Source: a virus. From it: a stretch of DNA of 35,768 nt. This document shows, piece after piece, positions 1 through 35,768 of this stretch (position 1 is the first letter of the stretch; each line of letters opens with the position of its first letter). The stretch is from the IMG/VR virus record IMGVR_UViG_3300022198_001859, positions 1-35,768 of that record; one strand, written 5' to 3'. Both the position numbers and the translations under genes were made by a program. Under the pieces are notes generated by a model. That model saw nothing but the letters and a program-made list of their open reading frames with translations, searched no databases and had not been told where the DNA came from.

Positions 1-2986
1 GTCCTGTACGAGCTGAGAATGGAATATCACTCTTGATACGCTCAAGAACACGAGCATAGGCTTCTTCGGCATCAAAGTCAATACCGAGCTTCTTGTTGAC
101 TTCCATGAACCTCTTTTGCATACGAGTAGCAACCTTTTCAAGACGGCGTAGAGCCTTCTCATCTCCGCGCTTCTCAGCCAGCTTTGCAGCTCGCTTAGCA
201 AGAGAACGAAGCTTTGTACGAAGATCCTTAGCTTCTCGAATAGCTGCAACAGCGTTAGAGGTTTGTAGGAAGTTCTCAACATTAAAGGCTGGTGGTGTAC
301 TATCAAGCACACGCATACCCTCGCCCTTTGAGATAGCTTGAATAGCAGCACGAGCATCAGGCATCTCTGCATCGAGGGCCTTGATTGCGGTAGCATCGCC
401 AACAATAGCCTTATACCTACTAGCATACTGCATCAGTCGCTTAGCACTAATACCTAGATCCTGAGCCGCCTTGATAGTTGACTCATTACGGAGAAGGTTA
501 AGAGCATTCTCTACACGAAGAACTTGCTTCAAGAACGAGTCTTCGGTACGAGCCTTTGTTCCAGTCGCCACAATAGAGTCAATCTTACGGTTAAAGATAG
601 CTAGCTCTTCGGCAGGTAGGTTGCCCTTTTCGTTGACAAGACGCTGGACTGACTTCATTAGCTTCTCGTCGTGAAGACTCTGAGCATAGTCAGTAAGCTT
701 CTTAAGATTCTTAGGAGTAATAGTACCGTCCTTAAGGGCCTGCACAAGAGTCTTTAGCTCTGTATGCTGGGCGTCAGTTAGAGGACGAAGACCACTACCG
801 CCTACAAACCTAGCTTCTACTTCCTTCATGTTAGCCGTAACAGCAGCATCAATCTGCTGGATACGAGCATCAGCAACATCACGAAGAAGCTTTCCGCTAT
901 CATCATAAAGATCTGCGCCAAACTTAGCAGCATGTTCTTTAGATGCACGGAAAGCAGCACGGACAACTTGATCAAACTCTTCTGCTGCAATCTGACCGCC
1001 AGCTCCTAGTCGTCGCTGAATACCGTAGACAAGATCTACAGCAGCAGCTGGCGATAGGCCATTCTCGGCTAGTACATGAGAAGAGAATAGAGAATCAACT
1101 AGAGTCGAGTGGCTTGCTCCTTCAGGTACAACTACCATGTTAGGAATAACCTCGGCAATAGCTTCCTTAGCCTCGACCTCACCTCGGTTAAGGCGAATAG
1201 CAAGACCTCGGTTTTCGATATTAGAGAAGATCTGAGCACCCTCTACCTCAGCGACAGTAGCTTCACGCTCTGCGAGGCGACTCAGTGCTCGGCTCATTGA
1301 AGCCTCACCAACGATACCCGTAGCTGCAATATCCTCAGCTAGGTTAGTAACATGAGTGCTTAAGCGGCCTAGACCACGAATGCTTGGGCCAACACCACCA
1401 ACAAGACCTGCCAAACCGGCACCTCCAATAGCACCCAGACCTCCGTAGAGTAGCATGTTATTAGTAACACCATTCCAGTCTAGCTCCTCCTGAAGGCCGC
1501 CAACGATAGCCTGAGACTGTCCAGCGATGCCTACAGCGTAGCCTTCTGTCAAACCGGCAGTCAGACCGTCTAGAGCTGTCATGGACATAACACGACCAAG
1601 AGAGGTAGTTGTAGTAGCAGCTCCAGCACTAAACACAGCACCAGTTGCCATACTGGCTCCTACACCGCCAACAACGGACGGAATAAGGAAATACATAGCA
1701 AATGGGTCATTTCCTACATCTACTTTAATAGTATCACTAAAGCGACGAGTCCAGTTAGCCCAGCCATCATGCCAGCCTTTTTCAAAGATCATTTCACGAG
1801 AGTTAGTAGCTGCTAGCTCAGAGACAACTCGCATTGCCTCGGCAGAGTACTTATACTCGTTCTGCATATAAGGGAGAACCTCGCCGTCCTTATCCCGAAG
1901 GAAGGTATCTTGTCGGTAGCCAGCAAACTCTAGGCTCTTACGGGTATCTTCAGGGAGCCGATCCCAGGCAGTATCTGCCCAGTTGCCACGCTGCTGAACA
2001 GAGCCCATGGCTTCATCGAGGAAGTCTGGACCAACAGTTACAGCAAGAGCCTTAACCTGCTCTAGGACTGCCAGAGGATTGAGATCCTTTGGGTTATTAA
2101 TGAGAGCATGAAGGTTACGGATTGTTTCCTGCTGAGCTTGTTCATACACATAGACCTTAAGAGCATCCTGATTGAGACCACGGTCTTCACCACGGGCTCG
2201 GATTTCATCAAAACTATCAAGATTGAACTGCTTAAGGTCGTCTTGGTTGATAGTCCCAGTCTGACGAGCTAGATCAATAGCTGCATCCATAAGCTCTTCA
2301 TCCTGAATAATTTCCTCAGTCTTCATTCCTCTGAAGCTACCCGGAGCAATATCATTGATTGCTGCTACGAGTGCTGGCTTCCAGTCCGAGCGATTAGGGT
2401 TACGCTCTGCGTTGAAGAAGTTAGGATCTCGGCGGCCAGCTAGAAGACGGGCAGTACGTAGAATATTACCACGACCTTCGTAGAAGTTCTTATCTTCACC
2501 AGCCTTGCCAGCTTCATTGACAGTAGTACCGGGGCCTACGCCAAGCGGTCCCCAGCTGTATAGATCCTTTTGCTCCCGCTTGGCATTCTCTTCGCTATAG
2601 ATTTCAGAGAACTGAGCCTCTACTAGATCAGAGGGAAGGTCGGGAAATAGACTTGTAAACCATGTCGATGCCTGCCGTTGTCTGGCAAGAAGCATTTGCT
2701 TATTACCAATACCAGCTACATTAACACCGAGCATACCATTTAGTCCGGCATCATTTGAAGCCTTTGCGGAAACCATCTGCTCGGAAAGAGCTGGAGTACT
2801 AAATGCCTCAGGATCCTTCGCCTGAAGCAAGGCAAGATCAAAGCTAGTACCAATAAGAGTACCGCCTCGGCCATCAGAAATAACCTGAGGTTGTTCGGTA
2901 CCACGAATACCACTGCGATAAGGAGAGAACATAGATTCTAAATTCTCTTGTTCCTCCCGAGTAACACGATTAGAATAAATAGCCAT
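1..2986 (-). CDS. Internal virion / DNA-ejection protein, T7 gp16-like position (C-terminus outside window)
   Basis: One reading frame is open from an ATG at 2986 to the left edge (about 995 codons visible, no stop). The start MAIYSNRVTREEQENLES follows an AAGGA Shine-Dalgarno. The protein is largely helical, polar and charged. Small-residue hydrophobic stretches lie near residues 425-450 (DPFAMYFLIPSVVGG) and 510-540 (LLYGGLGAIGGAGLAGLVGG), as expected for an ejected protein that inserts in the membrane. The last visible part is Lys/Arg/Glu-rich coiled coil. It follows gp14- and gp15-like genes, as gene 16 does in T7 (1318 aa). The lytic transglycosylase domain found at the N-terminus of T7 gp16 is not evident here; it could lie past the edge or be absent. 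Identification rests on order, size and composition, not on a diagnostic motif. A terminator separates it from the preceding gene. Confidence 0.7.
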   Translation of the reverse strand, partial: MAIYSNRVTREEQENLESMFSPYRSGIRGTEQPQVISDGRGGTLIGTSFDLALLQAKDPEAFSTPALSEQMVSAKASNDAGLNGMLGVNVAGIGNKQMLLARQRQASTWFTSLFPDLPSDLVEAQFSEIYSEENAKREQKDLYSWGPLGVGPGTTVNEAGKAGEDKNFYEGRGNILRTARLLAGRRDPNFFNAERNPNRSDWKPALVAAINDIAPGSFRGMKTEEIIQDEELMDAAIDLARQTGTINQDDLKQFNLDSFDEIRARGEDRGLNQDALKVYVYEQAQQETIRNLHALINNPKDLNPLAVLEQVKALAVTVGPDFLDEAMGSVQQRGNWADTAWDRLPEDTRKSLEFAGYRQDTFLRDKDGEVLPYMQNEYKYSAEAMRVVSELAATNSREMIFEKGWHDGWANWTRRFSDTIKVDVGNDPFAMYFLIPSVVGGVGASMATGAVFSAGAATTTTSLGRVMSMTALDGLTAGLTEGYAVGIAGQSQAIVGGLQEELDWNGVTNNMLLYGGLGAIGGAGLAGLVGGVGPSIRGLGRLSTHVTNLAEDIAATGIVGEASMSRALSRLAEREATVAEVEGAQIFSNIENRGLAIRLNRGEVEAKEAIAEVIPNMVVVPEGASHSTLVDSLFSSHVLAENGLSPAAAVDLVYGIQRRLGAGGQIAAEEFDQVVRAAFRASKEHAAKFGADLYDDSGKLLRDVADARIQQIDAAVTANMKEVEARFVGGSGLRPLTDAQHTELKTLVQALKDGTITPKNLKKLTDYAQSLHDEKLMKSVQRLVNEKGNLPAEELAIFNRKIDSIVATGTKARTEDSFLKQVLRVENALNLLRNESTIKAAQDLGISAKRLMQYASRYKAIVGDATAIKALDAEMPDARAAIQAISKGEGMRVLDSTPPAFNVENFLQTSNAVAAIREAKDLRTKLRSLAKRAAKLAEKRGDEKALRRLEKVATRMQKRFMEVNKKLGIDFDAEEAYARVLERIKSDIPFSARTG

Positions 2987-3030
2987 TGTAATCCTTTCAG
3001 TTGGGGTTCTTGCGAAGCCATACTAAAGTA

Positions 3031-3065
3031 AAAGAAAACCCCCAGCCCCCGTTAAGGGACTGAGG
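3031..3065 (-). terminator. Rho-independent terminator between gp15-like and gp16-like genes
   Basis: Read on the minus strand, CCTCAGTCCC (3065-3056) pairs with GGGGCTGGGG (3049-3040), a 10-bp stem allowing G-U pairs, followed by TTTTCTTT. It lies just past the stop of the 1027-aa gene and 45 nt before the next start. Confidence 0.8.
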
Positions 3066-3074
3066 ATTAAAAGG

Positions 3075-6000
3075 TTAGTTTCGTACTGCACGTCCTCCTA
3101 TAAGAATAACGTCAGTAGTTGGATCTTTAGTCATTTTCTTATGATCTTCTTGTCGAAGCTCGGTACCATTCCGTACACCAGAAGGAGCACTATCTTTATA
3201 CTGCCATCTGTACATAATTGGAAGCCCAAACTGTCCGGCTTGTAGGAATTCAAAGAGGGCTGGAGCAATTCCTTGTCTTTCAGTTAATGAAATAGTATAA
3301 GAAATAGGACGGTAAGAATTTCCATTCTCATCCTTTTCATATCCCCTATCTTGATCATTAGGGGGAATAGGAACAACAGAAATTCCCTTACGTAGTTGCC
3401 ATCGAGACGATCTAAACTTTTGCTGAAGATTAGAAGTTGGTTCATAGGTTCCTGCTAGATACTGCTTAAAAAGCTCTAGCTCATTATCATCAGCCAACCC
3501 AAAAGCAGCTGCAATGCCAATCTTTTGGGTATCGTCCTTTGCAACAGCGTCTAGCACAGTAATAATTGCTTGATCCTGAGCAGTCATTGACTGACCATTA
3601 GGAGCATAAGCATTATCAGCGTTGAAGGGATAGTCAGCCTGAGGAAGAGGAGTATTCCTAATAAAACCAAAGAGCTGCTCAGGAGAATGTACTTTTCCTA
3701 GCTTACTAATATCTCTTGAGTTCTTTAAGCTGCTATTTAAATATGCTTGAGCACTCGCTCGATTTGTTTCAGAAGAAAGATCCTCCTCAAGACCTCTTTC
3801 TGTTTCTGTTCGATAGTCTGTAATAGCACGATCAAGAATAGCAAGTTGCCACGTATTACTTACGCTTGGATTAGATTCAAGATCTTCAATAATTACAGTC
3901 AGCGAAGGAACATCTGACATTCCCATAGAAAGCATCTGGAAACTTTCGGATAGTCTTTCTTCAAGAGCTTCAGAAGCTGCGGTTAAGCCCGAGAATTCTG
4001 CGCTTCCAAGAATGACTCCTCGACGAACATTTGCTTCTCGATATTCCTCTGCGGATAGAGTTGGGTCATTTAGATATCCCATAGAAAATCCAAGAATTAG
4101 ATTCTTGTTTGCTTCACCGTACCGCTTATGTACACGGTTTCGGAATTCCTCTGAGTTTGCATAAGCTAATGCCCACATATTATTAGCAACCGTACGATCT
4201 TCGCCTTGCATCGCAGAAATAGAATCTGGATTATAACGCAGATCAATCGCATCAAATGCTGCATTTCCATTGTCACCAGATGGGAAAATATCCCCAGCTC
4301 CAGCAATTTCAGGATTACCAAAGAGAGCCATGGCTGCAAAAGGATCCTGCTCTGCAAGACGAGCAAAGCCAAGCTGATTAAGTTCATTAGCTTGATCTAC
4401 ACCAGCTTGGAGATTACCAGCAGCAGTTGAAGTAACCCAGTTAGCTCGTACTTGCTTTAGGAGTTCATTAGCTTGCTTAGTGCTTTGGGAGCCGGTTCCT
4501 GTAAAGACGAACTGACCGTCCTGTGCAACTTGAACCATAAATGGAATCTCAGAAGATCCCTTAAGTTCGCTATCAATGACTTCTACGCCTACTGGAAGAT
4601 ACTGAGGAATTGTCCCATCTTCCTGAATCATGGAAGTACCAGAAGTAGCTACAAATGTTTCATACTCATCCATAGAGAGCTTAACAAGATCTCCTGTGGC
4701 TGGATCAAATACCATGACATTAGCATCGTTACTAATGGAAGCCATTGTAGGAATAATATCGTTTTGGAATACTGCGTGCATTGCTGCTCGGTATTCAACC
4801 GGATTGGTAGCGGCGTTAGTAGCTTCAGTAGCCCGAGCAAGAGCATCTTCCATAGAAAGGATTCGAGCTGATGCGTGGGCATCATTTACCTTCGTCTTCA
4901 GTCCACCAAAAACAATATCAAATTCTTCCTTACTCTCAATGCCATACTTCCTCCAAACTCCTTCACCAGATTCCCAATCAAGAGCAAATGCCATTTCCTG
5001 TAGCAGGCGAGCACGCTCAGCTGCTGAAAGATTAGGATCAGATGCGATCTGACTGAAGGAGCCATCAAGAAGCTTAGCGGTGCTGTCCAGTGTCTCTGGA
5101 GTTGCTGGAAGATCATTGCCTAGAAAGTTTCGAGTTGAGTTTCCATCTCCAATCGACAGGAAGTTGATAAACTTAGCTACCGACTTGTAAGGCGGTTCGA
5201 CAGCACCTGAACCTCGTCCTAGTACACTCTTAGGTAGGTCAGCAGCCATCATGGCTTGAGCTACGTAGTCTGGACGAACAGCCCCACTCGCCATACGCTC
5301 TTCAAGCAGTCCCTGCATTACAGGGATAAAATCACCAGCAGCATTAAGATCAAAGACCTGACCAGCTCCTGGGATAGTTACTTGGCCTGTTTTTGGGTCA
5401 ACTGCTGCAAGACCTAGGTTTCCTAGTGTCATTACAAGCTGATACGAGGGATCATCTAGGCTTTCGGCGTAGGTCGGATTTGATCGTAAGGCTTGTGTTA
5501 GATTATAATTGTCCTGTTGAAATCCTAGTCTAACCGCCTTAAGATTATTCTGAGTTGCGACGTTAGCTACTGCACCCTGTAGCTCAATGATACGATTCTT
5601 TGCCTGCTTGAAGTAAGGAGACTGCTCATCATACTGAGTAATCTTAGTATTTAGATATTCAAGAGCTTTGGTCGTATCCATCTTAGAGATACGGTCAAGA
5701 TCAGCTGTCCATTGGTCCATCTGATCCTGCTCATAAGCCTTACCATTTACTTGAGCACGAAGCGAGTGGAATCGCTTTGCGGTAACTCGGTTAGGCTTGT
5801 AGCTGTTGTTGTCTAGCCAAGTCTTTAGCTTGGCCGGGTCTCCCTTGACTCGATCGCTTTCAGTAATGTAAGCTGTCTCAAAGTCAGCATACTGAGTCTC
5901 GGACACCATGTTATACATCTTATCATAGTTCTGTAAACCTTGCTGCACTCCGCTAGCAATACCAGCCAAAGCTTGATAGAGCTCCGCTCCGGTCTGCTTG

Positions 6001-6158
6001 ATCTGAGCCTGCTGGCCGATCTGGAGTACTGGAGCAGCTGCGGCAGCTCCCCCGGAAATTGGGGAGATATTAGCAGCCATCTGTCCTTGAGGCGCAACCT
6101 GCTGCTGAGTTACCTGAGTAGCAGCACCACGCTCTTGTTGATTGTCAGGTTGTGGCAT
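3075..6158 (-). CDS. Internal virion protein, T7 gp15-like (1027 aa)
   Basis: Begins MPQPDNQQERGAATQ behind AAGGAGATAATTC. The first 60 residues are a Gln/Ala/Pro-rich low-complexity tail; the rest is a long mostly helical protein with no transmembrane segment. It sits between a gp14-like gene (11 nt upstream) and the gp16-like gene, the order of T7 genes 14-15-16, whose products form the ejectosome that carries DNA across the cell envelope. T7 gp15 is 747 aa, so this is longer. A region around residues 35-200 with regular helix-type heptads (GAELYQALAGIASGVQQG, then WTADLDRISKMDTTKALE) resembles internal-virion proteins of other T7-like phages. I see no catalytic motif. The family assignment is mainly from context. 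Confidence 0.7.
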   Translation of the reverse strand: MPQPDNQQERGAATQVTQQQVAPQGQMAANISPISGGAAAAAPVLQIGQQAQIKQTGAELYQALAGIASGVQQGLQNYDKMYNMVSETQYADFETAYITESDRVKGDPAKLKTWLDNNSYKPNRVTAKRFHSLRAQVNGKAYEQDQMDQWTADLDRISKMDTTKALEYLNTKITQYDEQSPYFKQAKNRIIELQGAVANVATQNNLKAVRLGFQQDNYNLTQALRSNPTYAESLDDPSYQLVMTLGNLGLAAVDPKTGQVTIPGAGQVFDLNAAGDFIPVMQGLLEERMASGAVRPDYVAQAMMAADLPKSVLGRGSGAVEPPYKSVAKFINFLSIGDGNSTRNFLGNDLPATPETLDSTAKLLDGSFSQIASDPNLSAAERARLLQEMAFALDWESGEGVWRKYGIESKEEFDIVFGGLKTKVNDAHASARILSMEDALARATEATNAATNPVEYRAAMHAVFQNDIIPTMASISNDANVMVFDPATGDLVKLSMDEYETFVATSGTSMIQEDGTIPQYLPVGVEVIDSELKGSSEIPFMVQVAQDGQFVFTGTGSQSTKQANELLKQVRANWVTSTAAGNLQAGVDQANELNQLGFARLAEQDPFAAMALFGNPEIAGAGDIFPSGDNGNAAFDAIDLRYNPDSISAMQGEDRTVANNMWALAYANSEEFRNRVHKRYGEANKNLILGFSMGYLNDPTLSAEEYREANVRRGVILGSAEFSGLTAASEALEERLSESFQMLSMGMSDVPSLTVIIEDLESNPSVSNTWQLAILDRAITDYRTETERGLEEDLSSETNRASAQAYLNSSLKNSRDISKLGKVHSPEQLFGFIRNTPLPQADYPFNADNAYAPNGQSMTAQDQAIITVLDAVAKDDTQKIGIAAAFGLADDNELELFKQYLAGTYEPTSNLQQKFRSSRWQLRKGISVVPIPPNDQDRGYEKDENGNSYRPISYTISLTERQGIAPALFEFLQAGQFGLPIMYRWQYKDSAPSGVRNGTELRQEDHKKMTKDPTTDVILIGGRAVRN

Positions 6159-6169
6159 GAATTATCTCC

Positions 6170-6841
6170 TTAGGTAGCCGGTGTTGTACCAGCAGGATTT
6201 GATTGATAAGCACTTGCAATACCAGCCAATCCACCAAGACCACTAGCTAGGGATCCAAGCAATGCTCCCGCCATCATACCGCTAGTGTTTGGCGGCTGAA
6301 CAGGAGTAGCTGGGATATAGGTAGGTGGCTGATTTGTTGGCCGTAGGTTTCGCTGCTTGAGCATTTGATTACGCTGGTTCTGAATCGCAGCCAGCTGGTA
6401 TTCATCATTCACGCGAATACGAGCTAGGTCATTTGCAATATCAGTCTCAGCTTGACGCTTGATGGCCTCAGCGGTACCACCACGGCCAGCACCACGGCTA
6501 GCCATAGTAGACTGCTGCCTAGCCATAGCCTGCTTAGAGGCTCGAACTAGTTGATTTGTGTTGTATTGTGATTGTTCGCGATAGGCCCGTTGACCATAGA
6601 CCATCTGCTCTAGTGACTCTCGCTCAAGCGTAGCGTTACCAAAGAGACGATCAAATTCTTGTAGGCCCATAACCCCACGCTGCTGAGTGATAGACATCTG
6701 CTTCTCAAACTCAGCCCACTGTTGATTGATTCTCTGCTGCTCATAGGCTGCCTTGGATCCAACTGCTTGGCCTTGAGCCGAAGACACTGAACCCATAACA
6801 CCCATAGCGAGAGATGCAACACCTAATGCAATTGCTGCCAT
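6170..6841 (-). CDS. Internal virion protein, T7 gp14-like (223 aa)
   Basis: Starts with a hydrophobic small-residue segment (MAAIALGVASLAMGVMGS, residues 1-18), continues as a Gln/Arg-rich helical region (EQQRINQQWAEFEKQM; later IRVNDEYQLAAIQNQRNQML) and ends with a second Gly/Ala-rich hydrophobic segment (SGMMAGALLGSLASGLGGLAG, about residues 185-206). This arrangement and the length fit T7 gp14 (196 aa), the ejected protein thought to form the outer-membrane pore. The start overlaps the previous stop as TAATG with a good AAGGAG upstream, so it is translationally coupled to the sulfotransferase-like gene. It is followed 11 nt later by the gp15-like gene. Confidence 0.75.
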   Translation of the reverse strand: MAAIALGVASLAMGVMGSVSSAQGQAVGSKAAYEQQRINQQWAEFEKQMSITQQRGVMGLQEFDRLFGNATLERESLEQMVYGQRAYREQSQYNTNQLVRASKQAMARQQSTMASRGAGRGGTAEAIKRQAETDIANDLARIRVNDEYQLAAIQNQRNQMLKQRNLRPTNQPPTYIPATPVQPPNTSGMMAGALLGSLASGLGGLAGIASAYQSNPAGTTPAT

Positions 6842-7326
6842 TATACAATCTCCTTAATATGAGATAGAATTTGATCAGGATATTCTCGGAGGTCTTCCAT
6901 ACGAACCCTGAGCAATTGTGTATTAGAAAAATTAGACTTGATTCCTTCCTTCTGGGCTTGGAACATTCCAGAGATTACTTCACCAGTAGGTGGAGCAAAG
7001 CCTTCAGCAATAGCACAATTATAAATAGATGCTACCTGAGCCTCAAAGTCATCCCTAGTCATAAGAACTACCAGCTTTACTTTGCTGGCATCCACACGAC
7101 TAAACTGTGGGCTCCACAGCTTGATAACTTTATTCTCTTCATAGGGGATTTTCTCGGAGGAGAAAAGAGCCTCTTTCTTCATGTCCCAGAATCCATCAGG
7201 ATTTTTTTCCCGAGCAACATACTCAGGAAAGGCTTCTGCCAACGAATGCGCTTCAAAGCTTTGCAGTAATAGACGCATCATGGCAGACGTACCGCATCGA
7301 GGTGCAGTTCCAGTAACGACAATCAT
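6841..7326 (-). CDS. Sulfotransferase-like P-loop protein (161 aa)
   Basis: The N-terminus MIVVTGTAPRCGTSAMMRLL is a beta-strand plus P-loop matching the 5'-phosphosulfate-binding (PSB) loop of PAPS-dependent sulfotransferases (family pattern PRSGTS; here PRCGTS). A later hydrophobic strand followed by R/D (VKLVVLMTRDDFEAQVAS, about residues 82-99) resembles the second strand with the 3'-phosphate-binding region. At 161 aa it is shorter than typical enzymes (usually above 200 aa), so it may be a minimal form. It starts in an ATGA overlap with the TerL stop (SD AGGAGG) and runs into the gp14-like gene through TAATG, so it is fully embedded in the late operon. Substrate unknown; another P-loop kinase-like activity is possible. 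The sequence shows the motif; sulfotransfer itself is inference. Confidence 0.65.
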   Translation of the reverse strand: MIVVTGTAPRCGTSAMMRLLLQSFEAHSLAEAFPEYVAREKNPDGFWDMKKEALFSSEKIPYEENKVIKLWSPQFSRVDASKVKLVVLMTRDDFEAQVASIYNCAIAEGFAPPTGEVISGMFQAQKEGIKSNFSNTQLLRVRMEDLREYPDQILSHIKEIV

Positions 7327-9038
7327 CTGCCCCTCCTTAGGAAGTTTGGACGCTGGTTTGGACCACTGCCTCCATAAACAGTACGTACACGAGATGTGCC
7401 ACTGTTGCCTCGGCCCTCGGTAATGAGCTGGCCTCGACGCTTATTATCAGTCCACATCTTAAGATATTCTTCTTCTGCCTTACGCATATTCTTTTCTGCT
7501 TCTGCATCTACATCAACCTGTAGCCACTCTCTCCAGTAATCACAAGCTGCTGAGAGAACGTCCACCCGGTCGTCGTGCTTAAGTGCACCCTTCATATCCG
7601 TAAGACGAGTAATCTGAACCTGAGTCTTCTCTTCGCGAATAGCCTTGGTATCAAACACCAGTCGGTGCCCGGCCATAACAGGCTCGATGTTAGAGATCAT
7701 TCGCCTTTCTTTTTGTCCAGATACTCTGAAATCTTCGATAGCAATTCGTCCACAAATACGAAAAGCAATTGGACGGAGCAATGCAGCAACTGTACCATCG
7801 CCAAAATTAGATTCCACGCGGATCGTCGAAGCATTGTACTGTAAAGCTTTCTTCGCAATCTTTTCCAAGGTTGTGTCATCATAGCCTCCATCAAGACCAA
7901 AGAGTTCATGTACAACAATATAGCCATTGACACAGGAAGCTACGCACACAGCTGTCTCATCGCTACCTCGTCCCGACGGGTCTACAAAGACCACAGTTTG
8001 GGTATAGGGAATAAACGATGGTGAGATATACATAGGCTTATACAGCTTATCTCCAGACATCCCAAAGCTAGGTACATGCTTGTACGGCTCGGCATTAGCC
8101 CAGACAACCTTCTCGGGAAACATCTCTGGGTCTACATCAAAGACCAACAGATCTGCCAGCCGAAGAGGATACTTTCCTACGTCAGCCAGCGAGCAGTCAA
8201 GGCGATAGTGCAGATCAAACTTAGTTGGTCCGATCTTTGCCTTACGCTCTTCCAGCAGCTCTTGGCTAAATCGCTCGGGCTGGGTAGATGTACCAGGCTC
8301 CTTATCGAGCATCATGATCCAATCAGCTACATTCTCACATTGAGACTTGATAGTAGGATCAGGAACTACAGCTGGGAACTTGATCTGAGGATAGCTCATT
8401 GCGAGCTTGTTGTAGATCGAGTCTCTAGTCTGAGGAGTACCGAGCATGATTACTCGGCCTCCTGGGTTACGAATCTGCTCTAGTTCGTGAAGACGGTTGA
8501 GCAGCTTCTCACGCTGTACTTCGGTATCAGAGTTACCCTCAATCTCAATATCATCAGAGATGACAATATCAGCGTGGCTACCAGTAATCTGGCTAGTGAT
8601 ACCACGAGCAAAGACTGAGGAGTCCTGACCTACCTTCTGACGGAATCCACAGTTGAATGCAAAGGCATTATCAATCATGTTTTCCTTTGGTGCTAAGTGG
8701 TTACAGTACGGCACTAGGTCCAGAATGCGTCGAGTCATCGAGATGAACTCCACGGCCTTCTGAGCGGTAGCCGACAGAACCATGATTGTGCAGTCAGGAT
8801 CCCTAAGAAGGAACCACGATGCAAGAATAGAAGTTAGTACAGACTTACCGGCACCACGGCCAGCCTGCAACTGCATGTCAGTACCGTATGACTGTAACGC
8901 ATCTGCCATGGCATACTGGAGATCTGTCGGTGCTACACCGAATAGATACTTCATGCATGCATAGAGATGGTTTCTAAAGTCCGATACCATCTCATCCGGC
9001 ACGCTGGCCGGAATACGATCAGGATTAATCGGGTTCAT
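7323..9038 (-). CDS. terL: Terminase large subunit, T7 gp19-like (571 aa)
   Basis: DNA-packaging motor ATPase and headful/terminal-repeat nuclease. The ATPase domain has Walker A GRGAGKS at residues 60-66, a Walker B-type IVISDDIE at 158-165, and the coupling motif MLGTPQTRDSIYN near 198-210. The nuclease domain begins with VVFVDPSGRGSDE (acidic D353), then RVESNFGDGT and a C-terminal DDRVDVLSAACDYW, giving the expected acidic cluster of the RNase H-fold nuclease. Length matches T7 gp19 (586 aa). The start has AAGGAGATAACC upstream. It lies directly after the TerS candidate, separated by a hairpin, and its stop overlaps the next start. No key residue appears missing. Confidence 0.96.
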   Translation of the reverse strand: MNPINPDRIPASVPDEMVSDFRNHLYACMKYLFGVAPTDLQYAMADALQSYGTDMQLQAGRGAGKSVLTSILASWFLLRDPDCTIMVLSATAQKAVEFISMTRRILDLVPYCNHLAPKENMIDNAFAFNCGFRQKVGQDSSVFARGITSQITGSHADIVISDDIEIEGNSDTEVQREKLLNRLHELEQIRNPGGRVIMLGTPQTRDSIYNKLAMSYPQIKFPAVVPDPTIKSQCENVADWIMMLDKEPGTSTQPERFSQELLEERKAKIGPTKFDLHYRLDCSLADVGKYPLRLADLLVFDVDPEMFPEKVVWANAEPYKHVPSFGMSGDKLYKPMYISPSFIPYTQTVVFVDPSGRGSDETAVCVASCVNGYIVVHELFGLDGGYDDTTLEKIAKKALQYNASTIRVESNFGDGTVAALLRPIAFRICGRIAIEDFRVSGQKERRMISNIEPVMAGHRLVFDTKAIREEKTQVQITRLTDMKGALKHDDRVDVLSAACDYWREWLQVDVDAEAEKNMRKAEEEYLKMWTDNKRRGQLITEGRGNSGTSRVRTVYGGSGPNQRPNFLRRGR

Positions 9039-9060
9039 TGGTTATCTCCTTGGTTAAAGG

Positions 9061-9087
9061 CCGGAGAGGGGTTTCCCCCTCACCCGG
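9061..9087 (-). terminator. GAAA-loop hairpin between TerS and TerL
   Basis: On the minus strand the sequence forms a GC-rich stem (GAGGGG with CCCCTC, extended by CCGG with CCGG across a bulge and a mismatch) closed by a GAAA tetraloop. It covers the TerS stop codon and is followed only by CCTTTAA, so it may attenuate transcription or be an mRNA-stability element more than a full terminator. The TerL Shine-Dalgarno lies just downstream. Confidence 0.55.
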
Positions 9088-9295
9088 TCTGGTTGATCTT
9101 GAAGGGTGCTGACTCTCGTAGCAGGTTCTTAATCTCCTCGCCCTTAAGGCCGGGAAGATCATCCATTGAACCCTTGTAGTCAGCCAGCAGTCCTCGTGCT
9201 ACCTGAGCCCAGCCCGCCGTAGGGGCAGTCTGAAGCTCATTAATGACAGCATCGAAGAGTACTTCTTCAAGTTGCTCTACCTTTTGGTTTTTCAT
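9080..9295 (-). CDS. Probable terminase small subunit, T7 gp18-like (71 aa)
   Basis: Begins MKNQKVEQLEEVLFDAVINE. I chose this ATG because AGGAGG lies 7 nt upstream; an in-frame start 14 codons earlier (9337) has no comparable signal and overlaps the preceding gene. The product is a small acidic helical protein (GWAQVARGLLADYKG, then LPGLKGEEIKNLL) just ahead of terL, the position and approximate size of T7 gp18 (89 aa), which recognises concatemer DNA and delivers it to TerL. There is no motif that proves the function; the call rests on order, size and helical composition. Confidence 0.65.
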   Translation of the reverse strand: MKNQKVEQLEEVLFDAVINELQTAPTAGWAQVARGLLADYKGSMDDLPGLKGEEIKNLLRESAPFKINQTG

Positions 9296-9296
9296 A

Positions 9297-9557
9297 TTAT
9301 GCCCTCCTTGGACGCTTACCGTGACCATTACGAGCACGGTTCTTAGTGCGATCCTCTAGGAAAGTTTTACCATTCTTCTTGTGGGAGACATCCTTGCCTC
9401 CCTTGCCCATAATCCCACGCCTGCGGCGTTCAGCAGCTAACCTACGGCGACGTTCCCTTTCCTCCGGTCGGTTATTAATTTTAGCCTGCTGAGCAACACG
9501 CTTCTTTCTAGCTTTTGGATTAGAGGCGTAGTACTTAGAAGTTTTAGATTGACCCAT
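9297..9557 (-). CDS. Small highly basic phage protein of unknown function (86 aa)
   Basis: Very rich in Arg and Lys (e.g. RPEERERRRRLAAERRRRG near residues 30-48), with a conserved-looking tail (DVSHKKNGKTFLEDRTKNRARNG, 56-78). Small proteins with a similar 'DVSH...GK...LE...KNRARN' ending occur near terminase genes in aquatic phages. The charge suggests nucleic-acid binding, but no fold or function can be assigned. GAGGTGACTT precedes the ATG. It ends one nucleotide before the TerS start, which indicates coupled translation. Confidence 0.7.
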   Translation of the reverse strand: MGQSKTSKYYASNPKARKKRVAQQAKINNRPEERERRRRLAAERRRRGIMGKGGKDVSHKKNGKTFLEDRTKNRARNGHGKRPRRA

Positions 9558-9565
9558 AAGTCACC

Positions 9566-9859
9566 TCACCATTTCACACGATTGGCCCAGTATGCCGCAG
9601 ACATCTTACCCTTGGCGATGTTCTTGGCATGTCGGGCCTTAAAGGAGGCACGCTTCTTCTTCATCTTATCTGATTCACCTGACTTAGGCTTGCCAGCAGT
9701 CTTAGCTCCTTGCTCACCAAAGCGAATGGTTTTAATCTGATCGCCTTGCTTAGCAACAACAATATGAGACTTCTTAGGATGATTAGGAGTACGTTTTGGT
9801 TTGTTGTATCCAGATACACCAGCACGAGCTAGTCTAGGATCTTTCTTCTTACCAGCCAT
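9566..9859 (-). CDS. Small basic protein, DUF5872-like (97 aa)
   Basis: Contains KSHIVVAKQGDQIKTIRFGE (about residues 30-49) and ends in ARHAKNIAKGKMSAAYWANRVKW (about 75-97). This pairing of a 'VVA..G...IRFG' strand pair with an 'F..RH.......L/M.A.YWA...KW' terminus is characteristic of a small family seen in phages and giant viruses, which I recall as DUF5872; its role is unknown. The start overlaps the previous stop as TAATG. It belongs to the run of tiny basic genes between the lysis and packaging genes. Confidence 0.75.
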   Translation of the reverse strand: MAGKKKDPRLARAGVSGYNKPKRTPNHPKKSHIVVAKQGDQIKTIRFGEQGAKTAGKPKSGESDKMKKKRASFKARHAKNIAKGKMSAAYWANRVKW

Positions 9860-9987
9860 TACTTACCCTTTTTCGTTGTTTTTGCCTTATAGAATGTCAC
9901 TTTATTACCAGACTTAGCCGCTTCCTTCTTGGCAGCAGCCATGCCCTTCTTGGTGTAGGAATAATGCTTCTTTCCGACTTGTGGCAT
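9859..9987 (-). CDS. Small Lys/Ala-rich protein (42 aa)
   Basis: The frame reads MPQVGKKHYSYTKKGMAAAK, then Lys-rich sequence to a stop that overlaps the next start (TAATG). AAGGAGGTTAACCT upstream is one of the best ribosome-binding sites in the window. Short proteins starting 'MP.VG.KH..YT..G...A' are common in aquatic phage genomes, usually unannotated. Function unknown. Confidence 0.7.
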   Translation of the reverse strand: MPQVGKKHYSYTKKGMAAAKKEAAKSGNKVTFYKAKTTKKGK

Positions 9988-9990
9988 AGG

Positions 9991-10092
9991 TTAACCTCCT
10001 TGACGTTTAGCAGCCTTTGCTAGTTTAACATCCTTAGGACGTACTCTAGGAAGCTGCTTAGGATTAACGGGTTTCTTGCTTTGTTTTCTCAA
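9991..10092 (-). CDS. Possible 33-aa basic ORF with TTG start
   Basis: An open frame after an in-frame stop starts at TTG (10092) with AAGGA nine nt upstream and encodes a Lys/Arg/Pro-rich peptide (RKQSKKPVNPKQLPRVRPKD in the first half). It overlaps the end of the 73-aa gene by 29 nt and fills the gap before the 42-aa gene, whose Shine-Dalgarno lies in its last codons. Composition matches its basic small neighbours. No ATG is available, so it may be untranslated spacer. Confidence 0.4.
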   Translation of the reverse strand: MRKQSKKPVNPKQLPRVRPKDVKLAKAAKRQGG

Positions 10093-10285
10093 GGGCTGAA
10101 ATCCTTAAATCATGTGAATGAAGTGTGTTATTGATATCATGAATTCTATCACGGTTCTTATCCGTTTCAGAAATCACATTATCTAACTTTGCTTCGATTT
10201 GAGGTATTTTCCATACACGAGTAATGATGGTAGCAATACCACCAGCCAAGAGAACAAGAGCAAATTTAATAAATTCATCATTCAT
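10064..10285 (-). CDS. Membrane-anchored coiled-coil protein, probable lysis accessory (73 aa)
   Basis: One transmembrane helix at residues 5-23 (FIKFALVLLAGGIATIITRV) is followed by a polar heptad-rich helix (IEAKLDNVISETDKNRDRIHD...LRISALEKTK). A TM segment plus coiled coil is seen in small phage lysis proteins (XhlA-like, inner-membrane spanin subunits, some holins). It starts in an ATGA overlap with the stop of the three-TM protein and lies in the T7 gene 17.5-18 position (holin then TerS). It could be the holin partner, an antiholin or a short i-spanin; the sequence does not decide. Confidence 0.6.
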   Translation of the reverse strand: MNDEFIKFALVLLAGGIATIITRVWKIPQIEAKLDNVISETDKNRDRIHDINNTLHSHDLRISALEKTKQETR

Positions 10286-10565
10286 GATCGTGCCCTCGCG
10301 ATCGAAGAGCCACCAAGGTAAAAACCAGCGGCGGCCAGAAGAGCAGCACGAAGCTCAGGAAGAATAACAATTCCCCTGAGTTGTTCCCAGCCTCCGGTAA
10401 AGAGGCCGAGGAAGTCCCATGGGGCTCGCTCGGATTCGACCCAGACATCGACCCCGTAGAGGGCTCCGATGAAGGGGGCAACTGCAAGTACCCAGAGGAC
10501 GGTAAAGACGAGCACCCGCCGACCAACGTGACTACCACGCAGGTTAGCACGATCAGCGGAATCAT
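10278..10565 (-). CDS. Candidate unimolecular spanin embedded in the holin-like gene (95 aa, alternate frame)
   Basis: In another frame of the holin-like gene an ATG at 10565 opens MIPLIVLTCVVVTLVGGCSS: a hydrophobic signal followed by a lipobox (VGG|C18) with Ser at +2, the usual signal for outer-membrane sorting. Residues 19-65 are Ser/Pro/Gly-rich and non-hydrophobic, residues 66-86 form one TM helix (LLFFLSFVLLFWPPLVFTLV), and the tail ALRSRGHDHE is basic, as for a cytoplasmic end. N-terminal lipoprotein plus C-terminal TM is the defining layout of u-spanins (phage T1 gp11), which fuse the two membranes in the last step of lysis. Embedded spanin genes are known (lambda Rz1 within Rz). The frame stays open upstream to a TTG at 10646, which would add a basic n-region. 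No strong Shine-Dalgarno precedes the ATG, the main weakness. No other spanin is visible in the window. Confidence 0.55.
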   Translation of the reverse strand: MIPLIVLTCVVVTLVGGCSSLPSSGYLQLPPSSEPSTGSMSGSNPSEPHGTSSASLPEAGNNSGELLFFLSFVLLFWPPLVFTLVALRSRGHDHE

Positions 10566-10692
10566 CAGCCACAGCTTGCTTCTGCAAGAGTAGCTCAGTT
10601 GTCTTTTGTTGGTTTTCCAATGAGGCAGCCATAAAGCGAAAGACAAACCCCATTAGGCCACCGCCTAACATTGACAGAAGCTCTAGAGTCAT
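10282..10692 (-). CDS. Three-TM holin-like membrane protein (136 aa)
   Basis: Predicted helices lie at residues 5-22, 60-80 (VLVFTVLWVLAVAPFIGALY) and 107-129 (RAALLAAAGFYLGGSS), with a charged linker between helix 1 and 2 and a short basic tail (IARARS). The pattern resembles the 3-TM holin-type proteins of phages and gene transfer agents that end in 'GFY.G.S..R'. The start has GGAGATTTGAAGT. Position after the fibre genes and before TerS matches the T7 holin gene 17.5. Base composition is visibly more GC-rich than its neighbours, which fits either recent acquisition or the constraint of a second overlapping reading frame (see the embedded ORF). Holin function is inferred. Confidence 0.65.
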   Translation of the reverse strand: MTLELLSMLGGGLMGFVFRFMAASLENQQKTTELLLQKQAVADDSADRANLRGSHVGRRVLVFTVLWVLAVAPFIGALYGVDVWVESERAPWDFLGLFTGGWEQLRGIVILPELRAALLAAAGFYLGGSSIARARS

Positions 10693-10735
10693 ACTTCAAA
10701 TCTCCCATAAAGGGGCTCTAAGTTGTAATAAGAAG

Positions 10736-10765
10736 GCCGCCGGGGGACACAGCTCCCCCGACGAC
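10736..10765 (-). terminator. Strong GC hairpin upstream of the holin-like gene
   Basis: GTCGTCGGGGGA (10765-10754) pairs with TCCCCCGGCGGC (10747-10736) over 12 bp with G-U pairs, followed by CTTCTTATTA on the minus strand. The U tract is interrupted, so termination is likely partial. It separates the fibre genes from the lysis genes. Confidence 0.65.
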
Positions 10766-10930
10766 CACTATGAGGGTAGATCGTCCGACGCTGCTGCCCG
10801 CAGGCACTCCGAAGAGTCCTGTGGCTGCTGCACTAGAAATGGCGTAACCGATACGTTCGCATTGTCTCCACGGCGGGAGGAGTTACCTATTTCTTCTGCA
10901 TCAGCAGTGTTGGCGGTCCTAAGGTTAAAA
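10766..10930 (-). pseudogene. GC-rich gap with coding-like but broken reading frames
   Basis: Between the 550-aa gene and the hairpin there is no ORF with a start codon. Two minus-strand frames still look coding: one reads RTANTADAEEIGNSSRRGDN over about 10910-10850, and the -1 frame continues IGYAISSAAATGLFGVPAG and on into the hairpin until a stop at about 10720. A single frame change near 10848-10838 would join them. A hairpin with a UUCG loop (CAGGACTC / GAGT-g-CCTG) also falls here. It could be a decayed small gene, a gene with a sequencing indel, or a structured RNA leader. Confidence 0.35.
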
Positions 10931-12583
10931 TCAAGGCTGCGTAGGAATAGCCTTTTCTACAGCTGGATTGCTATATCGAGCTACAGCTCCACCTCCAGTA
11001 GGATGAGTAGCAGAGCTGGTATCAATTCCACCTGCCGAGGTAAAGGTATTCAGAGCAGCCACAAACTGACAAATATCTAGATTTTCGGCTGGAGTACTTC
11101 CACCAGATCTTGAAAGACCAGAAACACCGACAACAAATCCATGCTGCCATGCAAAGATCATAAAATCTTTTAGTTCATCAAAGCTATACTGAGGAGCGTC
11201 CGTTAGGGTTCGCACCAAATATCCAGCATCAAAGATAATATGCTGCTCATGAATAGCTGGATTCCACCAAATGTTGTCTATAAATCTTTTTCCATCTGAA
11301 TCCCAATTATTTGTATCAGCATCTGTTGAATATTGCTCAGTTGTATAATAAGAAGGGAAAAATCCCCAGTGAGCGGCTACTGAATACCTTTCATCAGGCA
11401 CGCCGGATAATGATGTACCATCCCACGTAGTACCATAAGGATGGAATCGCTTATCGGCTCCTGTAAAAGTACTAGTCATTGGTGAAGCTTCAAACAGGAA
11501 CGGAGTATCAGGATAAGCAGACTTTACAGCTTCAGCTGCTGCTGCTGTGTCATTAAACTCTTGGAAAGAATTACCAGACACTCCCCATGTTAGTCCATTA
11601 AAGCCTAGGCTCTTAATGCCATTAACTTCATAATCCCAGAAGCCACGATCAAATCCATGTGCATCATTTGGCTTAACCCATCGAAGGGAGCCAGTACTAG
11701 CCTGAAAATCCGTGGAGGCTGAGTAACGATCGTAGCCGCCATCATAATCAGGTAGAGCGTCTACAGCACTCTTGTTCGTGCTATAAGCGTAGACAGCAGG
11801 CCAATCCCACTGATGAAAGACTTGTACATCAGCCAAGGAATTAGAGTACTGATTAAGCTGATCAATAGCTCGCTGCCAAGCATCAATAGAATCTCCCTGA
11901 GTACCAGACGTTGTTCCATCAGAAGTAAATACCGTAGGAATCCATCCAGCATCTGGAACAAAACCTGGATCACTTGGGTCAACAGACCAGTCATCTACAT
12001 CGGTACCATCTCCGTTTCCGCCCATAACAGCGTCATCAAGAGCGCGAGTAATAGTTCGATAATCACGGACATGGGATGCCTGCATTGTGCTATAGGAATT
12101 ACAGTTATACCCCTTCACAGCATCTGCGCCTTTCTCACCTGATGTTCCTTGAGCTTCTTGAATACCACCAACATTAGCATTCCAAGTAGCTCCAAAGTTT
12201 GTGATACCGCCAGAATTTGAAATAATATATCGAGCAATTCCCCCAGCCGCAGCATCCTGAAAGCCGCCATTATTAATAAAAGTAAGGCGACCATTATTAG
12301 CTGTAGTGGTATTATTTCCAGTTGTTCCAGTTTTAGACCAGTTTGGAAAAGTGCTAATACCCCATTGATCTGGGTTGGTTGTAATTGCGTATAGGTTAAG
12401 ATAAATCGGACGGAGATCAGGAACATGAGGCACAATAACCGTAGCCGTAGCCTCCTCTTCCACACTGTGGACTCCAGAGGCTAGGGTTCCTGCTGTCTTG
12501 ATCTTTTGGTTTACTTCAAAGTAGTCAGCAGCGATCTGCTTTGGATTCCCCGAGGGACTCGGGAAAGGAATAAAGTCTGTCAT
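10931..12583 (-). CDS. Tail-associated / receptor-binding protein, possible glycoside-hydrolase-like fold (550 aa)
   Basis: Preceded by AAGGAGATACTT. After an N-terminal region (MTDFIPFPSPSGNPKQIAAD) that may attach it to the particle, the body is rich in aromatic residues and Asp. It shows repeated short hydrophobic strands ending in polar/acidic residues, e.g. VQVFHQWDWPAVYAYS (about 255-270), IKSLGFNGLTWGVSG (about 322-336), TPFLFEASPM (about 363-372) and HIIFDAGYLV (about 447-456). Such strands with W/D/E at their ends would fit a TIM-barrel polysaccharide-degrading domain. That is inference; I see no certain catalytic pair. Last gene of the fibre region, ahead of the lysis genes. No close family recognised. 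Confidence 0.6.
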   Translation of the reverse strand: MTDFIPFPSPSGNPKQIAADYFEVNQKIKTAGTLASGVHSVEEEATATVIVPHVPDLRPIYLNLYAITTNPDQWGISTFPNWSKTGTTGNNTTTANNGRLTFINNGGFQDAAAGGIARYIISNSGGITNFGATWNANVGGIQEAQGTSGEKGADAVKGYNCNSYSTMQASHVRDYRTITRALDDAVMGGNGDGTDVDDWSVDPSDPGFVPDAGWIPTVFTSDGTTSGTQGDSIDAWQRAIDQLNQYSNSLADVQVFHQWDWPAVYAYSTNKSAVDALPDYDGGYDRYSASTDFQASTGSLRWVKPNDAHGFDRGFWDYEVNGIKSLGFNGLTWGVSGNSFQEFNDTAAAAEAVKSAYPDTPFLFEASPMTSTFTGADKRFHPYGTTWDGTSLSGVPDERYSVAAHWGFFPSYYTTEQYSTDADTNNWDSDGKRFIDNIWWNPAIHEQHIIFDAGYLVRTLTDAPQYSFDELKDFMIFAWQHGFVVGVSGLSRSGGSTPAENLDICQFVAALNTFTSAGGIDTSSATHPTGGGAVARYSNPAVEKAIPTQP

Positions 12584-12612
12584 AAGTATCTCCTTAGAGA
12601 GTAAGATGAAAT

Positions 12613-12645
12613 CCTCTCCTCCAGCGGTAGCCGAAGGGAGGGTAA
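12613..12645 (-). terminator. Hairpin terminator before the 550-aa gene, TACC loop
   Basis: On the minus strand CCTTCGGC, loop TACC, GCTGGAGG gives 8 bp, with further pairs after a mismatch, followed by AGAGGATTTC. The U tract is weak. It closely resembles the hairpin at 16816-16843 in stem, loop and flanks. Confidence 0.6.
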
Positions 12646-12652
12646 GGGTTAA

Positions 12653-15202
12653 TTAAGTATATTCATACCTGATACCGGTACCGCCTTCGAGATTAGTCGG
12701 CACATCCCAGCCGATATTTTCATCCTTCCTCGTGACTTCGGAAGTCCACGGGAATCCTGGGAATCCGTCAGTTTCATAGTGAGCGGCAAAACCACCGGAC
12801 GGACCATCTGGACTCGGCAAGAATTTGTACCCGACTGCCGATTGCCAGTTTGCGGATGTTCCCCCTACATAGTGCCGCTGTCCATCTGTATTTTGGACGA
12901 TATAGCAATCACGCAGCAGCGTTCGCTGTGCGCCGGTGTGGAATGGTGTCACATTACTATATGCAGTGCTTCCTGAGATATATGGAGCTCCAACATAGTC
13001 CCCATATTGGAAAGAACAGTCTTCAATTAGCAGGCCATCGGATGATGTAGAAAGCATAAGGCTTCGCAAACCGATAATTTCATACCCGGTTGTCATGCCA
13101 GTAACCTCTCCGGTTGCATACTTTCCGTCGTAGTTGATGTTCAGATTCACGTTGCGAATAGAACAGGAGATTAGTCCGCCGTTGTCTCCCGGGGTCAAAC
13201 CTTGGGATCTTGACCAGACATCATTCATACACTGCACATCATCCATGTAGATATTTACGAGAGGAAGTCTTCCAGCTGCATTGTAGTCCGTACCAACTTG
13301 CATGATGTCACTATGGTTGATTCCCGGCAGCTGAATGCTATAGGACGACCCAGGAATAGCACCCGCAGCGATATAGGCGTTGTATGCGAACAACGGCACA
13401 GGCGTGTCCGGTGTAGTATTTCCGGGATCCCAGATGATCTTCATATTGGTCTCATCAGACTTAGCTAAATTGAAGAACAGTTTGTAATCACCGTAAGAAC
13501 CCCCCAATGCCGATGTCACATTCAAACATGGAAAGAATGTATGATAAAAGTTTGCAGTAAGTGCGTTTCCCAATGGGTCTGTCGCACCGGGAGTCTGATC
13601 TAGTTGGAGTTCAGCAGTGCCGTCTGCTCTAACGGTAAGGCTAACGAGATCACCGCTGCCTCCACTAAGGGTGCCGATGATTTCTGTTCCATCAACTGAA
13701 TCTATCGTCCACGTGAAAGTTGTATTTCCGTCACAGGAGTAGCCAGGCACCAATGATTGATCACATCTTCCTCCGGTGCAGTTGACGACCGCACCACCTG
13801 TAAACACGTCGAACATTACGTACGATCTTCGTACGTTAATTTCAAATGACGAAGCCCATCGTGACTCCTGATATTTCACATCACAATCTGTGACGAAAAA
13901 CCCCTGCTCTACAGAGGGGTTACTAAGCAGGTAAAAGGTTCCCCATTCCGTTCCAAGCCCACGGCCAGCAAAGTCCGTGTCTTCATTCAAAGTCCAGGAA
14001 GCGTCGCCTCTCAATGAGGATACAAGGTCTGGCCTCCATTCCTCCTCAACAAGACACTGATCAAACCAGAGGGCGTTTCCCTTGACGCCGTTGAACATAT
14101 GCCTGAATGTTCCAGCGCGCACATTATGACACACCGTTTTGAATTGGGCGTCACTAGCATTTATCTTGAATGAGACATTGCGGAAACATATCTGCGAGTT
14201 ATTGCCCCTTCTTGGGAGACTCGTTCCGCCTTGGAGTGGATCAAAGTTTCCTTCAAGGCCGCCTTGTGTCCATCCTACGATCCGACTATAGCTGGCCTGT
14301 GACGTCGTATTTTCCGATGTAACCTCGACCCACTTTGTTCCGAGGTTGTATCCCCAGTCGGCAGTGTCTGTCTCGAAGTAATGGTCTCCGGATTTGAGGA
14401 CAACACGACCGCCATTGGTGGCGGCTTCATAGATTCCCTTTGTAACGCTTTTGTATGGAGAACCAGTCGAACCGTCACCAGTTGAGTCACTACCAGTCTG
14501 GAAATCGACGAAGATGTCAGATTCCGCTGCACCGTTCTTTACGACGATCGTGTGTGTGTATTCTCCAGACCAAATACTGGAAAATCCAAACTTTCGTCGC
14601 CATTGTGACGATTCTCGCTGGTTGACCGTACTCAGTGATGCGTCTCTTGTGAAATGCGTCGGATACAAAGTTCCACCATAGGTGAGAGGATCAATCGCCT
14701 CGGCGTAGGCGTCCTTCCAAAGGTGCCTGATCCCATTCGTCCCATCATTCCATCTCGCATAAACAGCGGCCCGGAAATACTGGATTCCGTCAGGCAGTGC
14801 CGTCGTATCGACGAGGCAGTGATACGCCAGTAGATTAGTTCCATATTTCGTCTGAGTAGTTTCTGATGTTGCGGTATGAATTAGCGTCCAGTCATTAGGG
14901 TCGTCATTGACTAGATTGGCAACATCACCGCTAAACCGATAGAATTCAACCTTCTCGATTCCGGATGGCGTATTAGCTCCAACAGTGACGACCCACGAGG
15001 ATCCAGATGCTTCTTCGTGTGGAACCGAAAGCCATCTCGCAGTGGGTTTGATCGGCGTGGCTGACGTACCGTCTCTTTCCATGGTCATCCACGTATAGTC
15101 GTAGCCTTCGATCGGTACAGGGGAAGGAAATGCAAGCAAGGCCGAAGAAGAGCCAAGCTTAATCATAGGCTTTTGTGCCCCAATTTTACTTATACTTGTC
15201 AT
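12653..15202 (-). CDS. Pectate-lyase-like beta-helix tail protein / depolymerase candidate (849 aa)
   Basis: I place the start at 15202 (MTSISKIGAQKPMIKLGSS), which has AAGGGA nine nt upstream; the earlier in-frame start at 15289 would overlap the preceding gene by 74 nt. After a beta-rich N-terminal part comes a DUF1565/pectate-lyase-type entry motif (SDIFVDFQTGSDSTGDGSTG, then SPYKSVTKGIYEAATNGG and VVLKSGDHYF), about residues 230-285. In known phage tailspikes this begins a right-handed parallel beta-helix that binds or cleaves surface polysaccharide. Many short strands of the type 'CxFRNVSFKI', 'GLLIEDCSFQYGDYVG' and 'RTLLRDCYIV' follow. Catalytic residues cannot be assigned by eye. Codon use has more C/G in third positions than the capsid genes, consistent with module exchange. 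Confidence 0.75.
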   Translation of the reverse strand: MTSISKIGAQKPMIKLGSSSALLAFPSPVPIEGYDYTWMTMERDGTSATPIKPTARWLSVPHEEASGSSWVVTVGANTPSGIEKVEFYRFSGDVANLVNDDPNDWTLIHTATSETTQTKYGTNLLAYHCLVDTTALPDGIQYFRAAVYARWNDGTNGIRHLWKDAYAEAIDPLTYGGTLYPTHFTRDASLSTVNQRESSQWRRKFGFSSIWSGEYTHTIVVKNGAAESDIFVDFQTGSDSTGDGSTGSPYKSVTKGIYEAATNGGRVVLKSGDHYFETDTADWGYNLGTKWVEVTSENTTSQASYSRIVGWTQGGLEGNFDPLQGGTSLPRRGNNSQICFRNVSFKINASDAQFKTVCHNVRAGTFRHMFNGVKGNALWFDQCLVEEEWRPDLVSSLRGDASWTLNEDTDFAGRGLGTEWGTFYLLSNPSVEQGFFVTDCDVKYQESRWASSFEINVRRSYVMFDVFTGGAVVNCTGGRCDQSLVPGYSCDGNTTFTWTIDSVDGTEIIGTLSGGSGDLVSLTVRADGTAELQLDQTPGATDPLGNALTANFYHTFFPCLNVTSALGGSYGDYKLFFNLAKSDETNMKIIWDPGNTTPDTPVPLFAYNAYIAAGAIPGSSYSIQLPGINHSDIMQVGTDYNAAGRLPLVNIYMDDVQCMNDVWSRSQGLTPGDNGGLISCSIRNVNLNINYDGKYATGEVTGMTTGYEIIGLRSLMLSTSSDGLLIEDCSFQYGDYVGAPYISGSTAYSNVTPFHTGAQRTLLRDCYIVQNTDGQRHYVGGTSANWQSAVGYKFLPSPDGPSGGFAAHYETDGFPGFPWTSEVTRKDENIGWDVPTNLEGGTGIRYEYT

Positions 15203-15215
15203 TGTATTGTTTCCC

Positions 15216-16247
15216 TTATGGGGTATAAGGTCCGTCGTAGTTTCTCCACGACGCAAAAGTTCCTGGGTCGTTTTCGTACTGGACGACAATGTCGCCGACT
15301 GCCCACCCGTCCGTGCCTTCGTTTACGGTTGTCAGGCGTTGCCCGGTACTATTGACACTCCAGGAGTTATATCTTACTGACCATTGTTGTGCGGAGTCAT
15401 CCCACACCGCATAGTAAACAGGGCCTTGCTGGGCCGACGAATACGATAGAACTGCGAAGTAACCGCCGATTGGTCCCATAAACGTCGCATCGTCTATATT
15501 CCCGCCGACACTGGCAGACGTAATCTCGATGATGAGCGGTACGGTGTTTCCAAACCCTGTGCTGGTGATCTGAAAAACACCAGAGTGATTGGTATCCCAA
15601 TCAGGACCAGCAGCCGCCACGGTAACAGCAAGGGCATCCGACGCCGGGCTATCGCTAGCCGTGGCCGAGCTCACCGTACAGGTAACAGTAAAGCTACCAG
15701 AGGTAGAGAAGGTGATGTCCGTAGTAGCCGCCGTAGGAGTAGCGATCGTTGCGCTGCCGTCCGTGGTAGTCCACAGGTAGGTAGCATCGGTAGCATCGCC
15801 ATCGAAGGCAGCGGAGTAGGACTCAGCCACGCCCTCAGTGGGTGCTGCGGAGCCAGTAACCGTAACCGTACCAATGGTTGTGCTAGAGCCAGCCGTAAGG
15901 TTGACACTCTGCTGAGTGGTCGTCGTTAGGTTGGTACCAGTGGACGAGGTGATGTCCGCACCAGTACCGGAATAGGCCATCTTGGCGATGACCGTAGTAT
16001 TGCTAGTGATCTCAACGGTGAGGCTATGGTCAGGCTCGGTGGACTCAGCGAATGCACCGCCACCTACGCTATACCAGATAGCGATATCACCGGGAATGTC
16101 AAAGAGGGTAGTATCAAAGGCTGGGGTTACCTTCCACGTGGCAGAGCCACCGGCAGGAACCTCCTGATCAACAACCCAGTTATCAGTAAGCGAGAAGACT
16201 AGGTTGTTTCCGTCGCCTACTACAAGATTAAAAGGTCCAGTAGACAT
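15216..16247 (-). CDS. Ig/PKD-like domain tail protein with shared C-terminal domain (343 aa)
   Basis: SD AGGAGG precedes the start. The N-terminal half is Thr/Ser-rich beta sequence. Residues about 128-212 look like a PKD/Ig-like domain (ESYSAAFDGDATDATYLWTT, then SGSFTVTCTVSSATAS). The C-terminal part begins at a TVAAAGPDWDT linker and ends FASWRNYDGPYTP. The same linker and ending occur in the 624-aa protein (19518-21392), so the two share a modular C-terminal domain of about 130-145 residues. Ig-like domains on phage structural proteins commonly help weak adhesion to surface glycans. It is likely a fibre accessory or receptor-binding protein. Confidence 0.7.
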   Translation of the reverse strand: MSTGPFNLVVGDGNNLVFSLTDNWVVDQEVPAGGSATWKVTPAFDTTLFDIPGDIAIWYSVGGGAFAESTEPDHSLTVEITSNTTVIAKMAYSGTGADITSSTGTNLTTTTQQSVNLTAGSSTTIGTVTVTGSAAPTEGVAESYSAAFDGDATDATYLWTTTDGSATIATPTAATTDITFSTSGSFTVTCTVSSATASDSPASDALAVTVAAAGPDWDTNHSGVFQITSTGFGNTVPLIIEITSASVGGNIDDATFMGPIGGYFAVLSYSSAQQGPVYYAVWDDSAQQWSVRYNSWSVNSTGQRLTTVNEGTDGWAVGDIVVQYENDPGTFASWRNYDGPYTP

Positions 16248-16259
16248 AAGAACCTCCTA

Positions 16260-16778
16260 TCAAGCCGCAGGATAAGTGGTGGTGACATGGTTAACAAAAT
16301 CGGTAAACGTCGCGGTAGGGTTCGCTCGGAAGAAGTCAGCCAAAGCTTCCATTTCCGTACGGCCATCGGTAATGACAAAGAGCTTCTTACCGTCATTGGC
16401 ATCCTGAGTACGAGTGTCGTACTGAGCTTGAGTCAGAGCAATGACATCGACAATAGATCCAGCAGCAACATCACCGCTGCTGGTTGTCAGCGCATCGCTA
16501 CTAACGTAGTTCTCGTCATTAGTAAGATCTGAGATATTGTCACCCGGCTGAACAGATGTGGTAGCCAAGGAACCTTGAGCGGCAGTTGCATAATCGGCTG
16601 CAGCAGTCGTAGCTGCGGTTCCAAGACCAAGATCAGCTTCGATCTTATCCGAAAGGGCTGCCACAGTAAGCTTACCAGTAGTGCCAGCAGTGGTATCCCA
16701 AACTGCCACAAGATCCGTATCCTGAACATCGGAACCAAGATCAACAAGTTCTGAAATGTTTCTATCGTTTGCGGCCAT
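16260..16778 (-). CDS. Small fibre-type structural protein (172 aa)
   Basis: Begins MAANDRNISELVDLGSDVQD behind AAGGAGATTTACT. The N-terminal third (LVDLGSDVQDTDLVAVWDTT ... GKLTVAALSDKI) is the repeat-like entry segment seen at the start of many phage fibre and baseplate proteins. The middle is low-complexity Ala/Thr, and the C-terminus (EMEALADFFRANPTATFTDF) is helical. It is probably a short fibre or adaptor linking the neighbouring receptor-binding proteins to the tail. A terminator lies just upstream and another fibre gene 12 nt downstream. Confidence 0.6.
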   Translation of the reverse strand: MAANDRNISELVDLGSDVQDTDLVAVWDTTAGTTGKLTVAALSDKIEADLGLGTAATTAAADYATAAQGSLATTSVQPGDNISDLTNDENYVSSDALTTSSGDVAAGSIVDVIALTQAQYDTRTQDANDGKKLFVITDGRTEMEALADFFRANPTATFTDFVNHVTTTYPAA

Positions 16779-16804
16779 AGTAAATCTCCTTATGAGAAAT
16801 AGTT

Positions 16805-16843
16805 AAAGTAAAAGTCCTACCCCCAGCGGCAGCCAAGGGTAGG
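16805..16843 (-). terminator. Rho-independent terminator, TGCC loop
   Basis: CCTACCCTTGGC (16843-16832), loop TGCC, then GCTGGGGGTAGG (16827-16816): a 12-bp stem with G-U pairs followed by ACTTTTACTTT. A clear terminator after the 880-aa gene; sequence-related to the one at 12613-12645. Confidence 0.85.
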
Positions 16844-16878
16844 GTTAGGGTTAGCCATAAAACAAATTTGTCGTTAAT

Positions 16879-19521
16879 TTATAAACAAGTTCCAAGATCT
16901 GGAGCATTCCTGACTCCTGGCTCCAGCCACGTGTCATCTGGAGTTGAACCACCGGCGTATATGGCTTCATCATCCGGGAGATTTTCAAAGTCAGAAATGT
17001 AGGTCGTGTACCACGCAGTGTAGCCTGACGATCTGTCCTTGATTGACTTTACATCGGCAAGCGATGGGGCGGAGCTGACCCATCGAACGCCGATCTGCCC
17101 ACCATCTGTTGCGCCATTCAGCAGATCTAAATCCGTCGGAAGCAAGGTCGAGGAGCTCAAATAACAACCGACCGTTGACTCCCTGTTTGGATTCTGCGCT
17201 ATTCCATCAACCTGCCCGATGTCGGCCGCGCAATTTGCCGTCAAATGCGACTGGCATCTTTGAGTCCAGAAGTTGTTTGACATTCTTACAACGTCCGATT
17301 TTCCGTTTGTTAGTGTCGGGAAAACACTGGAGCCGGAAATTTGAGCTCCTTGGAAGTAGTTGTTATGGAATCTGCTTGTAAGTCTAAAGGGCTGCGACGA
17401 TGACGACATCAATAGCTGGCCGGGCGTGAACGATGTACTCAGAGACACATGAGTATTTGAGGCGACCAGATATCGGAAATTTGGAAACAGATCTTCCGAT
17501 GACCAGAACGCATCTTGATCATGGTTGTACACGGTACCGAAATTTTGTGAATACCAGACAGCTGGCGTCAACGTCCGGTAGTTGGTCTCGATGAAAAGGT
17601 TGCCTTTCATCTCGAACCGATATGGTTGTTGATCTGTTCGGATCGTTCCTGAACCATATGTCGCGTGCTGCATCGTAACACCTCTAGTGGTGTTGAACAC
17701 TATGTTGCCACTGAACACCGCATTGTTGCATGTTCCCTGATAGAAGGAGACGCACTGGCCGTGTTCTGTCAGCGGGTTGCAGAAAAATGAATTTGTAACG
17801 ACTGACGCAAGACCGTTTCCTTGCGTCGTTCCTTCCGGCAAACCATAAGACGAGTCCGGAGTTCCACTCATGTTGATGTTCGACGATTGATACGTCGGCC
17901 CGAACCAGCACTTATCAACAGTGAGACCAGGCGAGCCATATAACTGAGAGTAGAAAAACTGATCGAAGACCGATCTTTCTACACGTCCTTGGACTCTAGA
18001 AATTGCGTTCTGTCCATAGGAAAATTCGCAATCAGAGATATGCACAAGCGCTCCAACTCTCGGCGAAGTTGATCGCAGCATCTGGCGTCCACAGCGCATC
18101 GAGCAGTTGCTGAACTTGACATATTTGCTTCCGGAACTTAGATCGTCGAGAGTATCCGGATAAGCGTAGTTGTCCCCAATCACGAAAAGTTCCGCAGAAG
18201 CAATCCCGAAAACGGAGCTGTTTACAGAGCGAACATCACGTGGTTTCCAGTACATCGTCTGTTCGTTCGGGAAATAGACGATTTGTCCAGACTCAAGGTT
18301 AGCTGGTGGGCCGAAGATAGCGGCGTTCAAATATGAAGAGACGCTTGAAAACGTCAGCAAATTGAAGTCTTCTGAAAATAGAAACCTAATCTCATTCGGA
18401 GATGCTTCTTCGGTTACACTTTGAACTGGACACCAGAACACCCGATTGTCCGAGGATTGTACATTCAGCGAACAACCACGCGAATCCGATATAAGACCAC
18501 CAACCTCATTGAAATTAAACGCCTGAAGAATGCCAGCGATGTCGCTTGGGTTCGTAAATACAACTCCGCCGACTGTTCTATAAGTCAGTCTAACTTCCCA
18601 GTCAATTCCAATTCCGATTGATTCGACAAGACTACCGATTGAATCCGATGTGAAAGAAACGACGCTTCCATCTCGCGAAAAGCTAGTGTAGGTAACTTGC
18701 GCCGACGTAGACCCAGGGTTCAGGAATATTACCTTTCCGGAGTTTGTAAAATAATCAATAGCCTCATCAGTTGTTCCAAATGTCATTTGGATAACCCAGC
18801 TTCCAGAGCTGCGAGAAGCACTAATTGAATTAAGTCCGATGTCGGATCCCTCTACAGTCTGCGTAACCGTTGCATCCCAAGAAGAATCTGGTACAATTGA
18901 GTTAGTGCTTAGATTGTAAGAAGATACAAAAGGATTTCCGCGATGGTCCATCAAATAACCGTCAAGCCTGCTGATATTGCTTGAAGTTGTAATTTCAACT
19001 CTTGTCACATTTCCTAAAGAGTAGTCGTCTACTGCAATATCATCATCAGCCCAAACAGTTCCGAACTCGATGTCTCGCTCATTTGGCGGATAAATTATCT
19101 GTTTTGGAGCTTTCTCATACGAACACCACAAGAACGGAGGGTACTCAACGATAGATCCATTTGTCTTGAAATCACAACTGGCCCGATAGACTCCCGGTCC
19201 AAAAGTGTTTAATTCGTCTGCTAACCAGCTCGGCTGGAAGCCGCCGTAGAAATTGCCGTTTTCGATTGTGATCGTTTTGTCTGTTGGCAACACGATTGCA
19301 GAATCGTGGGAAATTGAAACTCCACCCCTATCTAGGGAGCTGATGTAGTTCTTTCCCTCCAGATCGATTGTTGATCCGTCTTCGGCAGAATCTATTGTGG
19401 ATTGCAAGGAAGCAAGAGAGAAAAACTCAAGCTGCTCTTCTTGAATACTTCCGGACGCAATTGTCACTGATGAACCATTGAACCGAAAGCTTGCCGCGTT
19501 CGTGCCTTTTGCGATTCTCAT
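16879..19521 (-). CDS. Large parallel beta-helix tail protein / tailspike candidate (880 aa)
   Basis: Starts MRIAKGTNAASFRFNGSS in an ATGA overlap with the 624-aa gene. The pattern LASLQSTIDSAEDGSTIDLE followed by YISS and then TITIENGNFYGGFQ (about residues 32-95) is the usual entry to a pectate-lyase/right-handed beta-helix fold: a short helix, then strands of 'sTIdLeG..y' type. Many helix turns follow (e.g. KYVKFSNCSMRCGRQML, ALVHISDCEFSYGQNAISR, VVTNSFFCNPLTEHGQCVSF, AVFSGNIVFNTTRGVTM). These are consistent with a trimeric tailspike that recognises or degrades host polysaccharide. No catalytic residues can be named. Its codon use differs visibly from the capsid genes, suggesting a laterally exchanged module. 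Confidence 0.75.
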   Translation of the reverse strand: MRIAKGTNAASFRFNGSSVTIASGSIQEEQLEFFSLASLQSTIDSAEDGSTIDLEGKNYISSLDRGGVSISHDSAIVLPTDKTITIENGNFYGGFQPSWLADELNTFGPGVYRASCDFKTNGSIVEYPPFLWCSYEKAPKQIIYPPNERDIEFGTVWADDDIAVDDYSLGNVTRVEITTSSNISRLDGYLMDHRGNPFVSSYNLSTNSIVPDSSWDATVTQTVEGSDIGLNSISASRSSGSWVIQMTFGTTDEAIDYFTNSGKVIFLNPGSTSAQVTYTSFSRDGSVVSFTSDSIGSLVESIGIGIDWEVRLTYRTVGGVVFTNPSDIAGILQAFNFNEVGGLISDSRGCSLNVQSSDNRVFWCPVQSVTEEASPNEIRFLFSEDFNLLTFSSVSSYLNAAIFGPPANLESGQIVYFPNEQTMYWKPRDVRSVNSSVFGIASAELFVIGDNYAYPDTLDDLSSGSKYVKFSNCSMRCGRQMLRSTSPRVGALVHISDCEFSYGQNAISRVQGRVERSVFDQFFYSQLYGSPGLTVDKCWFGPTYQSSNINMSGTPDSSYGLPEGTTQGNGLASVVTNSFFCNPLTEHGQCVSFYQGTCNNAVFSGNIVFNTTRGVTMQHATYGSGTIRTDQQPYRFEMKGNLFIETNYRTLTPAVWYSQNFGTVYNHDQDAFWSSEDLFPNFRYLVASNTHVSLSTSFTPGQLLMSSSSQPFRLTSRFHNNYFQGAQISGSSVFPTLTNGKSDVVRMSNNFWTQRCQSHLTANCAADIGQVDGIAQNPNRESTVGCYLSSSTLLPTDLDLLNGATDGGQIGVRWVSSAPSLADVKSIKDRSSGYTAWYTTYISDFENLPDDEAIYAGGSTPDDTWLEPGVRNAPDLGTCL

Positions 19522-21392
19522 GATGTCGGCCCGTCATAAGCACGCCAGGACGAAGGATCGCCCGGGTCGCTTGCGTAAAAAATCATCGCGGCCGGAACGT
19601 CTATTGGGTTCTGGGGATCATTCCAGGGAATCGACAAACTATAGGTGACAAAAGATTTGTACACTCCAGTTGTAATGATTGCTCCAACCTCCCAACCGAG
19701 AACGTCGTTCCAATATCCTACATAGGGAGCGACACTGCCCATCGTATCGGCATTAAAGTAGTAGCCATTGGCGGAGTTAGTCCATGGACCAGCTCCGCCG
19801 GTGCCCCTCGTGATCTCTTCTGGCTGGATCGGGTTCATAGCCGGAGTCTGACCAACGACCGACCACATCGTCCCATCGTAAAACGATAAGTCGATATCGT
19901 TTCCGTCGTTGACCGACCCATAGATACGGCCAACGACGGTAGCCGCCGTGTCCCAGTCAGCAGCCGCAGCCGCCACGGTACCAAAGTCAATCATAGCAGT
20001 ATCGTCCGGGCTAACTCCATTGCTAGCCGTCACGACACAGGTCAGAGCTTCTCCACCGGAGAGCCCAGAGGTATCAAACGTAGCCTGATCAGTACCTGAG
20101 TCAACAGCATCTACCTTCCATTGATAGGAAATGGTAGGAGCCGGAGTACCAGTAGCACTGGCAGTAATCGAGGCTGTATCCCCTACGGTAAGACTGTCCG
20201 CAGTTTGATCACCACTAGCAGTTAGCGTAGGTGCTACACCACCTTCAAGAGACGTAGTGAGCCCATCCAACAGAGGAATCTCTCGCGACCAAGCATAGGT
20301 CAGCGAATAAGACTGCCCCTCGGGGACTCCGCCAATCGTAGGAATGGCGTAAGCAAAGCCACCGATCTCCACGGGAGCACCGGCAGTAGATTCGCCTGAG
20401 ATCTCCAGAGCAAGGGTAAGGTCATTGACCGCATCCTTGTAGATAACGTTACTTACGATTGAGCTAACAGTGTACTCTGTCTTTGATAGACTAATTGACT
20501 TTGGTGAAGTACCATTATCAAGGAAAAGAACCTCATCATCAACTTTTGTACATACATTAGTTACTGGTGCAGTAAAATCTGAAGCTTGGATAGTTTTATT
20601 AGCACTACTATAAGAACCTCCACCAAAATACCAAGCTTCAGCATCTGCAGCTGTATTAAAGTTTAAACTAAGAGTAGTACCATTACCTGTGATTGATGTT
20701 AACCCAAGCTCATCGTATAAAACATGTCCCGCGCTAAGCGTTTCTCCCAAAAAGATACCATCGCCTGGTCCTGCATCTGTAATAACATAATCTGGATCAA
20801 TGTATGCCGCTACTACACCATCTAATAGGACAGCACGCATAGCGGAGTTTTCTGCGAAGGTGCCATAAGCACCAATAAAAGTATCTGTTTGCGAGCCACC
20901 AGCTACTGCAATAATTCTATTACCTTCGATTACAGCACTAGCTACTCCATTGACTCCCCAAGTAACTTGACCATCAATAGAGTTCTGGTAGGCAAAATAA
21001 GGCTCACCAGCAAAGTCAAGTGCAGTATAATCAATTAGATCTAGTGTGCCTGCAATCTCCGTAACAGGATCACCAACAGTGGCGAGTGTTAGGATGTTAA
21101 CATCAGGATCAATGGTAGATCCACGAGAAAGCATATCGGTAATAGCTGCCTCAGCTCCCTCTAGGTCTCCGTCACGATGGAGAATACAACCGACCAAAGC
21201 ACCAATAGCAGCTGCTTGGGTGGGGTATTGTCCTACGAGGACAGACTGGTTAATGGTAAGAGTCCATACAGCCCGGTCCTGTGTTTCAATAATCTTGAAG
21301 GATCGTACATACTTAAACTTAGGGTTATTGATATGAACAATCCTTGCATAGTCTAGGTCTGCTGTGTAACCAGCAATACTAACTGTTGCCAT
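19518..21392 (-). CDS. Multi-domain tail protein with Ig-like domain and shared C-terminal domain (624 aa)
   Basis: Preceded by AAGGAGATCCTT. The N-terminus MATVSIAGYTADLDYARIVH is followed by a helical region (AAIGALVGCILHRDGDLEGAEAAITDML, about 62-89) and beta-rich segments. Residues about 388-470 form an Ig-like domain (SLTVGDTASITASATGTPAP, then ISYQWKVDAVDSG and LTCVVTASNGVSPDD). After a TVAAAAADWDT linker the C-terminal domain ends PGDPSSWRAYDGPTS, homologous in layout to the end of the 343-aa protein. It is probably a fibre or head/tail decoration protein for host attachment. Its stop overlaps the start of the 880-aa beta-helix gene, suggesting a paired expression unit. Confidence 0.65.
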   Translation of the reverse strand: MATVSIAGYTADLDYARIVHINNPKFKYVRSFKIIETQDRAVWTLTINQSVLVGQYPTQAAAIGALVGCILHRDGDLEGAEAAITDMLSRGSTIDPDVNILTLATVGDPVTEIAGTLDLIDYTALDFAGEPYFAYQNSIDGQVTWGVNGVASAVIEGNRIIAVAGGSQTDTFIGAYGTFAENSAMRAVLLDGVVAAYIDPDYVITDAGPGDGIFLGETLSAGHVLYDELGLTSITGNGTTLSLNFNTAADAEAWYFGGGSYSSANKTIQASDFTAPVTNVCTKVDDEVLFLDNGTSPKSISLSKTEYTVSSIVSNVIYKDAVNDLTLALEISGESTAGAPVEIGGFAYAIPTIGGVPEGQSYSLTYAWSREIPLLDGLTTSLEGGVAPTLTASGDQTADSLTVGDTASITASATGTPAPTISYQWKVDAVDSGTDQATFDTSGLSGGEALTCVVTASNGVSPDDTAMIDFGTVAAAAADWDTAATVVGRIYGSVNDGNDIDLSFYDGTMWSVVGQTPAMNPIQPEEITRGTGGAGPWTNSANGYYFNADTMGSVAPYVGYWNDVLGWEVGAIITTGVYKSFVTYSLSIPWNDPQNPIDVPAAMIFYASDPGDPSSWRAYDGPTS

Positions 21393-21408
21393 AAGGATCT
21401 CCTTAATA

Positions 21409-21452
21409 TAAATAAAAGAAAGCCTAGCCCCTTCCGGTAGGAAAGAGCCAGG
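21409..21452 (-). terminator. Rho-independent terminator, TACC loop
   Basis: CCTGGCTCTTTCC (21452-21440), loop TACC, GGAAGGGGCTAGG (21435-21423): a 13-bp stem with four G-U pairs, followed by CTTTCTTTTATTT on the minus strand. It follows the 31-aa ORF. Confidence 0.85.
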
Positions 21453-21460
21453 AGAATAAG

Positions 21461-21556
21461 TTACTTAGAAATAGTTTTAATAAGAGTCACGGATGAAGGC
21501 TGCTTGCCTTTTCCCTTGCTCTTCTTTTTGATAACAATAAACTGAATCTTAGGCAT
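21461..21556 (-). CDS. 31-aa Lys-rich ORF coupled to the tail fibre gene
   Basis: The ATG overlaps the fibre stop (TAATG), with GAGGT at suitable spacing. The frame reads MPKIQFIVIKKKSKGKGKQP and then Ser/Thr/Lys sequence to a TAA eight nt before a terminator. The tight coupling and position before the terminator favour a translated gene. Function unknown; it could be a small fibre chaperone or an accessory peptide. Confidence 0.55.
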   Translation of the reverse strand: MPKIQFIVIKKKSKGKGKQPSSVTLIKTISK

Positions 21557-23199
21557 TAGCGTACCTCTGTAATGGTAGCATAAACATCATTAAATACAAC
21601 TTTTGCTCTGAGATCACTATTAAACGCGGGCAGAGTTAAACGGAAGGTAAGTACATCACCTGCTTGTACAGAAATAGTATTGAAATAGGATACAGTTTGA
21701 ATTGCTTCTGATAAATTAATTAATCGATCTGAGGTCGGATCTGGCCTATCTTGATATATATCATCCCATTCTGCACGATAGGAATATGCCTTGACGCCTT
21801 GAGCACTACTTCCCTTAAACACTAGACCATAACCACGTGCTTCACTTCTGTATTCACCAGTACTAGCATAAGAAAGTACTGGACCATCATTAGAAATAAA
21901 CCAAGATAAAGAAGTTACCAGTGTCATATCCCTTGGAGCGGTCCATTGTCCAGTAGCTGTTGAAAAATCACTACTTCCAGTGCCTCCAATACTTGTACTA
22001 GAGTAATCAGAAGTTTTACCTACAATAGTCTCAATAATTGATGTAGTGGATGGAGTTTTAGTTGCACTATCTCCAGAATTAATAGTAACAAAATATGGCT
22101 GATTAGTGATGTAGTCATGTACACTTGTACCTTGAATAGTTACGTCTCCGGCAGTGACAACAACATTTCCAATAGGAATGTTTAATTCACCGGATAAGAT
22201 ATCAATATCTCCAGTAGTAACCTCAAGCCCTCCAGACGAAACAGTTACATCACCAGACGAAACAGTAAGATCACCAGAAGTAATACCAATACCACCAGCG
22301 GTAATCGTCGCACCGTTTGCAAGAACTGTTGGGCCTGGGTTTGTGGGTTGTGTAATGTTTTGTGTTTTATTCTGAAGAGTCGAAATAGAAGAATCTAAAG
22401 TACTGAGCTTTGTACTCAGTTTATTTGTACCAGCCTTACCATCACGAACATCATCATAGGTAACAAATTCCCAAGCAGTATCGTTACCAGTATTTGGATT
22501 TACATATAGTACTGCTTTTCCATCATCAGTAGGACTAAACCCAGCCGTTGATGGAACAAGACTACCGGCATCTGCGCCAGCAGTAACGACTGATCCATTC
22601 CAAGAAAGAATACCATTGGTGTTTAAGGTTACATCACTGAGATCAGTAATACTGCTGTTAGTAAGATCAACGCCACTAACAATACCGCCAGCTGAAACAC
22701 CAAAAGCTGTAAGCTCCTGAAGAGCATTGAATAACTGAGCACTAGAGAGGTTTAGGTTCTCAGCCGTTAGGCGACTGCCAGGCTGAAAGACTACTAGCTG
22801 CGAAGTAATGTCAGTAGCTCGTCGAATCTGGAGATTCTGAGAGCCGCTAATAGTTACCGTGTTTGGGTAAAAGTAAGTTGTTCCACTTTCTACAGTAACC
22901 TCAGCATTTGCAATTGATCCAGTATTAAGCGTAATTGTCTTAGCTTCAGCATCAATTGTATACTGAACATCAGGTACAAGAGTCTTAATGGTAGCCTGAG
23001 CATTATCGCTTAGATCTTCAACAGAAAAAGCAACACCTTGATTATCTGCAAGTGAATAGACGGTATCAACATCCCAACGAACCTCAATTTGGCTTTGGTC
23101 TGTTAGGTTATTAATAAGTGAAAGCTGTGCGTAAGAGTAGGTCGCGGAGGACTCAGTATACTGCACAAGAAGCGTAGCTTCGGAATCGTTCTGGGGCAT
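21556..23199 (-). CDS. Tail fibre protein with T7 gp17-type N-terminal anchor (547 aa)
   Basis: The first about 170 residues match the T7 tail-fibre N-terminal family (Phage_T7_tail), the domain that binds the tail. It begins with a beta region (TLLVQYTESSATYSYAQLSL) and ends in the hallmark RRATDITSQLVVFQPGSRLT followed by AENLNLSSAQLFNALQEL. The middle holds a run of short 'sGDvTVss' repeats (about residues 298-352: TAGGIGITSGDLTVSSGDV and on), expected to form a fibrous beta structure. The C-terminus (ISVQAGDVLTFRLTLPAF...VFNDVYATITEVR) is a probable receptor-binding tip. Length equals T7 gp17 (553 aa). SD AAGGAGG. It follows tail tube B directly, whereas T7 gene 17 lies after genes 13-16. 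Confidence 0.88.
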   Translation of the reverse strand: MPQNDSEATLLVQYTESSATYSYAQLSLINNLTDQSQIEVRWDVDTVYSLADNQGVAFSVEDLSDNAQATIKTLVPDVQYTIDAEAKTITLNTGSIANAEVTVESGTTYFYPNTVTISGSQNLQIRRATDITSQLVVFQPGSRLTAENLNLSSAQLFNALQELTAFGVSAGGIVSGVDLTNSSITDLSDVTLNTNGILSWNGSVVTAGADAGSLVPSTAGFSPTDDGKAVLYVNPNTGNDTAWEFVTYDDVRDGKAGTNKLSTKLSTLDSSISTLQNKTQNITQPTNPGPTVLANGATITAGGIGITSGDLTVSSGDVTVSSGGLEVTTGDIDILSGELNIPIGNVVVTAGDVTIQGTSVHDYITNQPYFVTINSGDSATKTPSTTSIIETIVGKTSDYSSTSIGGTGSSDFSTATGQWTAPRDMTLVTSLSWFISNDGPVLSYASTGEYRSEARGYGLVFKGSSAQGVKAYSYRAEWDDIYQDRPDPTSDRLINLSEAIQTVSYFNTISVQAGDVLTFRLTLPAFNSDLRAKVVFNDVYATITEVR

Positions 23200-23226
23200 A
23201 GAGTAGCCTCCTTATAACTAAAGTAA

Positions 23227-23261
23227 GAAAAAGCCCCCGACCGCTTGTCAGCGATCGAGAG
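23227..23261 (-). terminator. Rho-independent terminator between tail tube B and tail fibre
   Basis: CTCTCGATCGC (23261-23251), loop TGACAA, GCGGTCGGGGG (23244-23234), then CTTTTTCTTA: an 11-bp stem with G-U pairs and a good U tract. Confidence 0.85.
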
Positions 23262-23289
23262 CCAGAGAAAGGAGAACACTTAGAGGATA

Positions 23290-23317
23290 CTAAGTAAGTT
23301 AACTTAAGCTTACTTAG
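23290..23317. repeat. Perfect 9-bp inverted repeat over the tail-tube-B stop codon
   Basis: CTAAGTAAG and CTTACTTAG flank a 10-nt AT-rich centre; the repeat includes the TAA stop of the 982-aa gene. As RNA it would form a 9-bp AU-rich stem without a U tract, so it is not a terminator by itself; it could protect the 3' end of the message or be a processing site. Confidence 0.6.
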
Positions 23318-26262
23318 AGAACGCCAGAGTAAGTTGCTTTGAACTTACCCTTGACTTGTAGATTAGTAAGGTTAACTGGAGTAAAGTAATCAGAGAGAAT
23401 AAAGATCTCAATCTTGTCACTAAAGCCCATGATCTTACTAACTAGTTCCCCTTGGTATTCAATATTACTGATCGAAAGATTAGAATCTGCAAATGTGTCA
23501 GACTGCGGAGCAGCAAATGAAGTAGTAAAGTTACTTAGGAGTGGATCCCTGCTTTCATAAGCTGCCTGAATGTCATCCACGGGACGACCACGACGCTGAA
23601 CAACAACGTCATAGTTGCCAGTATTGTAGTGCCGTGTAAGTAGTGAGGCAATGTTAAAAATACCTTCCCGAGGATTGTTTTGCTCATTCCTAAGAAATTG
23701 TGTACTCATTTGGATTAGCATAGTAAAGCTACGGCCAATCCAATAGTCACCACTAGTTACATCGCCTACAACAGTAATGTCTGTATAAGCCGCAGCAGGA
23801 GTAATGCTCGTAATGTTATACGATACTCCAGCGGTATCCACAAAGTCATACTGCTTGTTTGCATCCAAGACATATGGAATGCGAACTGTTGTTTCTACGT
23901 CTGCCACAGAGTAGTGACAGTTGAAGGCAGTAGCATCAAAGATTGGGTTGTTTACATCCGTTCCATCTAGAGGACCACTCTTTGGATACATTGTAATCTT
24001 CTGCTTTCGATCAAGCCGTGGGATATCAATATCATCGTAGCGAAGATGTTGACGCTCAATATGATAGACAGAGTCTCGCTCTACAACCATATAAGCATAG
24101 TTTTCCCATGCCTTGATCGACTTAACAGCAGCATCTTCGTAGTTAAACTTATAGAATGCATTCTGAACAATCTCATTTCCACGGTACCGAGTAGTGTAAA
24201 GATATACATCAGACTCGTTGTTACCGTCTACTGCCATGATAGTATCCTGAGCAGCAGCCACAGCTGTAGCTCCATACACTGTCGGCAGATACTTAGGACA
24301 ATGCGCGGATAGTTCTTGAGCAGTAGATAGACTACCACCTCGGCCTAGATAGAGATATAGTCTCTCAGCATCATAGAAGAAGATGTGATTACCTAGAGTC
24401 AAGGGATCTACCAGAGGAGCCGTTGAATAGAATGTCATTGGCTGTAGCTCTGCTGTAAACGGAGTAATCTGATTCTCCGATCCCATGAGCTCGTACTGAG
24501 TATCAGCATCAGTATTTACAAACATATAATCCTTAAATGGTACCATCGAGGTAATAGGAGTATAGCGGTTTGTTGATGCAGCAATATCAATAGGATCAGT
24601 ATCTACAATGATACCCGGATCTTCAATCCATAGGTTGGTGTAGTTGTTCTCTTGGCTAGAGAAGATTACATCTCCCGAGGATAGCCATAGGCGGTTACGG
24701 AAGAATGCAATGGTAGAAAGCTTAGCTTGCTTTCCGTCCTTGAAGGGTGTTGGGCCGGGGTTAGTTTCCTTATCACCTGAGGTACGCTCAGCCCATTCGA
24801 GCTTAGACCATTCCCATTGAGTAAAGACACTATCACCACCAACAAACTCTAGCTGCATTGGCATACGCTTATCATCTAGCAAAGAATACTCATCAGGAGT
24901 ACGGACCTTCATCATGTGAGGAGCCGTAACACTCTTAGCAATGTAGTATCCAGGAGCTTGGCCCTGATAGCTAGTCTGAATATAGTAAACCTTACCTTCA
25001 GCTGAGTTGTATTGCAGTGTTGAGATATCATCCCAAGTACCATCGGCAGGACTTGTATCCTCACCAATCTCTAAACCATAAAGCTGATTCAGCATGATCT
25101 GAGCATTGTTGTTCCCGTAGAGAACATCGCTCTCCAAAGGAGGAAGCCTAAGATCATTGAAGGTTGATAGTGATTGTCCAAGCTGAGGCTTAGAAGAGTC
25201 TGGGTATTCCCAGTCCTTCACAGGAACCTGTACAGGCTCACGCTCAAGATCCAATGGTGGGTCAGGAGTGGTATCAGTTAAAACATCAGGATTAACAACA
25301 TAATCATAATCCGACGCAATTAGACTAAAATGCGTAGCGTGATGAATATGCTCATCAGGAACAAGGGTGCTAGAAACAACACTGAGAATATTATAAGCAT
25401 TGTTTGATACGAAGTCTAAAGTTGTACCGTGAGCACCATGCCCACCATTCCAATCTTGGGTACCCGGAAGATAAAGCAACGTAGTACCAGCAACATAGGT
25501 AGAATAAGGATCCCAGATAGTAGCAATACCCTGAGGATCTACCTTGATTGCGGATAGGTACTCTTCCTTGGCTCCTTTGGTATCAATGATGTAGGCAGTT
25601 CCAGAAGATAATCCATCGCCATCAACCTGACCATTAAGCCCAAGCTTAACCCAAACTTCAGTAGCTTCACTGAACTGTTGGGTTTGGTCGGTATATGGAT
25701 CATAATACCAGTCAGTATCTGTTACAGCAATCTTCTTACTGGTATACCCAGCATAGACATCTGGGTTTAGGAAGATGAGGTTCTGCCCACGAGTTACCAG
25801 CTTCAAAGGAGAAGCGCCGTAGGTAATGTAGGCACGAACGTCTGCATCAATAGTTGACTGCTCTGATGGGGTATGATCTTCAAAGTAATCTAAAGTCTGA
25901 TTGAAGTAATAGACATAATACAGAAGGTCTGCACTGTCACTTGCTCCACGGTCTACGACAAAAAGGTATCTAGCCGCATCCGATAGTGAATGCCAAAAGA
26001 ACTCATAGGAACCACTGCCAACAAGTCCAAGAGACTCGGCAGTCCAAGTATCAAGAGGAGCATCCTCAAAGCTTCCACGGATCGGCATGAGGTCCGTACC
26101 GGGTCGCTTTTCAATTGATCGTTCAACACTGCAAAGAGTGTTAATGAGTTCCTGAGACTCGCTAGGCAATCGCTTCGACGGAGCTTGACGACCCACGCCG
26201 CCAGACAGAGAATAGATCGGAATGTTAGTTGTGAGAGTCTTGCCTCGTCGTCGGTTATTCAT
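23314..26262 (-). CDS. Tail tubular protein B, T7 gp12-like (nozzle) (982 aa)
   Basis: The N-terminus (TTNIPIYSLSGGVGRQAPSK, then ESQELINTLCSVERSIEKRPGTD) is the classic start of T7 gp12-family nozzle proteins: a short strand, a 'GGvs.Qa...R' turn, and 'N....v..g..kRPGt'. The rest is beta-propeller-like with repeated aromatic strands (e.g. LSTIAFFRNRLWLSSGDVIF, DYMFVNTDADTQYELMGSEN, ITPFTAELQP). T7 gp12 is 794 aa, so it is somewhat longer. It forms the distal end of the short tail and binds the fibres. The start overlaps the gp11-like stop (TAATG). An inverted repeat covers its stop codon, and a terminator follows. Confidence 0.92.
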   Translation of the reverse strand: MNNRRRGKTLTTNIPIYSLSGGVGRQAPSKRLPSESQELINTLCSVERSIEKRPGTDLMPIRGSFEDAPLDTWTAESLGLVGSGSYEFFWHSLSDAARYLFVVDRGASDSADLLYYVYYFNQTLDYFEDHTPSEQSTIDADVRAYITYGASPLKLVTRGQNLIFLNPDVYAGYTSKKIAVTDTDWYYDPYTDQTQQFSEATEVWVKLGLNGQVDGDGLSSGTAYIIDTKGAKEEYLSAIKVDPQGIATIWDPYSTYVAGTTLLYLPGTQDWNGGHGAHGTTLDFVSNNAYNILSVVSSTLVPDEHIHHATHFSLIASDYDYVVNPDVLTDTTPDPPLDLEREPVQVPVKDWEYPDSSKPQLGQSLSTFNDLRLPPLESDVLYGNNNAQIMLNQLYGLEIGEDTSPADGTWDDISTLQYNSAEGKVYYIQTSYQGQAPGYYIAKSVTAPHMMKVRTPDEYSLLDDKRMPMQLEFVGGDSVFTQWEWSKLEWAERTSGDKETNPGPTPFKDGKQAKLSTIAFFRNRLWLSSGDVIFSSQENNYTNLWIEDPGIIVDTDPIDIAASTNRYTPITSMVPFKDYMFVNTDADTQYELMGSENQITPFTAELQPMTFYSTAPLVDPLTLGNHIFFYDAERLYLYLGRGGSLSTAQELSAHCPKYLPTVYGATAVAAAQDTIMAVDGNNESDVYLYTTRYRGNEIVQNAFYKFNYEDAAVKSIKAWENYAYMVVERDSVYHIERQHLRYDDIDIPRLDRKQKITMYPKSGPLDGTDVNNPIFDATAFNCHYSVADVETTVRIPYVLDANKQYDFVDTAGVSYNITSITPAAAYTDITVVGDVTSGDYWIGRSFTMLIQMSTQFLRNEQNNPREGIFNIASLLTRHYNTGNYDVVVQRRGRPVDDIQAAYESRDPLLSNFTTSFAAPQSDTFADSNLSISNIEYQGELVSKIMGFSDKIEIFILSDYFTPVNLTNLQVKGKFKATYSGVL

Positions 26263-26924
26263 TAGCTAGTCCTCCCTCGCCAAGAGCGGAAGTTAGGATT
26301 ACCGCCAGATTGACGGAATACGGCACGCTTCTTCTTGTAGTCAGCAGCATCCCAAATAGTACGTCCCTTGCTATCCATGTCACGGGACTTACCAATTGAG
26401 TTATAGATCATTTCATCCTGCTGTAGATAAGCATCCATACCCTCATCACCCTGCGTAAGCATTTGGTATCGACGAGCTGCCGAGGCAGTAATCGCACGCT
26501 GGCCGGGAGTATCAATATCTTCCCAGTCAAGCTTGACAATCAAGGAAGCCTTGATGTCGTAGGTAGAATAGTCAGACCAATTACTAGTCTGGTCGGTTAC
26601 ATTCCAAAGAATAAAACCTGACCCTTCAGTCTTAACAGCTACACGAATAGTGTACCCGTCTGAGTTGGTAATAAAAGTACCAAAGTCTAGGCTCATGATG
26701 TTAGAGGGTAGGTGGATCTTGCCACTTACATCGTCAATCGTGAGAGTCTTTACAAATACGTTATTAGCCAGCCCTCGGAGCTGGTAGTCATCAGTATATT
26801 GATCAAGCAAGTATTCTGCAATGCTTGTATCAACTCCTGATTGGTTTTCCAGATCCGAGACAATGGCTTCTCCAGCTGCCAAGAGGCACTGGTTTACGGC
26901 ATCAAGCCTAGTCAGTTGTCCCAT
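26262..26924 (-). CDS. Tail tubular protein A, T7 gp11-like (adaptor) (220 aa)
   Basis: Starts MGQLTRLDAVNQCLLAAGEA behind AGGAGTTTCACT. The N-terminal pattern 'LdAVN.cL.a.Ge..V..L', followed by a helical region and 'V.TLTiddvsGkIhLPsNimSLDF' (about residues 58-84), is characteristic of the T7 gp11 family. This protein forms the 12-subunit ring between portal and nozzle (gatekeeper). Length fits T7 gp11 (196 aa). It lies directly after the capsid terminator, as in T7, and is coupled to the nozzle gene. Confidence 0.92.
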   Translation of the reverse strand: MGQLTRLDAVNQCLLAAGEAIVSDLENQSGVDTSIAEYLLDQYTDDYQLRGLANNVFVKTLTIDDVSGKIHLPSNIMSLDFGTFITNSDGYTIRVAVKTEGSGFILWNVTDQTSNWSDYSTYDIKASLIVKLDWEDIDTPGQRAITASAARRYQMLTQGDEGMDAYLQQDEMIYNSIGKSRDMDSKGRTIWDAADYKKKRAVFRQSGGNPNFRSWRGRTS

Positions 26925-26950
26925 AGTGAAACTCCTATGTTAGGATTAAT

Positions 26951-26986
26951 AGAAAAGACCCCCGATGCCCGTTAGGGCACCGAGGG
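26951..26986 (-). terminator. Rho-independent terminator after the capsid gene (T7 T-phi position)
   Basis: CCCTCGGTGCCC (26986-26975), loop TAAC, GGGCATCGGGGG (26970-26959), then TCTTTTCT: a 12-bp stem. T7 has its single strong late terminator at this place between genes 10 and 11, where it raises capsid mRNA relative to downstream genes. Confidence 0.88.
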
Positions 26987-27063
26987 CCGGATGTGTTGAA
27001 CCTTAAGGCGGTTCTCACCAGATACAGATCACCATGTCTAGATCACCACCCCTCTGATTGTTC

Positions 27064-27085
27064 TCACAAAAATGTGCCCCACTAT
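27064..27085 (-). other. Small hairpins in the capsid 3' untranslated region
   Basis: Within the 132 nt between the capsid stop and the terminator, the minus strand holds a 5-bp stem (CCCCA TAG TGGGG) followed by CACATTTTTGTG, which can fold on itself. They may act as a weak first terminator or stabilise the mRNA end. I see no gene in 26987-27118. Confidence 0.35.
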
Positions 27086-27118
27086 GGGGAAACTAGAACA
27101 GATACAGAAGGGGAGTCA

Positions 27119-28241
27119 TCACTTATCAGCGTATCCGAACGAACCGGCGCTGTTCTGAAGCTTAACAAGAACCTCAGCTCGGGTTGGAGCACCAGCAGCA
27201 GCGTAACTGATGTCGGTGGGAGTACCGGCAACGTTAGCCTTTCGGTTAACAACGATCTTAGCGAGTTCTGGCTTGAGAATGCCAGTACCGCTCATCATCG
27301 AGGCGACGGTGAAGGTGGTGTTACGACGGATATCATCTTCGGTATCGACGACGAGACCAGTCTTACGAAGCGAAGCAACGCACTCTGGCATCCAGATAAG
27401 AGCACGGACGCCAGCACCGACAGTGTCCACAGCAATTGCGGTGGAAACCTGACCAGTAACATCATAACGAGCCTCACCAATGCTAGCAGCATCGTCAGTC
27501 TTGTAATCCTTGTTGGGAATGTGGTTGCTCTTGACGATGGTGACGCCCATGTAGCGAAGTGAATCGCTGAGGGAGTTCATGCCCTGAGTGAACGGAGCAC
27601 CGAGACCACCGGCAGCAGCAACACCACCGAACATGGGCTGCATGTTAACAGCTTCGTTAGCTGCATCAGCAACACCGAGACGACGGATTTGCTGGAAGAG
27701 ACGAGGAGAAACTGCGCAGTAGGTAGGACCGACTGGAACGCTGTTCTCCTGACAGTCAACAATGAAGTCCTCAATAGTAGCGAGAACTTCAAGAGCTGCT
27801 ACTTCATCATCATCAAGACCTGTGATTACACCGGGAGCTGGAAGAACAAGACCAGAGCGGGGATCCGAATTGGTCTTTGCAACTGAACCAGCACCAGCGA
27901 TAAATGCACCGATCTGCTTATCGCGAGCGTTTGCGAGAGTCTGACCAGCCTGTCGTGCGAGTTCCTGACGGTACTCCCACTGGGTGATCATAAGGTCAAT
28001 GTTGTCAAGCTCGAAGTGAGCAGCCATGGGGCGTGCATCGAGAGTAATATCAAAGTTACCAGCCTTAGAATCCTGGTTGCCTAGTAGCTCTTCGCCTGCG
28101 TGCCATGCTGGCTTAAGAGTTACAGTACCAGTGATGGGGAATTCCATCGAGCGGCCAGAAGAAATGGTCTTTGAAGTGACCATGGGCTCAAAGCTCTTGT
28201 ACTCATCATAGGCGTGGAGAACTTCACCACTCCAGATAGGA
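27119..28241 (-). CDS. Major capsid protein, T7 gp10-like, exon 2 (residues 36-409)
   Basis: The frame upstream of the first internal ATG (28183) is clearly coding: PIWSGEVLHAYDEYKSFEPM precedes MVTSKTISSGRSMEFPITG, the N-terminal signature of T7-like capsid proteins ('WSGEVL.a.......m...riisSGkSmqFPv.G'). Further family features are FELDNIDLMITQWEYRQELA (E-loop side helix) and a C-terminal P-domain region (ALIWMPECVASLRKTGLVVD). No start codon serves the WSGEVL segment, and no ribosome-binding site precedes 28183. The missing N-terminus lies 817 nt upstream, and removing a group I intron joins the two frames exactly. Exon 2 starts with T at 28241, completing the Leu codon CT|T. The spliced product is 409 aa (T7 gp10A 345). 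It forms the HK97-fold icosahedral shell on the scaffold. Confidence 0.93.
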
Positions 28242-29058
28242 CTTGCTGGAGTACCAAGTTTCGACTATATCATCCTGAGTAGCGGTACTCAGGGAACGCA
28301 CTTTCGTTATAGATCATTAACTTCTTTGAGTAATCAAAACGACCTTCGTATTGAAGATCAAACTTATATCTCATAGAAGGTGGAATATAATCCATAACGG
28401 GAAGAACCGTATCAAGTAACTGCCTCATTCCTGTGGAGTTAAATGATATCATGGGATATCCTCTTTGCTGAATCTGGCGTATGCCGGTGATTCCAAAGTT
28501 CTTGGTAAAGGAATCCATCATCTTATCAACTTCCTTTATAGTAAACGAGCATACCGCTAGGCGTCCTTGTCTACTACCGCTGGAGCTGTTGACTCGAAAG
28601 CTGCCATCATCACACCAAAGCCACGCAAGTCCAAGAGGTGTCAGCCGATCAAGCATATACATGCTCGGATACTTGACTCCAGTGGACTTCCATGCTCTAT
28701 TAAAGTTCCAATGACGAGCTGTGATGTGTGTCCTCATAAAGACCTGACCACTTCCCAACGTATTGATGTTGGATACGCGGCGATCAGACTCAATGAGACA
28801 TGCACGAATGGATTCTAGATATTCACGCTGTTGAGGAGCGTGCTTAATACTCATTTGGTTACGTCGAGTTTTATCAACATAACCATCACCAAGAAAGATA
28901 CCAAATAGACTGTAGTCTATCTCTTTATTACTAAACATTGTTTTACTTCCTGTAGTCTGTGGAGTTTCCGGTGCAATACCGGATTACCTGCTGATTTTCT
29001 ATCGCAATGATAGTTTTCCCAGCAATTCACGTTCTTTAAATTGGCCTCCTATTATCGA
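28242..29058 (-). ncRNA. Group I self-splicing intron in the major capsid gene (817 nt)
   Basis: Core elements are visible in order on the minus strand. P1: exon UGGCU pairs with guide GGCCA, with the splice-site U on a U-G wobble. P10: guide AUAGGA, adjacent to the P1 guide, is fully complementary to exon-2 UCCUAU. P4 is formed by the P element (AATTGCTGGGAAA) and Q element (AATCAGCAGG). P5: CTATC/GATAG. P6a: TCCGGT/ACCGGA. P7: R (CCACAGACTACA, near 28951-28962) and S (GATATAGTC, 28271-28263) through GACUA/UAGUC. P9: CTTG/CAAG. The last base is G (28242). It is needed to read the capsid gene, since exon 1 otherwise hits TAA two codons into the intron. P3 and P2/P8 are not resolved by eye, so the subgroup is open. 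Confidence 0.93.
28270..28938 (-). CDS. LAGLIDADG homing endonuclease in the capsid intron (222 aa)
   Basis: Two LAGLIDADG motifs: SLFGIFLGDGYVD (residues 10-22, with D18) and LGLAWLWCDDGSF (102-114, with D110/D111), about 90 residues apart as in single-chain endonucleases. It would cut intronless capsid alleles at the exon 1/exon 2 junction and so spread the intron. The ATG has AGGAAG about 8 nt upstream. The ORF lies between the R and S strands of P7, so it is inserted in the P3-P8 region, and its TGA stop (28272-28270) is part of the S element: the end of the gene doubles as ribozyme core. The frame is intact with both acidic motifs, which suggests recent or maintained activity. Confidence 0.93.
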   Translation of the reverse strand: MFSNKEIDYSLFGIFLGDGYVDKTRRNQMSIKHAPQQREYLESIRACLIESDRRVSNINTLGSGQVFMRTHITARHWNFNRAWKSTGVKYPSMYMLDRLTPLGLAWLWCDDGSFRVNSSSGSRQGRLAVCSFTIKEVDKMMDSFTKNFGITGIRQIQQRGYPMISFNSTGMRQLLDTVLPVMDYIPPSMRYKFDLQYEGRFDYSKKLMIYNESAFPEYRYSG

Positions 29059-29165
29059 AGCCAGAGCTTTGCATCAGCTCCAACAGTATTGTTAGTTGCG
29101 CCATACCCTGAGCGGTATGCCATGTTAGTATCGACTAGTGAATCACCAGATGGTGTATAGCTCAT
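29059..29165 (-). CDS. Major capsid protein exon 1 (residues 1-35 plus two bases)
   Basis: ATG at 29165 with AAAAGGAGCTTAATT upstream, a strong ribosome-binding site. It reads MSYTPSGDSLVDTNMAYRSG, then YGATNNTVGADAKLW and CT of a split Leu codon. Without splicing it would stop after LR at a TAA inside the intron, leaving a 37-residue peptide. Joined to exon 2 it gives ...DAKLWL|PIWSGEVL..., which restores the usual N-terminal arm of a T7-like capsid protein. This exon sits at the expected place, about 160 nt after scaffold. Confidence 0.92.
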
Positions 29166-29325
29166 AATTAAGCTCCTTTTGAAAACATAGATAAAAATAG
29201 AAATAGAAACAATAGCACACTGTAGGTTTAACCCTATGCTACATGATTGCCCTTAGCTGACAAGGATCGTTCACACAGGCTTAAGATTCATGGAGAGAGC
29301 TAGCTCTTGCGAGGAGATCATCCAA
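29166..29325. other. Scaffold-capsid intergenic region (regulatory candidate)
   Basis: No ORF. It holds a 12-bp perfect palindrome agagctagctct (29296-29307) and an AT-rich leader (TTTCTATTTCTATTTTTATC on the minus strand) ahead of the capsid Shine-Dalgarno. In T7 the strong phi10 promoter lies at this place. I cannot recognise a phage RNA polymerase promoter without knowing its consensus, so this is only a candidate location. Confidence 0.4.
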
Positions 29326-30324
29326 TCACTTAATGTTTCGCCAATCAGTTCGTGCAGCTCGCATCTCAACGGCACGACGGAACTTGTCGTCACGCTGGAA
29401 ACGAGGGTTGGACATGTCCATGCGATATTCTGCCATGGACTTATATCCGGGAAGTTGTTGAGTAGCCCCAGCAGTAGCTGGAGTTACCGCGTTCGGCTTA
29501 AGCTTTGGCTCTGCACTAGCATGAGCTTGGTCATAAGCGTCACGTAGACCTCGAAGAGTCAGCTCTGAGTTTGGACCAGCGAGTCCTGCCTGCAAGCCCT
29601 GTAGCTGCTCACCGGCAAAATTGTTCGCTGCCCAACGCAGGATCTTCGAGAGCTTTTCTCCACCACCAACAATCTCAGCGGCTGTAGTAAACGCAGCACG
29701 ACGCTTAGCCTGTTGGGCAGAGAGATAATCATTTACCATTGCATCAGAGAAGCCAGTCTTTGCCTTGATCTCTTCACGAGCTTCAGGCGAAAGATCACCA
29801 GTCATGGCAATCTCCTGACCCCACTTAGAATAGTCGGCTTCCGTGACCCGAGCGGTGGGAGCTGCCTCTTCTGCTGGCTGCTCGTCCTTGACCTCGGGTA
29901 CCGGAATGCGCAATTCATCGAGCATCTCTTCCGTGCTGGCGGTAGCAACCTCAGCGGGCTTGGCTTCCGGTGCAGCGGTAGGCTCGACATAATCAGGATT
30001 GTCAGTGTTCTTTGCCATTTGATACTGTCGCTTGAGATCAGCAATCTCCTGCTGCGACTGAGTAAACTTGGCTTGAGCACCCTTGAGGCTGTCGAACCAG
30101 TCGCCAGCACTCTTGAAGTTCTCAGGGATCTTCTGTCCCTGATCGGCAACGTATCGCTCGAACATAGCACGTTCATGAGCAAGCTGCCGAGTTGCTTCAT
30201 CAGCTAGAGGATCGGCCTTGACTTGTTCAAGACCTGCCATAGCTTCAGTAGTCATCGAGGCATCATGGCCGGGAGTGATTGACTCCTCGACTGCCTCTTC
30301 ACGATAATTTTCTTCTTCACTCAT
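29326..30324 (-). CDS. Capsid assembly scaffolding protein, T7 gp9-like (332 aa)
   Basis: Acidic, helix-rich and without Cys, as typical for scaffolds: MSEEENYREEAVEESITPGH start, Glu/Ala/Gln-rich coiled coil in the middle (AKFTQSQQEIADLKRQYQMA), and a low-complexity Ala/Pro/Glu stretch. A basic C-terminal helix (KSMAEYRMDMSNPRFQRDDK, then FRRAVEMRAARTDWRNIK) matches the shell-binding end of T7-like scaffolds. Length is close to T7 gp9 (307 aa). The order portal, scaffold, capsid is as in T7. SD AAAGGAG. It directs assembly of the capsid around the portal and leaves before packaging. Confidence 0.92.
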   Translation of the reverse strand: MSEEENYREEAVEESITPGHDASMTTEAMAGLEQVKADPLADEATRQLAHERAMFERYVADQGQKIPENFKSAGDWFDSLKGAQAKFTQSQQEIADLKRQYQMAKNTDNPDYVEPTAAPEAKPAEVATASTEEMLDELRIPVPEVKDEQPAEEAAPTARVTEADYSKWGQEIAMTGDLSPEAREEIKAKTGFSDAMVNDYLSAQQAKRRAAFTTAAEIVGGGEKLSKILRWAANNFAGEQLQGLQAGLAGPNSELTLRGLRDAYDQAHASAEPKLKPNAVTPATAGATQQLPGYKSMAEYRMDMSNPRFQRDDKFRRAVEMRAARTDWRNIK

Positions 30325-30344
30325 AGTGTTCTCCTTTCAATAGT

Positions 30345-30431
30345 TCAAAAGAACCAACAAACGCCACGAATGCAAGCTTCAAGAGCTGCGACAATAGCGT
30401 TCTGAACCTTTGTTAGTACCTTCTTAAGCAT
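30345..30431 (-). CDS. 28-aa hydrophobic/basic ORF between portal and scaffold
   Basis: ATG overlaps the portal stop (TGATG) and has AAGGAGG 6 nt upstream. The peptide is MLKKVLTKVQNAIVAALEAC followed by IRGVCWFF, an amphipathic helix with basic start and aromatic end. The strong ribosome-binding site and coupling suggest translation; it may alternatively only couple ribosomes from portal to scaffold. Function unknown. Confidence 0.5.
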   Translation of the reverse strand: MLKKVLTKVQNAIVAALEACIRGVCWFF

Positions 30432-32050
30432 CACATACCTCCTTGCATCATCTGCATGGCTGCACTAGTAATACCAGTCTGAGCAACCTGCCCAGCACCG
30501 GCGCCTGCACCTTGAGCTGCGCCCATTGCGATAGCTTGCTGTGCCTGCATTTCCATAGCCTTCTGTTGCATATCCATCTGCCTCTGGTCGGTTTCCTGTT
30601 CATTACGAACCCAACTACGGGGATCGAAACCAAGTGAGGAGATAAGAGCAATTCCATACTGATCCCAGCGGAAGTGCTGAATAGCTTCAGGAGGTAGATT
30701 ACGTACCATTTCACCGAGCTGCATGAGCTTGGTAAGATCACTGTCTCGGCTTAGTGCCTGAAGACCAGTAACAATGCTGACAGAAAGCTTACCATTCTCG
30801 GTAAACTCATCTGCTAGTCGTTCGTCCATCTCGCCGTTGCGAAGCATTAGAGAGATAGTACGACGAACAATAGGATCAAGAAGTGATCGAGCGATTGCAC
30901 TGAATGCACCGCCGAGAACATTCTCGATCTCCATACCAAGCATACGAACCTCGGTTGCCGTGACTCGTTCAGCAGAACGAATACCAGCACTACCAAGGAG
31001 GAAGGCATTACCAACCTCACGACGCATCTGCTCTACAGCAGTCTGACAAGCAGAGAGCTGAGGGCTGATGGTCTGTGCAGGGGATACGGTGAATACATCA
31101 CCCTGCCGAGCACCAATGAAGGATCCGGTAGGTGATTGAGCTACATCATCAATATCAGTAATACCTGCTGGGTCAATAGCAACCCAGAATGTCGAGGCTG
31201 CGGTCATGCCGTCAATCATGGCCTTGGTGTAGGCTTCAAGAGTCTCGATGTCACCGAGGATCTCTTCACAATGAGAGCGACCGTAGTCCTCACCAGTTAC
31301 CCCAATCCAACGCAATGGCATGAATGGAGTGCTGGTATACGTACCTTCGTCAACCTTATTGCCTTCAGCATCCTCGCTGTAGTAATCCCAGCGATCTTCC
31401 TTCTTGTTCCAGACCACACGACAGAAGTGTGCTTGGTAATCGGGAAGAGCATTGAGGGCATTCCACGAGGAAGGGAAGAAGTTGTTGTCATACGCTTCGT
31501 ACATATCGTTGTTTGGTTCCTTCGGAACCCAGTCAAGATAAATCAACTCAACGACAGAGCCATCAATGTCTCGACGTACAACGTACTGATCAAGACGATA
31601 GACTCGGAAGGTATAATCATCCTCCATCACAACCAAGCAGTCACCAGCAATGATTAGATGCTGAAGAGCAAGGAAGATAGATTCACGAAGATTCTCAGTT
31701 GTCAGCTTGTTGTAGATCTGGTGAGACAATGCCTCCATGTAGGAGAAGGTCTCAGGATCTGCGGTGTTGCCGTCAGACAGCTCAAACTTAAAGAACGGTA
31801 GATCGTTCAGGGGAAGTAGAGCTGACAGCATACGGCTTGCCATGTTGGTAACACCACGAGAAGCTACCGAGCTAAAAGGCTTTGGTAGTTCGCCGTTGTT
31901 GGTGATACCATCAATTGGTAATAGAGAAGGAAGAGTAAGAGACGACATGTAGCGAGAGCGTTCAAGCTTAGAACTGCGAACAGAATCCAAGTGCGTGAAA
32001 CGCTCTGCAATAGTCGTGCTTTCAGTAGGCTTGGCTAGATTCTTTGCCAT
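30431..32050 (-). CDS. Portal (head-tail connector) protein, T7 gp8-like (539 aa)
   Basis: Length is essentially that of T7 gp8 (536 aa). Family features: an N-terminal helix with ERSRYMSSLTLPSLLP (about residues 31-46), SVASRGVTNMASRMLSALLP (62-81), the wing-region LTTENLRESIFLALQHLIIA and GDCLVVMEDD (about 111-145), and the clip/stem segment ending in DPIVRRTISLMLRNGEMDE. The C-terminus is Gln/Met/Ala-rich (MDMQQKAMEMQAQQAIAMGA), the barrel helix end. It forms the 12-subunit ring through which DNA enters and leaves. Start has GAGGTG upstream; the stop overlaps the 28-aa ORF. Confidence 0.95.
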   Translation of the reverse strand: MAKNLAKPTESTTIAERFTHLDSVRSSKLERSRYMSSLTLPSLLPIDGITNNGELPKPFSSVASRGVTNMASRMLSALLPLNDLPFFKFELSDGNTADPETFSYMEALSHQIYNKLTTENLRESIFLALQHLIIAGDCLVVMEDDYTFRVYRLDQYVVRRDIDGSVVELIYLDWVPKEPNNDMYEAYDNNFFPSSWNALNALPDYQAHFCRVVWNKKEDRWDYYSEDAEGNKVDEGTYTSTPFMPLRWIGVTGEDYGRSHCEEILGDIETLEAYTKAMIDGMTAASTFWVAIDPAGITDIDDVAQSPTGSFIGARQGDVFTVSPAQTISPQLSACQTAVEQMRREVGNAFLLGSAGIRSAERVTATEVRMLGMEIENVLGGAFSAIARSLLDPIVRRTISLMLRNGEMDERLADEFTENGKLSVSIVTGLQALSRDSDLTKLMQLGEMVRNLPPEAIQHFRWDQYGIALISSLGFDPRSWVRNEQETDQRQMDMQQKAMEMQAQQAIAMGAAQGAGAGAGQVAQTGITSAAMQMMQGGM

Positions 32051-32058
32051 ACGTCACC

Positions 32059-32409
32059 TCACTCTGGCCGGGTTGCGGCTTTACCGAAACCCATGCCGGA
32101 TGCGAGAGCCTTTTCAAGAGCAGCAAAGTCAACCTTAAGTTCGTCTTCCTTCTGCTGTTCTTCCATAGAACGAAGTTCTACGCCAAGAGCCTTCTGTGCC
32201 TTACTTAGATCAATCTCCTGCTGCTGAGCCTGTTGCTCCAGTAGCAGAGTCATTTCCTTATCCTTGCGTTCTAGCTCGGACTGGAGACGAAGCTGTTCGT
32301 CAGCAGCCTTGGCTAGCATACGCTCATTCTCTAGGGCAGCCCGTTCGAGCTGAGCCTGAAGCTCACTCTGGGTAGAGCCGCCTAATAGAATTGGAGTTCC
32401 GCCACCCAT
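32059..32409 (-). CDS. Small coiled-coil protein upstream of portal (116 aa)
   Basis: Gly-rich start (MGGGTPILLGGSTQSELQAQ) followed by an uninterrupted charged heptad helix (ALENERMLAKAADEQLRLQS ... KDKEMTLLLEQQAQQQ) up to about residue 95. Position just before the portal gene matches the small virion/tail-assembly genes (6.7, 7.3) of T7, but there is no sequence signature that proves this. SD AAAGGA. Likely a minor virion or assembly protein. Confidence 0.7.
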   Translation of the reverse strand: MGGGTPILLGGSTQSELQAQLERAALENERMLAKAADEQLRLQSELERKDKEMTLLLEQQAQQQEIDLSKAQKALGVELRSMEEQQKEDELKVDFAALEKALASGMGFGKAATRPE

Positions 32410-32425
32410 AGGGTTGTCCTTTCAA

Positions 32426-33700
32426 TTATTGTGGTCGAGTATCAGTAAATTGGATAGCAGCACCTTGTTGAGATGTGGTATCCCCGAATGAAGCCATAGT
32501 CTGCGAGTACTCCTTCTTCTGCTCTTCAAGCAGCTGGCGTACTCGTTGCTTTTCAGCTTCGATTTGTTGTTCTTGTTCAGCCTGTCGATTCTGTTGTCCA
32601 ACATACATGTTGTATTGGGACTGAGCCATTTGCTCACGACGCTTGAACTCTGCACGAAGTGCTCCCTCATCATCAAGACGAGAGATCTTGAGGCGTTCAG
32701 TAGTAGGAGCAACGAAGCTCTCTAGAATCTGATTAATATCCTTATCAAAGAATACCGACGCCCCACTAAACTGCTTGCTTCCAGTCGAAGAATATTGACC
32801 TCCAGCGGTGGTAATATCACCCATTTCAGCAACAGCAGCAGCTTCCGCGAACTGCTGAGCATCAGTCTCAAGTGCCTTGGCTGCCTGATACTGATTCCAG
32901 TATTCCGATTGTGTTCTACCGTATGGAGCCCAGTTTGATCCAGACGAGCCATACATGACTGTACCAAGGCTTGCCTTGAACGCTTCCTCGTCTCCGCCGA
33001 AGGGCTTGAGGAAGTCAGCAGTCGTGCCATACTTCTGCTTCGATTCAGCAAGTAGCTGAGACTTCTTCTCCTCCGTAAGTCTCTTAAACTTACTGGTGAT
33101 AGCAGTTCGAGCTGCTGACTCTGGATCGTAGCCACCAGAATAAACATCCTCAAACTTCGTACCCAGCTGGAGAATCTCTCCTGTGACTGGATCTTGGAAT
33201 GAGAAGTCTACGGTTGGTGCTGACGGTGCCCGGAATCTCTCAAGCTCTTGGAGGTACCGCGAGGTACCCTCCAGAGCAGTCTGTGCAAGTTGTGAGTATT
33301 GCCTCTGGCTTGAGGCAGGACTAGCAGAGGTCATACCCTGCTGACGAATAGCTCCAAGACGAGTATTGATTCCCTCAAGACGAGACGCAAATGTCTCTGC
33401 GGCTTGTCCCTGTTGAATCATCTGAATATTAAATGCTTCTCCAGCCTTGGCAAAGCCTTCAAGCATCTTGTTTCGTTCTTGTAGCCGATCGTACTCAAAG
33501 CCCTTAGAGGCCCGGAGACCAGCCAGCTCAGTAATGGCTGGCATGTCCCCGGCAATGGTTGTATAACCACGATTACCCCAGTCACCTTCCCATCCGAAAT
33601 ATGCAGCACGTGTCTTTGCTGTAGATAAGTCGCTAGACGTACTCCGGAATAGAGGCTGAATCTCGCTGGTGTAAATATCCAAAAGAGGAGTGGAACTCAT
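32426..33700 (-). CDS. Putative structural protein, coiled-coil rich (424 aa)
   Basis: Begins MSSTPLLDIYTSEIQPLFRS with AAAGGAG upstream and a 4-nt overlap with the preceding small gene. It has helical regions at about residues 75-160 (QERNKMLEGFAKAGEAFNIQ ... GTSRYLQELERFRA) and a long Gln/Glu-rich coiled coil at the C-terminus (QYNMYVGQQNRQAEQEQQIE, then AEKQRVRQLLEEQKKEYSQT). The sequence FSFQDPVTGEILQLGTKFED (about 165-184) is a possible beta unit. I recognise no family. Its place ahead of the portal and the helical make-up suggest a virion-associated or ejected protein. Confidence 0.7.
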   Translation of the reverse strand: MSSTPLLDIYTSEIQPLFRSTSSDLSTAKTRAAYFGWEGDWGNRGYTTIAGDMPAITELAGLRASKGFEYDRLQERNKMLEGFAKAGEAFNIQMIQQGQAAETFASRLEGINTRLGAIRQQGMTSASPASSQRQYSQLAQTALEGTSRYLQELERFRAPSAPTVDFSFQDPVTGEILQLGTKFEDVYSGGYDPESAARTAITSKFKRLTEEKKSQLLAESKQKYGTTADFLKPFGGDEEAFKASLGTVMYGSSGSNWAPYGRTQSEYWNQYQAAKALETDAQQFAEAAAVAEMGDITTAGGQYSSTGSKQFSGASVFFDKDINQILESFVAPTTERLKISRLDDEGALRAEFKRREQMAQSQYNMYVGQQNRQAEQEQQIEAEKQRVRQLLEEQKKEYSQTMASFGDTTSQQGAAIQFTDTRPQ

Positions 33701-33897
33701 AGGCCGTCTCCTTTCTTATACTTAGAAAAGATTGAATCTAATTTATCAATAGCCCAGAGTTGTCCTGCGTAAAACGCTTGCTCTCTAGCGAGATCCTCAC
33801 TCGTCTGTTTCGGATCGTACTTCGGAGGTCTGAGAAGACTTCTTAGGTCCTCGATCGCTTCTTCGAGCGAGGGCATCGAGTGCTTCTTCGAGTGCAT
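33697..33897 (-). CDS. Small conserved-type protein (66 aa)
   Basis: I place the start at 33897 (MHSKKHSMPSLEEAIEDLRS) because AGGAG lies 7 nt upstream; an in-frame ATG 15 codons earlier (33942) lacks one. It overlaps the preceding 72-aa gene by 101 nt in another frame. The C-terminal half has EDLAREQAFYAGQLWAIDKL, a helix typical of small phage proteins of unknown role upstream of portal genes. It ends in an ATGA overlap with the 424-aa gene. Confidence 0.6.
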   Translation of the reverse strand: MHSKKHSMPSLEEAIEDLRSLLRPPKYDPKQTSEDLAREQAFYAGQLWAIDKLDSIFSKYKKGDGL

Positions 33898-34015
33898 TGA
33901 TCTTCTCCTGTTGGGCTTCAAATAATTTGACGATATCTGCAACGACCAGCTTAATTTCGCCGCCGTTCATCTGCCCGCCACGAGCGAGCTTTGCTTTGAT
34001 AATATCAAGGTTCAT
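33797..34015 (-). CDS. Small helical protein downstream of ribonucleotide reductase (72 aa)
   Basis: MNLDIIKAKLARGGQMNGGE start with AAGGAG upstream and an ATGA overlap with the reductase stop. The middle is a short coiled coil (VVADIVKLFEAQQEKINALE), the tail is Ser/Arg/Asp-rich and overlaps the next gene. No known family. The coupling to nrdJ is positional, so it need not be functionally related. Confidence 0.6.
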   Translation of the reverse strand: MNLDIIKAKLARGGQMNGGEIKLVVADIVKLFEAQQEKINALEEALDALARRSDRGPKKSSQTSEVRSETDE

Positions 34016-35768
34016 GGTTGTTCTCCTTCTACATCGACAATCTCACATGAGTTGCCGCTACATGCAAAAGTTTGCGAAGACTTGGTAGTGTCTTGCTTTT
34101 CATAATCACTAAGCTTTGACCAGTCGATCACTGGGAACGCAGCAACACGCCGCTCATATTCTTCCTTGGTGATCTCCTCGTATGGAGCTTGCTTATACAC
34201 GTGTTCACTCCTAGGGAGGAACGAGAGACCTTGAGCAATCGACCAGTAGTGATCGTATAGACGAGCACCAAGAGCCATAAACTCCTGAGGTTGATACTCA
34301 ATAGTAACCGATGGGTTGTGATCAGTCCAGTAGTTCTTGATCATGGCCCAATCAGTCAGCATGTCATTTGCATTGCCGCGAGTCTTTGGACCATCATATC
34401 CAATGACGAAATCAAAGACATAGGTGTTGTTAGGATTATTGACACAATCCTCACCTGGCACACCCTGATCTAGCATGAGCTGGTACAGCGGATCCTTCTT
34501 GTCACAGCGGACACGACGGATGTAGTACGGAGCATAACGGTGATGGATGCCAGACGAACTGTCAACCAAGCACGATACAGTACCAGATGGCTTAACTGTG
34601 GTGACTGCCTTGCTACGCTCTACTCCAAGAATCTCTGCCCACTTGTAGGCAGTATCCTGAGCCTTCTGTCGGGCAAAGATAAGCGTACTCTTGCTAGTAT
34701 CACGATCAAACAACAGATCACGATTGTCCTGAATACCCGTCAGCGAGACACCAAGAAGCCGCTCCTCCTCGGAGTTACGCTTCCAAGCCTTGCGAAGATA
34801 CGGGAAGTTGGTACAGCTAGACTGCACAACACCGATGATCGAGGCAATCTCTACTCGGCGCATGAGTTCATCCCTATCCATGCCTGGTCGAACCACGACC
34901 TCAGTCAGGTTACAGAACTGCATAGGACGGAGAGTGATCTCACCACAGGGGTTAGTACCAAAGTAGTGATCTGAGTCACGGCCAATATCATCTGAGCAAA
35001 GCTTGGCTGCTTGCCGGTTGAAAATACCACGCTCACCTGAATAGCTACGATAGATTGCTAGCCATTCCTCCATGAAGACATCCATCTCTGGCTTTTCTTC
35101 ATAGACCGCACTGTTGTTGGCGAGGGAACGGTAGGAGTGCTTCTCCCACCAATTCCCTGACTTGGCACGAGCCATCTCGTGATCATCGAGATCACTGAGA
35201 GAGATCATAGCCGAGCGTCGCACGCCGCCAACGATGACAGAGTTAGCAATGACACATGCCATGTCATGCACCTCAATGGGGCGGAGCTTGCGGCCACGGG
35301 CATTGTAGATCGTATTCGTAATAAAACGAAGACAATCCTCAAGAGGCCCTGGTCCGCTGGCGCGCCCTCCGAAGGTCTTAAGACGGGCACCAGCAGGACG
35401 AATCTTGCTGATGTCCCAAGTGGGGTGTACACCACCGAGAAGATTACTGAGCAATGCCTTGACAGCATCAGCCCAGCCAGCCTTGGAGTCCTTGACTGTA
35501 ATAATCACGGACTCGTCACGCTTGATATCTTCTGGTACGGCACTCCACTTCTCAACGACCCGTCGCTCTACGCTGTAGCCTACACCTGTACCATTCATGA
35601 GAACGTACAGCAGCTCAGCCATAGCAACCGGGCCATCTAGCTCCAAGTAGGAGCAGTTGTAAATACAAGTATTATCCCTGTTGGCAGCTGGTCCTGCGGT
35701 CATAAGAGCACGCATAGACGGCATTACCTCTAGGTTAAATACAGCATCACGAATATCAAGACGGGAAG
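34012..35768 (-). CDS. nrdJ: Class II (B12-dependent) ribonucleoside-triphosphate reductase, 5' end outside window
   Basis: Converts ribonucleotides to deoxyribonucleotides using adenosylcobalamin, supplying dNTPs for phage replication. The frame is open to the window edge (...DIRDAVFNLEVMPSMRALMTAG), so the N-terminus, perhaps about 100 residues, is missing. Counting from the Met at 35724, Cys24 in YNCSYLELDG, Cys260 and Glu262 in NPCGE, and Cys271 in FCNLTE correspond to C119, C408, E410 and C419 of the monomeric Lactobacillus leichmannii enzyme. The C-terminal pair in FACSGNSCE matches its C731/C736 redox shuttle; spacing agrees in each visible case. VKPSGTVSCLVDSSSGIHHR is the phosphate/effector-side region. 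All radical-site residues in view are intact, so the enzyme is probably active. Confidence 0.95.
   Translation of the reverse strand, partial: SRLDIRDAVFNLEVMPSMRALMTAGPAANRDNTCIYNCSYLELDGPVAMAELLYVLMNGTGVGYSVERRVVEKWSAVPEDIKRDESVIITVKDSKAGWADAVKALLSNLLGGVHPTWDISKIRPAGARLKTFGGRASGPGPLEDCLRFITNTIYNARGRKLRPIEVHDMACVIANSVIVGGVRRSAMISLSDLDDHEMARAKSGNWWEKHSYRSLANNSAVYEEKPEMDVFMEEWLAIYRSYSGERGIFNRQAAKLCSDDIGRDSDHYFGTNPCGEITLRPMQFCNLTEVVVRPGMDRDELMRRVEIASIIGVVQSSCTNFPYLRKAWKRNSEEERLLGVSLTGIQDNRDLLFDRDTSKSTLIFARQKAQDTAYKWAEILGVERSKAVTTVKPSGTVSCLVDSSSGIHHRYAPYYIRRVRCDKKDPLYQLMLDQGVPGEDCVNNPNNTYVFDFVIGYDGPKTRGNANDMLTDWAMIKNYWTDHNPSVTIEYQPQEFMALGARLYDHYWSIAQGLSFLPRSEHVYKQAPYEEITKEEYERRVAAFPVIDWSKLSDYEKQDTTKSSQTFACSGNSCEIVDVEGEQP

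Follow-up and report, generated by a model that had tools for sequence, protein, structure and literature searches.

A group I intron of probable subgroup IA, with a LAGLIDADG endonuclease reading frame, in the major capsid gene of an uncultured T7-like phage

Background

Introns in phage capsid genes have been described before. In the mycobacteriophage LittleE (JF937101), the major capsid gene contains a probable group I intron of about 819 bp with a LAGLIDADG-type open reading frame, and RT-PCR, the size of the protein, and the N-terminal sequence of the protein from virions have proven that it is spliced (Pope et al. 2013, PMC3706429). Another capsid intron, that of the lactococcal phage Tuc2009, is cited there too (PMC3706429). 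Group I introns of T7-like phages have been reported to interrupt DNA polymerase genes, with P6a coding for an HNH endonuclease (PMC3428280), and a LAGLIDADG endonuclease of family phrog_11023 lies within a DNA polymerase intron of the Bastillevirinae (Nitunavirus) (PMC11878797). The literature searched contained no paper on an intron in the capsid gene of a T7-like phage.

Here we analyse a window of 35,768 nucleotides, the whole of IMG/VR virus record IMGVR_UViG_3300022198_001859. A preliminary description, made from its sequence, had proposed that the capsid gene is split by a group I intron, and had presented a structural gene as a surprising place for one; the LittleE and Tuc2009 introns (PMC3706429) remove the surprise. 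We consider it about 95% probable that a T7-like capsid gene is interrupted at KLWL/PIW by a group I intron with a LAGLIDADG reading frame, its subgroup probably IA, and that this intron, like other members of its family, would splice and be expected to home.

Results and Discussion

The interrupted capsid gene

The gene and its parts are as follows.

27119-29165, minus strand: major capsid gene of an uncultured T7-like phage, interrupted at 29058-28242
Directly before exon 1, minus strand: ribosome site AAAAGGAG
29059-29165, minus strand: capsid exon 1, 107 nt; ATG, 35 codons and 2 nt; 3' end ...CTCTGGCT
28242-29058, minus strand: group I intron, 817 nt; starts TCGATAATAGG, ends ...CCAGCAAG (terminal G)
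27119-28241, minus strand: capsid exon 2, 1123 nt; starts TCCTATCTGG, encodes PIWSGEVL... up to the stop

We read the minus strand over 29500-26900. When the exons were spliced in silico at the bases given in the preliminary description, after T 29059 and after G 28242, a single frame of 409 amino acids with no stops was restored, so both cuts are correct to the base. Without splicing, translation of exon 1 would meet TAA TAG immediately past the junction codons (LWLR, then two stops). Stops immediately after the 5' junction are frequent in phage introns and keep ribosomes out of the ribozyme core. The only start in exon 2 is ATG 28183, which opens a stand-alone frame of 354 amino acids, and the truncated annotation foreseen at this position is therefore a plausible error: gene callers would report a capsid protein without its highly conserved N-terminal motif.

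The spliced product matched phrog_267, the T7-like major head protein, from residue 14 with E=1.4e-26, bearing out the expected likeness to T7-like capsid proteins. Exon 2 alone scored more poorly against the same profile (E=7.5e-24), and exon 1 alone had no match; its residues do align with the uninterrupted capsid relatives. Together with a match to PF21703, these results identify the product as a T7-like (gp10A) major capsid protein. Genes for scaffold, connector, tail tube, and nozzle are adjacent in the T7-type order, and the large terminase subunit gene is found further along the window.

A strong GC-rich hairpin followed by T's, seen by eye at 26990-26955 on the 3' side of the capsid gene, is likely to be a transcription terminator between the capsid and tail tube genes. 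Elsewhere in the window, a B12-dependent type ribonucleotide reductase gene (34012-35724) reaches the window end; its match begins at profile position 95, and the gene start is probably cut off. The region 10931-21392 contains several large minus-strand reading frames (550, 878, 880, and 624 amino acids) with no PHROG match, as well as a 343-amino-acid frame with a weak match to the PKD domain.

Empty sites in related phages

Among 2.9 million viral contigs scanned, we found 80 capsid loci. In 79 of them the frame is uninterrupted at the exact insertion point and reads K-L/M-W-x-x-x-W, which is the empty site that a group I intron insertion should leave in relatives, and this comparison strongly supports the proposal of a group I intron with these junctions in a T7-like major capsid gene. 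Across the joined exon flanks, locus L005 is identical at 60 of 60 nucleotides and locus L004 at 58 of 60. The sole exception among the 80 loci is L003, a contig of 42,113 bp whose intron is identical to ours. Over 9,119 bp it shows 15 differences from our contig, all of which lie outside the capsid gene and the intron, and by sequence the two contigs are variants of one phage. The relatives added by a wider scan, in which loci missed by the automatic motif test were read by eye, are also uninterrupted, with the exception of L003.

The insertion point falls between W35 and W39, both invariant in an alignment of 14 sequences, and the KLWL/PIW motif is a highly conserved N-terminal motif of the capsid protein, as expected for a putative homing site. 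The capsid gene of locus L151, which shares its sample prefix (3300007541) with L003, is related (52% identity) and has no intron. Codon identity to L004 and L005 is high beside the intron, at 28226-28167 (capsid residues 41-60), and lower at residues 61-100. A trace of co-conversion at residues 41-60 is possible but unproven, and capsid stretches elsewhere reach equal codon identity to these two loci.

Intron boundaries and ribozyme core

The intron contains the following elements, in transcript order.

29042-29052, minus strand: internal guide AATAGGAGGCCA, read directly; ATAGGA 29052-29047 (P10), then GGCCA 29046-29042 (P1)
29029-29034, minus strand: P3 5' strand GAACGT (free fold and reading of the sequence)
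28988-29025, minus strand: P4 (TTGCTG / CAGCAG) around P5 (CTATC / GATAG) (Rfam alignment, free fold, and sequence)
28967-28983, minus strand: P6a hairpin TCCGGT / ACCGGA (Rfam alignment, free fold, and sequence)
28953-28957, minus strand: P7 5' strand GACTA (Rfam alignment and sequence)
28951-28946, minus strand: Shine-Dalgarno-like AGGAAG before the endonuclease reading frame
28270-28938, minus strand: homing endonuclease reading frame, 222 amino acids, 669 nt, between P7 and the P3 3' strand
28294-28299, minus strand: P3 3' strand GCGTTC, within the endonuclease frame (free fold and sequence)
28274-28293, minus strand: P8 hairpin CCTGAGTA-CCGC-TACTCAGG, within the endonuclease frame (free fold and sequence)
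28263-28267, minus strand: P7 3' strand TAGTC (read from the sequence)
28242-28257, minus strand: short, weak P9 (TTGG / CCAG), inferred, and the intron-terminal G

The guide pairing proposed earlier was read in the sequence on both sides: in P1, GGCCA binds exon-1 UGGCU and places a U.G pair at the splice site, and in P10 every base of AUAGGA is paired with exon-2 UCCUAU. The last intron nucleotide is G 28242. All of these are group I features. The helices P4, P5, P6a, and P7 of the preliminary description are present, as are P3 and P8, which it did not list. The core helices P3, P4, P5, P6, P7, and P8 occur in order, and P9/P9.0 is short and uncertain. We found no related intron with covarying helices, and the pairing is therefore that of a single sequence.

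With the body of the reading frame removed, an unconstrained fold recovered P3, P4, P5, P6a, and P8 at -49.9 kcal/mol (z=-3.36; none of 200 shuffles was equally stable). P7 (GACTA/TAGTC) is absent from this fold because it forms a pseudoknot; it was identified by inspection and from the Rfam alignment. A strict P3-P4-P5-P7-P8 descriptor matched the intron and none of 3000 dinucleotide shuffles, and an intermediate helix-layout descriptor was matched by one of 3000, with thresholds chosen post hoc, once the structure had been seen. The loosest descriptor, with fixed 4-bp stems, misses the real structure. From the arrangement of P7, P8, and P7', and by comparison with T4-type introns, the intron is probably of subgroup IA. 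The position between P7 and P3, where the IA2 feature P7.1/P7.2 would stand, is taken up by the reading frame.

The search with the Rfam group I model RF00028, proposed earlier as a test in which a missing hit would refute the intron, had a divided outcome. At the gathering score (50 for RF00028, a criterion of detection and not a defining feature) Rfam gave no match in the window, in L003, or in 19 other loci including LittleE. In a relaxed search the best match in the region was RF00028 itself, a partial match of 19 bits (E=0.034) on the right helices, spanning P4-P6 and the P7 5' strand. Some 650 nt separate this match from the rest of the helices, and we attribute the low score to the 669-nt reading frame between P7 and the P3 3' strand, which splits the match. 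Since it also fails to detect the capsid intron of LittleE, for which splicing is proven, the curated threshold is a weak guide to introns of this kind.

The homing endonuclease reading frame

The reading frame within the intron matched PF03161 (E=2e-14), phrog_11023 (E=1.6e-14), and I-SceI (E=1.2e-5). It is intact and contains two LAGLIDADG motifs, FGIFLGDG and LAWLWCDDG, with the acidic residues retained; a profile match with two such motifs marks a LAGLIDADG homing endonuclease. Its stop codon is just upstream of P7'. The endonuclease frame doubles as P3' and P8 at its 3' end (28299-28270), so that the same bases encode protein and form the RNA core.

Because it carries an apparently intact two-motif endonuclease, the element is probably a mobile intron, judging from its sequence. 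The preliminary description was right to call it a group I intron and overlooked its probable mobility, since the 222-amino-acid frame at 28938-28270 had not been noticed. Apart from the same phage, no close relative of the endonuclease was found in viral contigs or in bacterial and archaeal genomes. Against phage records the endonuclease retrieved only proteins with 23% identity, and a search of those records for intron-like DNA gave only a 34-nt match (E=0.8). A pattern search with the 3' end of the intron returned 21 stretches, with an endonuclease match only in the contig already known.

Alternative explanations

The insert could be an assembly chimera, an endonuclease fragment joined into the capsid gene, and the source, an IMG/VR record, is probably a metagenome assembly. 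A one-off assembly error is contradicted by the second contig, which has the identical intron yet differs at 15 positions over 9.1 kb, and misassembly would not yield exact group I junctions; we regard a chimera as extremely improbable. Equally improbable is a free-standing endonuclease gene whose insertion left two capsid pieces to be translated separately, with no splicing. The ribosome-site-like sequence before the endonuclease frame and the internal ATG 28183 in exon 2 would fit such an arrangement, but the frame is flanked by a group I guide, core helices, and a terminal G, the junctions give the exact uninterrupted frame of the relatives, and the exon-2 codons before 28183 are conserved without any start codon to serve them.

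A decayed or poorly splicing ribozyme, leaving a truncated capsid protein from ATG 28183 or a defective lineage, would account for the low Rfam score and the minimal P9 region, and is very unlikely, if a shade less so than the other two. Every core helix is intact, the endonuclease frame is open with the acids of both motifs kept, and both phage variants preserve the capsid frame; a truncated capsid would, moreover, be without the highly conserved N-terminal motif.

Proposed splicing and homing

With a functional group I intron as the preferred reading, the capsid transcript would fold as a ribozyme whose guide grips exon 1 through P1 and exon 2 through P10. By analogy with the intron family, a guanosine cofactor would cut after U 29059, and exon 1 would next attack after G 28242, joining the exons so that the full 409-amino-acid capsid protein could be made. 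As capsid protein is needed in quantity, we infer that splicing is efficient. The predicted endonuclease would, again as in its family, cut the same conserved capsid site in intronless co-infecting relatives, into which the intron would be copied. With near-identical empty sites in relatives, both homing and interference between co-infecting phages are open to direct experiment.

The intron might also be a regulatory switch, with splicing delaying or limiting capsid production, or a weapon in co-infection, its endonuclease cutting the capsid site of intronless relatives and so suppressing competitors. We consider such a role rather unlikely. An intron endonuclease of phage PhiPA3 has been reported to suppress competitors (PMC11620839). 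The earlier suggestion that the intron times capsid synthesis finds no support in these results.

Comparison with known systems

The closest likeness in gene and element is to LittleE, whose capsid-gene intron is of similar size, with U before it, G at its end, and a LAGLIDADG-type reading frame. Unlike the phage studied here, LittleE is a long-tailed mycobacteriophage with an HK97-type capsid, and its endonuclease is on the strand opposite the capsid gene, whereas ours shares the strand of the capsid gene and overlaps helices of the ribozyme. The DNA polymerase introns of T7-like phages share the kind of host phage and the group I core, and in Pf-WMP3 the endonuclease frame, which has a ribosome site of its own, likewise overlaps helices of the core; those introns have HNH endonucleases in P6a, whereas the present one has a LAGLIDADG frame between P7 and P3' and interrupts the capsid gene. 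The Nitunavirus intron has an endonuclease of the same PHROG family in a phage group I intron, but differs in gene and phage group. I-SceI, the endonuclease of the mitochondrial omega intron, is a two-motif LAGLIDADG protein like ours and aligned over residues 12-193; it differs in its yeast mitochondrial origin, in its site, and in its low sequence similarity. Capsid-gene introns are thus already known, while their combination with a T7-like phage seems to be new, and the present locus adds a T7-like phage clade to those with a group I intron in the capsid gene.
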